Of a stretch of DNA of 64,000 bases, positions 1 to 64,000 are shown one piece after another; position 1 is the stretch's first letter; each line of letters opens with the position of its first letter. A program made the translations under genes and the position numbers. The stretch comes from Chroogloeocystis siderophila 5.2 s.c.1 (GTDB taxonomy: Bacteria > Cyanobacteriota > Cyanobacteriia > Cyanobacteriales > Chroococcidiopsidaceae): positions 186,001 to 250,000 of the forward strand of contig NZ_MRCC01000008.1 of the NCBI RefSeq assembly GCF_001904655.1, read 5' to 3'. Under the pieces are notes generated by a model. It saw only the letters and a list, made by a program, of their open reading frames with translations, was not told the DNA's origin and searched no databases.

Positions 1-687
1 TCCCAAAAAGCTTTTGAGAACATCACCATAGCGTTGAAATTCGCGGTCTAATTGATTCCAATTTAAATTGGCAATTTCTGAGAGCGATCGCCCGCGCAAA
101 TGCGTGTTCAAAAAGTTTGATAATATCTGTAATTCGCGTTCTACAGCTTCTGCGTCAAGCGGCGCATCTTGAGGCGCGGGAAGTTCCATCACTGCTGAAT
201 GTGTCTCGTAAGAATCTGTTACAACGATCAGCATTGCTTTTCCTGTTTCTAGCTGCACGAGTTGCAAATGCCGTAGTTGCGTTGTAGTCGTTTGCGGCAT
301 TGTAATTAGAGTAATGCAGCCGCTGACCGTAGCGAGAATTTGCGCTGCGCCTTGTAACAACGCTTCGATACTCCAATCTTCCCACTTGAGCCGTTCGTGA
401 AAGACCTGCTCGACTTGCTTTGCTAAAATTTCTGATGGTGATATGAGCTGGTCAACATAAATCCGGTAACCAGAATCTGACGGGACGCGACCAGCAGAGA
501 TATGCGGTTGGTAAAGTAGTCCTACTTTTTCCAACACACCCATTGTGTTACGAATTGTTGCTGAGCTAACACCAAGGTTATATTCTTCCACCAATGCTTT
601 GGACCCAACAGGTTCGGCAGTAGCAATGTAGTGGCGCACTGTTGCCCAGAGAATATGCTGTTGCCGAGCATTAAGCTGCACTTGCAT
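1..687 (-). CDS. hrcA: Heat-inducible transcription repressor HrcA (C-terminus cut by window edge)
   Basis: HrcA represses heat-shock (groESL-type) operons by binding CIRCE operators. The 229 visible codons start at an ATG at 687. They open with a winged-helix segment (residues about 5-75) that includes the family-typical [11 protein letters not shown] and [14 protein letters not shown] stretches, and then run into the GAF-like middle domain. The family is normally about 340-370 residues, so roughly the last third lies beyond position 1. I looked for a CIRCE inverted repeat (TTAGCACTC-N9-GAGTGCTAA) in the 284 bp upstream and saw none, so autoregulation through CIRCE is not supported here. The gene runs in the same direction as the rhodanese gene upstream, but the gap is too long to assume an operon. 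Confidence 0.93.
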
Positions 688-971
688 AGCTGATTGAAAC
701 ACGGAGATGTTGAATGAGTTTTTTAAAAAAGTTAGCTTTCAGATAGCAATTTATTAATTTAATTAATATAAGATAACAAATCTCCCTACAAGTGGAAATC
801 CTTAATAAGGTGTATTTCACTTCTTTGGTGCTCAGTACTACTTAGGCAGTGTATGCAGTCGCAGACAGCAGAATCGTACTGATGCTACAATTGCTCGTCA
901 GAATTAATACCTAGTATTACTCAATTCGAACAAAAAATTGTATTCTATCCTACTCAAATCTGCTAATCATA
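688..971. other. Intergenic, hrcA leader
   Basis: AT-rich spacer upstream of hrcA, with a TTAATTTAATTAAT-like tract near 755-770 that could belong to a promoter. No convincing gene, CIRCE operator or RNA is seen. Confidence 0.5.
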
Positions 972-1331
972 TCAATACCGAGGAATCGCCGGATTCACTG
1001 CCAATGAATACGCATCAATGCCTCCAGCAATATTTTTCACGTTCGTAAATCCTTGCTGCTGCAACCATTGGCACATCTGAGCCGAACGAATGCCATGATG
1101 ACACATCACGAGTGTTTCAATATCAGGGTCAAACCGCACAAGTATGGTATCCGCCCAGGAGGCAAATTGACTGAGAGGTAATACCTCAAAACCGGCGATC
1201 GCCGCGATCGCCACCTCCTCAGGTTCGCGGACATCGATTAGCTGTAACGCCGATACAGATTCATTATGCAAGCGTTGCTCAAGTGCTTCAACGCTAATTT
1301 GCGCGATTGGTTGACGAAATTGGGATGTCAT
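972..1331 (-). CDS. Single-domain rhodanese-like protein
   Basis: 119-residue stand-alone rhodanese (Cdc25-type) domain, predicted cytosolic sulfurtransferase or sulfur carrier. The fold markers are visible in order: LIDVREPEEV (about 31-40), the active-site loop CHHGIRS with the catalytic Cys at about residue 77, and the C-terminal motif KNIAGGIDAYS. The length is typical of single-domain GlpE/PspE-like proteins. There is no signal peptide. The substrate cannot be read from sequence. Neighbours (hrcA, a DUF3352 gene) give no pathway hint. Confidence 0.9.
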   Translation of the reverse strand: MTSQFRQPIAQISVEALEQRLHNESVSALQLIDVREPEEVAIAAIAGFEVLPLSQFASWADTILVRFDPDIETLVMCHHGIRSAQMCQWLQQQGFTNVKNIAGGIDAYSLAVNPAIPRY

Positions 1332-1528
1332 GGGTTATCCTCGACAGCATCACAATTATATTTCTATTATTTTCTAGTCCTTAAGTGGGAAAATTTCCGG
1401 TTTTGAGCGTATTAAACTAAGTTTTAGAATTATTACTGGCTTTCTATAGCAGAGGTTGGAAGTCAGGGAGGAAAAAAATGAAGAGCAAGTATGAAAGTCT
1501 CATAGAAATTTATATAGACTTTTATCTT

Positions 1529-1560
1529 CCCTAAACCCTAACTCCTCGCTCCTAGTCCCT
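1529..1560 (+). repeat. Short dispersed intergenic repeat (CCCTAA...TCCTCGCTCCTA)
   Basis: The CCCTAAACCCTAACTCC-like tract followed by TCGCTCCTAGTCCCT matches, in reverse complement, a segment inside the tRNA-Leu intron at about 7893-7930. It looks like a small repeated phrase that decorates non-coding DNA. No function is visible. Confidence 0.5.
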
Positions 1561-1598
1561 TTTAGTAAGTATCGCTTAGTTGCGGTCTGGGGTAAAAC

Positions 1599-3326
1599 AT
1601 GATCAAGCGACGCTCTTTTTTTTATTTCTTAGCCGTCAGTGTCGTTGTACTGCTGTTGACGGGTATCGGTGGCTGTTATTGGCTAGTACGTGGTAGTCCG
1701 CTGACGTTGCTACAAGGTGGAACGCAAGCAACACCTGAAGCAGCAATCTTTGTGCCCAAGCAAGCACCTGTGATGGTCTCTATTTTAGTGAATCCCGACC
1801 GTTTAGAGAAGTTGCGACAGGTCGTAGCCCGTCCGAAACAAAGGCGGCGATCGCGCCAAGAAATTGACCAAATTAAAACCACATTACTCGCGAACACAGG
1901 CTTAGATTACCGACGCGATATCCAGTCTTGGCTAGGAGATGAAATAACAGTCGCAGTAACAACGAGTGACTACGACCGCGACTCCTACAATGGTCAACAA
2001 CCAGGGTATCTCATGGCACTGGCGACTAAAGATGTTGAAAAAAGCCGTGAATTTCTACAGCTTGTCTTTTCCAAACAGGCGATCGCGCCTACCGATTTGG
2101 AATTTGAAGATTACAAAGGTGTTAATCTCGTCTATCACAAAGCACGCCCGCAGCCGGAACAGATACCAAAACCGCTAACCAAGCGAATACTTTCAGGTGC
2201 AGTGCTTGGCGATCGCTTTGTGCTACTTGCCAATCATCCTATGGTCATTAAAGATGCGATTAATAATGTTCAAGCCCCCGATCTGAATCTCACAACATCA
2301 AGTCGCTACCAACAAGCGTTAAATCAGTTACCACCTCGGCGGCTGGGTTTGGTGTTTTTGAATCTACCAAGTGTTGTTTCTTGGCAAGGAATCGAATCAA
2401 CGGCGCAATACGAAAGCCAAATCATTGCGCTAGAAGCAAATCGTAAAGGATTATTAACCGAAACAACTCTCCTTGCTGCATCGACTCCAGAAGTCGCTTC
2501 GACACCAGAATTAACCGAACCTGTCGGTGCTTTACAGTACATTCCCGCAACAAGTGGCTTGGCGATCGCGGGGACGGATTTGAGCAACTTAAACAATACC
2601 GCACTAAGCCAGCTGTGGACACAAGTTGCGCACATATCAACTTCTGGCTACGATGCAATTTCGCGTTTGATTAACCAACCTTTAGCAAACCTGCAACAGC
2701 GCTGGGGTATTGATCTTGCGCAGGATATTTTTAGCTGGGTACAAGGTGAGTACGCATTAGCACTTTTACCTCACACCGATAAATTGACTGCGGATTGGGT
2801 TTTTGTAACTGAAAAATCCGCAGCTACCGCCGAAGGAATCTCGCACTTAGATGCGCTGGCGCGACAACGCGGCTATGATATTACAGCACTACCACTCGCC
2901 GATCAAAAAATTGCTGCTTGGACGCAGTTAACAACAACTCCGCTGGCGAAAGCAAACGATGCTGAAGATGCCATCACAATCAAAGCAAAAGTTCTGGGCG
3001 TACACGGAACAACGGATAAATACGAAATTTTAGCGACTTCGGTAGAAGCTATCGACGCTGCACTCAAAGCGTATCAAAATGGTTCATTACTCAACGATGC
3101 GAAATTTCAAGCAAGTATTGAAGCCATTCCACAACCAAATGCAGGTTATGTATACCTTGATTGGATTGCGACTCAAGAACTATTAGAACGTCAGTTACCT
3201 GTATTAAAGCTTGTAGAAGTTATCGTCAAACCCTTGTTTGATAATTTGCGATCGCTGACTGTCAGTAGTTACGGTAGTGAGCCAGGATTACTCAAAGGTG
3301 GTGTGTTTTTTCGGTTGAATAGTTAA
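1599..3326 (+). CDS. DUF3352 domain protein, membrane-anchored
   Basis: 575 residues. The N-terminus has basic residues followed by one hydrophobic segment (about 7-30) ending IGGC, so it is either a signal anchor or a weak lipobox. The remainder is a predicted extracytoplasmic domain. The overall pattern is that of the cyanobacterial DUF3352 family: repeated 'FVPKQAPVMVSILVNP', 'LVFLNLPS' and 'YVYLDW' blocks, and a 'SSYGSEPGLLKGGVFF' ending. Function is unknown. It lies between divergent and convergent neighbours (rhodanese, coaBC) and is probably transcribed alone. The ATG at 1599 is the first start in frame and puts the anchor at the N-terminus. Family assignment is by recognition of pattern and not by a search. 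Confidence 0.75.
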   Translation: MIKRRSFFYFLAVSVVVLLLTGIGGCYWLVRGSPLTLLQGGTQATPEAAIFVPKQAPVMVSILVNPDRLEKLRQVVARPKQRRRSRQEIDQIKTTLLANTGLDYRRDIQSWLGDEITVAVTTSDYDRDSYNGQQPGYLMALATKDVEKSREFLQLVFSKQAIAPTDLEFEDYKGVNLVYHKARPQPEQIPKPLTKRILSGAVLGDRFVLLANHPMVIKDAINNVQAPDLNLTTSSRYQQALNQLPPRRLGLVFLNLPSVVSWQGIESTAQYESQIIALEANRKGLLTETTLLAASTPEVASTPELTEPVGALQYIPATSGLAIAGTDLSNLNNTALSQLWTQVAHISTSGYDAISRLINQPLANLQQRWGIDLAQDIFSWVQGEYALALLPHTDKLTADWVFVTEKSAATAEGISHLDALARQRGYDITALPLADQKIAAWTQLTTTPLAKANDAEDAITIKAKVLGVHGTTDKYEILATSVEAIDAALKAYQNGSLLNDAKFQASIEAIPQPNAGYVYLDWIATQELLERQLPVLKLVEVIVKPLFDNLRSLTVSSYGSEPGLLKGGVFFRLNS

Positions 3327-3377
3327 GGTTAGTTAGTTGGTAATTGGTAATAGGTGGTACTAGATTCACGCTCTCAA

Positions 3378-4577
3378 TTACAGTCCATGCACAAAATCAA
3401 ACAAATGGTGGGCAAGTTGTAATTTACTACATTGCGAAATTTCTACTTGACGTCCGTGGAAATCTAAAAAGATTGCAGCGTTGAAGTTACTGCCAAAGCC
3501 AACATCAGCTTTATCAATTGGGTTGGCGACGATCGCATCGAGTTTCTTTTGCGCTAATTTTTGCCGTGCGGGCGTGATAATATCTCCGGTTTGGGCAGCA
3601 AAACCAATCAAGCGCTGGTGCAGTTGTTTGCGGCGTCCGAGTTCTGCCACAATATCGGGGACGGGTGCTAGGAGTAACTGTTCAGGAAGCGATCGCTTCG
3701 GTAACTTTTCAGAACTATACGCAGCGGGTTTAACATCGGCTACAGCAGCAGACATCACGGTTAAATCCGCATCAGGAAAATTTTCAAGCATTGCTTGCTG
3801 CATTTGTTCGGCATTGACAACCGCGATCGCGCGAATTCCTGGCGGGACACTCTCCTCAATCGGTGCGTGAACTAAAGTTACAATCGCCCCGCGATGCAGT
3901 GCTGCTTGCGCCAAAGCTAGCCCCATTTTCCCTGTTGAGGGATTACCAATAAACCGCACAGCGTCCAAATACTCGCGCGTCCCCCCTGCGCTAATTAAGA
4001 CACGTTTACCGAGTAAGTCGCGCTCGCCGCCCGTATGCAGTAACGATTGCACCCCAGTGACAATTTCCGCCGGTTCTGCCATGCGTCCTGCACCGATGCG
4101 ATCGCACGCGAGTAAACCATAACCAGGCGCTAATCCATGAAACCTTGTATCTGTCAATAGCTGTTGCCAATTGCGTTGCACGGCAACTTGTTGCCACATT
4201 TCGGTATTCATAGCTGGTGCTAATAAGACAGGACACTTGGAAGCCAAAACTGTATTTGTCAACAAATTGTCCGCGATCCCGTAGCTCAACTTAGCAAGCG
4301 TATTCGCCGTCAGCGGTGCAATCAAAAAAACATCCCCCCACTCACCGAGTTCAATATGCAGTGGACGTTCATGCGGTTGCCAAAAATCTGCATCGGTGTA
4401 CGCTGGGTGACGCGCAAGCGTCGCAACCGTTAATGGCGTAATAAACTGCTTTGCTGAATCTGTCAGAATCACACGCACCTGCATTCCAGCTTTAAACAGC
4501 GTGGAAATCACTTCACAAACCTTGTAAGCTGCGATTCCCCCCCCAATCCCAATTAATACCCGTTGCGGTTGCTCCAT
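3378..4577 (-). CDS. coaBC: Bifunctional phosphopantothenoylcysteine decarboxylase / phosphopantothenate-cysteine ligase
   Basis: Makes 4'-phosphopantetheine in coenzyme A synthesis. 399 residues, the normal length of the bifunctional protein. The N-terminal flavoprotein CoaC half (about 1-175) shows GGIAAYK, the LHIEL histidine, APAMNTEMW (flavin/substrate clamp) and the Cys-containing flap [10 protein letters not shown]. The C-terminal CoaB half (about 190-399) shows [20 protein letters not shown] and the KLPKR lysine loop. The gene is convergent with the DUF3352 gene (51 bp apart) and sits upstream of nothing obviously co-functional. Essential in most bacteria. Confidence 0.97.
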
Positions 4578-4639
4578 AATCGCAATATTGCGAACTTATC
4601 CCCAGCAGGAGTTCAAAAGAAGAAAAAGCGGCTCATCCC

Positions 4640-4855
4640 TCATGCCTCATCATACGGCTCCAAGTCCAACAAATAAATGTACGGTTCGACTAACTCAGGA
4701 CGCTGAAACGCGATCGCCCGCAACAAATGCCAATCTTGTAACCCGTCAAAGATATTTGTATAGTTATCTTGCTCTAGACGTGCTGCTAAATTTTCAACGT
4801 CTGTAGCGGTCATGGTAGCAATATCCTGCTTGGACAAACTCAAAGTGTTCATCAT
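4640..4855 (-). CDS. DUF2555 family small protein
   Basis: 71 residues, soluble and acidic, with the conserved body DVENLAARLEQDNY...WHLLRAIAFQRPELVEPY typical of a small cyanobacteria-restricted family (DUF2555). No catalytic motif is visible. The gene begins with two consecutive Met codons, so the exact start is uncertain by one residue. It lies 62 bp upstream of coaBC on the same strand and could be co-transcribed with it. Function unknown. Confidence 0.8.
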   Translation of the reverse strand: MMNTLSLSKQDIATMTATDVENLAARLEQDNYTNIFDGLQDWHLLRAIAFQRPELVEPYIYLLDLEPYDEA

Positions 4856-5002
4856 TGCTTATGCCTCCCTAGAGCAATATTGGCGACCCGTAGAAAAATT
4901 AAGTAGTCCTGAACAACTTTATTGATCTTACTCAGTTAATCTACTGAGGTATGTATTACATCAATCGGGATCGCTGAAATTTCGCATTAATTAATATTTG
5001 CT

Positions 5003-5620
5003 TTAGCGTGACATCACTTCTAAAACAAAACTACGTATGACTGGCAAGACTTCAGGTCGAATTTCGTGTGCCATATTAAACTCATGATATTGCACGGCAA
5101 TACCTAAAGAACGTAAACTCTGTTGCGCGGATACAGCTGCTTGTATCGGTACGACTGAATCTTGACGACCATGTACTAACAATACTGGAGGAGAAGTTCT
5201 ATCAAGTTTCGTGAGTGGATGCATATAGCCACTCAAACTAATCAAACCAGCTAGCGGAAGAGTTAGCCCCACATCCAAAGTCATTGCAGCACCTTGTGAA
5301 AAGCCACTCAAAATTGTGCGTGACAATGGAAGACCAATGCTACTTTCTAATGACTGCAACCACGCTATCAGCAGTTGACGACTTTCGGCTAATCCTTGAC
5401 CTTGATATTCTTGAGCTAAGTTGTACCACATCCTACCGGTAGATACATAAGGATGCGCAAATGGTGCATTTGGAAACAGAAACTGATATTCAGGTAAGTT
5501 TAATAGTGGTGATAACGATGCTAGGTCTTGAGAATTTGCTCCCCAACCATGTAACACTACGATGATTCCTTTTGGTGGTTCTCCTGTTGTCGGTGGAACT
5601 GAAATAATTTCTAAAGCCAT
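5003..5620 (-). CDS. Alpha/beta-hydrolase, phospholipase/carboxylesterase family
   Basis: 205-residue serine esterase of the YpfH/acyl-protein-thioesterase type. Visible features are the oxyanion region VVLHGWGANSQDL (about 21-33), the nucleophile elbow GFSQGAAM with Ser at about 108, Asp at about 154 in GRQDSVVP, and His at about 185 in MAHEI. It has no signal peptide, so it is probably cytosolic. An AAGGAG ribosome-binding site lies just upstream of the chosen ATG. The true substrate (short acyl esters or lysophospholipid) is not predictable. The gene follows DUF2555/coaBC on the same strand, after 147 bp. Confidence 0.9.
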   Translation of the reverse strand: MALEIISVPPTTGEPPKGIIVVLHGWGANSQDLASLSPLLNLPEYQFLFPNAPFAHPYVSTGRMWYNLAQEYQGQGLAESRQLLIAWLQSLESSIGLPLSRTILSGFSQGAAMTLDVGLTLPLAGLISLSGYMHPLTKLDRTSPPVLLVHGRQDSVVPIQAAVSAQQSLRSLGIAVQYHEFNMAHEIRPEVLPVIRSFVLEVMSR

Positions 5621-5660
5621 TTGCTCCTTGTATTTAGATCCTACATCATCCTATATAAAT

Positions 5661-6167
5661 TTAAGTTGCTCGGTAAGCTTTTGGTGTCATCCCTGTCAAT
5701 TGGCGGAATTATTTGCTCAAATGACTGTGACTATTAAAACCACACTGCAATGCGGCGAAAGCTTCATTGATTGTTTGAATATGCGACTGAAGTGAAATTG
5801 ACTCATTCCAACTCATTGTGCTAAATCCGCAAGTTGGATATCTTGAGCGAGATGGGCGTTGATGTATTCGGAAATTTGCAATTTGCAGTAATTTAATTTG
5901 CGATCGCCTAATCCACCTCCGTCATGTGCCACACGCGGTTGCCTCGTCGAATATTCGCGCAGCAAATGCACCGTTAACAGATTCGCCAGCGACTCAACAT
6001 AAAGTTGCCCTACGCAACCACCGCTTTTGTGGAGTTCAGCACGTAGTAACATCATCAACGTTTGCTCAATTTGTACATCATGGTTGCTGAAATTCTTCAG
6101 CAATCAGCGGTTTCCAACCAAGCGCCCGACTAGAAACAATCGGTACGGCATGAATTAATGTTGCCAT
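5661..6167 (-). pseudogene. AraC-family transcriptional regulator, doubly deleted and interrupted
   Basis: Remnant of a cyanobacterial AraC/XylS regulator. Reading the minus strand from an ATG at 6167, the typical N-terminal SRALGW...EEFQQP is followed, in another frame, by QIEQTLMMLL and the long linker ending INAHLAQDIQLADLAQ. A TGA then interrupts the first HTH, after which VGMSQFHFSRIFKQS continues in the same frame. The second HTH is missing except for its last 13 residues (FRQLTGMTPKAYR) in a third frame, ending at TAA 5661-5663. At least two internal deletions, a frame change and a stop make it non-functional. The target genes are unknown. Confidence 0.85.
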
Positions 6168-6992
6168 GAGATTTTTCGCCTTCTGTAATTGCAGCAAGAA
6201 CAGTTGCGCAAGATCCAAAAATTTATTCCAAAGCTATTAGATTCCCTTAATTTGTGATTGTAATCGATGCAGTTACAAATCGTAACGATGGAGGAATTTA
6301 ATTATTGGCACCCGACTTATTGTCACTTACTGAGTAGTACCTGCTTATAAGCTTACCCTATATTGGTGAAGAACTTTGGCTGCTTTCTCAGAACGAGAGC
6401 CAACGAAGACACTTAACGTATTAATGGCTAACCAAATTCATTGTTTATTTATTGTTCTGAAAGTCAACCCAATGGCTACATCGAAAGTATAAACTACTTG
6501 ATTTCAACTGAATTCTTCAGTCATCATCTGAATAAAGTATCTTTTGATAATAATTAAGTTTCTTCAAAAGGCAATCATATATAACTTTAACTTAATTTGA
6601 AGTGGTTATTCGTACAAAACAAAATTAATTCGCTTAATTTTTACTTCTTTGAAAATCCTACTCAAATAATTTGCAGAAAAACAAAATATTGCTTGTGTTT
6701 TGCTAGGACTTAAGATAATATAGTAATTGTATTTTTTTACCTACATAGCGTTGTAGTTGAAGCACCGAGGACAATTGTCCTCGGTGCCGCTTTTCAAAGA
6801 CTTTCGTAAGGAAGAAAATAATGATTGTAATACATACAGTAGGTTACAGAGTAGAAGGCTGAGGTCGTTTACTCTTTCCCAAAATTAGGAAGCTTCAGCT
6901 ATAGTCGTCTAATCATCATGATTATTGTTTTTATTTAGGTCTTACTTTGTTTAGTTGGTGTCTTTATTAGTAAAGCTGCAAGTGATAGCATA
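6168..6992. other. Long intergenic region
   Basis: 825 bp without a credible gene. It is AT-rich and contains only very short open frames. The one striking structure is the perfect palindrome at 6762-6787, listed separately. Loss of an ancestral gene is possible, given the adjacent AraC remnant. Confidence 0.55.
6762..6787. repeat. Perfect 26-bp palindrome
   Basis: GCACCGAGGACAA followed directly by its exact reverse complement, with no spacer, and then CGCTTTTC. As RNA it would fold into a strong GC-rich hairpin. It could be a bidirectional terminator, although the U-tract is weak, or a dimeric protein-binding site. No intact gene abuts it. Confidence 0.6.
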
Positions 6993-7310
6993 CTAACAAC
7001 CTTTAAAAGGATTAACGTAAAGTTGCTCTTGCGATTCGAGACCTACTTCCAGCTTACAATCAGATTGTGGATAAGCAACACACAATAAAACATATCCCAT
7101 TCCTTCATGTGATGCCTTTAAGGCAACCCCTTGTGATTGATTAACTTTTCCTGCAACCAAATGTGCAGCGCAGGTAATACATGCACCATAACGGCAACCT
7201 ACAGGTAAACGTAATCCTGCGGCTTCAACTGCATCTAAAATGTACTGATTTTCTGCAACTTCAACAACAAAGTGGTTGCGGTTAACAAGTTCAATTCGAT
7301 AAGTTTTCAT
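6993..7310 (-). CDS. Plant-type [2Fe-2S] ferredoxin
   Basis: 105-residue electron carrier. The cluster ligands form the canonical C-x4-C-x2-C...C set: Cys39, Cys44 and Cys47 in GCRYGACITC, and Cys77 in LLCVAYP. The ATG at 7310 is preferred over one 18 bp upstream because it begins the ferredoxin fold directly (MKTYRIELVN). It differs from photosynthetic PetF in having GACITC rather than GACSTC, a basic N-terminus and a Cys-ending tail (FKGC). It is probably a minor ferredoxin for a specific reductase or oxygenase and not the main photosystem I acceptor. Flanking intergenic DNA is long on both sides. Confidence 0.92.
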   Translation of the reverse strand: MKTYRIELVNRNHFVVEVAENQYILDAVEAAGLRLPVGCRYGACITCAAHLVAGKVNQSQGVALKASHEGMGYVLLCVAYPQSDCKLEVGLESQEQLYVNPFKGC

Positions 7311-7678
7311 AGTACGTAAGGTAAGCAAATAAAGACAACCTGAATTTAGTAATTTAGTGTTGGAGATGGCTAACTATAATCGCAAGCTTATCTGTTCTAC
7401 AGAGCCTTGCTGATAGTTACAGTTTTTACCCCAAAACTGCTGTGATACATTACGGCTGAAGGCGAACCGTAGCCAGCGATCAACCACTAATTGAATTGCG
7501 CTCTCATTTCATAAGTTTTTTTACTCAGTTGTCGTGACCTATCCAATTACCCTATATAGCATTCCAGGGATGCCTAGGACATGATAGAAGCTCAGGATCA
7601 TTACCTCTTCTAGCTATTAACCCTGACCTCAGACCTCTGATCCCTGACTTCTGCTATAAAATCAGTTAACTTCAAAAT
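7311..7678. other. Intergenic between ferredoxin and tRNA-Leu
   Basis: No gene seen. The right part (about 7610-7660) has repeated CCTGACCTCAGACCTCTGATCCCTGACTTC phrases of the low-complexity kind also seen near 36060. Confidence 0.45.
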
Positions 7679-7703
7679 AAAACCCTCTGATCGAGAGGGT
7701 TTT
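7679..7703 (-). terminator. Intrinsic terminator of tRNA-Leu
   Basis: Ten-base perfect stem AAAACCCTCT/AGAGGGTTTT with a five-base loop (GATCG), 26 bp beyond the 3' end of the tRNA. On the minus strand the hairpin ends in TTTTATTTT. Its place and sequence fit a Rho-independent terminator. Confidence 0.85.
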
Positions 7704-7729
7704 ACCTAATTGGATTACAGTTTTTGGTA

Positions 7730-8100
7730 TGGGGGCAGAGAGACTTGAACTCTCACGACCTTTTACGGTCAACGGATTTTCATTCTCTTGCAGCTTTCGC
7801 TACTGCCTGACTAGGCTTTGAGAATTGGACTCTCTCTTTACCCTCGGCTGAACGTTAGGGTAGCTCCCGTCGAGTCTCTGCACCTTCCGAAATGAGGGGT
7901 TAGGAGCGAGGATTTAGGGTTTAATAGTTACTTTTCCCTAAGATCTTCATGCTTCATGCTTCCTCTTTCGGCTTGGCTCAGGATTGCCATATCTGTATTA
8001 GATTTAGGTTTCCCTGAGTTTGAGAGCATCCACTTGACAAGTTTCTTTGTCAAGGCTCAATTGTTTAAGTCCGTAGCGTCTACCATTCCGCCACGCCCCC
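7730..8100 (-). tRNA. trnL-UAA: tRNA-Leu(UAA), interrupted by a group I intron
   Basis: The 5' exon (8100-8067) begins GGGGGCGTGG and runs through the D arm to ACGGACTT. The 3' exon (7780-7730) begins AAAATCCGT and ends TCTCTGCCCCCA. Together they give an 85-nt type II tRNA with acceptor pairs GGGGGCG/TGCCCCC, T arm GAGAG-TTCAAGT-CTCTC, anticodon stem ACGGA/TCCGT and loop CTTAAAA. The anticodon is UAA, split after U34. No CCA is encoded. This is the ancient cyanobacterial/plastid tRNA-Leu intron arrangement. A terminator follows at 7679-7703. Confidence 0.97.
7781..8066 (-). other. Group I intron in tRNA-Leu(UAA)
   Basis: About 286 nt. It starts just after the exon U of the 5' splice site and ends with the terminal G (minus-strand AGAGAATG) before AAAATCCG. 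Conserved core blocks of this intron class are visible: CTCAGGGAAACCTAA (P4/P6 side), a GACTCGACGGGAGCTACC-like segment, TTCAGCCGAGGGTAAAGAGAG and AAAGCTGCAAGAGAATG. No homing endonuclease is encoded. A peripheral loop (about 7890-7955) contains AAGCATG direct repeats and a copy of a dispersed intergenic phrase. It is predicted to be self-splicing. Confidence 0.93.
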
Positions 8101-8287
8101 TTTTGAGATTTAGGTTGTTGGGTTAACAACCGTCCCGTTTGTCTATTGCACCATTAAATTGCAATCTATGCAACAACTTTAGCAAAAAAAATTGGCGATC
8201 GCCTGTAAAGTTCTTTCTACAACCCATCGCAGCAGCTAGAGAGAAAAGCGGTAGAATAGCTAAAAACAAACGATTTACGCGAGTTCA

Positions 8288-8539
8288 ATGGATAGCTTAC
8301 TAGAGTATCTCAACCAAAACCAACCGATCGCGATTGCGCTGCTGTATCTTGTACTGGCGGGAGCATATTTGCTCATCGTTCCTCTAGCCATAATGTTGTA
8401 CTTAAAACTGCGTTGGTATAACGCGACATCGTTTGAGCGGGGCTTTATGTATTTCCTTGTGTTCTTTTTCTTTCCAGGGTTATTACTCCTTGCACCGTTT
8501 ATGAATTTTCGCCCCCAGCGTCGGCAAATTTCTAGTTAA
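8288..8539 (+). CDS. ndhL: NAD(P)H-quinone oxidoreductase subunit L
   Basis: 83-residue membrane subunit of the cyanobacterial NDH-1 complex, which carries cyclic electron flow and respiration in thylakoids. Two hydrophobic segments (about 13-40 and 52-72) are joined by the conserved [18 protein letters not shown] loop, and the tail is basic. The length is normal. The downstream gene (DUF3007) starts 3 bp after the stop and trpA follows. This ndhL-DUF3007-trpA order is common in cyanobacteria and implies one transcript. Confidence 0.95.
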
Positions 8540-8542
8540 ACC

Positions 8543-8869
8543 ATGAATAGAATTACGGTTATTGGTATTGGGCTAGGCGTATTTGTTGCGGGTGGTGTTG
8601 TTTATGTCATCTTGCAGGTAGTGGGTGTAGATAGCCTTACAGCGGGCGTGTGGAGCCAAGCTTTGTTAGTCGGTGGTTTAGTGGGATGGTTAGTAACTTA
8701 TCTCACGAGAGTCATGCGACAAGACATGACGTATCACCAGCAACGACAAAATTACGAAGAAGCATTTTTGCAAAAGCAGTTAGAGGAACTCACACCTGAA
8801 GAATTAGCCAAATTACAAGCAGAGATTGAACAAGAAAACCCATCCCGCGATCCATCCTCGAAGGTGTAA
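8543..8869 (+). CDS. DUF3007 family membrane protein
   Basis: 108 residues. A first hydrophobic segment (about 5-26) and a second (about 38-56) are followed by a charged cytosolic tail with the conserved TYHQQRQNYEEAFLQKQLEELTPEEL stretch (helix-forming, possibly coiled coil). It is a cyanobacteria/plastid-type family of unknown function. The ndhL stop is 3 bp upstream, so the two are almost certainly co-transcribed and perhaps translationally coupled. A role in NDH-1 assembly or stability is an inference from context only. Confidence 0.85.
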   Translation: MNRITVIGIGLGVFVAGGVVYVILQVVGVDSLTAGVWSQALLVGGLVGWLVTYLTRVMRQDMTYHQQRQNYEEAFLQKQLEELTPEELAKLQAEIEQENPSRDPSSKV

Positions 8870-8912
8870 AGTATTGGATGTTGTCTTTGGTCGCCGACAC
8901 TACCGTTGAAAA

Positions 8913-9710
8913 ATGAACTCAATTTCTGATTGCTTCAAACGCTTGCGATCACGCGGTGCTTGTGCTCTAATTCCCTTTGTGACTGCTGGCGATCCAGACT
9001 TGGAGACAACCGCTGAAGCTTTGCGGGTTTTAGATGCTGCTGGTGCAGATATGATTGAACTCGGAGTACCGTACTCCGATCCGCTAGCAGATGGACCTGT
9101 GATTCAAGCCGCAGCAAGTCGGGCGCTGCAAAAAGGAACGCGCCTCGAACAAATTTTGAAGCTCGTGTGTCAGGTTAGTCCTACACTGCGATCGCCAATT
9201 ATTTTATTTACGTATTACAACCCGATATTGAATCGGGGAATCAAGACGTTTTTACAACAAATTGTGGATGCTGGGGTCGCCGGTTTAGTTGTCCCTGATT
9301 TGCCGCTAGAAGAAGCCGAGAAACTGCTAAAACCCGCGCAAGAGGTGGGGATTGAGGTAATATTATTAGTGGCTCCTACGAGTTCCTCAGAACGTATTGA
9401 AGCGATCGCCCGTGCTTCGCAAGGATTTATTTATTTAGTTAGTGTAACGGGCGTTACCGGAATGCGATCGCAAATGGAAGCGCGAGTTCCTGAATTACTC
9501 AAACAAATACGCAGGTACACCGACAAGCCCATTGGAGTAGGTTTTGGCATTTCTGCACCCGAACAAGCGCGACAAGTACGTGAATCGGGCGCAGACGCCG
9601 TGATTGTTGGAAGTGCGATTGTGAAACGCTTAGCAGATGAAACCCCACAAGTAGGATTGCAAGCAATTGGGGAGTTTTGCCAAAGTTTAAAAGCAGCAAT
9701 TAGCGATTGA
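8913..9710 (+). CDS. trpA: Tryptophan synthase alpha chain
   Basis: 265 residues. Cleaves indole-3-glycerol phosphate to indole and glyceraldehyde 3-phosphate in complex with TrpB. It is a TIM barrel with the two catalytic acids in [16 protein letters not shown], the FVTAGDP entry motif, and the phosphate-binding VGFGIS and AVIVGSAIV loops near the C-terminus. It lies 43 bp after the DUF3007 gene on the same strand, with no other trp gene nearby, as is usual for scattered cyanobacterial trp genes. Its last 11 bp overlap the convergent aldo/keto reductase gene. Confidence 0.98.
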
Positions 9711-10680
9711 CACTACTCATATCCGCATAGCGATCGCCTGCAGCAACTCCTTTGGGGGCAACTTCAGCAATACGTTGGAGTTCAGGTGATGTAAGTGTAA
9801 TATCAACTGCGGCAACGTTTTCCTCTAGATATTTCTGCCGTTTTGTGCCAGGAATCGGTACAATATCGTTTCCTTGGGCGAGTAACCAAGCAAGTGCTAA
9901 TTGTCCTGGGGTAACGCCTTTTTCAGCAGCAATTTCCTTGACTCGCTCCACGAGTTGCAGATTTTTATTAAAATTCTCACCTTGGAACCGAGGTAGATTC
10001 CGGCGGAAGTCATCAGGCGCAAAATCATCAGGGCTGGTAATTTGTCCTGAAAGAAATCCACGTCCGAGGGGACTATAAGCAACAAACCCGATTTTTAATT
10101 CACGGATGGTAGGTAAAATCTCGTCTTCAGGTTCGCGCTGCCACAGCGAGTATTCTGATTGTAAAGCGCTAATGGGGTGCGTAGCTTGAGCACGGCGAAT
10201 TGTTGCAGGTGCGGCTTCTGAAAGTCCAAGATAGCGAACTTTACCCTGTTGAACTAATTCTGCCATTGCGCCGACAGTTTCTTCGATGGGTACGTTGGGA
10301 TCGACGCGGTGCTGGTAATACAAATCAATGTAGTCTAATCCTAAACGTTGTAATGATGCATCACACGCTTGATGAACGTATTCAGGACTACCATTAACGC
10401 CGCGAAAACTACTATCTTCGCCACGGATAATACCGAACTTGGTTGCAAGAACTACTGAATCGCGGCGATCGCGAATTGCTTTACCAACAAGTTTTTCGTT
10501 CGTACCAGAACCGTACATATCCGCAGTATCAAGGAAGGTGACACCAAGATCTAAAGCACGGTGAATTGTAGAAATTGCTTCAGCTTCATCACCCGTACCA
10601 TAAAATTCCGACATTCCCATGCATCCAAGTCCCTGTTCTGACACAGTGAGTCCTTGAGTTCCAAGATTTCGTGTTTTCAT
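9700..10680 (-). CDS. Aldo/keto reductase
   Basis: 326-residue NADPH-dependent oxidoreductase of the AKR superfamily (the AKR13-like bacterial branch by pattern). The tetrad is visible: Asp in FLDTADMYG, Tyr in the same motif, Lys in VVLATKFG, and His in YYQHRVD. The C-terminal cofactor site shows the [14 protein letters not shown] signature. Substrates are likely small aldehydes or ketones. The MerR-type regulator gene lies 120 bp upstream on the same strand, a pairing common for stress-inducible reductases, so it may be under MerR control (inference). The 3' end overlaps trpA by 11 bp, tail to tail. Confidence 0.93.
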
Positions 10681-10800
10681 GTTGTCTCTCAGATTTATTG
10701 CAATTAATGTGAGTGAGTCTCTGTTTAGCGCCCCCTAAATCTCCCATTTTGGGGATAACATCAAAACTTTCCCTAAAATTGGCAAGCCAGTCTCAAGTGA

Positions 10801-11196
10801 TTAGCTTTTAGCTGAGTAGTTAGGTGAACTAGATTGCTGTGCTTCTAACTCCTGATAGTGTTGAATTTTCCACTGAATCACCTTTAGGTTCTGCTGAAGT
10901 TCGGCAATGCGTCTTTGAACCTCAAGTTCATGCGCTTCTAAAATTGCGCGGCGATCGCCGATTGCTTCGGGTTTTTCCCGTAACAAGGTAGCAAACTGCT
11001 GCATTTGACGAATTGGCATTCCTGTAGCCCGTAAGCGAGTCAAAAACTCAATTCGAGCAACATCTGCTGCTGAGTAACGGCGATGTCCATTGCTTCCCCT
11101 ACTAACTGGCTCAAGTAGACCATTACGCTCGTAATAGCGCAGTGTATGCACACTTAAACCCGTTCGCGCTGCAACTTGTCGAATGTCCGTGTCCAT
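10801..11196 (-). CDS. MerR-family transcriptional regulator
   Basis: 131 residues from the ATG at 11196. An N-terminal winged HTH (about 3-70: VAARTGLSVHTLRYYERNGL, then GHRRYSAADVARIEFL) is followed by a dimerising helix (about 80-120). There are no Cys metal ligands, so it is not a metal sensor of the classic type. A GTG 9 bp upstream is also open, but it overlaps the predicted -10 hexamer, which favours the ATG. A perfect 20-bp palindrome lies directly upstream inside a 19-bp-spaced promoter (see 11204-11234). It probably controls itself, the aldo/keto reductase downstream, or the divergent MFS gene. Confidence 0.92.
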   Translation of the reverse strand: MDTDIRQVAARTGLSVHTLRYYERNGLLEPVSRGSNGHRRYSAADVARIEFLTRLRATGMPIRQMQQFATLLREKPEAIGDRRAILEAHELEVQRRIAELQQNLKVIQWKIQHYQELEAQQSSSPNYSAKS

Positions 11197-11203
11197 GAAT
11201 ATC

Positions 11204-11234
11204 ACCTTAGAACTTAGAGCGCGCTCTAAGTCAA
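11204..11234 (-). promoter_or_regulatory. MerR-type promoter and operator
   Basis: On the minus strand, -35 TTGACT (11234-11229), a 19-bp spacer, and -10 TAAGGT (11209-11204). The spacer is occupied by the perfect palindrome ACTTAGAGCG/CGCTCTAAGT (11231-11212). A 19-bp spacer with a dyad between the hexamers is the hallmark of MerR-activated promoters. The expected start of transcription is at or within a few bases of the ATG at 11196, so the mRNA may be leaderless. Confidence 0.8.
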
Positions 11235-11392
11235 GCCTTTTTCAGAAAAAATTGAAAGCGCAGTAACGCGCAATACCAAAATAACGATGACTTGTAAAAT
11301 ATACAGGTTATGCAAAAATTGCATAGCAGGTTTATAGAGAAAACAGGCTAACTAACAAAGCCCAAAGAAAACCCGTAGTTTAGAGAAAGATT

Positions 11393-12412
11393 ATGGCTGA
11401 CCGTAGAGTTCATGTAGAAGAGGCAAACCGCAAACAAAGGCTAAAGCAACATCATCGCTTGTTTTTATGGCTTTCTCTTGCAGCAGGCTTGATTTTTTTG
11501 CAGGGATATATGATCGCACCACTTATCCCTCGTTTGGCACAAATTTTTCAAGTTCCAGAGCAAGAGATCGGCTTTATTGTCCCAGCATATATGCTTGCTT
11601 ATGCTCTAGCAGCCCTCTTTTACGGAATTCTTTCAGATCGTTTCGGGCGCTGGCCCGTGATGCGTGCTTCAGTCTGCATCTTCATTATTATTTGTACAGC
11701 CATGACTGCAACAGCCCAATCTGCCTCACAGATGGTTCTCTGGCGACTTTTAACTGGACTAGGTGCTAGTGGAGTTATACCACTAACGTTTGCCTTAATT
11801 GGAGATTTGTTTCCTTTTCGCGAAAGAGGACAGATGTTGGGTATGGTATTTGCTTATATGGAAGGAGGTATGGCTTTCGGCTCTGCGGGTGGAGCAATTC
11901 TTGAACCCTTTATAGGCTGGCAGGTATTATTTATTGGTACATCTGTTGCAGCCGCAATTATTCTCTAGCGCTTGCACCGTTATGAAGCACTGTTTGATAC
12001 CCCACAAGCTGAGTCGCTACACTCGATTCGTCAGGTTTTCGCAGGCTATCGCAGTGTACTGTCAACTTGGCACGGAAAGCGGACTTACATCTATGTTTTC
12101 TTGAATGCGATCTTTCACTCAGGAGTTTACACCTGGCTAGGATGCTTATTGCAGCGCTACAACTTGGGAGAGGCGAGAATCGGGCTAGCCATTTTTGGAT
12201 ACGGCATTCCAGGTTTGATTTTTAGTCCAATGATTGGCAAAGCGGTGGATCGCTAGGGACGTAGATGGCTCATCCCACCAGGACTTGACATAGCTGCGAT
12301 CGCAGGATTTATTATGATGATCTTCCAGATTCCCTTGACCTTGACGACTACTGCTATTTTGATATTGTCTCTTGGCTATGACCTCACTCAACCTTTATTT
12401 GGCAGAAATTAA
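11393..12412 (+). pseudogene. MFS transporter, interrupted by two TAG codons and C-terminally truncated
   Basis: Major facilitator superfamily drug-type efflux protein, divergent from the MerR gene. The N-terminal six-helix half is intact (AYALAALFYGILSDRFGRWPVM is the A-loop signature region). An in-frame TAG at 11966-11968 is followed by continuation in the same frame (RLHRYEALFD...). A second TAG at 12254-12256 falls inside the loop equivalent (AVDR-stop-GRRWLI). The frame then runs to TAA at 12410-12412 inside what should be helix 10-11 (LGYDLTQPLF), leaving the last helices missing. Two stops plus truncation argue for decay. Confidence 0.88.
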
Positions 12413-12465
12413 GGCAGCAGAAGCTTGGGATGAGCAAGAGGAATAGAGCGTGAAGGAATGCAATA

Positions 12466-12957
12466 TCAAGGTCGAATGATACGATGCATATCTAGCGATG
12501 GTGGGGCTATTGTTGTTTGGCTAAACATGTCATGAATTTGCCCTCGATGGTGTGTTTGATGGTTAAAAAAATGGGCGACAAGTAAATCAACAGGATCGTT
12601 ACAGACTCTACCAGAATTATTTGTGTACTGAATTGAGCTACTTAAAAACTCCTCAGTTAAACCAGCAGCAAAGTTTTCGATACGTTCGTCTTCAGCTTGT
12701 CGCACTTGCCACAATTCGTCAAAGTCATCGTAGAGAATTGCCTCTAGATTAGTTGATGGCATAGCTTTACCCTCAAACCGCCCTAACCAGGTGCGATCGC
12801 CTACCATAATATGATTTAGCGTTCCATGAATACTTTTAAAAAACGCTGGACGAGTTTGTTTGCGTTCATCATCACTCAGTTGAGTGCAAGCTTCGTATAG
12901 TTTGCGATTTGCTAATGTGTTGTATTTTGCTAATAATTGAAAATGCTGGGTGAGCAT
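12466..12957 (-). CDS. DinB family protein
   Basis: 163-residue four-helix bundle of the DinB/YfiT-like metalloenzyme superfamily. The metal-binding histidines are placed as expected: His in the IHGTLNHIMVGD helix and the HHRGQ motif in HFFNHQTHHRGQIHDM. The family includes thiol-dependent S-transferases and many uncharacterised proteins, so the substrate is unknown. It is convergent with the broken MFS gene and divergent from the DUF29 gene. Confidence 0.9.
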   Translation of the reverse strand: MLTQHFQLLAKYNTLANRKLYEACTQLSDDERKQTRPAFFKSIHGTLNHIMVGDRTWLGRFEGKAMPSTNLEAILYDDFDELWQVRQAEDERIENFAAGLTEEFLSSSIQYTNNSGRVCNDPVDLLVAHFFNHQTHHRGQIHDMFSQTTIAPPSLDMHRIIRP

Positions 12958-12977
12958 AGATTCTCCTTTAAGACATT

Positions 12978-13106
12978 GGCAAATTCATTCGCCACTAGAC
13001 AAACGAAGTCCACCTTCGTGGACTTACAATCTAATTAAAACTCTTACTAAGAGTGTGTGCAGGCAGCACACTTTGTTTATATAGCCCCGACTTTAGTCGT
13101 AGGGCA
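12978..13106 (-). repeat. Three-hairpin dispersed element, copy 1
   Basis: On the minus strand: hairpin 1 with core CGACTAAAGTCG (13089-13100), hairpin 2 with stem GTGTGC/GCACAC, hairpin 3 AGTCCACGAAGGTGGACT (13007-13026), and a shared tail GAATGAATTTGCCAA. The same order occurs at 16363-16492 and 53026-53150, and in shortened form at 35936-35995. Confidence 0.75.
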
Positions 13107-13143
13107 TCTACAATTCATATTGGTTCAAAATAAAATTAAAGCT

Positions 13144-13557
13144 ATGGAAGAACTACTGACTCTTAAAGAAATGCTGCTTAAGGATGACATTCCTGCGGCA
13201 TTAGCGATCGTTAAAGAACTGGAAGAAATGGGTCGTAATGACATTATTAAATCAATTCGGAGTCATGCTGTCATCCTGTTGTTACACCTAATTAAACAAC
13301 AAGCAGAAAATCGGACAACTCGTTCTTGGAAAGTTTCACTTCGTAATTCTGTACGAGAAATTCAGCGAGAAAACAAGCGTCGTAAGGCAAGAGGTTACTA
13401 TCTTACGTCAGAGGAGTTACTTGAAACCTTCGAGGAGGCTTATTGAAATGCAATTGATGAAGCTTCATTAGAGGTGGAAGAAGGGCGCTATGAACCGGAA
13501 GAACTAGAGCAACGGGTGAATAAAGTAGAAATCTTACATCATGGAGTATGTCAATAG
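13144..13557 (+). pseudogene. DUF29 family protein, interrupted by one TGA
   Basis: The N-terminal 100 codons (13144-13446) read ALAIVKELEEMGRND...SHAVILLLHLIKQQ...RSWKVSLRNSVREI, the pattern of the DUF29 family that is abundant in cyanobacteria. A TGA at 13444-13446 is followed in the same frame by NAIDEASLEVEEGRY...LEQRVNKVEIL, the normal family C-terminus, to TAG 13555-13557. TGG to TGA would explain the break. It is either a pseudogene by one substitution or expressed as a truncated 100-residue protein. The ATG at 13144 is chosen because upstream codons come from the repeat element. Some DUF29 genes neighbour toxin-antitoxin or mobile loci, but the role is unknown. Confidence 0.78.
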
Positions 13558-13577
13558 TTTTGTGTCAAAGATCAAAA

Positions 13578-13862
13578 TTAGAGTGAAAGACGATCACCAA
13601 ATTCAATTGCAACACGATTGAGAACAGGCTTCCAATTTGAAATTGGCATCGTCGACTTTTGAGCAATGTTTTGCATTGCCAGGTAGATAACTTTAAGAGC
13701 CGATTCATCGGTGGGAAAAGCTCGATGATTCTTGCTCACTTTTGTGAGGACCATGTTGAGCGATTTGATAGCATTCGTAGTGTAGATGGCACGGCGAATC
13801 TCGTCGGGGAAAGCAAAGAAGGGAATGACTCTTGCCCAATAAAAAATTGGCTGAATATTAAA
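13578..13862 (-). pseudogene. IS256-family transposase, C-terminal remnant
   Basis: The minus strand reads ARVIPFFAFPDEIRRAIYTT, then NAIKSLNMVLTKVSKN, FPTDESALKVIYLAM and finally NWKPVLNRVAIEF to a TAA at 13578-13580. This is the last ~95 residues of a Mutator/IS256 transposase (the E of the DDE triad and beyond). The rest of the element is absent and no terminal repeats are seen. Confidence 0.85.
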
Positions 13863-14148
13863 AAAGAAACGTAATCAAGAGGGCTTTGCAATTAATTGAG
13901 TACATGTTGAACTATTTGACGGCAGTACAAATTGATGTCGAATATACTGCGTCCGACAAGGCGTGAGAAATTTGATTCACGAGTGTACCGTTGAGAACAA
14001 ATAACCTTAAGCAGTGCTCAAGCGTTGACTAATCAATGCAATTTCAGTTGCAAACGGACAGTGAGCAGACAGTTGTACTAGAAATCGTCTGACTGAGACA
14101 CTCACACGAGCGGCAATTTCCTGACTCCTGCTATGATGCAAAAACACC
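13863..14148. other. Intergenic
   Basis: No gene seen. It may contain unreadable remains of the IS256 copy. Confidence 0.4.
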
Positions 14149-14179
14149 TAAAGCCCCTGATTTATTTCAGAGGCTTTTA
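14149..14179 (-). terminator. Terminator of the ChaB-domain gene
   Basis: Imperfect stem CTAAAGCCCCTGA/TCAGAGGCTTTTAG with a short AT loop (TTTATT). It follows the stop of the minus-strand gene at 14203 by about 24 bp. AT-rich ends on both sides could make it bidirectional. Confidence 0.7.
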
Positions 14180-14202
14180 GTTAAATAGCAAAGTAAGAGT
14201 TG

Positions 14203-14994
14203 TTAGATACTTGATTTTGCTTTTGACCAAATGCCGTGTTCATCTTGCTCGTATTGTTCGCAAACTGCATCCCAAGCGTGATGTTCGGCTTTTTCTTCGT
14301 CACCTGTTTCTGATAACGCTTTGTTGTAATTGGCAATAAATGCGCGCTGCGCGTCTTCCGAAAGGTGCGATCGCACTTCTGGCGACAAGTCTGCTGCACT
14401 TTCAATTTGTCCTGTGCGTCTGCGGGGTAAGGCTTTTTCATTAACGTGCGTTTCTTCACCACCCGCGCTTTCAAGCAGTAATTGAATTTCACCTGTTTTG
14501 TCGGCGGGGACTTCTACCGCTACCAAAAAGTCACCGGCTTCGATGCGAGTTTGATAGACGGCGGCTTTTTCTTCTGGCATCCCTAATGTAACTAATGCAG
14601 ATACTAAACCCGCACCCGCGCTACCTGCGATCGCACCACTCGCAGCACCCAACAAAGCCGCGCCTAATGGTCCGGCGGCGACTAAAGTACCAATAAACGG
14701 TACGAATAATACACCTACTCCTGTTAATAAAGCTAACGCTGAGCCGAAGAGCGAGCCAAAAATCGCTCCTTGTTTCAATCCACCAAGGATGACATCTTTT
14801 TTAGTAATAAAACCAGCAATTTTAGTTTCCGAGTGGAAGTTTTTTCCGATGACTGAGATATCATCACGCGAAATTCCTCGGTCAAGCAAGCGGCGAATGA
14901 CACCATCAATTTGTTCGCGGTCTTTAAAAATTGCCGAAACGCTGCGAAACTCAGTAGCATTAGGCTGCGTCACACTTGTATCAGTTGCAGTCAT
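14203..14994 (-). CDS. Stress protein: 17M-like N-domain, glycine-rich membrane segment, ChaB domain
   Basis: 263 residues. Part 1 (about 15-65) resembles the GsiB/17M 'general stress' domain ([21 protein letters not shown]...ISVIG). Part 2 (about 70-140) is a Gly/Ala-rich hydrophobic stretch likely to insert in or lie on a membrane. The C-terminal part (about 200-260) is a ChaB domain ([17 protein letters not shown]...[10 protein letters not shown]). ChaB was named as a cation-transport regulator, but its actual role is unclear. Such fusions are common in desiccation-tolerant bacteria. Probably stress-induced, though no regulatory site was identified. A terminator lies at 14149-14179. Confidence 0.8.
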
Positions 14995-15218
14995 GTTTTT
15001 CCCTTGTGTTTTTAACTAATCACGAAGGATACCAGTGACTGTATTCAACATCTTCGTCCATAAGATTGATTCTTCTGCTGTGCCTTGTGCTACATCTATT
15101 TAAAATTCTATACAAGAAAGATTAATTACCTCTTTTCTTTTAAAAAGAAATATCGTGCTTGTGAGAGTTAAAGCTAATAAAAGATTATGTATTGGCTGAA
15201 CACTTCTAATAAACAATA

Positions 15219-15404
15219 TTATCTTTGAAATCGGCTCCAAATTCCAGTGATGACCGATAATAGAATTAATATCCAAAGGATTCCCCCAGGAAGAAATGTT
15301 AAAAGTCCCAAGCCTCGTAGAACCCAAACAAGAACTGTGACTCCTGCGAAGATGATAAATAATTGTGTAGCGCGAATGTTACGATGGCGACGAGTTCGAC
15401 TCAC
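15219..15404 (-). CDS. Small two-helix membrane protein
   Basis: 61 residues with a basic N-terminus (MSRTRRHRNIRATQ), two hydrophobic segments (about 15-31 and 34-55) separated by a short Gly/Leu turn, and a basic end. The positive-inside rule places both ends in the cytosol. It resembles small conserved cyanobacterial membrane proteins, but I do not recognise a named family. No link to its neighbours is visible. Confidence 0.55.
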   Translation of the reverse strand: MSRTRRHRNIRATQLFIIFAGVTVLVWVLRGLGLLTFLPGGILWILILLSVITGIWSRFQR

Positions 15405-15778
15405 TTTTTCCTCTTAAATATACTTACTTTAAAATTTTTAGTTTTGAGTTGTGAGTTAATTTTATTCACTGTTTGTATCTTTACGCAGCGATCGTGAAAA
15501 TGAGCTACTGTGCTAGCTTTTACTTGATATCACTGAATTATTCGTATATTTTATAACATTTTCTTTGGTGTCTAAATTGAGAAATGTGTGATTTATTAGA
15601 GTTGAAATTTATAGATAAGTCAAATAGCTGTAATTTCTCTGAACCTTTACACTGTCTTTACTATTTCTTTATATTTCTGTAGGTAAATTGGGCAGTATGA
15701 GCAACTGCTGTAAACGAGAATCAACTAAGTATAACTACTTAGATTATGTGTTAGGTGTTGAGGAGTAGCTGAAGTCAG
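15405..15778. other. Intergenic
   Basis: About 370 bp of AT-rich DNA between a divergent small membrane-protein gene and the SRPBCC gene. It probably holds both promoters. No clear motif or RNA structure was recognised. Confidence 0.45.
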
Positions 15779-16327
15779 ATGAATACACTTTCTGTATCCA
15801 ATTTAGTCGAGTCTTCGTGTTCCTGGAGTCAAGTTCAGCAAACAGCACTTTTGCAAGGTGAAATTTTAGTAAAAACGCGATCGCATTCTGCATGGGGTGG
15901 CGCGGTAACGGCTTCGATGTACTTACCATTAAAGCGCGACAGCGTTTGGCAGCAAATTACTGATTATCCCCGCTGGGTACAATACTTTCCTGATGTGATT
16001 AAAAGCGAAGTTTTACAGCGTGGCGAAACTAAGCGTTTATATCAAGTTGCGAAAAAAGCCTTCTTTCTTTTTACCGCGCAAGTTGAGGTTTATCTCTACG
16101 TCATTGAAGTTCTACAGCAGCGAATTCAGTTTCGTTTAGAGCAAGGGACGTTTAACGATTTTACTGCGGAATTGCAATTACAAGATTGCGGTGTTGGTAC
16201 AATGTTAACGTATGCAGTACAAGCGACACCTAACCTTCCAATACCGACAGTGTTCATTCAACAAGCAATGCATCTAGAACTACCAGAAAATATGCGGCAA
16301 ATGCGGCGAATGATCTGTGGTAGATAA
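15779..16327 (+). CDS. SRPBCC (START-like) family protein, cyclase/dehydrase type
   Basis: 182 residues. After about 35 N-terminal residues the helix-grip fold is recognisable: TASMYLPLKRDSVWQQITDYPRWVQYFPDV, the classic opening of the polyketide-cyclase/COQ10-like group, then a beta-rich body and a long C-terminal helix (ENMRQMRRMI). Proteins of this type bind hydrophobic ligands such as quinones or lipids. Ligand and role are unknown. A hairpin terminator follows immediately. Confidence 0.85.
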   Translation: MNTLSVSNLVESSCSWSQVQQTALLQGEILVKTRSHSAWGGAVTASMYLPLKRDSVWQQITDYPRWVQYFPDVIKSEVLQRGETKRLYQVAKKAFFLFTAQVEVYLYVIEVLQQRIQFRLEQGTFNDFTAELQLQDCGVGTMLTYAVQATPNLPIPTVFIQQAMHLELPENMRQMRRMICGR

Positions 16328-16331
16328 AACC

Positions 16332-16355
16332 AAAGGTGGGTTTTGCCCCACCTTT
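16332..16355 (+). terminator. Hairpin terminator after the SRPBCC gene
   Basis: Perfect nine-base stem AAAGGTGGG/CCCACCTTT with loop TTTTGC, 4 bp after the stop codon. The U-tract is short, so efficiency is uncertain. Confidence 0.65.
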
Positions 16356-16362
16356 ATCGTTA

Positions 16363-16492
16363 CAGCCCTTCGACTAAAGTCGGGGCTTCCTAAACAAAGT
16401 ATGCGAAAGCATACTAATGGTAAAATTTTAAACAGTAAGTCCACGGAAGTGGATTTTGTTGTTTTAACCGTGAATTCATTTGCCAAGCTACA
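16363..16492 (+). repeat. Three-hairpin dispersed element, copy 2 (best-preserved)
   Basis: Hairpin 1 GCCC-TT-CGACT-AA-AGTCG-GGGC (16366-16387), an AAACAAAGT linker, hairpin 2 AGTATGC-GAAA-GCATACT (about 16398-16415), hairpin 3 AGTCCAC-GGAA-GTGGATT (about 16437-16455), and tail GTGAATTCATTTGCCAA. It lies between the SRPBCC gene and clpB with no open reading frame of its own. Confidence 0.8.
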
Positions 16493-19106
16493 TTGTGAGT
16501 AATTCAACGGGTAAACGCTTGAATGCTAGACGTTCGTTTTCGACATCAACATAGATAGTGTCACCGTCGTTGAATTCACCGCGCAAGATCGACTTAGCAA
16601 TTTGAGTTTCTAACTCGCGCTGAATCGCCCGTTTTAGCGGTCTTGCACCAAACACAGGATCATAGCCTACTTCAGCTAAAAAGTCAAGGGCTGCATTAGA
16701 GAGTTTCAGCGACATCTTACGCTCTGCCAGCCGCTTTTCGAGTCTTTGAACTTGCAGTTGTACAATGTGGCGTAGTTCTTGTTTTTGCAGCGCATGGAAG
16801 ATGATAATTTCATCAATGCGGTTAAGAAACTCTGGACGGAAACTATTACGCATAGCATCCATCACCCGACTGCGCATCTCTTCATAACGCGAGTCATCGC
16901 CAGCAATATCTAAGATATACTGCGAACCTATGTTACTCGTCATGATAATGATCGTGTTCTTGAAGTCTACTGTATGACCTTGCGCATCGGTAACACGTCC
17001 ATCATCGAGAATTTGCAGCATGACGTTGAACACGTCAGGGTGGGCTTTTTCGATTTCATCGAAGAGAACCACAGCATAAGGACGACGGCGAATTGCTTCG
17101 GTTAACTGACCGCCTTCGTCGTAACCTACGTAACCTGGAGGCGCACCGATTAAGCGCGAAACCGCGTGTTTCTCCATGTATTCCGACATATCAATTCGTA
17201 CCATGGCTTCTTCGGTATCGAATAAATATGCTGCAAGGGCTTTAGCTAGTTCAGTTTTACCAACGCCTGTAGGACCTAGGAAGATAAAACTTGCCGTTGG
17301 ACGATTGGGATCGGCTAATCCTGCACGCGATCGCGCAATCGCATCAGCAACGGCTGTGACTGCTTCATTTTGTCCAATCACGCGCCGGTGAAGTTCATCT
17401 TCTAAATGCAACAGCTTCTCTTTTTCCGATTCCACCAACTTGCTAATTGGAATTCCTGTCCACTTCGAGATAATTTCTGCAATATCCGCTTCGGTGACTT
17501 CTTCGCGCAACAGCGATTGACCTGTCGTTTGAGTTTGCGAGAGTTTTGTTTCGGCTTCTTCTAGCTGACGATGTAAGTCTGTTAGCTTACCATACTTTAA
17601 CTCCGCAGCTTTGTTGAGGTCGTAGTCGCGTTCAGCTTGCTGAATTTCGACGTTAACGCGGTCGATTTCTTCTTTAATTGCCTGAATTTGATTGATGATA
17701 TCTTTTTCCGATTGCCATTGCGCATTCAGGGCGCGTTGTTGTTCTTTGAGATCCGCAAGTTCTTTTTCGAGTCTTTCTAATCTTTCGCGCGAAGCAGGAT
17801 CGCTTTCTTTTTGCAGCGATAGTTTCTCCATTTCGAGTTGGAGAATTTTGCGATCAATCTCATCAAGTTCTTCGGGTTTAGAGGTAATTTCCATTTTCAA
17901 CCGCGCAGCGGCTTCGTCTACCAAGTCAATCGCTTTATCGGGTAGGAAACGATCGCTAATATAACGACTTGATAATGTTGCAGCTGCAACTACCGCACTA
18001 TCAGAAATTTTTACCCCGTGGTGGACTTCATACCGTTCTTTGAGTCCACGTAGAATTGAAATTGTGTCTTCTACTGAAGGTTGATCGACATAAACTTGTT
18101 GGAAACGGCGTTCTAACGCTGCGTCTTTTTCGATGTATTTGCGATATTCATCTAATGTTGTTGCACCGATACACCGTAACTCACCGCGTGCGAGCATTGG
18201 TTTAAGCAAGTTTCCTGCGTCCATTGCGCCTTGAGTTGCACCCGCACCGACAACGGTGTGAATCTCATCGATGAAGAGAATAATCTTGCCTTGCGATTCG
18301 GTAACTTCTTTGAGGACTGCTTTGAGACGTTCCTCAAATTCACCGCGAAACTTTGCACCCGCGATTAATGCACCCATATCTAAGGCAATGAGTTTACGGT
18401 CTTTGAGCGACTGCGGAACATCACCTGCAACAATTCGTTGCGCGAGTCCTTCAGCGATCGCCGTTTTACCGACACCAGGTTCGCCAATTAAGACAGGGTT
18501 ATTTTTAGTACGGCGGGAAAGAATTTGAATTGTGCGGCGGATTTCATCATCGCGCCCAATCACTGGGTCAAGTTTACCTTGACGCGCGGCTTCGGTGAGG
18601 TCGCGCCCGTATTTTTCTAGTGATTCGTATTTACCTTCTGGATTTTGGTCAGTCACTCTCTGACTTCCTCGAACTTGTTTAATGATACCCCTGAGTTTTG
18701 CTTCGTCTAACCCGAATTCTTGAAACAGGCTTTTACCGAAGCGATCGTCGTTAGCGTAAGCTAATAATAAATGTTCAATTGAAATATATTCGTCAGCTAA
18801 TTCTTTACGATAGTTTTCGGCGCGGTCAAGGAGTGTATCTAAGCTACGTCCTAAATATACAGAACTTCCACTACCGGAAACTTTCGGTTGACGTTGAATA
18901 AATTGTTCGGCGCGATCGCGGACTTTTTGTACGTTAACTCCAGCTTTAGTTAAGATACTACTTGCTAAGCCATCTTGTTCGAGCAACGCTTTCATGAGGT
19001 GTTCGCTTTCGATCTGCTGCTGTTGTGCTGCTTTAACGATATCTGGCGTGTGGGCGATCGCTTCCCAGGCTTTTTCGGTAAACTGATTTGGATTTGTTGG
19101 TTGCAT
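16488..19106 (-). CDS. clpB: ATP-dependent disaggregase ClpB
   Basis: 872 residues from the ATG at 19106. An in-frame codon 39 bp upstream is less likely because family members start [17 protein letters not shown]. ClpB extracts proteins from aggregates together with DnaK. Domain order: N-domain repeats (about 5-150), AAA-1 with Walker A GEPGVGKT and Walker [10 protein letters not shown], a coiled-coil M domain (about 400-530), and AAA-2 with Walker A GPTGVGKT, Walker B VLFDEIEK and pore loop GYVGYDEGG, followed by the D2 small domain. Full-length and intact. Its first 25 codons and upstream region are duplicated at 23004-23194. Confidence 0.98.
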
Positions 19107-19352
19107 ATTCTGAATTCCCTCTGAGTGCTGGTGTGATTCAACCACAGAGACGCAGAGAGCACAGAGCGATTAATTATAGAAGTTTGGCTAACTGCTATCC
19201 CTACAGGTCATTGTAGAAAGAAGCTAAAGATTGTTGGATCGGTGTTCACGCATTTGGGCGTGGGTATTCCCGTTCAATAAGGTATCCTAGAATTTCTGGA
19301 TAAAAGGTTTCGACAACTTTTTCCCTACTCCTCATCATAATGGCAAAAAAAC
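19033..19352. repeat. Duplicated clpB 5' end plus upstream region, copy A
   Basis: This segment (clpB codons 1-25, the clpB upstream region with CAGAGACGCAGAGAGCACAGAG, GGCGTGGGTATTCCCGTTC and AGGTATCCTAGAATTTCTGG, and the first codons of a gene starting ATGGCAAAAAAA) reappears at 23004-24570, where an IS4-type element splits it. In copy A the plus-strand gene is a stub: nine codons, then TAG. Confidence 0.9.
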
Positions 19353-19486
19353 TACAGCAGCAAAGTTAGCTAGAGTAGTTGAGATTCCAAGTTAGCAAAG
19401 TAATCAACAAGGGGAACCTCGGAATCACTGAAACTTATATAAGACAGAGACATACTTTTCCGAACCCAGATTGTACTTTTTTGCTA

Positions 19487-20693
19487 GTAGTCTGCCAAGA
19501 AAATTATGACAGGTCTAAGGAAGGATACAAGCGTTGAAATTTAACTCTGGCATCTTGAGCAACAAAACGCCAATCAATTTTAGCTTTTTGTTGATTACGT
19601 TGTTTTTCCCAAGCTTGAATCTCTGGAAGTAAAGCCTTAATAGCGGGAATACGGCGCTCCAAACATTGACAGGAGAGAACGGAAATTTCAATTTCTACCT
19701 GGTTCAACCAGCTACCATGTTTAGGAGTGTAATGGAACTCTAAAGAATCTAAAATTCTTCTAGCTTCTTGGGGTGGGAATGTTTCATACAAAGCCACAGG
19801 AGTATGAATATTTAAGTTGTCTAAAACTACCCGAATCTTAGATGCTCTTGGGAAATAAACATCTACTAAATCTTTCATCTGATGAGCAAACTCTTGTTTT
19901 GTTCTTGAGCTGGTAACTTCTATGTGTCGCCAGCCATAGTGTGGAGCATAAAAGACAAATAAATTACACGATCCTTCACGGGAGTATTGGTAATCGATTC
20001 GCGGTGGTTAGTCTGCTTCACAAGGCAAGGGTTCTATGATATCAGCTATTAATTGATAGGGTCTTTCATCAAAACAAACTACTGGCTCAAAGACGTTAAA
20101 AGATTCAGCATAGAGGTAGAGTAAGTCTTCCATTCGATAGATATATTCGGCATTGATTTGTCCAATGCACCATTCTTGTTTCAGCCAAGGTTTGATTTTG
20201 TTTTTTTCAGTGTCGTACGTACTGTTTCGTCCGAGATCCTGTCCATTAATTCAAGGCTAACTAATTGAGCGGCTAACAATTGCATTGTCCAACTCTCGCG
20301 CCCAGATGGTGGATTGCTACAGGCTGTTGCAATTAAGAAAGCTTCTGCTTGTGGATTCAGTTTTTTCTCTCTTCCTTTACGCGGACGTTCACTTAAAGCT
20401 AGTTCTACTCCTTCTTCCACATATCTTTGGCGTGTGCGGTGAACTGTTGATTCTCCTACCATTAACATCGAGGCGATCACTTCATCCTGATAACCTTGGT
20501 CTGCCAACAGCAAAATTTGCGCTCGTTTTAACACACGAGCAGAATTTTTACCTTTCTTAGTTAAATCCACTAATTGTTGATGTTCTTCTTGAGTCAGGTT
20601 AACAGTATATTTAATTGCCATAATGTGAGAAGTGTTGTTTAGACTATCTTCTTACTTAGAACAATACCTGTCAAAATGACTTTGGTAGACTAC
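19487..20693 (-). mobile_element. IS630-family insertion sequence (element a)
   Basis: About 1.2 kb flanked by TA (19485-19486 and 20694-20695), the target duplicated by IS630/Tc1 elements. The ends are imperfect inverted repeats: GTAGTCTGCCAA...TGACAGGT on the left, and GTAGTCTACCAA...TGACAGGT as the reverse complement of the right. The single cargo is the transposase gene on the minus strand. Confidence 0.9.
19504..20621 (-). pseudogene. IS630 transposase, two frames plus one TAA
   Basis: Frame A (20621-20181) is the HTH half (VLKRAQILLLADQGYQDEVI, then STVHRTRQRYVEEGVE). It reaches a run of seven A followed by C (20207-20200). A -1 slip there restores the frame into NKIKPWLKQEWCIGQ and the catalytic half: VCFDERPYQL (first Asp), VVLDNLNIHTP (second Asp) and HGSWLNQVEIE (Glu). 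The A7C site is consistent with programmed frameshifting. A TAA at 20010-20008 in the catalytic half (EAD-stop-PPRIDYQYSR) inactivates this copy. Confidence 0.88.
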
Positions 20694-20882
20694 TAGAACT
20701 CGGCTCGATGGTTACAAGAAACAGCAAAAACTATTGTGGAAATCGATTTGCTTGCTGCTATCTTGTTACAAGTTATAGGACTGTTCCTCTTCCAACTTCA
20801 ATTGTTCCTTAATTCAGCGATGCTGCAATGTTTACAACAGTCCCATGCTTCTTTCTTGTACGACTCATGAGAAGAATGTAAT

Positions 20883-21591
20883 ATGTCTTGTAAATCTCTT
20901 TTCACTACATCCAGTCTAGTTAAGCGAATCTACAAACCTTCCATAATACTAACTGCGTTACTGTCAGCTACTTTTATTTCTGCAACTAAGAGTTTCGCCG
21001 TATACTACAATGGCAGAGGAGCAACCAGTGGTCAAACAGTAGGATATAGTGGAGCACGTGCGAGGCTTTTAACGCCTAACAAACTTCTAGGTAGCGGTGA
21101 ATTTGTACGAGGTTACACCGGAGTATTTGATGATAACTCAACGGGTGTTTATATGACTGTTGGTCCGATTCAAGATTGCTTTTCTGGGCGATTTTGTACT
21201 TGGCATCCAAGCGCAAATTGGAGAACTTCAACTGGAAGTTCAAGATTTATAGATACCAGTATCAATCTCAGACCTGATAGTCTTTTCAATTAATTCTGGC
21301 TCAGGCTCTTGGGCGGCTCAAATAAGGCTAACTAGCGGAATTTATACTATTTATAATAAATTTCTTTCGCTAAGTCGTCCAATGACTACTGTGGCTGCAG
21401 GTGGTGAAGCTAATTACACTGGAACCAACGTGGGAAGACTCTCAAGTGCAAGTATAAATGAGTACCGCTTAGGAGGTACTAGCTCTATACGAGGCTACAC
21501 CTACACTCGGAGAATTAGGAATAATACAAGTGTAACTATTAGCCCAGCTTTAGGTGCTCCGTACTACGAGTGGTTTGTCACAGGTCCCTAA
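20883..21591 (+). pseudogene. Predicted secreted protein, split by a frame change
   Basis: Frame 1 (20883-21293) starts with a signal peptide (hydrophobic about 20-36, ending SFA) and then a Gly/Thr/Ser-rich beta-like domain (VYYNGRGATSGQTVGYSG, then FVRGYTGVFDDNSTGVYMTV). It stops at TAA 21291-21293. From about 21250 a +1 frame stays open to 21591 and reads INSGSGSWAAQIRLTSGIY, then LGGTSSIRGYTYTR and YYEWFVTGP. Together these would make one protein of about 235 residues. I do not recognise the family. It is either a frameshifted pseudogene or two overlapping genes. It lies in the inserted DNA between the two clpB 5' copies, upstream of another secreted protein. Confidence 0.55.
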
Positions 21592-21625
21592 TATATTACT
21601 TTAAGTTAATTAGCTAAATAAAATC

Positions 21626-22303
21626 ATGAAAAGGCTTTTAGCAATCTTTGCATTACTATCAACAGGTCTTAGTGTAGTAGTAGCTGGCTCACTTTTCTTG
21701 GAGCGTGCTTTGACTCAGTCTCAACCCGATCAACCCAACAATTCTTTTTCTCCAGAGCGTCTTGAGAAGATTAAAAGATTCAGTTCTCTGTTTCAGGCAC
21801 GCTCATTAACGAATGCTTCGCCACAAGAGGTTCAGCAAGCTGCAATAAACTATACTCTTGCCAACTCCTCCGAATTCACTGTCCGAAGTGGAGCAATTAA
21901 AACCGTTTTTACCCGTCCGATCACATTTGCTGAGTTTCCTTCTATAGGTCTTGGTGAGGTTAACTTTATTGGTGAAGAACCACCAATGATGCTCGTAGTA
22001 GTTAAAGGGGACTTCGACACTACCGACTTTGTGCCTTCTTTCTCTAATGAAAGTCAGCCTACTTTGAAGGAGCGGATTAAAGCTAAGTATATTGCTTATG
22101 TCTTTGATCTGCGTGCTGGGAGACCAACTCTCACAACAACAGCATTGACAGGAGGATACTTCCGCAAAGTTCTTAATGACTCAAGCTTGCCGGATGAGCC
22201 AAAGCTCATTAAGCCAGAGCCAGGTATGCCAGAAGCGGTGCCAGCACTGTCGAATCCGCCTGCCAAGAAATTACCATATGGTAGCATCATATCAGACAAG
22301 TAG
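21626..22303 (+). CDS. Predicted membrane-anchored or secreted protein of unknown function
   Basis: 225 residues. There is an N-terminal signal or anchor (RLLAIFALLSTGLSVVVAGS, about 3-22), a Gln/Pro/Asn-rich spacer, then a folded region (about 45-185) with alternating beta and helical patterns, and a Pro-rich tail. No catalytic motif, no Cys. It starts 34 bp after the end of the upstream secreted-protein remnant on the same strand, so the two may be one operon. Family not recognised. It lies in the DNA inserted between the duplicated clpB ends, which suggests recent acquisition. Confidence 0.6.
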   Translation: MKRLLAIFALLSTGLSVVVAGSLFLERALTQSQPDQPNNSFSPERLEKIKRFSSLFQARSLTNASPQEVQQAAINYTLANSSEFTVRSGAIKTVFTRPITFAEFPSIGLGEVNFIGEEPPMMLVVVKGDFDTTDFVPSFSNESQPTLKERIKAKYIAYVFDLRAGRPTLTTTALTGGYFRKVLNDSSLPDEPKLIKPEPGMPEAVPALSNPPAKKLPYGSIISDK

Positions 22304-22528
22304 TTTCTTGGGATATTGGCGTCAGGTAAGCGATATCATCCTCTCAATTGCAACGTAATAACGTCCAAATGGTTGAATGAAAGCTATTTGGACGTATTTC
22401 TAGTACTTAGTTTATAAACGGGTAGTTCTGGCTATCACTATTTAAAACAAATAACCCTATTGCTTTACTACAAGTTCTTGTAACAAAACCCTAACCATTG
22501 CTCATGCGTCTATCTTATCTATAGAGAA

Positions 22529-22966
22529 TTATCCTTTCACTTTGTGAAGGACTTGATCTCGGACTTGCGAAAGCTCTATTCCTAAGCTTTTAAGTACTCT
22601 AACTGCTACGCTTTCTTTTTCTTGGATGAGAGCTAGCAACAGGTGCTCAGTACTAATGAAGTTGCATCCAAGTTGCAAAGCTTCTTTAGCAGATAGCTCT
22701 AGAACACGCATGACTTTTGGTGTAAATTCAAAAATTTCATCGATTGTAACTCCAGGACTAAAGCCAGTAATCTTTTCAACCTCTATCCGAGTTTCGGTAA
22801 GGTTTACACCTAGTTGGTTTAATACTTCGGTAGTAGTGCCACTTCCCTGTCCAATCAGGGCTAGGAGTATGTGCTCAGTTCCAATCCAAGTCCGCCCTAA
22901 ACGGCGTGCCTCTTCCTCAGCTAGCATAATCACCCTACAAGCTTCTTCCGTAAAACGTTCATACAT
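22529..22966 (-). CDS. Stand-alone ClpC-type N-domain protein (ClpT-like)
   Basis: 145 residues consisting only of the double Clp-N repeat. Repeat 1: YERFTEEACRVIMLAEEEAR...IGTEHILLALIGQGSG. Repeat 2: FTPKVMRVLELSAKEALQLG...ISTEHLLLALIQEKES. The sequence matches the N-terminus of ClpC rather than ClpB. There is no AAA module, so it cannot be an unfoldase. Free N-domains are known in plants and algae (ClpT) and cyanobacteria as accessory subunits of Clp protease. A role in substrate delivery or core assembly is an inference. It lies 3 bp downstream of a chimeric ORF made from the duplicated clpB start. Confidence 0.88.
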   Translation of the reverse strand: MYERFTEEACRVIMLAEEEARRLGRTWIGTEHILLALIGQGSGTTTEVLNQLGVNLTETRIEVEKITGFSPGVTIDEIFEFTPKVMRVLELSAKEALQLGCNFISTEHLLLALIQEKESVAVRVLKSLGIELSQVRDQVLHKVKG

Positions 22967-22969
22967 AGC

Positions 22970-23077
22970 TTATTCACTATCATCTAAAAAACAGAAGTCT
23001 TCCTTAACGATATCTGGCGTGTGGGCGATCGCTTCCCAGGCTTTTTCGGTAAACTGATTTGGATTTGTTGGTTGCAT
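22970..23077 (-). CDS. 35-residue chimeric ORF: first 25 residues of ClpB plus 10 new residues
   Basis: The duplicated clpB start codon (23077) is intact, and the first 25 codons match clpB at the protein level. The frame then crosses the junction at about 23003 and adds EDFCFLDDSE before TAA (22972-22970). Only 3 bp separate this stop from the ATG of the ClpC N-domain gene, an arrangement that would allow translational coupling. Whether the peptide itself matters is unknown. It may act only as a translated leader. Confidence 0.5.
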   Translation of the reverse strand: MQPTNPNQFTEKAWEAIAHTPDIVKEDFCFLDDSE

Positions 23078-23194
23078 ATTCTGAATTCCCTCTGAGTACT
23101 AGTGTGAGTTCTCAATCACAGAGACGCAGAGAGCACAGAGTGGTAAATTGTAAAAAAGGCTAACTGCTATCCCTACAAGTCATTGTAGAAAGAA
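23004..23194. repeat. Duplicated clpB 5' end plus upstream region, copy B (left part)
   Basis: Near-identical to 19033-19217 through the first 25 clpB codons and the start region, then diverging moderately upstream (CAGAGACGCAGAGAGCACAGAG and GGCTAACTGCTATCCCTACA are conserved). An IS4-type element interrupts it at 23195. The copy resumes at about 24381. Confidence 0.9.
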
Positions 23195-24380
23195 CTTCAG
23201 ATCTTGCACCTGATGACTTGAATTTCAAAACCCTGTAATTTTGCTAATGGTTGTAAGCGTTGGACTTCTAGCAGCAGAAGTAGTACAACCAATTGTGGTA
23301 GGAAAACCTCAAGTGCTAGTTTTGCTGCCGCTCCCCAATCCGGTAAATCTGGTGAAGCAGTAGACAAGTACGCCCAGTGTGCCAACAAATAAGCAATCAG
23401 CGATAGTACTAACCAACGATAAATACCTTTTAAAGTTGCCTGACCAAAACGATGTAACCCAAAACGATGTTTGGCACTCTTGAACCAACCTTCTATCTGC
23501 CACCTACGCTTCCCCCACCAAGTAATGGTATGACTCTTAAGTGCCTTGGTAGACAAAACAAATCGTTTTTCTAGCTTGCCATGATCGCGTTTGAGATAGT
23601 ACCAAGAGATTGTTACGGGAAACTTTAACCCCACTAGTCGCACCTATTGTCCTCGTTTGTGTAATTGTCTCAAGCTGCGCCCATCTTGTAGCTGACGGTC
23701 ATACCGGACTCCAGCAATGGCAGGAAATTTTAGTTTGCGAATTGCCGTTAAAAACTCGATGCTGCCAAAAGCAGTATCAACGAGAATTAAAACTTGAAAG
23801 TGTTTAGTGAGTACTTTGGGTAAGCCGCGCACTAGCTTTAATCCTAATTGTGCAGGTGAAGGTGTGTTTTTGCCGCGGTAGACGCGAAAACTCCAAGGAA
23901 CACGCCACTGCCCCACGACTAAATACGCTACCACTAAGTGTAATCCGCGCTTGCCATGATACACTCGTACCAGTCCATTGAGTCCGCTAAACTTACCGCG
24001 TTTTTCGATTGTGGTGAGAGCGATAATTACCTGTAGTGTCGGTCTGCGCCCTACTCTTGGCTGGGATAAGCTTTGCTGGATGACAATTCGGCGACTTTCC
24101 CGAATCAAACCACGAGTTGACCAAGGATAGACGTTGAGAAACCGACTCAAGGCGCTGGCAGATTTCGCTTGACACTGCTGCGGCAGAGGATGCCCCTGCG
24201 CTTGTAGAAATAAACCCAATATTGCTTGCAGGCTATCTCGTTGGTAGTGACTCGGCATCAAACCCAGCAGAGTGTAAACTAACCCTTGGGCGTGGGCTCT
24301 TGATGGTTGACATCGTTCTTGCGTTTAATCTGTTTCACGCCCTTTTCTCCCATCTTTTGAGACTTGGTGCAAGTTCTGAG
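23195..24380 (-). mobile_element. IS4-type insertion sequence
   Basis: About 1.19 kb. The ends are inverted repeats (CTTCAGATCTTGCACC on the left; CTCAGAACTTGCACC as the reverse complement of the right). A 5-bp direct repeat AAGAA flanks it (23190-23194 and 24381-24385), a plausible target duplication. It sits in the clpB-upstream duplicate, so it inserted after the duplication or in the parent of copy B. Confidence 0.75.
23197..24261 (-). pseudogene. IS4-type transposase interrupted by TAG
   Basis: The minus strand reads PSHYQRDSLQAILGLFLQAQ, then STRGLIRESRRIVIQQ, VLILVDTAFGSIEFLTAIRK (second catalytic Asp region) and GVRYDRQLQDGR to a TAG at 23646-23644. The same frame then continues with FVLSTKALKSHTITWWGKRR and WQIEGWFKSAKHRFGLHRFG (the YREK-like region of DDE transposases) to 23197. 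CAG to TAG would account for the break. The extreme N-terminus is also unclear because the frame upstream of 24261 lacks a good start. Confidence 0.85.
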
Positions 24381-24821
24381 AAGAACCCAACTTGTGCTGG
24401 GATCGGTGTTTACGCATTTGGGCGTGGGTATTCCCGTTCAATAAGGTATCCTAGAATTTCTGGTTGCAATAGTCTATTTTCTACATGGTGCAGAATCAGA
24501 ATAAAAGAAAGGTTTCGACTATTTTTTCCTCACCCCTCACCCCTCACCCCTCCTCTAGTGGCTAAAAAGCAGAAGTTTCCTTATTTAGTTGGCTCAAAGT
24601 GGACTGCACAGCAAAAAGTCGATGGCTGGCGTCATTTTGTGGTAGTTAATCGCAAAAATGAGGGTAAGTGGCTATTCGCGGAGATGGTTGCAGCGTGTGA
24701 CCCTAATGTACGATTTTGGCTGAATGCTAAATTACTCAAAGACCGCTCGCAGTGGCAAGCTGGCTGGCAATCCTTAAAAGATCTTGCTGAACTTAACGAA
24801 CTTGCGACGGGAGAGTATTGA
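24381..24821. repeat. Duplicated region, copy B (right part) leading into the Trp-rich gene
   Basis: From about 24400 the sequence again matches copy A (GGCGTGGGTATTCCCGTTCA and AGGTATCCTAGAATTTCTGG) up to the start codon of the Trp-rich gene at 24558. Copy B thus has a truncated clpB and a full Trp-rich gene, while copy A has the reverse. Confidence 0.85.
24558..24821 (+). CDS. TIGR02450-type tryptophan-rich protein
   Basis: 87 residues from a GTG at 24558. The parallel start in copy A is ATGGCAAAAAAA, which supports this position. The body FPYLVGSKWTAQQKVDGWRHF and NVRFWLNAKLLKDRSQWQAGW has six tryptophans in the pattern of the small conserved family TIGR02450, common in cyanobacteria. No function is established. 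It was divergent from clpB in the ancestral order, as inferred from the two duplicated copies. Confidence 0.82.
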   Translation: MAKKQKFPYLVGSKWTAQQKVDGWRHFVVVNRKNEGKWLFAEMVAACDPNVRFWLNAKLLKDRSQWQAGWQSLKDLAELNELATGEY

Positions 24822-25029
24822 GTAATGACCTACGTAATATTGCGGTTTTGAATTGTTAGTTTTGTAAGTTACAAAATATTACTAGGATATTGACATTTTT
24901 AATATATGTCTCTCAGATAGAAGCTTCAGATTGCTTTTATTTGTCGCCTACTGATATTGTATAAAGTAAAACTTAATTTTTCTTAAAAATAGGGTAAGAG
25001 TTTATCCTAACAGAGAGGGTGCTGTATCT

Positions 25030-25771
25030 ATGAAGCGATCGCAACGCAAACATCGTGTTTGCACTCACGAAGGAGTACTAAATCGCATTACCAGTCGTAT
25101 TCGCAAATCTTTAGAATTGCAAGAGATTTTGACAACGACGGTTGAGGAAGTACGTGCGTTTCTCAATACAGAACGAGTTAAAATCTATCGATTTCATCCT
25201 GATGGCAGTGGTGAAGTTATTGCAGAATCAATTCATGGTAGGCGGCTTCCTTCGCTACTAGGGCTACATTTCCCTGCGGATGATATACCACCTCAAGCAC
25301 GCGAGATGTTTGTAAAAACCCGTCAACGTGTCATTGTAGATGTGATAGCCCGATGTCAAATTCACAATTAGCGTCCTTCAAGAGTTACAGAATATGGGCG
25401 TTTCGATTGCGATGGATGACTTTGGAACTGGTTACTCGTCGCTGGCGACACTTCGGCGTTTTCCGCTACATACGCTCAAGGTGGCGCGCGAGTTTGTTAA
25501 CGATATCACAACGGATCAAAAAGATGCAGCGATTATTAAATCAATCGTCGCGCTCGGACATGGGTTGGAGTTAAATGTCATTGCGGAAGGTGTCGAAACC
25601 CACGAACAGTTGAAGTTTTTACATGCAGTTAAATGCGACGGAATGCAAGGTTACTTGTTCAGTAAACCTTTAGCTGCGGATGCTGTAGTTCAATTTTGTC
25701 AGCAACACTATAATATCTTTGCGCAGAAATTGGAGTTTACAGCAACTCAGTGTCGCGATCTGCAAAACTAA
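25030..25771 (+). pseudogene. GAF...EAL signalling protein with internal deletion
   Basis: The first 105 codons (from ATG 25030) are the start of a phytochrome-like GAF domain (VLNRITSRIRKSLELQEILT, then FLNTERVKIYRFHPDGSGEV and LPSLLGLHFPADDIP). Near 25346-25370 the sequence jumps, out of frame, into the last ~130 residues of an EAL domain (VLQELQNMGVSIAMDDFGTG, DFGTGYSSLATLRRFPLHTL, then NVIAEGVETHEQLKFL). The missing middle would have held the rest of GAF, probably GGDEF, and the EAL catalytic start. Non-functional for c-di-GMP turnover. Confidence 0.88.
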
Positions 25772-26320
25772 ATCGTTTGGTAATCGGTAATTAAGGTTGA
25801 TTTTTGGCTTTTGACTAAAAATTTATTATTTTTAACTTAAGGCTTGGGCGATCGCCTTTTACTGATATTCGCGCCTGGTTTTCTCAACAGAAGTACGCAG
25901 TTTCCTGGTTTAGATAGTCATAACACACTATAGCATTTTGAACCTGTAGCGCCTCCTGGCAATGATTGCACGCTTCAGTGTCACCTTAAACTGTCCGTTT
26001 GCTGACACATGCTTTTTTTATGATGCGTCTGATGGCTTCTAATATATGGTAAGAAATACTTAATTTGTATTTTGTAACTCTTTTTATAAAAATCAATACT
26101 CAAAATTGATTCAATAAAACTTTTAAAAGCTGAGCAAGCATTATTTGGCATCTTTAGCCATAAGATGTCAAATAATTGTCATTAAGCTGAATTAAATCTA
26201 TATTTACTCTTAAGACCTCTTTCTTTTGCGTGTAAGTTGGACAATAATGCGATCAAACAAGCTAGTTAAATTTTCTTCTCTAGCTCACAGAATTGACACA
26301 ACGATAGGAGCCAACTCAAC
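25772..26320. other. Intergenic upstream of chlL
   Basis: About 550 bp, AT-rich near chlL and likely to hold its promoter and leader. A GTGTCA...TGACAC stem followed by CTTTTTTT (about 25978-26019) could terminate the upstream remnant's transcript. No gene seen. Confidence 0.45.
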
Positions 26321-27187
26321 GTGAAACTTGCGGTCTACGGAAAAGGTGGCATCGGTAAATCCACAACAAGCTGTAATATATCGGTCGCGCTGGCTAAACG
26401 CGGCAAAAAGGTTTTGCAAATCGGCTGCGATCCGAAGCACGACAGTACTTTTACGCTTACAGGGTTTTTGATTCCCACAATTATCGATACACTTCAGGAA
26501 AAAGACTACCATTACGAGGATGTTTGGCCTGAAGATGTGATTTACAAAGGCTACGGTGGTGTAGACTGTGTAGAAGCGGGAGGACCTCCCGCAGGTGCAG
26601 GCTGTGGTGGTTATGTCGTTGGTGAAACCGTCAAGCTACTCAAGGAACTCAACGCATTTGATGAGTACGATGTGATTTTATTCGACGTTTTAGGCGACGT
26701 GGTTTGTGGTGGATTTGCTGCACCACTCAACTATGCGGATTACTGCATGATTGTTACCGATAATGGCTTTGACGCTTTATTTGCAGCTAACCGAATTGCG
26801 GCTTCGGTTCGCGAAAAAGCCCGCACGCACCCCCTGCGTTTAGCTGGTTTGATTGGCAACCGCACAGCAAAGCGCGATTTGATTGATAAATACGTAGAAT
26901 CAGTACCAATGCCGGTATTGGAAGTTCTACCTTTAATTGAAGATATTCGCGTTTCGCGCGTCAAGGGCAAAACTTTGTTTGAGATGGCAGAATTTGATTC
27001 GTCGCTGGAGTATGTTTGTGACTACTACTTAAATATTGCGGATCAGATCTTGGCCCGTCCAGAGGGAGTTGTTCCGAATGATGCACCAGATCGCGAGTTG
27101 TTCTCGTTGCTTTCTGACTTCTATCTCAATCCCGTGAAACCACCGGTGACGAGTCAAGAAGAGGAACTAGATTTAATGATGGTTTAA
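26321..27187 (+). CDS. chlL: Light-independent protochlorophyllide reductase, iron-sulfur ATP-binding protein
   Basis: 288-residue NifH-like reductase component of DPOR, which reduces protochlorophyllide in the dark. P-loop [10 protein letters not shown] (7-16). The two Cys that bridge the [4Fe-4S] cluster of the homodimer are Cys95 (AGAGCGG) and Cys129 (DVVCGGFA). Length normal. GTG start at 26321, right after AACTCAAC; an ATAGGAG ribosome-binding site lies 13 bp upstream. The chlL-DUF5331-chlN order is standard in cyanobacteria. chlB is not in the window. Confidence 0.98.
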
Positions 27188-27215
27188 GATTCTGGAGATA
27201 GCCCCCTAAATCCAC

Positions 27216-27270
27216 GCCACTTGCTTCAACGGAGGACACCTCCAAGGGCGCAGTGGCTCCCCCGTGGGGG
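27216..27270 (+). repeat. Structured GC-rich spacer between chlL and DUF5331 gene
   Basis: Nested inverted repeats: outer GCCACT (27216-27221) with AGTGGC (27252-27257), inner GGAGG-ACA-CCTCC (27231-27243), then CCCCC-GT-GGGGG (27259-27270). The GCCCCCTAAATCC...GGGGGACTTTGG wording resembles dispersed cyanobacterial intergenic repeats. As RNA it should fold and could attenuate or process the chlL-chlN transcript. Confidence 0.6.
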
Positions 27271-27454
27271 ACTTTGGAACTACCTAGTAGAAGCAACTGT
27301 GTGCTTGGGATTTTCGTTGTAGGAACTGACGTAGACAGAGGGTGGTGCGGTTGGTAATTTACATTATTTATTAGTGAAGTGGTATCGTAAGCAGCTAACT
27401 GTTACTTTCTAGTCGCTATCATCAAGCTAGTTCTCAGGATGAGGAAAAGAGATC

Positions 27455-28000
27455 ATGGCTTTTTTTGAAGATTTGAAAATATCTTTAAGACAAAAGTGGT
27501 TACGTTTCTTTCAGGCAAATCGTTCTTGGCTTAACTTGTACATGGATGCGGCGTCTATCGCAACTCCTGATGGTGGCAAACGACCAGCATCTTACCTCAT
27601 CCTAGGTGTTGTTAATGCGCTAGAACCGCAGATAGCGCAGTTAATGCTGCCGTTTTCTAAGCTGAATCCAGACGTGGATAGCTTAATTGAGGTTTTAGAG
27701 TTAAATTTTGACCCTAATTTAGCGCTAGAAAATAACCCAATACCAGTTACCGAACAGCCCGCAGCTGAACCAAGTCAAGAAGTACCTTTGTCGGATGCAG
27801 AAATCGCGAAGATGATACCACCGCAAAATGCAGGTGTTACAGAGAGTGTCACAGTTATTCAAACGCTGACACAGTTAAGCGATATGCCATATGAGGAGAC
27901 GATCAGTCCTTATTATGAAGAATCTAGCCCAGAAGAAATGCCTGAAAGTAATCAGCGTAGTAATGGTGATGTAATTTCGCGTTTATTTCCTAACTTTTAA
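27455..28000 (+). CDS. DUF5331 protein encoded within the chlL-chlN cluster
   Basis: 181 residues. The conserved N-terminal part (about 1-95) reads FFEDLKISLRQKWLRFFQAN, LNLYMDAASI and SYLILGVVNALEPQIAQLM, ending in a predicted two-helix acidic region (DSLIEVLELNFDPNLAL). The C-terminal half is acidic, Pro/Glu-rich and poorly conserved, ending RLFPNF. Cyanobacterial genomes often carry this gene between chlL and chlN, yet it is not a known DPOR subunit. A role in assembly or regulation of DPOR is a guess from context. Soluble, no Cys. Confidence 0.82.
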   Translation: MAFFEDLKISLRQKWLRFFQANRSWLNLYMDAASIATPDGGKRPASYLILGVVNALEPQIAQLMLPFSKLNPDVDSLIEVLELNFDPNLALENNPIPVTEQPAAEPSQEVPLSDAEIAKMIPPQNAGVTESVTVIQTLTQLSDMPYEETISPYYEESSPEEMPESNQRSNGDVISRLFPNF

Positions 28001-28037
28001 TAATTTGACGACATTGTTAATAGTCAATGGTTAATAG

Positions 28038-29492
<1,455 letters not shown>

Positions 29493-29641
29493 CTCGTTAG
29501 CGTATTAAGTCCCCTTGCATCCCCCAGGGCTGATTCATTGATAGTTGAAAAGAATTACGAGAGACTCTACCTAAATGCGCTTGTCATTCTTAGCCTCGGT
29601 GGCATACACTGGCTGCCGATGAAAAAAACGCCTTATGCTTT

Positions 29642-31987
29642 ATGCCGCAATATTTTGGACAACTACCGATCGATGAACAGCCTTGGGAAACACTCAGCGC
29701 AGTACAAAACATCTCTCAAGAACAACATTGTGTCCGCTTTGATTGTGGCGAGTCGTGTTTAACGGTTAATGTCCTCGCACCCAACTTAATTCGCGTGCGG
29801 GTTACGCCTACAGGAAAGTTTACACCAAGGCGATCGTGGGCAGTGGCAAAGGAGGATGCGGCATGGCAAGTTCCATCATTTGAGATTCAGGAAACTGATA
29901 CTACCGTAGAAATTCAAACGGAACAATTGCGCGTCGTTGTCCAACGAGAAAACGGTCAAATCGCTTGCTTTGATACGGCGAATCGTTCTTTTGCTGTTGA
30001 TGCTGCACCAGGAATCGGTTGGCGCTTGGGAACAACGGCGGCTTGGAAGCAAATTGCGGCTGACGAGCATTTTTACGGGTTTGGCGAACGTACAGGCTTA
30101 TTAGATAAACGCAGTGAAGTCAAAACGAATTGGACAACAGACGCTTTGGATTACGGCTCATTGACGGACGAAATGTATCAAGCAATTCCGTTTTTTATTG
30201 CTTTACGTCCGGAAGTTGGCTATGGCATCTTTTTTAATACAACGTTTTGGAGTCGCTTTGATATTGGTGTTGAACAGTCAGGAATCTGGCGCATGGAAAC
30301 GCACGCGGGTGAGTTAGATTACTACATTATTTATGGTCCAACACCTGCAAAGATTCTCGATACCTACACGCAGCTAACAGGGCGCATGGCTTTACCACCC
30401 AAATGGGCTTTGGGTTATCATCAATGTCGCTGGAGTTACGAATCGGAAACAATCGTCCGCGAACTTGCCCAAGAATTTCGCGATCGCCGCATTCCATGTG
30501 ATGTGATTCATCTTGATATTGACTATATGCGGGGATATCGCGTGTTTACCTGGAGTCCTAAGCGATTTCCGCATCCAGCGAAGTTAATTCAAGAACTCGC
30601 AGAAGCTGGCTTTAAAACTGTGACGATTATTGACCCTGGCGTGAAGTATGAACCAGAAGCAGATTATCACGTCTTCGACCAAGGAGTCGCAGGCAATTAT
30701 TTTGTACGCAAAGCTGATGGACAGCTATTTCACGGCTATGTATGGCCCGATAAAGCGGTATTTCCTGATTTTATGCGTGCTGATGTGCGCCAGTGGTGGG
30801 GAGAATTACACAAAAGTTTAACTGATATTGGCGTTGCAGGAATTTGGAACGATATGAACGAACCTGCAATTAGCGATCGCCCGTTTGGGGATGAAGGTGA
30901 TAAGATTTGGTTTCCGTTGGATGCACCACAAGGAGACGATCGCGCGACGCACGCGGAGGCGCATAATTTATATGGATTAATGATGGCGCGCTCTTGTGCG
31001 GAAGGTTTGGAGAAACTGCGATCAAATGAGCGATCGTTTGTGTTGACGCGATCAGGGTATGCAGGAATTCAGCGGTGGTCGTCGGTGTGGATGGGTGATA
31101 ATCATTCATTGTGGGATCATCTTGAAATGTCACTACCGATGCTTTGCAATATGGGGCTATCGGGGGTTGCGTTTGTCGGGTGCGATGTCGGTGGATTTGC
31201 GAGTAATGCGACAGCAGAATTATTTGCGCGGTGGATGCAGGTAGGAATACTATATCCTTTTATGCGCGGACACTCGGCGCTGACCACCGCACAACACGAA
31301 CCTTGGTCGTTTGGCGATCGCACTGAAAAGATTTGCCGCGAATATCTTAATCTGCGTTACCAATTATTACCGTACATTTATACACTGTTTTGGGAAGCAG
31401 CAACGACAGGCACACCGATATTACGTCCCCTACTGTACGATTTTCCGAACGATCCGCATACATATGCGCTGCACGATCAAGTGTTACTCGGTTCCTCACT
31501 CATGGCTGCACCGATTTATCGTCCTGGCGTTGAGCATCGTGCGGTTTACTTACCCGCAGGCACATGGTACGACTGGTGGAGTGGGGAATCTTATACTGGA
31601 TCAACGCACATCCTCGCGCACGCCCCACTAGAAAAAATGCCGCTTTATGTAAAGGCGGGTGCGATTATTCCGATGCAACCTGTGATGCAGTATGTCGATG
31701 AGCGATCGCTCGATCCGCTAACGTTACGTATTTGGCAGGGTGACGGTGAATTTACGTTTTATGAAGACGATGGGCAGACGTTTGCTTATCAAGATAATGG
31801 CTATGCAACTACAAATATCAGTGTAAATACTGAAGAAAATCGCGTAGTTGTGAGCATTAATCAGCGTGAGGGAAATTGGTTATTCCCGAAGCGCGAAGTT
31901 ATTGTTGAGCTTGTGGGAGTTGGCGAACAACGATTTAGTGATGATGGTACAGCACGGCAGTTGGTTTTTAATTTAGCACCTCAGTAG
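29642..31987 (+). CDS. Alpha-glucosidase, glycoside hydrolase family 31
   Basis: 781 residues, soluble, no signal peptide. Retaining alpha-glucosidase domain order: beta-sandwich N-domain (about 1-225), TIM barrel (about 240-590), and C-terminal beta domains. The nucleophile is the Asp of GIWNDMNEP at about 404 and the acid/base is the Asp of VWMGDNHSLW at about 486. The substrate-pocket motif HQCRWSYES and the family stretch VGCDVGGF are also present. It probably trims maltose or malto-oligosaccharides from glycogen breakdown in the cytosol. The ATG at 29642 is the first good start; no strong ribosome-binding site decides it. Confidence 0.94.
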   Translation: MPQYFGQLPIDEQPWETLSAVQNISQEQHCVRFDCGESCLTVNVLAPNLIRVRVTPTGKFTPRRSWAVAKEDAAWQVPSFEIQETDTTVEIQTEQLRVVVQRENGQIACFDTANRSFAVDAAPGIGWRLGTTAAWKQIAADEHFYGFGERTGLLDKRSEVKTNWTTDALDYGSLTDEMYQAIPFFIALRPEVGYGIFFNTTFWSRFDIGVEQSGIWRMETHAGELDYYIIYGPTPAKILDTYTQLTGRMALPPKWALGYHQCRWSYESETIVRELAQEFRDRRIPCDVIHLDIDYMRGYRVFTWSPKRFPHPAKLIQELAEAGFKTVTIIDPGVKYEPEADYHVFDQGVAGNYFVRKADGQLFHGYVWPDKAVFPDFMRADVRQWWGELHKSLTDIGVAGIWNDMNEPAISDRPFGDEGDKIWFPLDAPQGDDRATHAEAHNLYGLMMARSCAEGLEKLRSNERSFVLTRSGYAGIQRWSSVWMGDNHSLWDHLEMSLPMLCNMGLSGVAFVGCDVGGFASNATAELFARWMQVGILYPFMRGHSALTTAQHEPWSFGDRTEKICREYLNLRYQLLPYIYTLFWEAATTGTPILRPLLYDFPNDPHTYALHDQVLLGSSLMAAPIYRPGVEHRAVYLPAGTWYDWWSGESYTGSTHILAHAPLEKMPLYVKAGAIIPMQPVMQYVDERSLDPLTLRIWQGDGEFTFYEDDGQTFAYQDNGYATTNISVNTEENRVVVSINQREGNWLFPKREVIVELVGVGEQRFSDDGTARQLVFNLAPQ

Positions 31988-32062
31988 AAATATGCATTAA
32001 AAGAACTTTTGATGCGAATTAACAAATTTATTTAAAATTAAGAATTGTACAACAAATCGAGA

Positions 32063-34336
32063 ATGCGCACGAGCGAGCAAATTAAGGCAGAGATCGAGGA
32101 TAAATTTGGTTTTTTTCCGCCATTCTTTAGTCCAGCACTGCATAACTCTCAAGTGTTGGAAAATTTATGGCAGCAAACCCTTACTGCTTATATCCATAAT
32201 CCTTTATCTGCGGTCTTTAAGGAAAAGCTGAGTGCTTACCTGTCGCGCTTCTGTACCGTTCCTTACTGTATGGTGTGTCATAGCTGTACTTTACGCCCGT
32301 TGGGGATGAAGGCTGAGGAAGTCTTGCAGCTATTGGATACGCCACCACCGAAGGTAGAAGAAATTGAATCGCACTTAAAGCGACTCGCCGCACATACGCA
32401 GTTAGATATTTTACCTCCGGCAAATTCAGAACTAGAAGAAAGTTTACTTGTTTGTGCCATATTTATCTTTTTAGAAGGCGAAGCCGCAGAAAACTATCGC
32501 GCCCAGTTACGCCAAATTTTGGGAGCAAGTAATTATCAACACTTAGTTGCGTTTGTTGCCTATGTGAAAACTTGTCATGTGTGGATGGAAGCTAATCCTG
32601 AGGTTTCGTATGAAGCAGATAAACGCGTCTTGGATAACCTTGGTTATTTAATAGCCGAGGAGCCAAGATTAAGCGAGTTTTTTCGGAATTATGCCACTAA
32701 AGTCAAACAAGAACGGCAAACGCGTGCAGAACATCAAGCAATTCTTGCCGAACGCCAACGTAATTTAGAAGTCTTACGAGAAAGTGAAGAGAAATATCGT
32801 AAGCTGGTGGAATTAATGCCAGATACACTGTTTGTCCAATGTGAAGGTAAGCTTGTCTTTGCTAACAGTGCAGCAGTAAAGCTACTTGGTGCTGAGAACG
32901 TAGAGCAATTAATTGGTCAACCAGTTTTAAATATTATTCACTCAGAAAGTCAACCGATTGCACAAGAACGAATGCAGGATCTTCAGGCGGGGAAGTCTGC
33001 GCCATTCATTGAGGAAAAGTTTGTGCGCTTAGATGGTAGTGTCGTCGATGTCGAAGTCGCGGCTTTTCCCTTTACTTACCGTGGGAAACCAGCAGCGCAA
33101 GTTGTGGTGCGGGATATTAGTCTGCGCAAGCAAGCGGAAAAAGAACGCGCGGAACTTCTTGCTAGCGAACAAACCGCACGCGCTGAAGCTGAAAGTGCGA
33201 ATCGCAGCAAGGATGAATTTTTAGCAATAGTCTCGCACGAGTTGCGATCGCCGCTGAATGCAATGCTAGGCTGGGCAAGATTACTGCGGACTCGTCAGTT
33301 TGATGCGACTACAATGGAGCGCGCCTTAGAAACGATCGAACGCAACGGTCAGGCACAATTACAATTACTCGAAGATTTACTTGATATGTCGCGGATCATT
33401 CGCGGCAAAATTCATCTTAATATTTGTACAGTTGATATTTTATCGGTGATTACGGCTGCAATCGAGACGGTACAACTTGCAGCCGATACAAAATCAATTG
33501 AATTAGTTCATGAGATCCCTTCCTTATCTATTTTTGTCACCGGAGATTTTGCGCGGTTGCAACAGGTGATTTGGAATCTATTATCGAACGCGATTAAATT
33601 TACGCCGCATGGTGGACGTGTTACTGTGCGAGCACAACAAGTTGGTGCAGTTGTTCAAATCACACTGAGCGATACAGGAAAAGGTATCAGTGCCGATTTC
33701 TTACCATTTGTATTTGATCGATTTCGTCAAGCTGATAACATAAGTAGCCGAGGTAATGGCGGCTTAGGTTTGGGACTTGCGATCGTTCGGCAATTAGTCG
33801 AACTGCATCAAGGTCATGTTTACGCCGCTAGCCCTGGCGAAGGAAAAGGCGCTACGTTTATCGTTGAATTGCCGCGGTGTATCCAGAATCAAGAATTAGT
33901 CAATGACAACATTAATCATAAATCATCTTCGCTGATAGATACGGCAAACCCACTTGCAGGATTGCGCGTTCTTGTTGTTGATGATGAAGCGGATATTCGC
34001 GATTATGTGACAACTGTATTAGAAGAATATGGTGCACGTGTGCAAGAAGTTGCTTCAGTAGACGCAGCACTCGATGCGATCAAACAATCACCGCCAGATG
34101 TCCTTGTGAGCGATATTGGAATGCCGCAAGAAGACGGCTATAGTCTGATTCAAAAAGTTAGGGCATTAGCACCAGAGTGCGGCAAAAACATACCGGCGAT
34201 CGCATTAACTGCCTACGCTAGAGACGAAGATCGGCAACGCGCTTTAGCCGCAGGATTTCAACTTCATGCCACAAAACCGATTGAACCAGGACAACTCGTT
34301 GCTTCGGTTGCCAAATTAGTTGGCAGAAGTGCTTAA
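32063..34336 (+). CDS. Hybrid histidine kinase with AhpD-like N-domain, PAS, kinase and receiver
   Basis: 757 residues from the ATG at 32063. (1) Residues about 1-170 resemble carboxymuconolactone-decarboxylase/AhpD proteins: LSAYLSRFCTVPYCMVCHSC carries the YCxxCH redox motif. (2) PAS domain about 235-355 (LVELMPDTLFVQCEGKLVFA ... VVVRDISLRKQ). (3) HisKA with phospho-acceptor His at about 392 in IVSHELRSPLNAM. (4) HATPase (NLLSNAIKFTP, FDRFRQAD, GGLGLGLAIVRQLVE). (5) Receiver domain about 635-755 with acceptor Asp in VLVSDIGMP. No membrane segment, so cytosolic. A thiol-redox input is suggested by the first domain. Its 3' end overlaps the convergent lipoprotein gene by 21 bp. Confidence 0.9.
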   Translation: MRTSEQIKAEIEDKFGFFPPFFSPALHNSQVLENLWQQTLTAYIHNPLSAVFKEKLSAYLSRFCTVPYCMVCHSCTLRPLGMKAEEVLQLLDTPPPKVEEIESHLKRLAAHTQLDILPPANSELEESLLVCAIFIFLEGEAAENYRAQLRQILGASNYQHLVAFVAYVKTCHVWMEANPEVSYEADKRVLDNLGYLIAEEPRLSEFFRNYATKVKQERQTRAEHQAILAERQRNLEVLRESEEKYRKLVELMPDTLFVQCEGKLVFANSAAVKLLGAENVEQLIGQPVLNIIHSESQPIAQERMQDLQAGKSAPFIEEKFVRLDGSVVDVEVAAFPFTYRGKPAAQVVVRDISLRKQAEKERAELLASEQTARAEAESANRSKDEFLAIVSHELRSPLNAMLGWARLLRTRQFDATTMERALETIERNGQAQLQLLEDLLDMSRIIRGKIHLNICTVDILSVITAAIETVQLAADTKSIELVHEIPSLSIFVTGDFARLQQVIWNLLSNAIKFTPHGGRVTVRAQQVGAVVQITLSDTGKGISADFLPFVFDRFRQADNISSRGNGGLGLGLAIVRQLVELHQGHVYAASPGEGKGATFIVELPRCIQNQELVNDNINHKSSSLIDTANPLAGLRVLVVDDEADIRDYVTTVLEEYGARVQEVASVDAALDAIKQSPPDVLVSDIGMPQEDGYSLIQKVRALAPECGKNIPAIALTAYARDEDRQRALAAGFQLHATKPIEPGQLVASVAKLVGRSA

Positions 34337-35917
34337 TTTGGTCAAAGGATGGAGTTGTGTTTGCCCTGTTGCTTGCGGCACAACGGTTAAATAAGGGTTG
34401 AGTACGTCTGTTTCTACCCAACCAGAGTAATGCTTTAGTGTCGTCGTATTTTCAGAAATTGCGAGTAGTTCTAGATCGCCGCGTATAGCGTTAAAATTGC
34501 TAGGACGATTTGGTTCTACATTCGTATTAGATGCAATTCCACTAGGACCACCGCCAAATTCATTTTGCGCCACTTCATCCCAGGCGCGGACAAAGCGATC
34601 GCCTTGCCAATGCCATTCAGAACCAACCCAATCAATCGCCGGTTTTCCTGGTGGAATCCACTGGGGAAATTGTGCAGGTTTTGCCCCTTCATTTAGCGTC
34701 ACCGTGAACCCTGGCTGATAGCGAACTTCATAGCGACTTTGACGCGTTTGATAATCGAGGGGATGCGACCACAAAACTTCAATTTCACCTTGAGTATTTG
34801 ATAGCGTCGCCGCCGGAGTTTTTTCGAGCAAGCCGCGATAAATTGGGACTTCTGAAGGAAGCTTCGCCATCAACGCAAATCGCCAACACGACCAGCGATC
34901 GCGATTCTCAGCAGCTTGCCATTGCACTTGACAAACACCGTTTCCTGTGTATACCCACAGCGTGTCGCCTTCGACTTCAAGTTGCGTCGGAATTGCTCCC
35001 ACAAGCGGGCTATTGTGGACAGTGTAGGCGTTGAGATTCCCTGAACGAGGATTTGCTAAATTTGGGCGATAAGCAACTAGCCCATAGGCTGGAATATTCG
35101 GATTTCCTTCTCCACTGATCTTGGTTCCTAGCCATAATATAGGCGCATTTTCATCGCCTGTCACGACGAGATCGGTAATTTGTTGTGAGGCAATTTCCTG
35201 GGGCTGAAATAACGTAAATTGATTAGTTTGCGGTTGGTAGCTGACAATTGTAGCCATACCATTGTTCCCTTCGCCTTGCTCAAATGCGATCGCCCACCAA
35301 ATATGTTGTCCATCAGTTACCGCCGCCGTTATTCGAGGAATACCCAGTTGTGTACCAACACTGGAAAATCCGTTTTGTACAGCAGACACTTGTAAATCTT
35401 TGAGGGTATATAGGACTTTTTGCTGCGGTTGCGGACTGTCAGGAGTTATTAATTCAAATACAACTTTGTCGTTTTCTGGTGATACCTCTGGGCGCGATAA
35501 GCGATCGCCTTCACTCAAAGAGTAATTTGGTTCTAGTCGTACGCGATATTGATAGGTTCTGCCATCAACTGTAATAGATTTGAATGATGGATTAATGATT
35601 TCTTTTACAGCTTCTGAGTACTTTGATGGCGGTTGAAATTCATTCGGTAAAGTCCCTGCTTTCACAGTCCAACTGTTGTTGCTGCGACAAAATACAAAAT
35701 CATATTTTGTTGTTTGAAAGTTTATTGTATTATTATCTTTAACAATGTTCCGAATCTGATAATTGGAATATTCAAAGTAGCCTGTTTGTGGGTTTGGCTC
35801 TACTTGAACCGCTGCTTTAGATTGTGGACAGGAGTTAGTATTATTAGCTGATTGTGAAAGCGACGTACAAGCATTTAATAGCCAGACGACACTTAATAAG
35901 GTGACAAATTTCTTCAT
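34316..35917 (-). CDS. Predicted lipoprotein of unknown function
   Basis: 533 residues. Lipoprotein signal peptide KKFVTLLSVVWLLNAC with lipobox LNAC (Cys17). The rest looks beta-rich with repeated W/G motifs (WWAIAFEQGEG, WLGTKISGEGNP, LWVYTGNGVCQVQWQ), compatible with a beta-propeller, though I do not recognise a family. Probably anchored at the periplasmic face. Monocistronic by context: it is convergent with the hybrid kinase (21-bp overlap), with 187 bp to the next minus-strand gene. Confidence 0.7.
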   Translation of the reverse strand: MKKFVTLLSVVWLLNACTSLSQSANNTNSCPQSKAAVQVEPNPQTGYFEYSNYQIRNIVKDNNTINFQTTKYDFVFCRSNNSWTVKAGTLPNEFQPPSKYSEAVKEIINPSFKSITVDGRTYQYRVRLEPNYSLSEGDRLSRPEVSPENDKVVFELITPDSPQPQQKVLYTLKDLQVSAVQNGFSSVGTQLGIPRITAAVTDGQHIWWAIAFEQGEGNNGMATIVSYQPQTNQFTLFQPQEIASQQITDLVVTGDENAPILWLGTKISGEGNPNIPAYGLVAYRPNLANPRSGNLNAYTVHNSPLVGAIPTQLEVEGDTLWVYTGNGVCQVQWQAAENRDRWSCWRFALMAKLPSEVPIYRGLLEKTPAATLSNTQGEIEVLWSHPLDYQTRQSRYEVRYQPGFTVTLNEGAKPAQFPQWIPPGKPAIDWVGSEWHWQGDRFVRAWDEVAQNEFGGGPSGIASNTNVEPNRPSNFNAIRGDLELLAISENTTTLKHYSGWVETDVLNPYLTVVPQATGQTQLHPLTKLSTSAN

Positions 35918-35935
35918 AGCATTAAATTTCCAAAG

Positions 35936-35995
35936 CGCTGGCGACTAAAGTCAACGCTAAATGAACAAACTCCACCTGCGTGGACTAGTACGGTT
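35936..35995 (+). repeat. Three-hairpin dispersed element, shortened copy 4
   Basis: Hairpin 1 core CGACTAAAGTC with outer GCG/CGC pairs (35936-35958; in other copies GCCC/GGGC), linker TGAACAAA, no hairpin 2, then hairpin 3 CTCCACCTGCGTGGACT. The central stem is missing. Confidence 0.6.
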
Positions 35996-36104
35996 TTAAT
36001 TTAAGTTATTATCATGAGGTAGCAGAGAAGTGCTTTTTTCAAATTCTCGGTTTGTACAATGAGCCTGACCTCTGACCTCTTTACTTAATACATTGACAAG
36101 TTTT

Positions 36105-36533
36105 TTAGTCGCCTGGCTCCAATTGCAAGCGTTGTAATTCTTGTTGTAAAAATTTGCCCCACTCCGCGGCTAGGGGAATTTCTGTAAAGGGAATACGTAC
36201 TCGTGTAGATGGTAGGAGAAATTCTAAAACAACGTCGCGACCTTTACGAGGTAAGTTATTGACATCGACAGCTTGGCTATCAACTAATAGTTGAATTAAT
36301 TGAACGTCTTTTAATGAAAAAGTTTCAAGTTCAACAAGCCCTTTTTGAGTTGGTTTTCCCCAGGTTATATTTGTTCCTTTTTGACCCAAAACTGCATAGA
36401 TATCGTACTTAGCCCGTTCAAATTGTTCAGCCCACACGCGATAGTTTTCTACTTTTTGATATTCTTTTTTCCCTTGCCACGCTAACCAAATAAAGACAGC
36501 TAGCAGTGCTAACCACAAAATTCCGCGTTCCAT
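36105..36533 (-). CDS. Single-pass membrane protein, unknown function
   Basis: 142 residues. An N-terminal hydrophobic helix (about 4-20) is followed by a soluble alpha/beta domain with ENYRVWAEQFERAKYDIYAV and WGKPTQKGLVELETFSL as its best-defined blocks. It is the kind of small anchored protein conserved among cyanobacteria, with no assigned family that I recognise. Divergent from the subtilase gene with a short gap, so both may share a promoter region near 36534-36660. Confidence 0.6.
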   Translation of the reverse strand: MERGILWLALLAVFIWLAWQGKKEYQKVENYRVWAEQFERAKYDIYAVLGQKGTNITWGKPTQKGLVELETFSLKDVQLIQLLVDSQAVDVNNLPRKGRDVVLEFLLPSTRVRIPFTEIPLAAEWGKFLQQELQRLQLEPGD

Positions 36534-36660
36534 AATTCAAGTGTTCGTATTTATACTTAATGAGCGTATTGACTCTCACACTGTAACTATCTTGCAACAT
36601 CAGGGCAAGAGCGCCGATACATACGTTATGTTGATCGTAAAACTAGTGCCGAAGCAAGAT

Positions 36661-38427
36661 ATGAAAAAATTACTAGTAGGCTTGGTTTTACTTGGACTAT
36701 GCTTTGGCTTGTTCAATTTCAAGGGCTTAGCAAGTCAGGGTGAATTTGAGGAAATTGTGCTGGACTTTCGGGAAGATATTCCGATAGCCCAAATTGACAA
36801 TCAACTCAGGGTGATCGCTCAACAATTTAACCTTGCCCCTCAATTAAATAGTATCTTTTCTAAACCAGATAATGTGTACATTGTCAAGGGAGATCGCGCA
36901 ACACTCAAAGCACTGCGCAGGTCTTTTGTTGCCAAGTCAACTGAATATATTGAACCGAACTACATTTACAACGCTTTAGAAGTTCCCAACGATCCAGACT
37001 ATAACAAACAGTGGAATTTACGCTCTATTAAAGTCGAGTCAGCGTGGGATGAAACGAAAGGTAATGGTGTGACGGTTGCGGTCATTGACACGGGTGTTTC
37101 TCGAGTTCCCGACTTAAAGCAAACCAAATTTGTGCGCGGGTATGACTTCGTGAACAACCGCGAAACGGCGATAGATGACAGCGGACATGGAACGCACGTC
37201 GCGGGGACAATTGCCCAATCGACGAATAACAATTATGGCGTTGCAGGGATTGCTTATGAAGCAAATATTATGCCATTAAAAGTATTGAGTGCTTTTGGCG
37301 GTGGAACTGTTGCGGATATTGCCGAAGCGATTAAATTTGCGGCTGACCACAATGCAGATGTCATTAATATGAGTTTGGGTGGTGGTGGTGACAGTCACTT
37401 ACTCAAAGAGGCGATCGCTTATGCGCATCGTAAAGGTGTCGTCGTTGTCGCGGCTGCGGGTAATGCCAACAAAAATTCAGCTTCGTATCCGGCGCGTTAT
37501 CCTCACGTGATTGGTGTTGCCGCGCTCGATTCAGCGGGTGAAAAAGCGCCGTATTCTAACTTTGGTGCAGGTGTTGATATTTCTGCGCCTGGTGGTGTGG
37601 GTACGGGTGCAGGAGGGATTGTGCAAGAAACAATTAATTCTAAGGGACAAGCAATGTTTGTTTCTTTTCAAGGAACAAGTATGGCAGCCCCTCACGTTGC
37701 TGGTGTTGTGGCTTTGATCAAAGCAACTGGCGTCAAAGAACCAGATCAAGTGCGAAGTGTCTTGAAAAAATCCGCGATGCGCGTCAAAAATGATACTTTA
37801 AATCATTATGGTGCGGGACAACTTGATGCGGCAGCGGCGGTTAAACTTGCGGTACGCGGACAAATCAGTTTTCGCGATTTCTTCCGGTGGTTGCGTGACA
37901 GTGGCTATCTCAATCCGCGCTTTTGGATTGATGGCGGCGCGGTGGCGTTCCTGCCGAAACTAGCGATGGTTTTGGGTTCTTATCTCCTCGCCTGGTTTTT
38001 ACGCGTATACTTCCCGTTTACTTGGAGTTGGTCATTATTGGGTGGTTTAGTTGCCGGAAGTTCAGGGTTATTCTTCTTACGCGGATTCTACATCTTTGAT
38101 TTTCCGCAAGTTCCCTTCCGCATTATGGGCAGTTCAATTCCCGAAATGGGGAATATGATCGCGGGTAACAATATTTTAAATCCCTTATTCGCTAGCGTCC
38201 TGATTCCGTTTATCTTAGTCGCCCTCCTCTTGAATAAACCCGTTTGGAAGTGGTTTGCGATTGGTACGGCGTTAGGTGTTGCGGCGTGTCTAGGTGTGAA
38301 TGCCGTTGTCTCACCTGCGGTTTGGGGCATGGGTAGCGGTGCGATCGCCCGTGTATTTCTGTTCATTAATGCTTTAATGTGTTACAGCCTCGCGCTATTA
38401 GCCGTCAAAGTGGAGCGATCGACATGA
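36661..38427 (+). CDS. Subtilisin-like serine peptidase (S8) fused to a polytopic membrane domain
   Basis: 588 residues from the ATG at 36661, which begins a signal sequence (KKLLVGLVLLGLCFGLFNF); codons upstream look untranslated. There is a short pro-region (about 25-105). The S8 catalytic domain carries the triad Asp143 (VAVIDTGVS), His176 (DSGHGTHVAG) and Ser340 (GTSMAAPHVAG). From about residue 420 to the end come several hydrophobic helices (MVLGSYLLAWFLRVYF, LLGGLVAGSSGLFFL, FILVALLLN, ALGVAACLGVNAVV, FLFINALMCYSLALLAV), an unusual membrane-anchoring C-terminus. The protease domain should face the periplasm. The stop overlaps the next gene's start by 4 bp (ATGA). Confidence 0.93.
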   Translation: MKKLLVGLVLLGLCFGLFNFKGLASQGEFEEIVLDFREDIPIAQIDNQLRVIAQQFNLAPQLNSIFSKPDNVYIVKGDRATLKALRRSFVAKSTEYIEPNYIYNALEVPNDPDYNKQWNLRSIKVESAWDETKGNGVTVAVIDTGVSRVPDLKQTKFVRGYDFVNNRETAIDDSGHGTHVAGTIAQSTNNNYGVAGIAYEANIMPLKVLSAFGGGTVADIAEAIKFAADHNADVINMSLGGGGDSHLLKEAIAYAHRKGVVVVAAAGNANKNSASYPARYPHVIGVAALDSAGEKAPYSNFGAGVDISAPGGVGTGAGGIVQETINSKGQAMFVSFQGTSMAAPHVAGVVALIKATGVKEPDQVRSVLKKSAMRVKNDTLNHYGAGQLDAAAAVKLAVRGQISFRDFFRWLRDSGYLNPRFWIDGGAVAFLPKLAMVLGSYLLAWFLRVYFPFTWSWSLLGGLVAGSSGLFFLRGFYIFDFPQVPFRIMGSSIPEMGNMIAGNNILNPLFASVLIPFILVALLLNKPVWKWFAIGTALGVAACLGVNAVVSPAVWGMGSGAIARVFLFINALMCYSLALLAVKVERST

Positions 38428-38651
38428 GTACGACTGTTACAGGAACAATTCAACGCAGTGATATGGGTGCTGGGGCGTGGGCGCTAACAGCAGACGACGG
38501 CACAACTTATGAAGTTCATAACGCCCCGAAAGAATTGCTGCAACCAGGCAAAAAAGTCAAAGTTACAGGACAGATCCGCGAAGATGTGATGACAATTGCC
38601 ATGATTGGACCTGTCCTTGAAGTGCGATCGTTTGAACCTGTTAGCGATTAG
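38424..38651 (+). CDS. Small OB-fold-like protein coupled to the subtilase gene
   Basis: 75 residues. The ATG at 38424 overlaps the subtilase stop (ATGA), implying co-transcription and translational coupling. Sequence pattern TVTGTIQRSDMGAGAWALTA, then TYEVHNAPKELLQPGKKVKV, is a compact beta barrel like those of single-domain OB-fold proteins with a 'GTI...W.L...DG..Y.L' signature. No catalytic residues. It may bind or modulate the protease (inference). No signal peptide, so its location relative to the periplasmic protease domain is a problem for that idea. Confidence 0.75.
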   Translation: MSTTVTGTIQRSDMGAGAWALTADDGTTYEVHNAPKELLQPGKKVKVTGQIREDVMTIAMIGPVLEVRSFEPVSD

Positions 38652-38666
38652 CAATTAGCACTTTAG

Positions 38667-38990
38667 CTAAACTGTTGTAGCATCTAACACGGCTTGCAAC
38701 TTACTTCTAAATTCTCCCTTGGGATGACCGCCTTTGACTTCGCCTAAAATCTTAAATTCGCCTTCGGGGGAATCACAGATAAGATAGGTAGGCCATCCCA
38801 TTTCTGCTTTGTCGGGATACTGCGTTAACAGAATCTTACGATACTTGCGATACGTCGCAGTGTCCTGCATCTTAACATCAATAAACTGTAATCCTAATTC
38901 CTCACTAACTTTTTGATCGTAAAACGACATTTTATGGCAAATTCCGCAATCTTCTGATGAAAATTTAATAACTGCTCGCTCCATTATCAT
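38667..38990 (-). CDS. Thioredoxin-like protein with CGIC active site
   Basis: 107 residues, cytosolic. Starts with the thioredoxin-fold strand and active-site helix: VIKFSSEDCGICHKMSFYDQ, so CGIC takes the place of CGPC. Later WPTYLICDSPEGEFKILGEV gives the cis-Pro loop and the following strands. The CGIC dithiol suggests an active redox or isomerase-type protein, but the partner is unknown. ATG codons at 38990 and 38984 are both possible. Convergent with the OB-fold gene (15-bp gap). Confidence 0.88.
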   Translation of the reverse strand: MIMERAVIKFSSEDCGICHKMSFYDQKVSEELGLQFIDVKMQDTATYRKYRKILLTQYPDKAEMGWPTYLICDSPEGEFKILGEVKGGHPKGEFRSKLQAVLDATTV

Positions 38991-39177
38991 CTATCCTCGT
39001 TGATCAGAAATTATTAGTTAAAGACGTCGCACAGAATGCAATTAAGTTGTTTATTGTATACGTCTGAAGTAGCAGATTGCGCACTGCTCAATTCTCCACA
39101 ATAGGGTATGCAACCGCGTTAAGGAAATAGGTAAGTTAAAAAATAATGCTTATCTACTGCTAAGAGGAGAGTTTTAC

Positions 39178-39840
39178 GTGGTGCAAGCAGTAATTTTAGA
39201 TGTTGATGGCACACTGGTGCTAAGTAATGATGCTCATGCACAATCGTGGGTTGATGCGTTTACAGAATACGGATATCACATATCATTTGAACAAGTCCGA
39301 CCGCTCATTGGAATGGGTGGCGATCAAGTCATACCGAGAATGGTCCCAGGGTTGAATAAAGAAGAAGGCGACGGTAAAAAGATTTCTGAACGGCGTAAAG
39401 AACTGATTATCGAAAAGTATGGACCCAAGCTAGAAGCTGCTCCAGGAGCGCGAGAATTAGTTCAGCGGATGAAGCAGCAAGGGATAAAGTTGATTATTGC
39501 GAGTTCAGCAACAAGTCAAGAGTTAGAAGTGTTACTCAAAGCTGCAAAGGTAGATGACTTGCTTGATGAAGCAACGACATCGAGTGATGCTGAAGCTTCT
39601 AAACCAGAACCGGATATTGTCGAAGCTGCTTTAAGGAAGTTAGAGATGCAACCTGATGCTATATTGATGCTGGGAGATACACCCTACGACATTCAAGCAG
39701 CAAGTGCAGCTGGTGTGAGCGTGATCGCACTGCGTTGCGGAGGTTTTGAAGACCCGCAACTCGAAGGTGCTAAAGCGATTTACGATCACCCTGCGGATTT
39801 GCTTGCGCACTACGATGAGTCGCTTTTGAGTAAACACTAG
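39178..39840 (+). CDS. HAD-superfamily phosphatase
   Basis: 220 residues. HAD motif I ILDVDGTLVLS near the N-terminus, a helical cap (about 15-90), motif II Ser in IIASSATSQEL, motif III Lys in EASKPEPDIV, and motif IV MLGDTPYDIQAA. Class I cap (beta-phosphoglucomutase/phosphatase-like). The start is a GTG at 39178, with AGAGGAGAG 8 bp upstream; a second GTG follows at once. The substrate is not predictable; sugar phosphates are typical for this branch. Confidence 0.9.
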   Translation: MVQAVILDVDGTLVLSNDAHAQSWVDAFTEYGYHISFEQVRPLIGMGGDQVIPRMVPGLNKEEGDGKKISERRKELIIEKYGPKLEAAPGARELVQRMKQQGIKLIIASSATSQELEVLLKAAKVDDLLDEATTSSDAEASKPEPDIVEAALRKLEMQPDAILMLGDTPYDIQAASAAGVSVIALRCGGFEDPQLEGAKAIYDHPADLLAHYDESLLSKH

Positions 39841-40351
39841 TCTAGTAGTATTACGGGTAATAGGTCATTCGTCATTGCTAATTATCTACTCTGATGCGTA
39901 GTCATCTATTACTGTTGGCTAAGTTTTGATCTGCGCAAGTACTCGCAATGTATTAATACCTATTGCCTTGAATACATAAAAAGTTGCCTAACTTTAATCA
40001 ATACTTTGTGGAGCAACGCAGTTGTGATCGCTGATTCAACCTTAATCATCGTGCGTAAGAATTCGCATTATCAACAAGACGTGAATTCCTTAAACAGTAG
40101 CTAACATAAAAATATTCTCTTGGCAAGCGAAAACGTACTGAAATCTTAAATAAGATTATTGCAGCTAACAAAATAACTTCAGAAGATTTACGCTCAAAAT
40201 AATTAAACTGTGTAGATATGCTTAATAAAACAATATGAAATAATTATTAAGAGGAAACTATTATTAATTAACAATCATAGGCTGAATAAGTATACACAGC
40301 AAATCAGACTTATAAAACAAAACTTAGGAGCAATTCTCAAGCAGACTGTTG
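39841..40351. other. Intergenic upstream of the sensor kinase
   Basis: About 500 bp with no gene seen. The left end carries TAATAGGTCATTCGTCATTGCTAAT-type degenerate heptamer repeats. Confidence 0.4.
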
Positions 40352-42964
40352 ATGCATATCTGCACCGAATTGCTGCTAACAAGAATTGTTAGTCGTGCGA
40401 CTAAAGCTAGTTATATGGCTGTTTATGGTTGGAGAAGAAAGCATTTCCTATGGAGTCGCTATAGTGTAGCGGTGGCGACTGTAGTCATCACGCTACTGGT
40501 CAAACTGTTGCTTGCACCAGTCATTGACAATGAAAGTCCCTTCTTATTATTTTTCTTTGCGATCGTTGTTAGTACTTGGTATGGCGGCAGGTCCACAGGA
40601 ATACTTGCGACAGTTTTAGCGGCTTTATGCGCCGATTATTTTCTCATCCCACCGTTTCATTCTTTCTTAGTTGATACTGTAGGCTTTTGTGTTCGTCTAG
40701 GCTTATTCATCTTTGAAGGAACTGCAATAACATATGTCGTTGCTGAATTAAATACTGCCAAACAACAAGCCGAAACGAGAAGGTTAGAAGCTTTACACTA
40801 CCAAGAGACTTTACAACAAAGCGAAGAACGCTTTCGTTTATTCGTTGAAAGTGTCGGCGAATATGCAATATTTATGCTCGATGCCGATGCTAACATCGTT
40901 AGCTGGAATGTGGGAGCAGAAAACTTATTTGGGTATAAAGAAGCAGAAATTTCAGGAAAACATTTTTCTTCCTTATTCACGCTTGACGATATTAGGAGTG
41001 GGAAACCACAACAGGAGATCGAACAAGCGATCGCGCAAGGACGTGCGGAAGCGCAAACGTGGCACCTGCGGAGTAACGGTACGTGGTTTTGGGCAAATTG
41101 CGTAATTACCGCGTTACGCGATAATAATGGTTGCTTGCGTGGTTTTGCCAAAGTTATTCACGATTTTACCGAACACCATCAAGTAGAAGTGGTTCTGCAA
41201 AAAGCTAACGAAGAATTAGAACTCAGAGTCCAAAGCCGCACCTTTGAGTTACAAAACGCTAATGAGCAACTGTGCAGCGAAATTATTGAACGCCAGCAAA
41301 TTGAAGAAGCTTTATTAGATAGTCAAACTCGACTGCAACTGATTAATAGCATCTCAACTGCGATGATGCTAGGTATGTCGGTAGAACAGATTATTAAACG
41401 TACCGTCAGACAAATCAGCGAATGTTTTCCTTCGCTACGCGTCGCTTACTCGATAATTGATCAAAATGGCACCTTGACAGTCATTCATTCGCTAGAACCC
41501 GAAGGAATACCATCACTTCAGGGAGTCACGTTTGATTTGCAGACAATGCCAGACTATCTCCAAGCGATACAAATGAATGTGCCGATTGTGGTAGAAGATA
41601 TCGCGCAGGATCTGCGCTTTTCTACGCAAAATTGTGCTTTGTTTCGTACCTATGGTATTCAAGCGTTTGTTGACGTTCCATTGCAATACTCGAAACAATT
41701 AATCGGTTTGTTGTGCTTTGATTCGGCGCAGCCGCGAAAGTGGAGTAATCATGAAATTGGTACGTTGATTGTTATCACGCAGTATCTTTCGATCATCATC
41801 AAGAATGCTCAAACGCAACAAGAACGCGATCGCGCCGAACTTGCTTTACAACAAGCGCACGATGAATTAGAACTGAGAGTAAGAAATCGAACGGCACAAC
41901 TTGCAAAAGCAAACGAAGAGTTAAAAACAGAAATTTACGAGCGCCGACGCGTTGAAGAATCACTACGACAGAGTGAGGAGCGCTTGCGCTTTGCGCTGAG
42001 TGCGGCTGATATGGTAGCGTGGGATTGGAACACTTTAACCGATGAAATTAGTTACTCCAACAATGCACATAGCGCGATCAGATTGCCGTCAAAAACAAAA
42101 ATAAATACGGCGACTGAGTTTTTTAATTTAATCTATTCTGAAGATCGCGATCGCGTGCTGCAAGAACTTCGGTTTCAATGTACTTCAGCGAATAGAAATC
42201 TCTACAGCACAGAATTTCGCTTAGTTCATCCTGATGGTTCGATTCACTGGATGGCTAATCAAGGAAAAGTGAGTTATGACATCGCGGGTAAAGTCATCCG
42301 CGTTAGTGGAATTCTCCGCGATATTACAAAGCAAAAGCAAATTGCCGACCAAATACAAGCTTCGCTTGTTGAAAAAGAAGTTTTACTCAAAGAAATTCAT
42401 CACCGTGTCAAAAATAATTTGCAGATCATTTCTAGCCTTCTCAGCCTACAGTCGGGATACATTGAAGATCAACAAACGCTAGAAATTTTAAAAGCGGGTG
42501 AAAATCGTATAGCTTCAATGGCACTAATTCACGAACAATTGTATCAATCACAAGACTTAGCAAAGATTGATTTTGCAGATTATATTCAAAATTTAGTAGC
42601 TAATTTGTTTAGCTCTTATGATGTTTCTTCCGAACAAATTATTTTACATTCTAATATTGAACGCATTCTTTTGAGTTTAGATCTTGCTATTCCGTGTGGT
42701 TTAATTATTAATGAATTGATCTCTAATTCTTTAAAACACGCCTTCCCAAATAATAAAAAAGGTAATATATACATTAAGCTGTCTGCAATAGATGATCGAT
42801 ATCACCTTAGTATTAGAGATGATGGTGTAGGATTACCAAAAAACATAGATCCAAACAATACAGAATCTTTGGGCTTACAAATTGTCGCTGCTTTAACTCA
42901 ACAATTAGAAGGTAGTTTAGATATTCAGAGTCATAATGGTACAGAGTTTAAAATTAAGTTTTGA
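40352..42964 (+). CDS. Membrane sensor histidine kinase (DUF4118/KdpD-like sensor, PAS, GAF, PAS, HisKA_2)
   Basis: 870 residues from ATG 40352. Order: hydrophobic DUF4118-type region (about 35-140, with SPFLLFFFAIVVSTWYGGRS and TVLAALCADYFLIPP), PAS 1 (about 150-270), coiled coil (about 275-325), GAF (about 330-480), coiled coil, PAS 2 (about 535-650), then a HisKA_2 type H-box (LLKEIHHRVKNNLQIISSLL) and HATPase with NELISNSLKHAFP and LSIRDDGVGLP. Membrane-anchored sensor whose signal is unknown. The response regulator/kinase gene starts 34 bp after the stop and is its probable partner. Confidence 0.93.
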   Translation: MHICTELLLTRIVSRATKASYMAVYGWRRKHFLWSRYSVAVATVVITLLVKLLLAPVIDNESPFLLFFFAIVVSTWYGGRSTGILATVLAALCADYFLIPPFHSFLVDTVGFCVRLGLFIFEGTAITYVVAELNTAKQQAETRRLEALHYQETLQQSEERFRLFVESVGEYAIFMLDADANIVSWNVGAENLFGYKEAEISGKHFSSLFTLDDIRSGKPQQEIEQAIAQGRAEAQTWHLRSNGTWFWANCVITALRDNNGCLRGFAKVIHDFTEHHQVEVVLQKANEELELRVQSRTFELQNANEQLCSEIIERQQIEEALLDSQTRLQLINSISTAMMLGMSVEQIIKRTVRQISECFPSLRVAYSIIDQNGTLTVIHSLEPEGIPSLQGVTFDLQTMPDYLQAIQMNVPIVVEDIAQDLRFSTQNCALFRTYGIQAFVDVPLQYSKQLIGLLCFDSAQPRKWSNHEIGTLIVITQYLSIIIKNAQTQQERDRAELALQQAHDELELRVRNRTAQLAKANEELKTEIYERRRVEESLRQSEERLRFALSAADMVAWDWNTLTDEISYSNNAHSAIRLPSKTKINTATEFFNLIYSEDRDRVLQELRFQCTSANRNLYSTEFRLVHPDGSIHWMANQGKVSYDIAGKVIRVSGILRDITKQKQIADQIQASLVEKEVLLKEIHHRVKNNLQIISSLLSLQSGYIEDQQTLEILKAGENRIASMALIHEQLYQSQDLAKIDFADYIQNLVANLFSSYDVSSEQIILHSNIERILLSLDLAIPCGLIINELISNSLKHAFPNNKKGNIYIKLSAIDDRYHLSIRDDGVGLPKNIDPNNTESLGLQIVAALTQQLEGSLDIQSHNGTEFKIKF

Positions 42965-42998
42965 TCGTCAAAGTTATTAAAGTTCATAAGTAGTCCTA

Positions 42999-44579
42999 AT
43001 GAGTAAGGCAAGTATCCTGATTGTAGAAGATGAGCTTCTTGTTGCCAAAGATATACAAAATCGGCTAACTAAGTTTGGATACGCCGTTGTTGGTGTCGTC
43101 TCTTCGGGAAAAGACGCAATCAATAAAGCGATAGAAAAAAATCCTGACCTCATTTTAATGGATATTCATTTGAAAGGAGACCTTGACGGAATTGAAGTAG
43201 CGCAGGTAATTTATGATGATTTGAATATTCCGATAGTTTACCTAACCGCTAATGCTGATGACAATACATTAGAACGCGCCAAGGCAACAGAGCCGTTTGG
43301 TTATATTTTAAAACCTTTTAAAGAGAAAGAATTAAAAACAACAATTGAAATTACACTAACGAAGCATCAAATTGAAAAAAAGCTGCGACAAAGCGAACAG
43401 TGGTTAGCCACAGTTCTCAAAAGTATTGGCGATGCTGTGATTACTAGCGATGCTTGCGGAATAGTGACTTTTATGAATCCTGTAGCTGAATCGCTGACAG
43501 GTTGGACGCAAGAGGAAGCCTACGGTAGAGATGCAACAGAAATATTTAATATTACGCATAGCATATCTGGTCAAAAAGTAGACAGTCCAATTGTGCAAGC
43601 TTTAAAACAAGGAATTACAGTTGGAATCGCCGAAGAAACACTTTTGATTACCAAAAATGGAATAGAAATTCCCATTGATGATAGTGCAGCACCAATCCGC
43701 GATGATAAAGGAAATATCACTGGTGCAGTATTAGTATTTCGCGATATTACAGAACGTAAGCAAGCAAAAGAAGCTCGTCAAAAGCAAATCGAACAAGAAA
43801 GGCTAGTTGCTCAACTAGAAAAACTTAATCAGCTAAAAGATGATTTTTTAAGTACAGTTTCGCACGAATTACGAACTCCGATCGCTAATATGAAAATGGC
43901 AATTCAAATGCTATCTCTTGCACCTAATATAGAAAAAAGCCGGCGGTACTTGGAAATTTTGCAAGCAGAGTGCACGCGGGAAACTGAGCTAATTAATGAT
44001 TTGCTTGATTTACAACGCCTCGAATTAGCAACTTATCCAACGCTACTTGCTGAAGCAATTCATTTGAGCGATTGGTTGGCAAAAATAATTGAGCCATTTG
44101 TGCATCGTAGCGAACAACGTCAACAAATCCTGCAAATGAATATTATTAGCCCTAATTTAATACCATTGGTTTCTGGTCGGGCTAGCATCGAGCGAATTTT
44201 AGCAGAACTATTAAATAATGCGTGTAAGTATACTCCAGCAGGTGGGAAGATAATCTTAAGTGTCAGCCAAGATGATGCACGATCGCCCGAAGATGCGGCA
44301 AGGAACACAGATTTATCTAGAGTAAAAACGATTTTCAGTGTTAAAAATCAAGCCGAAATTCCTCAAGAGCAATTACCGCGAATCTTTGAAAAATTTTATC
44401 GCGTTCCCCAAAGCGATCGCTGGCAACAAGGTGGTACAGGTTTAGGGCTTGCTTTGGTGCAAAAACTTGTTGAACACTTGCAGGGAACGATTGATGTAAC
44501 CAGCGATCAAGGTTGGACAACATTTACTGTCACGTTGACTAATTTAGTTGGAAATCATGAAATCTTAAGAATAGATTAA
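42999..44579 (+). CDS. Receiver-PAS-histidine kinase hybrid
   Basis: 526 residues. N-terminal receiver (1-125) with acid pocket VEDELLVA and phospho-acceptor Asp55 in LILMDIHLKGDLDGIEVAQ, conserved Thr/Lys in YLTANADDN and YILKPF. PAS domain (about 135-255, with GFLNPVAES-like TFMNPVAESLTGWTQEEA). HisKA with His at about 289 in STVSHELRTPIANM, then HATPase (LNNACKYTPAGGK, RIFEKFYRV, GTGLGLALVQKL). The receiver is first, so phosphotransfer from the upstream kinase would modulate this second kinase: a phosphorelay (inference). Starts 34 bp after the sensor kinase and is probably in the same operon. Confidence 0.93.
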   Translation: MSKASILIVEDELLVAKDIQNRLTKFGYAVVGVVSSGKDAINKAIEKNPDLILMDIHLKGDLDGIEVAQVIYDDLNIPIVYLTANADDNTLERAKATEPFGYILKPFKEKELKTTIEITLTKHQIEKKLRQSEQWLATVLKSIGDAVITSDACGIVTFMNPVAESLTGWTQEEAYGRDATEIFNITHSISGQKVDSPIVQALKQGITVGIAEETLLITKNGIEIPIDDSAAPIRDDKGNITGAVLVFRDITERKQAKEARQKQIEQERLVAQLEKLNQLKDDFLSTVSHELRTPIANMKMAIQMLSLAPNIEKSRRYLEILQAECTRETELINDLLDLQRLELATYPTLLAEAIHLSDWLAKIIEPFVHRSEQRQQILQMNIISPNLIPLVSGRASIERILAELLNNACKYTPAGGKIILSVSQDDARSPEDAARNTDLSRVKTIFSVKNQAEIPQEQLPRIFEKFYRVPQSDRWQQGGTGLGLALVQKLVEHLQGTIDVTSDQGWTTFTVTLTNLVGNHEILRID

Positions 44580-44893
44580 TTTTTAATTTGTTATGCGTTG
44601 TTAATGTTAGGGAAAGTCAATCGATAGGCTAGATATTATAACGTAAGTTGCGGATTTATGACAACTTAGATAGCCAGAGAAACTTTGTTGATAAAAATGC
44701 ATCTAAGTTAGTTAAGCTCAAATAGTAGAGAGTTGCGTTGAGAAAGTAAATCTGTGGAATAGGTGAAAAAGAATCAGGAACATACAATTAGCAATCTTAA
44801 TTGGGCGGTAGAAAACATCTGTTCCATCATTAAACAGTCAAAATTTTCCTGTGTTGCGAACTTTTTTCCTTTTTTCGTGCAGTAGGAGCCACT
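44580..44893. other. Intergenic
   Basis: About 310 bp, no gene or recognised structure seen. It probably contains the promoter of the gene at 44894. Confidence 0.4.
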
Positions 44894-46333
44894 GTGACGC
44901 TAGAATTCCACCTCTGCGTAACTGCTGTTGGACATCATCTTTACCGAGTACATACTGAACAAGTACCGCCTACAGTGCCAATTGCCAAGGAAGTTAGAGC
45001 GTGGGATGTAGAGAGTTGGTTAAGTTATGCAGCGCAGATTGAAGAAGCTGCTGTATATCTAGGCGATCGCCATAACTTAAATGCAACCTTAGCTATTTTA
45101 GGAAAACAACTTTATGCTGCATTGTTTACAGGGAAAATTGCAGGAAGTTGGAACATAGCACAAAATTTAGCTCAGCAAAAACAAGCACTACTGTCATTAC
45201 ATATAGAAATTGCTGCGAGTTGCTTAGTAGATTTACCGTGGGAACTTCTCTATACAGCAGATCGCTTTTTAGTTACCAATCCGCGAATTGCTGTGAAGAT
45301 TAGCCGGAGACACGCAGCCGAAAATCTAGAACAACTCGATTTGGCTTTCCTCGTCGAGGATATGCAGCAAGAATCGCTTGCGGAAGAATGGAATGATACG
45401 TTTCTCGAAATTGATGATAGCGATCCCGCGTATGCCGAAGATTCAGCTGTTGTTGCGAATATATTGAGCCAACTTGCAGCATCGCCGCCGACAACTCCAA
45501 ACGAAGAACAAGCTTCCATATCTACAGCTTCTACTCAAACTACGCCACCACCGCGCGGCAAATCAGAAAGTGTCTGGAGGACATTTGTCATTGGTAGTTT
45601 CATGGTGGCAATCGTTGCGATCGCCAGCGTATGGTGGGAGTATCAGCAACCAAATCAAATTGCTAGTTCTTTAACATCCTCAGCGTGGAATCGGTTAAAT
45701 AAGCGTAATTGGCAAGCCGCGACTACACAAGAAATAACGGCGATCGCGACAGCCCAGTTGCATCGAAAAGAAGTGATCGCTGCACAACCCCTAGTGGAAG
45801 AACTACTCAACCGCAACGCGTTACAAAATGCTGAAACGGCGCTGAAGGTTGTTCCGCCGTCTGCTAATACTGATACAATTTTATTTCTGCGTGGACGCTT
45901 GGCATGGCAATCTTCACAAATAGAGCAAGCACGTCGTTATTGGGAAGCTGCGGTCAAACAAAAGCCTGACACAAAATACTACAACGCTTTAGGCTTCGCC
46001 TACTATGCACAAGACAACTGGAGTCAAGCTAATGAAGCGTGGTTTGAGGCACTATATTTAGCTAATCAACCGTCAGTTACGCAAGATAACAGCGAACTCC
46101 TCACAACCTATGCTGGACTTGCATTAGTATTGCAGCAGTCAGTGCCAAATCGACCGCCTAACGAACAAGCAAAACTCATCAATGAAGCAGTAAAGCTCCG
46201 TGAAAAAGTTTTAGCAGAAGATCCTATTAACTTTCAACTACAGCAGTTAGAGAGTCATTGGCTATGGCATCAAAAAGCCATCACCGACTGGCGATCGCTC
46301 CTTCTTATAGAAGACAGCAGGGTGAGTCGTTAG
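44894..46333 (+). CDS. CHAT-like N-domain / single TM / TPR-like protein
   Basis: 479 residues, GTG start at 44894 with TAGGAG 5 bp upstream. The N-terminal part (about 1-145) resembles the leading region of CHAT-domain proteins, ending LVDLPWELLYTADRFLVTNP, but the catalytic His/Cys part of CHAT is absent. One hydrophobic helix (about 228-248) precedes a helical repeat region (about 270-479) with TPR-like units (ALGFAYYAQDNWSQANEAWF). Topology: N-domain cytosolic and repeats outside, or the reverse; sequence does not say. Function unknown; a scaffold is a reasonable guess. Confidence 0.7.
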   Translation: MTLEFHLCVTAVGHHLYRVHTEQVPPTVPIAKEVRAWDVESWLSYAAQIEEAAVYLGDRHNLNATLAILGKQLYAALFTGKIAGSWNIAQNLAQQKQALLSLHIEIAASCLVDLPWELLYTADRFLVTNPRIAVKISRRHAAENLEQLDLAFLVEDMQQESLAEEWNDTFLEIDDSDPAYAEDSAVVANILSQLAASPPTTPNEEQASISTASTQTTPPPRGKSESVWRTFVIGSFMVAIVAIASVWWEYQQPNQIASSLTSSAWNRLNKRNWQAATTQEITAIATAQLHRKEVIAAQPLVEELLNRNALQNAETALKVVPPSANTDTILFLRGRLAWQSSQIEQARRYWEAAVKQKPDTKYYNALGFAYYAQDNWSQANEAWFEALYLANQPSVTQDNSELLTTYAGLALVLQQSVPNRPPNEQAKLINEAVKLREKVLAEDPINFQLQQLESHWLWHQKAITDWRSLLLIEDSRVSR

Positions 46334-46371
46334 TGAGTAGTAAGATGAGCATTGAGGCTAACATTAGCTAT

Positions 46372-47109
46372 TCACTCTTCTGTTTCCTCATCGTAAGTTT
46401 TGCCCAAAATTGAAGATAGCGAACGGCGTTTACGAATGTCCATCATTTCTGCGAGTGCGACTTTTTCGACATCGACTTGTTGAGCATCTTCTGGAGGCAA
46501 AATTGTAATGACTGGGTCTTCACGACTACCATTACTATCTAAAACCTCTACAACGGTTGGTTCAAAGCTGTGAGGTTCTGCGACTTCGACAACAGGCGGT
46601 TTAGGTGTTGGGGATATTTCTGGTTCAATTACAATAGGTGGTTTTACACGAGGAACCGCAGAAGGCTGTTGCGCAAGCAGCATTTGTAGTTGCTGCTTGC
46701 GGTTACGCGATCTTCGCTGACGGCGTTGATGCTTTCTTTTTGGCTGTGATGAACCTTTTAATTGTCGGAAAACAACCCAGTAGCCAGCTGCACAGATAAC
46801 AATTGCACCAACTACCCAGATGACAAGGCGATCGCTACCAGTAATGACCGCATCAGGTACTTGAACAACAAGCGGTGCTGATTCTGGACGATCGACAAAA
46901 CCAGCAAAAGTTAAACTAAAAATCGAAAGTGTAGCAACTAGTAGTAGAATTAACCACAGCAAAGGCCAAAGCAGCCAAGGTGAACACAGTACGGCAAGTA
47001 CCGAATTCAATAAGGTAGATGATTTTGCTGATCCTCGGCGTCTGGCACGAGCCAACTGTAAATTACTACGTTGTTGTGATGACTGCTGTGTACTCTGATT
47101 GTCGTCCAT
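46372..47109 (-). CDS. Two-helix membrane protein with charged tail
   Basis: 245 residues. A basic N-terminus (LQLARARRRGSAKSS) is followed by a hydrophobic hairpin (about 35-70), a loop of about 25 residues, and a second helix (about 92-112), then a highly basic stretch (KRKHQRRQRRSRNRKQQ) and a Pro/Glu-rich tail ending in a conserved-looking KRRSLSSILGKTYDEETEE. Family not recognised; it appears cyanobacterial. Convergent with the CHAT-like gene. Confidence 0.6.
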   Translation of the reverse strand: MDDNQSTQQSSQQRSNLQLARARRRGSAKSSTLLNSVLAVLCSPWLLWPLLWLILLLVATLSIFSLTFAGFVDRPESAPLVVQVPDAVITGSDRLVIWVVGAIVICAAGYWVVFRQLKGSSQPKRKHQRRQRRSRNRKQQLQMLLAQQPSAVPRVKPPIVIEPEISPTPKPPVVEVAEPHSFEPTVVEVLDSNGSREDPVITILPPEDAQQVDVEKVALAEMMDIRKRRSLSSILGKTYDEETEE

Positions 47110-47302
47110 AGCTAAATCTCAGCGGCATACACCCTGTTTTGTTTTTCATTATCTAATAGATCTGTACATCAGAGGGCGCGCTTTGCAGACCTACAGGTTA
47201 GAGGTCAGGTTTTTATAAAGCAAGGATGCTTAAGGTGCAGGGAAGAGATTTGTTGCACAGGACTTACGCTTACCACTCTTATTAATTACTAGGCCATAAT
47301 CT

Positions 47303-48415
47303 CTAACGATGTCTTTCTAATGCCAATTGAATGAGGTGATCGACTAATTCTGTGAAGGGAACGCCACTTTTTTCCCACATTTGCGGATACATACTTGTTG
47401 CTGTAAAGCCTGGTAATGTATTGATTTCGTTAATCAGAATTTCTCCTGTGGCTTCAACGTAGAAGAAATCGACTCGTGCTAAACCCGCCGCGTCAACAGC
47501 CGCAAAAGCTTGCAACGACATCTCTTGAATCGCCGCAGCGACTGATTCTGGTACAGATGCAGGAATTGACAACGCTGCTCGACCCGCAGTATACTTTGTT
47601 TCATAGTCGTAGAAATCGCTCTCAAAGGTAATTTCTCCGACGACCGAAGCTTTGGGGTTATCGTTGCCCAAAACCGCACACTCTAGTTCGCGAGCAACAA
47701 CGCCTGCTTCAACAATTAACCGCCGATCGTAGCTAGCGGCATTATCAAGCGCTGCTTCTAATTCACTGCGCGAACGCACCTTGGCAATACCGACCGAAGA
47801 CCCTAAATTCGCGGGTTTCACAAAGCATGGATAACCAAGCGTTGCTTCGATCTGGTCGCATAATTTAGGAAACACGCAAGGATTTGACCACACTTGCGCG
47901 CGGTTAATTGCCATGTATTTGACTTGCGGTAATCCAGCTTGGGCAAATGCCATTTTCATCGCGATTTTATCCATGCCCATTGCGGAACCTAATACCCCAG
48001 AACCTACGTAGGGTACCTGCATTAATTGCAACAAACCTTGGACTGTACCGTCTTCACCATTTGGACCGTGCAGTATCGGAAACCAGACATCGACATCGGC
48101 AACTTGCGACGGCGACGAAGCTGAGGAAACGGGTAGACAGAAAGAGGTGGGAATTGGTAGCGATGTTGAGTTGTCACTCGGTAGCTGCGCATTTGATTCA
48201 TCAAGTTGGAGGGGAGTACCAGACGCGAGAACTTGTTGCGCGATGTCTCCAGGAAGCCAGCGCCCATCCTTTTGAATATAAAACGGCAAAAGTTCGTATT
48301 TTTGTTGATTTGAACCTGATAGGAGTGCTTGTGCGATCGCGCGTGCGGAACTAATTGAAACTTCATGTTCTCCCGAACGACCGCCAAACAGCAATCCTAC
48401 TCGCAATTTATTCAT
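47303..48415 (-). CDS. ddl: D-alanine--D-alanine ligase
   Basis: 370 residues. Makes D-Ala-D-Ala for peptidoglycan. The N-domain has the serine loop [15 protein letters not shown], and the ATP-grasp body has [15 protein letters not shown] and a Mg-binding end ([20 protein letters not shown], then [11 protein letters not shown]). It carries a longer central region than the shortest Ddl (ddlA-like length). Cytosolic, essential. ATG at 48415 gives the correct N-terminus. Next on the same strand, 56 bp upstream, is the small zinc-ribbon protein gene. Confidence 0.97.
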
Positions 48416-48471
48416 CGGCTAATTCCCTTTTAGGCGCTCCTCATTGGGCAATAGCGTACCATAGGGAAGGC

Positions 48472-48774
48472 TCAAGATGTCATGCGATTGCGATAGACGC
48501 TAAATTCAGCTTCTAGTCCAGGTAAATGTACAGGCTCGCACGATAAGGATTCTAGTTCATCAGCAAATTCGCGTAATCGTTGAATATTCGTTTGTAGCCG
48601 CGACTTAATGCCTTGCGCGCCTAATGCTAAACAATCAGGGCAAATATCACCGTATTCAATGCCTTGGTTGCTATATATTGATGCTCTTGCTGTTTTGAGA
48701 TGGTAAAGACAACCACAAACTAAGCATTTATTTTGCCGTCCTCGTGTAGGTTCTTGGTGAAAACGAATTTTCAT
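48472..48774 (-). CDS. Small zinc-ribbon-like protein
   Basis: 100 residues. Two Cys pairs, CLVCGC (about 17-22) and DICPDC (about 43-48), fit a zinc ribbon. The C-terminal half is helical (IKSRLQTNIQRLREFADELE). It looks like a nucleic-acid or protein-binding module. Family not recognised. Positioned between ddl and miaB on the same strand and possibly co-transcribed with ddl. Confidence 0.6.
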   Translation of the reverse strand: MKIRFHQEPTRGRQNKCLVCGCLYHLKTARASIYSNQGIEYGDICPDCLALGAQGIKSRLQTNIQRLREFADELESLSCEPVHLPGLEAEFSVYRNRMTS

Positions 48775-48815
48775 GCTATGACCTCTTACGCTTTACTTCA
48801 ACGTGCGATCGCTTT

Positions 48816-48897
48816 AAGGTTGGTCATTGGTAACTGGTAATTGGTCATTGGAAAGTAAGCATCAACAATTACCGATTACCCATTCCCCGTGACCTGA
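48816..48897. repeat. Degenerate heptamer repeats
   Basis: Tandem variations on GGTAATTGGTCATT over about 70 bp upstream of the zinc-ribbon gene, the kind of STRR-like low-complexity repeats common in cyanobacterial spacers. Shorter versions appear at 3327-3358, 28007-28052 and 39843-39890. Confidence 0.6.
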
Positions 48898-48918
48898 ACT
48901 AAATGATTGCTATTGTGG

Positions 48919-50280
48919 TTAAATTGTGACCGGTTGGCGGACAACAACTTCACCCGTTAAGCTAAAGGCGCGGATTTCGGTAATTTTTACCTGTACTAGC
49001 TTACCTTTAAGTTCCGCAATATTTCCAGGGAAGAACGTTAAGCGATTACCACGCGTGCGCCCCATAACTTGCGCAGGATCTTTGGGGTTTTGATCTTCGA
49101 CTAGCACTTCTTCAGTTCGACCGAGGTAGCGCTGCGAACGCTCGGATGCTTTAATTGCAACAAGATGATTGAGCCGTTGTAGGCGATCGCTTTTCACTTC
49201 TTCACTCAGTTGATTTTCCCACACAGCGGCTGGCGTACCTGGGCGCGGCGAATACGCAGCGGTATTCAAGTGGTCAAAACCAATATCATCAACAAGTTTG
49301 AGCGTATTTTCAAACTGGGCTTCGGTTTCTCCAGGGAAACCCACAATCGCATCTGCACTAATCGACGCATCAGGCATATACCGCCGAATTGTATCAATAA
49401 TTCGCCGATATTTTTCTTGCGTGTAGCCCCGCGACATTTGTTTGAGAACTTCGTTATCGCCTGATTGAAAAGGAATGTGGAAGTGTTCGCACACCTTGGG
49501 TAATTCTGCACACGCACGAATCAAACGTTCCGTAAAATAACGTGGGTGACTCGTCGCAAACCGCAAACGTTCAATTCCTGGTACATCATGCACGTCATAC
49601 AACAAGTCGGTTAACGTATGCAAATGGCGTCCTTCTGGTGTCGTACCTGGTAAATCGCGTCCGTAAGCATCAATATTTTGCCCTAGCAACGTGACTTCTT
49701 TGAAACCTTGTCTTCCTAGTTCTACCATTTCTGCGCGAATTGCTTCGGGCGTCCGCGATTGTTCCACGCCGCGTACATTTGGAACTACACAATAGGTACA
49801 ACGTTCATTACAACCATAAATAACATTAACCCAAGCAGTCACCGTGCTGTCACGGCGCGGCTTTGTAATATCTTCAACAATGTGAATCGGTTCTGTGGCG
49901 ACTATCTGATTCCCTGCAAAAACTTGTTCGAGTAAGTCTTGTAAGCGATTAGCGTGTTGCGGTCCCATGACAAGATCGAGTTCGGGTACTCTTCGCAGTA
50001 GCGACTCGCCTTCTTGTTGTGCAACACATCCAGCAACGACTAAAGTTAATTCGGGGTGTTCGTGTTTGCGCTTTGCTTGTCTACCAAGGTAAGAATAAAC
50101 CTTCTGCTCAGCGTTATCTCGAATTGTACAAGTGTTGTAAAGAACCAAGTCTGCCTGATTGGGATCTTCTGACCACTCAAAGCCCATGTCTTCTAAAATG
50201 CCAGCCATCCGTTCCGAGTCGGCTTTGTTCATCTGGCAACCAAAAGTAGTGATGTGGTAGCGACGGTTAAAAGTGGTCAT
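48919..50280 (-). CDS. miaB: tRNA-2-methylthio-N6-dimethylallyladenosine synthase
   Basis: 453 residues. Radical-SAM methylthiotransferase for A37 of tRNAs. The N-terminal UPF0004 domain has three Cys of the auxiliary [4Fe-4S] cluster ([31 protein letters not shown]). The radical-SAM motif C-x3-C-x2-C is in [17 protein letters not shown], and a C-terminal TRAM domain (about 390-450) ends with GEVVV. MiaB fits better than RimO or MtaB by the MNKADSERM motif. Monocistronic by context (140 bp to the next gene). Confidence 0.97.
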
Positions 50281-50359
50281 TGCGATCTAGTCAAAATAGA
50301 AGACAGCATCCAACTTTCAATTATAGATTTTTTGTTGGTAATGTTTGGCGACACTCATC

Positions 50360-51484
50360 TTAATACAGTTCATACTTAAGTAGCGTACACGCTAAAGCAC
50401 CGTTATAGATGGGAATGCGCCGCGATGCTCGTAGTCCAACTTTTTTTGCTAACTCTTTGTTACCTGTCAGAACAAACGCTGTCCAACCTTTGAAGCGTTG
50501 TTTAAACACATCGCCAAGCAGTTTATAAAGTATACCTAGTTCTTGAACATCTCCTAAACGTTCCCCATAAGGAGGGTTACACATAAGAACTCCGCAATCG
50601 GCTGGCGCTTCGAGGTGAGACAATTCTGTTTGAGCAAACAGAATTTGATGTTCAAGACCGCAGCGTTGGGCATTGCTATGTGCTTGCGTGAGGACATTCG
50701 GATCGCGATCGCTTCCCCAAATCGGTGCAGGCAATTTTGCTAATTTACTCTTTTGCGCTTCTGCGAGTAGCTGTTGCCATAACTGAAAGTCAAAATCAGG
50801 AAAGTTTTGAAAACTGAATTTTTGACGAAACAAACCTGGCGCAATATTCAAAGCTTTTAACGCCGCTTCGATGGGTAAGGTTCCTGAACCGCACAACGGA
50901 TCTAAAAACGGTAGATTGGTATTCCACTCAACGATATCTAAAAGCGCCGCTGCAAGCGTTTCCTTAAGGGGTGCTGCACCCATTGCTTGGCGATAGCCGC
51001 GTCGATGTAAACTCGTACCGGAACTATCTAAACTGACAGTACAGCGATTTTGACGAATATGAACGTTAATCGCTACGTCAGGATTTTGAATATCAACGCT
51101 CGATCTTTGACCTGATTTGCGGCGCTGCTGGTCTACGATGGCATTTTTGACCTGTAATGCGGTGAAGTGCGTGTGGTTGAGTTTTTGATTGCCGCCTGTG
51201 CAGGTGACTGCTAATGTATTGTCAGGCTTGAGGTACTCATCCCAAGTAATTTTTTGTATTTCTTGATAGAGAATATCTGAGTTAGGGCAGTCAAATTCGC
51301 GAATAGGTACGAGGACTCTAAAAATTGTTCTTGCCCAAAGATTCACGCGGTATAGCAGTGCGCGATCGCCAACAAAATGCACCCCAGTAAAGTCAGGACG
51401 TATCTCTTTCGCCCCTAAACGTTCTAACTCAGAGGCGGCAACGGGTTCTAGTCCGCGTTGCACGGTTGCAAAATAGCTATTCAC
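50360..51484 (-). CDS. THUMP-domain SAM-dependent RNA methyltransferase
   Basis: 374 residues. A THUMP-type RNA-binding region (about 1-155), with a family-typical start (YFATVQRGLEPVAASELERL), is followed by a Rossmann methyltransferase with PFLDPLCGSGTLPIEAAL (SAM binding) and the catalytic NPPYGERLGD. Closest by look to the RlmL N-terminal/YpsC group that makes m2G in 23S rRNA, though exact target is uncertain without a search. A hairpin terminator of hemJ lies directly upstream. Confidence 0.93.
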   Translation of the reverse strand: MNSYFATVQRGLEPVAASELERLGAKEIRPDFTGVHFVGDRALLYRVNLWARTIFRVLVPIREFDCPNSDILYQEIQKITWDEYLKPDNTLAVTCTGGNQKLNHTHFTALQVKNAIVDQQRRKSGQRSSVDIQNPDVAINVHIRQNRCTVSLDSSGTSLHRRGYRQAMGAAPLKETLAAALLDIVEWNTNLPFLDPLCGSGTLPIEAALKALNIAPGLFRQKFSFQNFPDFDFQLWQQLLAEAQKSKLAKLPAPIWGSDRDPNVLTQAHSNAQRCGLEHQILFAQTELSHLEAPADCGVLMCNPPYGERLGDVQELGILYKLLGDVFKQRFKGWTAFVLTGNKELAKKVGLRASRRIPIYNGALACTLLKYELY

Positions 51485-51494
51485 ATTCTTGAAA

Positions 51495-51520
51495 CTAAGA
51501 TGGGCTTTTGCCCATCTTAG
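51495..51520 (-). terminator. Terminator between hemJ and the THUMP gene
   Basis: Perfect 11-base stem CTAAGATGGGC/GCCCATCTTAG with a four-base loop, starting 3 bp after the hemJ stop on the minus strand and followed by TTTC. The U-tract is short, so some read-through into the downstream gene is likely. Confidence 0.75.
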
Positions 51521-51523
51521 CAG

Positions 51524-52090
51524 CTACTCCTGCAGTTGTGTCATGAGCTTTTCTTTATCAAGTCTGCGCTTTCTGGCGTAAAGTTGAATCGTGACTGCCA
51601 TTGCAACAATCATCGCTAAAATACCCCACGCTGTAATATCTGTAGGTAAATTGTTTTTGAATACCGCCAGTAACACAATTGCGACAAGAAACACTGTAGG
51701 TGCTTCATTCAAAGCACGTAGCTGTTGACTACTCCAACGACACTCATTTTTTGCTAATTGCTTCATTAAGCGACTGCAATAGTGATGGTAGCCAATCAAT
51801 AGAACGACAAATAGCAGTTTAATATGTAGCCAACCTTGTTTGAGAACTTCCGGTTCCGTGCTGATTAACCCGATCGCCATTGCTACCGTTACCAGCATTC
51901 CTGGTGTAGTTATGATGTTATATAACCGTTTTTCCATCAACTGGTACTGATTTTTCAGAATTGTTTGTGCGGGTTCTGGTTGTTCATTCGCCTCAACGTG
52001 ATAGATAAATAGGCGCACTAAGTAGAACAATCCGGCAAACCAAACAACAATACCGACAAGATGAAATGCTTTAAACCAGTAATAAGCCAT
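51524..52090 (-). CDS. hemJ: Protoporphyrinogen IX oxidase HemJ (CopD/UPF0093 type)
   Basis: 188 residues, four hydrophobic helices plus flanking ones. HemJ oxidises protoporphyrinogen IX for heme and chlorophyll in most cyanobacteria lacking HemG/HemY. The N-terminal YWFKAFHLVGIVVWFAGLFY carries the conserved His, and LHIKLLFVVLLIGYHHYC is a second signature block with conserved Lys/His. Length and helices fit the family. Inner or thylakoid membrane. A terminator follows at 51495-51520. Confidence 0.92.
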   Translation of the reverse strand: MAYYWFKAFHLVGIVVWFAGLFYLVRLFIYHVEANEQPEPAQTILKNQYQLMEKRLYNIITTPGMLVTVAMAIGLISTEPEVLKQGWLHIKLLFVVLLIGYHHYCSRLMKQLAKNECRWSSQQLRALNEAPTVFLVAIVLLAVFKNNLPTDITAWGILAMIVAMAVTIQLYARKRRLDKEKLMTQLQE

Positions 52091-52409
52091 ATTCCTAAAT
52101 CTTTGCTAAAATGTGGTCTTTTTGATTCGGGTACAAACACAAACTTTAAACCTGATAACTCCCTAAATTTTAGTTTTCTTTGAAACTCTTAATCTCACTC
52201 AACTCAAATCCTATTAACAATTATTCTTTAGAGATCTTGTTAAGAAAAATAAAAACTTCAGTAATTTTCTGTAAACTACGTATTGCTACTTGTAGAACAA
52301 ATAACACCAGTCAGTGATAAAGTCTGCATTTTACGCCAGCGATCGCACTCCCTTTCACAATCCTTCATTAGTTAAAAATTACAACATTTTTATTAGAGAT
52401 TGTTTTTTT
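52091..52409. other. Intergenic between hemJ and the VOC gene
   Basis: About 320 bp of AT-rich DNA containing both divergent promoters. No RNA or operator recognised. An in-frame GTG at 52314 would extend the downstream gene by 32 residues, but they look unrelated to the domain. Confidence 0.45.
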
Positions 52410-52886
52410 ATGCTTCATCATATTTCAATTGCAGTTGATCATCCACTTCATGTTGCTGACGTCTTAGCGCAAGTTTGTAACGGACAGTCACTTCCTTTTC
52501 CACCACATCCAGGGAGTTATATTGTACTTGCTGATGATGAGTATGGTACAGCAATTGAACTGTTTCCTACAGGAACTGAACTAATTCCTGGAGTTCAAGA
52601 AGCAGCATTTTCACACAATAGTTCATCTAGCCCCTTTACCGCCGTTCATGCAGCAATTTCAGTTCCGGTTAGTCGTGAAAAAATTGAAGACATTGGCGCA
52701 CGCGAAGGTTGGTTAGTTAGACAGAACAATCGCGGTCCATTTCATGTGATTGAGTTCTGGGTAGAAAACAAACTAATGTTAGAATTTCTGCCGCCAGACC
52801 TCGCGTTAGAATACTTAAACTTCATGCAACCACAGAACTGGAGAGCATTTCTTGATAGTATAGTTCCCGCCGCCATCAAGTCGTAA
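52410..52886 (+). CDS. VOC-fold (glyoxalase-like) protein
   Basis: 158 residues from the ATG at 52410, which opens with the typical VOC strand MLHHISIAVDHPLHVADVLA. Later GTAIELFPTGTELIP and GPFHVIEFWVENKLMLEFL repeat the beta-alpha-beta-beta-beta pattern. Possible metal ligands are the His residues at the start and in FHVIEFW plus Glu. The substrate is unknown; members include glyoxalases, dioxygenases and fosfomycin-resistance proteins. A single gene by context. Confidence 0.75.
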   Translation: MLHHISIAVDHPLHVADVLAQVCNGQSLPFPPHPGSYIVLADDEYGTAIELFPTGTELIPGVQEAAFSHNSSSSPFTAVHAAISVPVSREKIEDIGAREGWLVRQNNRGPFHVIEFWVENKLMLEFLPPDLALEYLNFMQPQNWRAFLDSIVPAAIKS

Positions 52887-53025
52887 CTGCATCGACGTAG
52901 AGTTTCATGACAACATTAATTTTACTAAGTAGGTGGGCATAATTAAATGTCACACGTAACATTTGTCAGGTAATGGATAATAGAGACTCTTTCTAACTAA
53001 TAGACCTCCTGCATGAATCACAGAC

Positions 53026-53150
53026 GCCCTCCGACTAAAGTCAGGACTATCTAAGCAAAGTGTCCCTTCGGGCACTAAAACAAGATTTTTATGGCTAATT
53101 CCACTTCGGTGGACTTTTTTGTATTCAGCTGGCTAATTTATTCGCGATTC
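53026..53150 (+). repeat. Three-hairpin dispersed element, copy 3
   Basis: Hairpin 1 GCCCTCCGACTAAAGTCAGG (53026-53047), linker CTAAGCAAAGT, hairpin 2 AGTGTCCC-TTC-GGGCACT (53058-53075), hairpin 3 TTCCACTTCGGTGGACTT (about 53098-53117), then TTTTTTGTATTC and GCTAATTTATTCGC. Same order and orientation as copy 2. Confidence 0.75.
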
Positions 53151-53176
53151 TCTTCACGTAGGAGGTTTATTCAATT

Positions 53177-54601
53177 TTACGCCGGTTTCCACGTACCATG
53201 AAACCCCATCGGAACTACGCTAGGTAATCTTAGGCGACAAATTGGAGGTTCAGTGAGGCGATCGCTCAATATCCAAACTTCACTACTATCAGTATTACCA
53301 TCGTAGACAATTGTAACGATCCAACCTCGATTTGGATTTTCAGGATTCGGAGCATAAATTGGTTCGGTGGGGTAGCGGTTTTCACCACAATCGGCGATCG
53401 CTAATGTTTGAGTTTGATAGTCAAAACGCGCGATCGCCCCAAACATTTCTTTTCGAGGATCAATACCTGGGCGATGTACCGAAAGATAAATTTGCTGTGG
53501 TTCTTTTCCGACGGCGTGGGGAGGAATGACCGGAAATTCACAATGCCGATCTAAGATGTTTTCCATTGTTCTCACTTTGCCAAGTTGCGGATCGAGACAT
53601 ATTTTCCACAGCGCACTTTTCGCAACAGTATGCGTTTCTCCTGTGGCGACTTCTTTGAGATATTGATTTGTTTGAAAATCTTCATAGCGGACAACATCAA
53701 CGATAATATGACCGCGATCATCTACGTAACCATTAGCAAAATGCCATTGATACCAAGCTTTAGTTTCACCGCGACAAACAAGCGCGAGATTGCGATCAAA
53801 TACTAAAAACTCTGTACCAAGTTGCGGTTGCCATTCTAGCGAATCACTAAAGTTATTCAATCCGATGAGAATCGGTAAGGGATTGAGGCGCACCGGCGGG
53901 ATAAAAAACACAAGATACTCACCTGCTAAGACGAAATCATGCACGAGGGAAACGCCTTTAAGGGCAAATGTTGCGTGTTTCAAAATCCTGCCTGTAGCAT
54001 CGCTTTTATAAAGGTTCAGCGTTGCATTTAAGCCAGGAGTAACACCAAAGTTAAAGATCTCTCCTGTTTGAGCATCAATTTTGGGGTGAGCAGAATAGGG
54101 TAAGTTATTTTCTAATTTTCCTAAATCGTCGCATCCCCAGGTTTGTAGTGTTTTCAAATCAAGCGCATAAGGATTACCACCTTCCCATAGCGCCAACAGT
54201 TTATCAGGAAGTGCCAAAACAGATGTATTTGCGGCATTTTTGATTGGTTTGAACCATTGATTCCAGATTGGTCCTGGTGCCGTCATGCCATAGTTACCAT
54301 AGAGGAATTGTCCTGCTGCGGCTTCCTCCTGATAACCTTGTGTTTGTACATAGCGATATAAGGCTGTAGCTTCAGTGTCAGTAAAATCGACTGCGAGAAT
54401 CGCACCATCGCCATCAAACCAGTGTCCCACGTGCGTTGTACCGCGTTCGAGTCGTGCAGGACCGTTGCGATACAGCGTACCACGTAAATTCGCAGGAATT
54501 TTGCCTGCGAGGACGGGTAAAGTCGTCAGCGAAAATTCTTCGGCAGGTTGCGCGATCGCTTTTGCCCAAGTTTGCGTTGCTGGTTTACTTGTTGTGTGCA
54601 T
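53177..54601 (-). CDS. Carotenoid oxygenase (apocarotenoid cleavage type)
   Basis: 474-residue seven-bladed propeller with a non-heme Fe(II) held by four His: H172 (SAHPKID), H221 (SLVHDFV), H287 (YQWHFAN) and H468 (MGFHGTW). The length and motifs fit the family that includes the cyanobacterial apocarotenoid-15,15'-oxygenase (Diox1/ACO), which makes retinal-type products. A lignostilbene dioxygenase cannot be excluded. Cytosolic, single gene; no partner in sight. Confidence 0.93.
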   Translation of the reverse strand: MHTTSKPATQTWAKAIAQPAEEFSLTTLPVLAGKIPANLRGTLYRNGPARLERGTTHVGHWFDGDGAILAVDFTDTEATALYRYVQTQGYQEEAAAGQFLYGNYGMTAPGPIWNQWFKPIKNAANTSVLALPDKLLALWEGGNPYALDLKTLQTWGCDDLGKLENNLPYSAHPKIDAQTGEIFNFGVTPGLNATLNLYKSDATGRILKHATFALKGVSLVHDFVLAGEYLVFFIPPVRLNPLPILIGLNNFSDSLEWQPQLGTEFLVFDRNLALVCRGETKAWYQWHFANGYVDDRGHIIVDVVRYEDFQTNQYLKEVATGETHTVAKSALWKICLDPQLGKVRTMENILDRHCEFPVIPPHAVGKEPQQIYLSVHRPGIDPRKEMFGAIARFDYQTQTLAIADCGENRYPTEPIYAPNPENPNRGWIVTIVYDGNTDSSEVWILSDRLTEPPICRLRLPSVVPMGFHGTWKPA

Positions 54602-55012
54602 TCTTTAGCTTGTGTGCATACTGCGGTGACTTTCCCTAGGGTAGCAAGAATGCTCTTTCGCTCGTGGCTACTTGAGAATTACCTGTATAAATTTTGCATA
54701 CCTTCTCCTCTCAGATATAAATTATGAAGATTTGACATCATGTTTCCAGGCTATATTTATTAATTTAGATAGTCTAAAACAATATAGTAATATCATTTCC
54801 GGTTAAGTAACCTTTCGTTGTGATTAGTTACTAGTTACTAGTCACCCTTCACCATTTTGATCATCACTAATCAACCAAATTTAATATAACTATGAATTCT
54901 AAAAATAGAGAAGTAGAAGAAAGCTTAATTATGTAAGTAAGAAATTGCGGTTAATATTGGAAGTAATTTGAAAAATGTTAAACAATAAAAATTGCCAATT
55001 AAGATTTAGTTT
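54602..55012. other. Intergenic
   Basis: About 410 bp, AT-rich, with a TAGTTACTAGTTACTAGTCAC tandem near 54826. Divergent promoters of the oxygenase and MscS genes are expected here. No gene seen. Confidence 0.45.
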
Positions 55013-55906
55013 ATGAATGCTTTGATCCAAGAAGTCAAATCAAGTTTATTACAATTATTAGGGAATACGATTGAAGCAATTCCAGCATTTGCAGCAGCAA
55101 TTATTATCCTTTTCCTGACGCGTTATGCAGCCAATGTCACACGGAGAATGACTCATGTAGCGACAAAGCGAGTAGTTAAAAGTCAATCGCTGCGATCGCT
55201 TCTTGTACAAATTACTCATGTTGCAACTTGGGTAGCGGGTGTTCTCCTTGCGTGTGTCATTGCGTTTCCCGATTTGCGCTTGGGAGACATTATTGGTTTA
55301 CTTGGTTTAGGTTCAGTCGCATTTGGTTTTGCTTTTCAAGACATCTTCAAAAATTTTCTGGCAGGGGTATTGCTACTCTTAAATGAGCCTTTTAGATTAG
55401 GCGATCAAATAATAGTTAATGGTTCAGAAGGAACCGTAGAAGATATTACGATTCGCTCGACTCAAATTAGAACTTATCAAGGAGAACGCGTACTTATTCC
55501 CAATGCGATCGTGTTTACAAGTTCGGTGCAGGTACTTACGGCAATGCCACATCGTCGCACTGATTTAGAGTTAGGTGTTGACTATAACACTGATTTAGCA
55601 AGTGCGATTGATTTGTTGCTTGAAACTGTTAAACAAGTCAAAGGTGTTTTGCCAAGTCCATCACCTGAAGTTGATGCAGTTGCCTTTGGTGATAGTGCGA
55701 TTGAGTTAGTAGTGCGTTACTGGAGTGCGCCGCAAAAAATTCAAGTACGCCAAACGAGAACGCGGGTGATTATTGCGCTAAAGCAAGCGTGCGATCAAGC
55801 AGGAATTAATATTCCTTATCCAATTCGGATGCTTTACTATTACAACCAAGAGCAATTTAATGACCACTATCCGGTTGAAGATCGCGCTGATTCTCATATC
55901 GATTAG
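55013..55906 (+). CDS. Small-conductance mechanosensitive channel (MscS family)
   Basis: 297 residues. Three N-terminal helices (about 18-38, 58-80, 88-112). The pore helix has the family pattern LLGLGSVAFGFAFQDIFKNF, and the cytosolic beta domain has EPFRLGDQIIVNGSEGTVEDI and RTYQGERVLIPNAIVFTS. It releases osmolytes on hypo-osmotic shock. Short MscS, near the E. coli size. Single gene at the edge of an IS-rich region. Confidence 0.95.
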   Translation: MNALIQEVKSSLLQLLGNTIEAIPAFAAAIIILFLTRYAANVTRRMTHVATKRVVKSQSLRSLLVQITHVATWVAGVLLACVIAFPDLRLGDIIGLLGLGSVAFGFAFQDIFKNFLAGVLLLLNEPFRLGDQIIVNGSEGTVEDITIRSTQIRTYQGERVLIPNAIVFTSSVQVLTAMPHRRTDLELGVDYNTDLASAIDLLLETVKQVKGVLPSPSPEVDAVAFGDSAIELVVRYWSAPQKIQVRQTRTRVIIALKQACDQAGINIPYPIRMLYYYNQEQFNDHYPVEDRADSHID

Positions 55907-56130
55907 TGTTATTTCAGCAGCGTTATAGAGCAAAGCGTCCAGACGCTACGCGGTACTCTGAAAATATGCAGAAGGATTTCGTCTATCTAGCTAAAATAAG
56001 ATATTTTTCTAACGTTTGTAGTTTATCAATATGGTATCTCCTTACTTGTGGAATAAAAACACCTGAACAGGTGTGCGTTCAGCTTCAGCTAAGGAGCAAC
56101 TAGGGATTGAACATGGCGATCGCTCTGTTG

Positions 56131-56306
56131 CAGTGCAATGAGCTTTGACACATTTGGGTGCAGAAGAATCCTTAGGACAAGCAGCTAAGAGATTTGAGGA
56201 ACACCATAGCTGGGCGATTGATAGAGCTACTGTGTGCCGAGAAGTAGAGAAAATAGCGCTAAAAGCACAAAAATACATAGAAATTCGGCGTTTAAAGCCA
56301 GGCTAA
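56131..56306 (+). pseudogene. Transposase-like fragment
   Basis: The plus strand reads ALTHLGAEESLGQAAKRFEE, then RATVCREVEKIALKAQKYIE to a TAA at 56304-56306. The pattern looks like part of an ISKra4/ISLre2-type transposase with no start, flanked by unrelated remnants. Weak family assignment. Confidence 0.45.
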
Positions 56307-56345
56307 GATCGTCAAAGCCTCTCATTACTAGACCAAATACGTTAA

Positions 56346-56470
56346 AATCTTTTTATTTACAGCAAAGAAAATAAACAAGACGATTGTATTCTGGATTTAC
56401 AAAATCGCCTTCTTGATTGTAAACACCAACTATTTTAAATCCTACACTATTTAAACTAAACTCAATTTCG
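56346..56470 (-). pseudogene. C-terminal fragment of an unknown enzyme
   Basis: The minus strand reads AEIEFSLNSVGFKIVGVYNQ, then NPEYNRLVYFLCCK and a stop at about 56346. It resembles the end of a class I methyltransferase or similar enzyme fused by rearrangement to the IS4 remnant. No full gene is present. Confidence 0.35.
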
Positions 56471-57158
56471 GCTCTTGAATAGCTTTTTAATCTCTGGCGC
56501 ACAGTGGAATGTTGAGAGTGTTAACCAAATTCTTTCTGATTGTAGCCAAAAGCTAAAGTGATAAAATCCTCTATCTAGTAAAAGATTAGAATTTTCATGG
56601 CACCAAATCTCTACAGGTAATTGGGTGACTAAATCTATGACAGTTCCCCTCTTTCCTGCTAATTGTGCTTGAGCAACCTCTTCGAAGCTATCAAGCTTGC
56701 AAAACACTGCTCCTAAAACCGAACACTCTGCTATCCAAATCTTCTCAAACTTTGATCTAGCAAATTGAATACTTTCAGGTATAGTTCGACTATTTCTGTA
56801 ATACCAAGCTGCTTTTAAATGTAGTGCCAAATTCTTAAAGACTTTCTCAAATAATTCGGCAGAAAATGTTAGCAACCGTTGAGACATTTCTAGTTGACTA
56901 GCACTCCACGGACTACACCGCAAAAAACCTTCCCTGGCCAACATCCTTGTTCATTCCGTCACTCCTGCCACAGCAAGGTAGCACCGCAGCTACCATCAAC
57001 GGTAGGTTGAGAATTCTGTCTCTTCACCCCAGTTGCCGATAGTATTTTTGTCTTGTGAGCGCTGGTGTAAATATAGCTTCCAGTTGCGAGGCAATTGCTT
57101 CATCTTCTACCACTGGGCGATGTTTCTTTTTGGCATAGTCACGGTTGCTCCGGCTCAC
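56462..57158 (-). pseudogene. IS4-family transposase, degraded
   Basis: From a GTG at 57158: SRSNRDYAKKKHRPVVEDEA, then LEAIFTPALTRQKYYRQLG, a stop, RILNLPLMVAAVL, a frame change and TGA (ELTRML reads as E-stop-TRML), then MLAREGFLRCSP, LAGKRGTVIDLVTQLPVEIW and a deletion before LLLDRGFYHFSFW. Several stops, one deletion and no complete ends: an old, inactive copy. Confidence 0.8.
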
Positions 57159-57392
57159 GACGTCATCCCTCTATAGCTTAACTGCTATGAGTTTTACATT
57201 AACCAATCCTGACTTTTAATAATTGTTTGGCAACCTTAACTTGAATTTGTGGCTAATGGCTTTGACCTGTCTCAATCTCGCCTACGAGAAGCCTAACGGC
57301 TGACGTCACTGGTCATGCTCCTCGACACACCCCATCTGATTGCCGTCGTGGAGACACTGTTAGTTCAGGTGGGTGTTGAACGACAAATAATA

Positions 57393-58531
57393 CCAATTCT
57401 CCAAAGTAAGGCGACAGATGAGATAAGATTTGTAGCGTGTTCAAGGGTAGGATATGGCAGGGGTGTACAAACTAGAGATTGAAGAGAGCGAGGAAGACTT
57501 CAAACAACTGCTGAGAGGGCAAAAAACAGCATCGGCTAAAGAGCGAATTCAACTGTTGTACCTGCTCAAAACCAAGCAAGCCGAGACGGTGCAAGCTGCT
57601 GCTCTTCTTCTAGGACGGCACCGGGGGACCTTGCAAGAATGGTTGCGCTCTTACCGGGAAGGCGGCATCGACGGGTTGCTTAAACGCAAAGCGCGTTCGG
57701 GTCGTCCCCGTGCGATTCCTGACTGGGCAGAGGACTCTTTGCTCAAACGATTACAGCAACGGCAAGGATTTGATGGGTACAAAGCGATTTGTGATTGGTT
57801 GGAGAACGCTTTGGGGCTCGCAGCGAAGTACAAAACCGTGCACAAACTGGTGCATTACCGATTGCAGGCATCGCCTAAAGTGCCACGACCTGTAAGTGGA
57901 AAGCAGTCTCTTCAGCAGAAGGAAGCATATAAAAAAACTTGAGTGCGAACTTAACCATGCTGGTATAGGTAGCAGTGAGTGTTTTGAGTTGGAGTGGCAA
58001 GGTACGATTCTTCTGTGGTGATGAAACTCGACTGCGGTTGAAAACGCTGGGAGGACGTAAAATTACAGCCAAACGAGTCAAGCCCATGAAAGAGGTGCAA
58101 TGGCAATTCCAGGCAACCTATCTCTACGGTATTGTTGAACCCAAAACAGGAGAGCACTTCTTCTTTGAGTTTTCTCACTTAAATACCAGTTGCTTTCAAG
58201 CGTTTCTGAATCTAGTGTCCCAGCAGTTCAAGGATGAGTTGTTGATCATCCAGTTGGACAATGGTAGTTTTCACAAAGCCAAGCGCTTACAGGTTCCAAG
58301 CAATATCATTCTGCTATTTCAACCGCCTCATTGTCCTGAGCTAAACCCGATTGAGCAAGTGTGGCAATATCTCAAGCGGCGATTGCGTTGGAGCTTACCC
58401 ACCACACTTGACGAGTTGCGTCAGCAGTTGAGAGAACGACTGGAAGCACTTACTCCTCAAGTCGTTGCATCGATTACCGCACGCCACTCCATCTTGGATG
58501 CTTTATCTGTCGCCGGAATTTAGAGAATTGG
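57393..58531 (+). mobile_element. IS630-family insertion sequence (element b)
   Basis: About 1.14 kb bounded by TA at 57391-57392 and 58532-58533. Inverted repeats: CCAATTCTCCAAAGTAAGG on the left, and CCAATTCTCTAAATTCCGG as the reverse complement of the right, both continuing into GCGACAGAT. The transposase is encoded on the plus strand in two frames. Confidence 0.9.
57454..58523 (+). pseudogene. IS630 transposase, -1 frameshift site plus one TAG
   Basis: Frame A (57454-57942) is the HTH/linker half (LKTKQAETVQAAALLLGRHR, then REGGIDGLLKRKARSGRPR). At 57931-57938 is AAAAAAAC, a strong -1 slip site. The -1 frame then reads KNLSANLTMLV, a TAG (57966-57968, CAG to TAG likely), and the catalytic half: CGDETRLRLKTLGGRK (first Asp), IIQLDNGSFHKAK (second Asp), and CPELNPIEQVWQYLK (Glu). 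Without the TAG the element would be active-looking. Suppression would be needed to restore it. Confidence 0.85.
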
Positions 58532-58645
58532 TATTAATAGACCGAGTGACGACAATTAACTTGACTGGCTCACCTGGTTGAGGGAAAAAGATTTACCCAA
58601 AGCAATAGACACCTAAATGAAAGACACTAGGCAACGTCAATTATA

Positions 58646-59600
58646 GCAGTCGCCAAGACAATTAGGACATAGACTCAGAGGTATCCACCACTCTAGAAAC
58701 CTGAGTGCGTTTATGGCAAGAGCCTACAGTTATGACTTGCGACAAAAGGTGCTCAACGCCATCCAATTAGACGGCATGAAGAAGAGCGAGCCGCCCAAGT
58801 GTGTCAACTGAGTCGCAACACGATCAATCTGTGGCTGAAGCGACAGGAAGAAACTGGAGATGATCACGCAAAGACGACTCGTCCGCATCAAACGAACCGC
58901 AAAATCACCGATTGGGACAAGTTTGCCTCCTTGGCCAAGCAGCATGGGGGCAAAACCCAAGAGCAAATGGCGCAGTTGTGGGAAGAGTAGATTAGTGTTC
59001 GCACGATTTCCAGGGCGTTACAGAAGCTGGGTTGGAGTCGAAAAAAAGACGTATGGCTATCGAGAACGGGATGAGCACAAACGAGCGGCGTTCCTCGAAC
59101 AACTAGCCAAGATTCGCTTCTCAGATCGGGTCTACATCGATGAATCAGGAATGGATGAACGGGAAGATTACGGATACGGCTGGTGTGAACCGGGAGTGCG
59201 ATTTGAAGCGCTCAAGTCGGGGCGACGTCGGGGACGAGTCAACATGATCGCTGCTGACTGTGAACACCAGTTGAATGCTGCCTTTACCGTGGACGGCTCT
59301 TGTCATCGAGTCGTATTTGAAACCTGGCTAGAAAATTGTTTACTGCCCACACTACAGCCGGGCAAGGTGTTGATTTTGGATAACGCCACGTTTCATCATG
59401 GGGGACCGATTGCGCAACTGGTTGAGGCTGCCGGGTGTCGGTTGTTGTATCTACCTGCTTATTCGCCAGATTTCAATCGGATTGAAAAGTGTTGGGCTTG
59501 GCTGAAAAGTCGTATTCGCAAGATTTTATCCAACTTTGAGTCTTTACGCCAAGCAATGGAATCAGTTCTGAAAGATGCTGTGTCCTAATAGTCCTGTCCA
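58646..59600 (+). mobile_element. IS630-family element (c), degraded
   Basis: Ends marked by imperfect inverted repeats (left TAGCAGTCGCC...ATTAGGACATAG; reverse complement of right TAGCTATGGAC...ATTAGGACACAG) next to TA dinucleotides at 58644-58645 and 59601-59602. Boundaries are approximate. Confidence 0.65.
58713..59588 (+). pseudogene. IS630 transposase with two frame changes and TAG
   Basis: Starts ARAYSYDLRQKVLNAIQLDG. A frame change near 58785 moves into CQLSRNTINLWLKRQEETGD and the linker TNRKITDWDKFASLAKQHGG. A TAG at 58988-58990 and a second frame change near 59040 follow, then EKKTYGYRERDEHKRA and the catalytic half: YIDESGMDEREDYGYGW, LILDNATFHHGGP and PDFNRIEKCWAWLK. Old and inactive. 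Confidence 0.85.
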
Positions 59601-59691
59601 TAGCTACATGATTCTAGTTTTTTTGATTTCAGCCGCAGCTTGTTTTTGATTGTATAGCTCTTGTACTTTAGCAATCAATTGCTGTAACTAC

Positions 59692-60300
59692 TCATGCTTT
59701 AGACCAAACAAAAAGGAAACCGAACCCGTCCAAAGACAGCGCGCAGAGTATTGGCAAATGATTCAAGGCATCCTGGCTAAGGACATGATTTTTATCGATG
59801 AATCTGGGATTAACTTGGCTATGACTCGTCTGTTTGCCAGAACCCCAAAGGGAGAATGAACCCACGACAAACGACCCACTCAACGGGGACAGAATGTTTC
59901 TTGAATCGGGGCGATCGGGCTTGATGGTGTGATTACACAGATCGCCTTATTGGAGGCAACCGACGGTCTCGTCTTTGAAGCTTTTATTGCTCAAAAGTTA
60001 GTTTCTCAACTTTGGCAAGGAGCCTGTGTAATTATGGATAACTGTTCTATCCATCTAGGTGAAGAGATTGAGACTCTAATCACAGCTGCTGGTGCCAGAT
60101 TAATTTATTTACCGCCCTACTCGCCTGACTTTTCTCCAATTGAGAGCTGTTGGTCGAAGATCAAAAACATACTGCGTCTTCTTGGCGCTAGAACCTATTC
60201 GAATTTAGCAAAAGCTATTGAAGTAGCTTTTAACAATGTGTCGCTAGAAGATCTCCGAGGTTGGTTTACTTATTTCTGCTATTGTACCTCACTACACTAA
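59692..60300 (+). pseudogene. IS630 transposase fragment (d), N-terminus missing
   Basis: The catalytic half of a different IS630 transposase: PNKKETEPVQRQRAEYWQM, then IFIDESGINLAMTRLFART (first Asp), two in-frame TGAs (after KGE, and after QNVS), then VIMDNCSIHLGEEIE (second Asp) and YSPDFSPIESCWSKIKNIL (Glu), ending CYCTSLH. No HTH half is present. Confidence 0.85.
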
Positions 60301-60404
60301 GAAACGCTATATTTGGTTACATGATGTGGTCTTTGGTCTATTCATCAATCGCTATGAATTTGGTTTAGACATCTAAACTTGCTCCACAAGTCTAGAACAT
60401 AACC

Positions 60405-60666
60405 TTCAGGTGTTCTCTCTCAGGGGTACCGACCATATGCTCATCCTGTCTCACGATTTGTTCTAAACCCGAAAAATTATGATGAGATTTTTCCCAACTT
60501 AAGACATAGAGCAGTTGGTAAAAAAATCGCTAAAACTAACTTAATTGAACTAGCCGACAATCTCCTGCTTTTTAAAAACAGGAGAGGACGCGACGTTTCA
60601 GTTACATTATACGTCAAAGAGTTTCACCCCTGGCTAGAAAAACTCTGTCTTTCTCTAAAAAGTTAA
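60405..60666 (+). pseudogene. Unrecognised ORF fragment without a start codon
   Basis: An open frame after a TAA at about 60402 reads RPYAHPVSRFVLNPKNYDEI, FPNLRHRAVGKKIAK, LADNLLLFKNRRGRDVSVTL and YVKEFHPWLEKLCLSLKS to TAA 60664-60666. It contains no ATG or GTG in a sensible place. The amino-acid composition looks protein-like and not like a shadow frame. Probably the C-terminal end of a gene truncated by the IS insertions. Family not recognised. Confidence 0.4.
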
Positions 60667-60752
60667 AAAACCACATTGGCGCTACCTGGTATTTTATCCA
60701 TCATTACAATGAACTATGCGCGTATTTAAAGCTATCATTCGTTACTCTATCC

Positions 60753-61994
60753 TTACTTGCTCATGACCACCAAATTATTGTTTATAGTTAATAGTTGCTG
60801 ATAGTAATGATGAAGATTTTGACAAGCTTGCTCAAATGAGAACTGCTGGACATCTTGCAAAGCACGGTGAATAATCTCTAGATTATTAGTTGATAGTGCT
60901 TGGTAAATCCCATGGGCTAATCCTTCAACATCATCAGGTGGAACAAGATAGCCATTGATCCCATCAAGTAAGTATTCAGAGACAGCACCGCTATTGACAG
61001 TAACGACTGGAATTCCAGAAGCCATAGCTTCTACGATAGTCCGCCCGAAAGTTTCATAAGGAGAAGGGCTGCAAAAGACATCACAAGAAGCCAGTAAATT
61101 AGCCTTGGTTTTTCCTAGAAGAAAACCAGTGAAATGGATATCAGGAACTGGTGCAGCAAGACGTTGCAATTGGTTAACAACATTGAGTGGACCATCTCCA
61201 GCAATGATCAAAGAACAATTGGGTTGCTGGGACTTTAATTTAGCAAATGCTTCAATGAGCAAATCAACACGTTTTTCAAAGCCAAGACGCCCTAAGAAGA
61301 GTAAAACCTTGTGATCCTGTTCGTGCTCGCTAAGCCAAGGTGTTAACCATTGGCGGTTGCGACGATTGGGACTATAGGCGGAAATATCAATAGCATACGG
61401 CATTGTATGGACATTAGAAATTCCCATATCTTGACAGCTTTTGCTAGCGGCTTGACTAAAGCATATTGTTGTGTCAAAGGGGCGATACAAGTGCTTTGTT
61501 AAGTTGGAAGTACGAACAAAACCTCGCAACCACTGCCAGCCAGGATAAGCAGCTGAAAAATTGTAAACATCCGTATGGTATTCGGCGAGGTAAGGAATCT
61601 GATGCTGTTTGGCGTAGTGCCTGCCAGGTAGTTGCCAAGTGCTTAACAAGAAAAAGCGTTCTACGTCCGTCATAGTAATCAGGTTAGGCTTATAAAAGGC
61701 AAGCTTTTCGTTGATTTGACGCGCAACCGGAAACCTGGGTACATGAGTTAGGTGATAAGGAGGCCAAGGCTTTGAGGGATAACGTTCAATAATCAATTTC
61801 TCATCTAAATCCGATAGTGCCAGTGAGGAATTTAGTTCTTTATGTTGCCAATCGGGTGCAAATACAATCACACGATACATCCCTTGCTTTGCCAACCATT
61901 GGACACGCTCCCAGTTTGAGTGAGAAGTACCACTAATTTCTGGAGGAAAGGCTGTAACAAGAAAAGCGAGGGTATGGATTTTATCAGAACTCAT
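60753..61994 (-). CDS. Glycosyltransferase, GT4 family
   Basis: 413 residues, GT-B fold. The N-terminal acceptor half has FPPEISGTSHSNWERVQWLA and AEYHTDVYNFS. The C-terminal donor half has FLGRLGFEKRVDLLIEAFAK, IIAGDGPL, and the retaining GT4 signature PSPYETFGRTIVEAMASGIP. Such enzymes transfer hexoses from nucleotide sugars, often to lipids (SqdX-like donors and acceptors are possible). The gene starts 63 bp after the PKS stop on the same strand, so the two are likely one operon, with the PKS product as acceptor (inference). Confidence 0.9.
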   Translation of the reverse strand: MSSDKIHTLAFLVTAFPPEISGTSHSNWERVQWLAKQGMYRVIVFAPDWQHKELNSSLALSDLDEKLIIERYPSKPWPPYHLTHVPRFPVARQINEKLAFYKPNLITMTDVERFFLLSTWQLPGRHYAKQHQIPYLAEYHTDVYNFSAAYPGWQWLRGFVRTSNLTKHLYRPFDTTICFSQAASKSCQDMGISNVHTMPYAIDISAYSPNRRNRQWLTPWLSEHEQDHKVLLFLGRLGFEKRVDLLIEAFAKLKSQQPNCSLIIAGDGPLNVVNQLQRLAAPVPDIHFTGFLLGKTKANLLASCDVFCSPSPYETFGRTIVEAMASGIPVVTVNSGAVSEYLLDGINGYLVPPDDVEGLAHGIYQALSTNNLEIIHRALQDVQQFSFEQACQNLHHYYQQLLTINNNLVVMSK

Positions 61995-62057
61995 TAATTT
62001 TAGCCTTGATAAATATGTTAAGTAATTAAGGTAAACAAGAGTTGGCGATTAGACAGG

Positions 62058-64000
62058 TTACCATGTCTTTAACTGCGGAACATTCAGAAAACCACTACGA
62101 ATAAAGTACGAAAAATAAGTATCCAGCAATTTAGAATCTAGAGGATGACAAACAATGGAAGTACCTGTAAGTGCAGAGAGTGTCTCTTGGCAGCTAATGC
62201 GGGGTCTTCTATCTTGCTGATTCAACTCGATGTAAGTTCGCTGCTCTTTTGACCATTTTTGACAAAAGAACGGCAGGAGAGGGTAAAGAGGATTTTTCCT
62301 ATCATTACTTAGCTTTACTTGCCAAGCCTCATAAGAAATTGGGTCAATTGGATAGCCCCAAGCGCAGATAATATCAACGAGCTTGCTCCAATGCAAAGGA
62401 TGGGGATTTTGGAGGTGAAAAGCTTTTCCTAGCGACTCTTTTTGCCTTGATAAGTGGACAATTGCTCGGCTATTGTAGTCAACAGTAGAGAGATCTAACA
62501 TAAGGTCTAGATCTGTCATAATACTCCCCATCTGGATACAGCCTTTAATCATTCGACAGAGAAAACCATTTGTGTTCCAAACACCAGTTTGGCTATGACC
62601 AGACACTAACGGTAGCCTATATACACAAACCGGAAGCCCTCGGTCGCGCGCAATTAGAACTAACCTCTCAGATACCCATTTACTCTGAGAGTAGCCTAGA
62701 TAGATTCCCTCACTTTGATCAATCGGATCTGATTCTGTTAGTAGTTTTCCGTGATATGCAGATGATTCAAAAACAGCAACACTAGATATATGATGGACTG
62801 GCTTAACTTTGACTAAAGTTGCTAATCTTAGGATTTCTTGAGTTCCTAAAACATTAATAGACTTAAATTTGGAGTAAGGATAAACATAATTCAGCAAAGC
62901 TCCATTGTGATAAATAGTATCAACTTCGCTGGCTATCTTTTGAAACTGTTCATTAGTAAGACCCAATTGGGGTTGAGACAAATCACCTAAGATTGGAATA
63001 ATTCTGGATCTGAAATGCTCGTTCCAGAGACCATATGATTCCAGGTTCTGTTGCAGCCTGATCTTTGCTGACTGAATATCGGGTGAGCGAACCAAACAAT
63101 ATATCTCAGCTTGAGTCTGCTCAAGGAGTTCTTGAAGTAAAAAGGCTCCTAGAAAACCAGTTGCACCAGTCAAAAGAATAACAGATGGTTCGATAACTAA
63201 CTCATTGCATGTAGTGTTAGGGTAGATCGCTGAGTCTAGGACAGCTTCAGCATCTAGATCCACAGCATTCACAGCAACATCTACCTGAGAACTTCCTGTA
63301 ATTAGTTGGTTAATCAATTGGGCTGCGATGTTGGCAATACTACTATCTTCTATCAACGCTCTCACTGGCAAATCTACGTGTAGTTCAGCCCGAATCAAGC
63401 CGATCAGTTCAACAGTCATTAATGAGTCGAGTCCCAAGTCATGGAGAGACTGCTGTATATCTAGCTGAGAGATAGGAAGCCCTAGCACCTGAACAACTTT
63501 ACTTTGAAGGTAAGCAATCACAAGCTCTTGGCAATTACTTGCAGGGGCGTCGTGCAATCTTTGTAAAAGCTCGTGTTGTGCCGGCACTCGTTCGGCTACT
63601 TCCTGTGGCTCTGTTTTGCCAACTAATTCCGAGAGCAATGGCTGTTGTTTACCTGAACTTAACTGCTGCGCAAACACCGACCATTTGAAGGGCAAGACAC
63701 CAATTTGCACTAAGTTCTGTCCTAGTACTTGCTCTAGCACCTGCAATCCTTGCTCTGGAGCAAGAGTACTTATTCCCTGGCTAGCCAAGCGAGCCAGCAG
63801 GCTGCTACTCAGACCAGCCGCCATTCCGGTACTGTTCCAAGGTCCCCAGTTGATGCTTAATCCTGGTAGTCCTAGTGAAAGGCGATAATGAGCTAGGACA
63901 TCCATAAAAGCATTGGCTGCTGCATAATTCCCTTGACCAGGTGAGCCTAGCAACGAGGAGGCTGAGGAAAATAAAACAAAGAAATCTAGCGGCAACTTCT
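62058..64000 (-). CDS. Polyketide synthase, C-terminal KR-ACP-thioester reductase part (cut by window edge)
   Basis: The open frame runs beyond 64000, so the N-terminal modules are missing. Visible from the right edge: the end of a ketoreductase (FSSASSLLGSPGQGNYAAAN, with Ser/Tyr), an acyl-carrier domain with the phosphopantetheine Ser in DLGLDSLMTVEL (about 190 visible residues in), and a terminal NAD(P)H thioester reductase (LLTGATGFLGAFLL, YCLVRSPD, catalytic YSQSK). Reductive release gives an aldehyde or primary alcohol rather than an acid. Domain order resembles HglB-type synthases of long-chain glycolipid alcohols. The product cannot be fixed without the missing modules. Confidence 0.92.
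   Translation of the reverse strand, partial: KLPLDFFVLFSSASSLLGSPGQGNYAAANAFMDVLAHYRLSLGLPGLSINWGPWNSTGMAAGLSSSLLARLASQGISTLAPEQGLQVLEQVLGQNLVQIGVLPFKWSVFAQQLSSGKQQPLLSELVGKTEPQEVAERVPAQHELLQRLHDAPASNCQELVIAYLQSKVVQVLGLPISQLDIQQSLHDLGLDSLMTVELIGLIRAELHVDLPVRALIEDSSIANIAAQLINQLITGSSQVDVAVNAVDLDAEAVLDSAIYPNTTCNELVIEPSVILLTGATGFLGAFLLQELLEQTQAEIYCLVRSPDIQSAKIRLQQNLESYGLWNEHFRSRIIPILGDLSQPQLGLTNEQFQKIASEVDTIYHNGALLNYVYPYSKFKSINVLGTQEILRLATLVKVKPVHHISSVAVFESSAYHGKLLTESDPIDQSEGIYLGYSQSKWVSERLVLIARDRGLPVCVYRLPLVSGHSQTGVWNTNGFLCRMIKGCIQMGSIMTDLDLMLDLSTVDYNSRAIVHLSRQKESLGKAFHLQNPHPLHWSKLVDIICAWGYPIDPISYEAWQVKLSNDRKNPLYPLLPFFCQKWSKEQRTYIELNQQDRRPRISCQETLSALTGTSIVCHPLDSKLLDTYFSYFIRSGFLNVPQLKTW

What the first reader, a model, noticed from the sequence alone, without database searches (positions are those of the whole stretch)
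22529..23194. Duplicated clpB promoter/start placed directly before a stand-alone ClpC N-domain gene
Seen: the clpB upstream region and first 25 codons are repeated here. The frame runs on for 10 further residues and stops 3 bp before the ATG of a gene encoding only a double Clp-N repeat of ClpC type. The order suggests capture of clpB (heat-shock type) expression signals by the N-domain gene, with stop-restart coupling. Known: free Clp-N proteins (ClpT) act with the Clp protease core. Inference: a hybrid arrangement that puts a Clp adaptor under clpB control.
Basis: partly seen in the sequence, partly recalled or inferred. Interest (0 to 1): 0.72.

Follow-up and report, generated by a model that had tools for sequence, protein, structure and literature searches.

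The report
ClpC N-domain gene behind clpB promoter
In two sister cyanobacteria a small gene encoding only the substrate-docking part of a protein-degrading machine sits behind a second copy of the start region of a heat-shock chaperone gene, and in the genome studied here a jumping gene has since split that borrowed promoter.

Summary
The clpB 5' region and first 25 codons are repeated before a stand-alone ClpC-type double Clp_N gene (ClpN, 22966-22529). Of three genomes held for the genus, G002 has ClpN in the same place and G001 has the layout without it. ClpN thus entered between a Trp-rich gene and clpB in the ancestor of G000 and G002, flanked by duplicated clpB 5' ends. Many clpB genes of the order carry a bipartite signature, CCGATC-N21/22-TACAAT (21 of 30 upstream regions). 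G002 ClpN has it intact; in the window the insertion lies inside its spacer, and the empty site has N22. So promoter capture is supported as an ancestral event, but the stop-restart leader is absent in G002 and the borrowed promoter is split here. ClpN keeps the ClpC N-domain fold, is under purifying selection, and has lost two residues that anchor this domain to the rest of ClpC. I infer a free decoy or buffer for ClpC N-domain ligands; a decaying relic remains nearly as likely.

The parts
22529..22966 (-). ClpN: stand-alone ClpC-type double Clp_N gene, 145 aa
   Evidence: Pfam Clp_N; 61% to ClpC N-domains; AF2 model mean pLDDT 90, TM 0.93-0.96 to the best eight PDB matches, all ClpC/ClpC1 N-domains
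22970..23077 (-). leader ORF: 25 clpB codons + 10 residues + TAA, ends 3 bp before the ClpN ATG; absent in G002
22999..23189 (-). proximal part of the duplicated clpB 5' region (copy B), including the TACAAT at 23187-23182
23182..23187 (-). TACAAT element of the clpB-type signature in copy B
23190..23195 (.). 6-bp target duplication (GTTCTT on the - strand), proximal side
23196..24380 (-). IS4/IS701-like insertion sequence, 1,185 bp, one place in the genome, transposase frame (24261-23197) with one in-frame stop
24381..24386 (.). 6-bp target duplication, distal side
24401..24406 (-). CCGATC element of the clpB-type signature in copy B, cut off from TACAAT by the insertion
24387..24540 (-). distal part of the duplicated clpB upstream region (copy B)
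   Evidence: D2 and D5
24558..24821 (+). Trp-rich TIGR02450/DUF2389 gene, the ancestral divergent neighbour of clpB
19210..19242 (-). intact clpB signature CCGATC-N21-TACAAT
16488..19106 (-). clpB (872 aa from the ATG at 19106)
19504..22303 (.). insert between ClpN and clpB seen in the window and not in G002: IS630-like transposase pieces (19504-20621; family name recalled, Pfam DDE_3 and HTH hits) and two + strand genes without Pfam match (20883-21293, 21626-22303)

Best explanation
In the common ancestor of the window species and G002, a diverged, free-standing copy of the ClpC N-domain (ClpN) entered between the Trp-rich gene and clpB, with duplication of the clpB 5' region (promoter, leader and first 25 codons). 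The resident promoter stayed next to the Trp-rich gene and now precedes ClpN; clpB uses the second copy. Each gene thus had its own clpB-type promoter, CCGATC-N21/22-TACAAT. G002 later lost the leader and the 25 codons, so that the intact promoter leads straight into ClpN. The window lineage kept the 25-codon leader ORF, and an IS4/IS701-like element then inserted into the promoter spacer. Shown: sequences, order, the signature and its link to clpB, the IS split, purifying selection, predicted fold. Inferred: the order of events, that the signature is a promoter, that it is stress-inducible as clpB1 is in Synechocystis, and the function. My functional guess is that free ClpN binds ClpC N-domain ligands (adaptors, unfolded or tagged substrates) without being able to dock on the rest of ClpC, so it acts as a decoy or buffer co-induced with the ClpB disaggregase. 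That functional step alone I hold at about 0.3.
For: Layout in the three same-genus genomes: G001 has Trp-rich gene | promoter | clpB and no ClpN; G002 has Trp-rich gene | promoter | ClpN | promoter | clpB; window as described. The ancestral divergent Trp-rich/clpB pair is also seen in G004, G010 and G014. In 388 genomes of the order, 365 have a match at E <= 1e-46, and in the table only G000 and G002 have two (ClpC plus ClpN) (limits in the full report). In the leader, of 15 columns where both clpB copies agree against the ClpN copy, the ClpN copy is ancestral in 9, the clpB copies in 2, and 4 are unclear. ClpN and clpB have similar dS between G000 and G002 (0.217 and 0.234). Signature: strict in 21 of 30 clpB upstreams, none in any of 200 shuffled sets (the pattern was read from these same sequences); in 148 genomes 35 sites against 4 for the reversed control, in 32 genomes; of the 31 of these 35 sites whose surroundings I examined, 23 lie about 65-300 bp before a clpB start on the same strand, 1 before G002 ClpN, 7 elsewhere, and 13 of the 23 are in genomes outside the 30 used to find the pattern. 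The empty site rebuilt from the flanks has N22. ClpN dN/dS 0.30, below 1 (Fisher p 1.5e-4 on rounded counts). ClpC anchor residues K85 and R9 (PMC12583610, passages) are M/I and E in ClpN (R9 is K in cyanobacterial ClpC), while the T7, E106 and R122 positions are kept. Of 43 columns invariant in the seven non-ClpN rows of A4, ClpN keeps 32.
Against: No expression data exist here. The two copies have not evolved apart cleanly: in the distal block (1 of 63 differences) and in the codons (0 of 74) the G000 copies are nearest each other, and G002 ClpN shares the AAACTTC state with the clpB copies, so conversion or later exchange must be added. dN/dS of ClpN is about 17 times that of clpB for the same pair (0.297 against 0.017), and G002 has lost the first of the two ClpC Glu residues (E31G), so decay is possible. 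dS of three nearby genes is lower (0.03-0.16), so the match of ClpN and clpB dS is only weak support for vertical descent. The signature is not a sigma-70 consensus: the scan did not report it. It is absent, as an exact match, from 116 of 148 genomes and from 9 of 30 clpB upstreams. The origin of ClpN is unknown. Only three genomes of the genus are held. A second TACAAT (23152-23147) remains in copy B and could be used.
Confidence: 0.6

Rival explanations
1. The 25-codon leader in the window arose in this lineage alone: the ancestor had only the promoter duplicated, as in G002, and gene conversion from clpB later pasted leader and codons before ClpN.
For: The codons of copy B carry the window's own clpB bases at the two sites where clpB of G000 and G002 differ. 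G002 lacks leader and codons.
Against: The leader of copy B keeps states shared with outgroup clpB genes and absent from both clpB copies of G000 and G002 (9 columns against 2), which a recent copy from the window's clpB would not give. The alignment shows no extended similarity beyond the codon-25 junction that could end a conversion tract.
Confidence: 0.2
2. ClpN is a relic on its way out: once duplicated, it has no role, and the promoter split in the window shows the loss is tolerated.
For: Insertion in the promoter spacer; dN/dS far above clpB; E31G in G002; orthologue seen in only G000 and G002 in the table.
Against: Open frame intact in both species; dN/dS 0.30 differs from 1; the modelled fold is complete; 32 of 43 columns invariant in the other rows are kept in both.
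Confidence: 0.3
3. ClpN works like mycobacterial ClpC2: a sponge that protects ClpC from natural products that bind its N-domain, here placed under stress control.
For: ClpC2 is a partial ClpC1 homologue that binds cyclomarin, protects the cell, and is about twofold heat-induced (PMC10030653: abstract, passages and section 12).
Against: ClpN has lost K85, which the cyclic peptides contact according to PMC12583610 (passages), and has Y at position 2, where ClpC has F. It has no extra domain.
Confidence: 0.12
4. The leader ORF and stop-restart junction are a selected translational coupling device.
For: TAA, GCT, ATG geometry; the sequence just before the clpB start is kept before the leader ORF.
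Against: Absent in G002, where AGGGA lies 7 bases before the ClpN ATG; upstream promoter split in the window.
Confidence: 0.1

Closest known systems
ClpC N-terminal domain (PF02861 x2; e.g. M. tuberculosis ClpC1 NTD 3wdb, A. thaliana ClpC1 NTD 5gui)
   Same: Fold (TM 0.95 and 0.94), 51-61% identity, T7, E106 and R122 positions
   Different: No AAA+ modules follow; K85 and R9 anchor positions changed
Mycobacterial ClpC2 (PMC10030653; 8b9o)
   Same: ClpC N-domain homologue without ATPase modules; ClpC2 is heat-induced about twofold and shares binding partners with ClpC1
   Different: ClpC2 has an extra N-terminal dimerisation domain and represses its own promoter; 26% identity and TM 0.75 in the model match; different promoter history
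Plastid ClpT2 (4y0c)
   Same: Free double Clp_N fold (TM 0.84-0.90)
   Different: 23-24% identity; [quoted passage not shown]
ArsR-Clp_N fusion in the same genome (L004:1033-1890)
   Same: ClpC-type double Clp_N without AAA+; 47% to ClpN
   Different: Has an ArsR-type winged helix in front; on another contig, not near clpB in L004

Membership tests
Clp_N (PF02861) proteins | two Clp_N repeats above the Pfam cut-off | tested here: met
   106.4 bits, cut-off 20.7, two stretches
ClpC unfoldase | two AAA+ modules and ClpP-docking loop after the N-domain | tested here: not met
   ORF ends at 145 aa
ClpT | plastid-type ClpT sequence | tested here: not met
   best matches are ClpC N-domains; ClpT2 at 23-24% identity
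ClpT | association with the ClpP/R ring | not testable with these tools
   needs biochemistry
Mycobacterial ClpC2 | extra N-terminal dimerisation domain | tested here: not met
   ClpN is only the 145-aa double repeat
Mycobacterial ClpC2 | DNA binding and autorepression | not testable with these tools
   needs binding assays
clpB-type promoter signature of this cyanobacterial order (defined here) | CCGATC-N21/22-TACAAT before the gene | tested here: not met
   window: split by a 1,185-bp insertion; met in sister G002
IS4/IS701 insertion sequence | DDE transposase, inverted ends, target duplication | tested here: met
   DDE_Tnp_1 over its cut-off; IS701/IS4 models hit below their full-length cut-offs; 15-base ends differing at 2 positions and a 6-bp duplication

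The most novel reading that the evidence does not exclude
Duplication of a clpB promoter created a proteostasis gene pair in which the disaggregase ClpB and a free, ATPase-less ClpC N-domain are induced together. The free domain, having lost docking residues, competes with ClpC for adaptors and damaged substrates and so tips triage from degradation towards refolding under stress. In the window genome a transposon has since cut that link, giving a natural promoter mutant for comparison.
Probability: 0.22. Interest if true: 0.72.

Novelty: new variant of a known kind. Interest (0 to 1): 0.5.

Why it matters
Free Clp N-domains are known, but here the birth of one can be placed between closely related species and tied to the duplication of a specific chaperone promoter. 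The comparison also exposes a conserved clpB promoter signature in this cyanobacterial order, for which the paper searches I made gave no description (listings), and a natural insertion mutant of its second copy. This makes the question of what a free ClpC N-domain does to the balance of degradation and refolding directly testable with two sister species.

Tried and rejected
Origin of ClpN from clpB: rejected, since it is about 24% identical to the ClpB N-domain against 61% to ClpC. Origin from a mobile element: no relative in viral contigs. Plasmid hits are all below 60% identity. The genome-contig scan gave three distant hits (26-40% identity) and no orthologue. DNA comparison with clpC loci gave only coding similarity (best 69%, a clpC of G037) and no shared flank that would name a donor. 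Consensus sigma-70 scan of 22480-24620: one site, on the - strand within the insertion (23673-23646), none between 22967 and 23003, fewer than the shuffle mean of 2.6. Near clpB two sites, the - strand one at 19498-19470, upstream of the signature. The third clpB of this genome (contig C7) has no such signature in the stretches held. The only other exact signature-like site in this genome (contig C11) has a 23-base spacer and no clpB in the locus. A 24-base leader repeat also occurs once elsewhere in the genome, before an unrelated gene, so it is not specific to clpB. In one search the block labelled 'clpB codons 1-24' was wrongly bounded (it began at an upstream ATGCAACC); the counts used are those. 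In one search the 30 upstream regions include one from a 63%-identical paralogue (G017) and one partial gene (G028); they are not independent, as many are from related genera, and the pattern was chosen after seeing them.

Papers. PMC10030653: outline with abstract, passages and section 12. PMC12583610, PMC7966870, PMC6789579, PMC5381637, PMC8400943: passages only. Others: search listings only. A stand-alone ClpC N-domain in cyanobacteria was searched for and no description was seen in those listings; most subscription papers are not held. That clpB1 is induced by heat and other stresses is stated for Synechocystis (PMC6789579, passages).

Full report
Observation. The window contains two copies of the clpB 5' region. 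Copy A precedes clpB (ATG at 19106, - strand). Copy B precedes a 145-aa ORF at 22966-22529 that consists of two Clp_N repeats of ClpC type. The 74 bases from the start codon are identical in the two copies. After codon 25 copy B reads on for ten residues, stops, and three bases later the Clp_N gene (here ClpN) begins. A 134-nt upstream query finds only these two copies in the genome, copy B in two pieces.

What was missed. The two pieces of copy B are separated by an IS4/IS701-like insertion at 23196-24380. It is 1,185 bp and found at one place in the genome. Its 15-base inverted ends differ at two positions, it has a 6-bp target duplication, and its transposase frame is interrupted by one in-frame stop. 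Beyond it lie the rest of the clpB upstream region and a Trp-rich TIGR02450 gene.

History. Three genomes of the genus are held. G001 has the Trp-rich gene and clpB divergently arranged with no ClpN between them. The same pair is seen in G004, G010 and G014 of a neighbouring genus. G002 has Trp-rich gene, promoter, ClpN, promoter, clpB. In 388 genomes of the order 365 have a match at E <= 1e-46, and in the table only G000 and G002 have two, ClpC and ClpN. Limits of that search: at most ten candidates per genome were scored, three genomes without a match and part of the matches are not listed, and a few draft genomes (for example G351, G354) show their single ClpC-like match in a short open frame, which I did not follow up. 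dS between G000 and G002 is similar for ClpN and clpB (0.217, 0.234), while three nearby genes have 0.03-0.16. In the leader, copy B of the window keeps outgroup states at 9 of 15 differing columns, against 2 where clpB keeps them and 4 unclear; several are neighbours and may be single events. So the resident clpB promoter most likely now heads ClpN, and clpB uses the second copy. Against a clean picture, the window's copies are nearest each other in the distal block and in the codons, and G002 ClpN shares a leader block with the clpB copies, so exchange between copies must have followed.

Promoter. The clpB upstream regions of 30 genomes show CCGATC, 21 or 22 bases, TACAAT in 21 of 30, and in none of any of 200 shuffled sets; the pattern was chosen on these sequences. 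An independent look: in 148 genomes of the order the pattern with GA added occurs at 35 sites in 32 genomes, against 4 for the reversed control, and G002 is the only genome with two at this locus. The other 116 genomes have no exact match. I examined the surroundings of 31 of the 35 sites: 23 lie about 65-300 bases before clpB on the same strand, 1 before G002 ClpN and 7 elsewhere; 13 of the 23 are in genomes outside the first 30. In the window, clpB has the signature intact (19242-19210), while in copy B CCGATC (24406-24401) and TACAAT (23187-23182) are split by the insertion. The empty site has a 22-base spacer, so the borrowed signature was intact until the insertion. That it is a promoter is inferred from conservation, position and spacing; it does not fit the sigma-70 consensus scan. 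A second TACAAT remains at 23152-23147.

The protein. The AlphaFold2 model has mean pLDDT 90. Its best eight PDB matches are ClpC1 N-domains at TM 0.93-0.96; ClpT2 chains reach 0.84-0.90 with 23-24% identity, and a mycobacterial ClpC2 domain 0.75. dN/dS between the two species is 0.30, below 1 (p 1.5e-4 on rounded counts) but far above clpB at 0.017; nearby genes give 0.04-0.41. In ClpC, residues K85 and R9 anchor the N-domain to the first ATPase domain and to the neighbouring middle domain, and mutating either activates the enzyme (PMC12583610, passages). Both ClpN proteins have M or I for K85 and E for R9 (K in cyanobacterial ClpC), while the positions of T7, E106 and R122 are kept; E32 is kept in the window and is G in G002. 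This is what one expects of a domain freed from an ATPase body, and it makes docking on ClpC in trans less likely than binding of ClpC ligands.

Interpretation. A free ClpC N-domain came under a duplicated clpB promoter in a recent ancestor. In Synechocystis clpB1 is induced by heat and other stresses (PMC6789579, passages). Mycobacterial ClpC2, a partial ClpC1 homologue, is a sponge for an antibiotic, is about twofold heat-induced, and slows casein degradation by ClpC1 when in excess (PMC10030653). By analogy ClpN may buffer ClpC ligands when ClpB is needed. That is inference. A relic in decay is nearly as likely. The leader ORF is best read as a scar of the duplication, since G002 does without it.

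Noticed in passing
L004:1033-1890 (genome contig C4, outside the window): A 285-aa protein with an ArsR-type winged helix fused to a ClpC-type double Clp_N. Matches in open frames of similar length occur in several relatives, not checked there for the winged helix. It recalls mycobacterial ClpC2, a ClpC N-domain homologue that is also a repressor.
   Followed up: partly
19210-19242 and clpB upstream regions of relatives: A clpB-linked promoter signature CCGATC-N21/22-TACAAT conserved across many genera of the order.
   Followed up: yes
genome contig C7:237289-238032 (outside the window): An extra clpB-like gene, 81% identical to the window clpB over its first 247 residues, not seen at that level in the same-genus genomes G001 and G002; it lacks the promoter signature in the stretches held.
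   Followed up: partly
19504-22303: Transposase pieces (DDE_3 and HTH hits) and two + strand genes without Pfam match, between ClpN and clpB in the window but not in G002.
   Followed up: no
19143-19166 and 23117-23140: A 24-base leader repeat (CTCTGTGCTCTCTGCGTCTCTGTG) also found once elsewhere in the genome, on contig C1 before an unrelated gene.
   Followed up: partly
25030-25771: By eye, two short ORFs match the beginning and end of an 875-887-aa protein (GGDEF/EAL-type, label recalled) that is whole in G001 and G002, so this gene looks largely deleted in the window.
   Followed up: no
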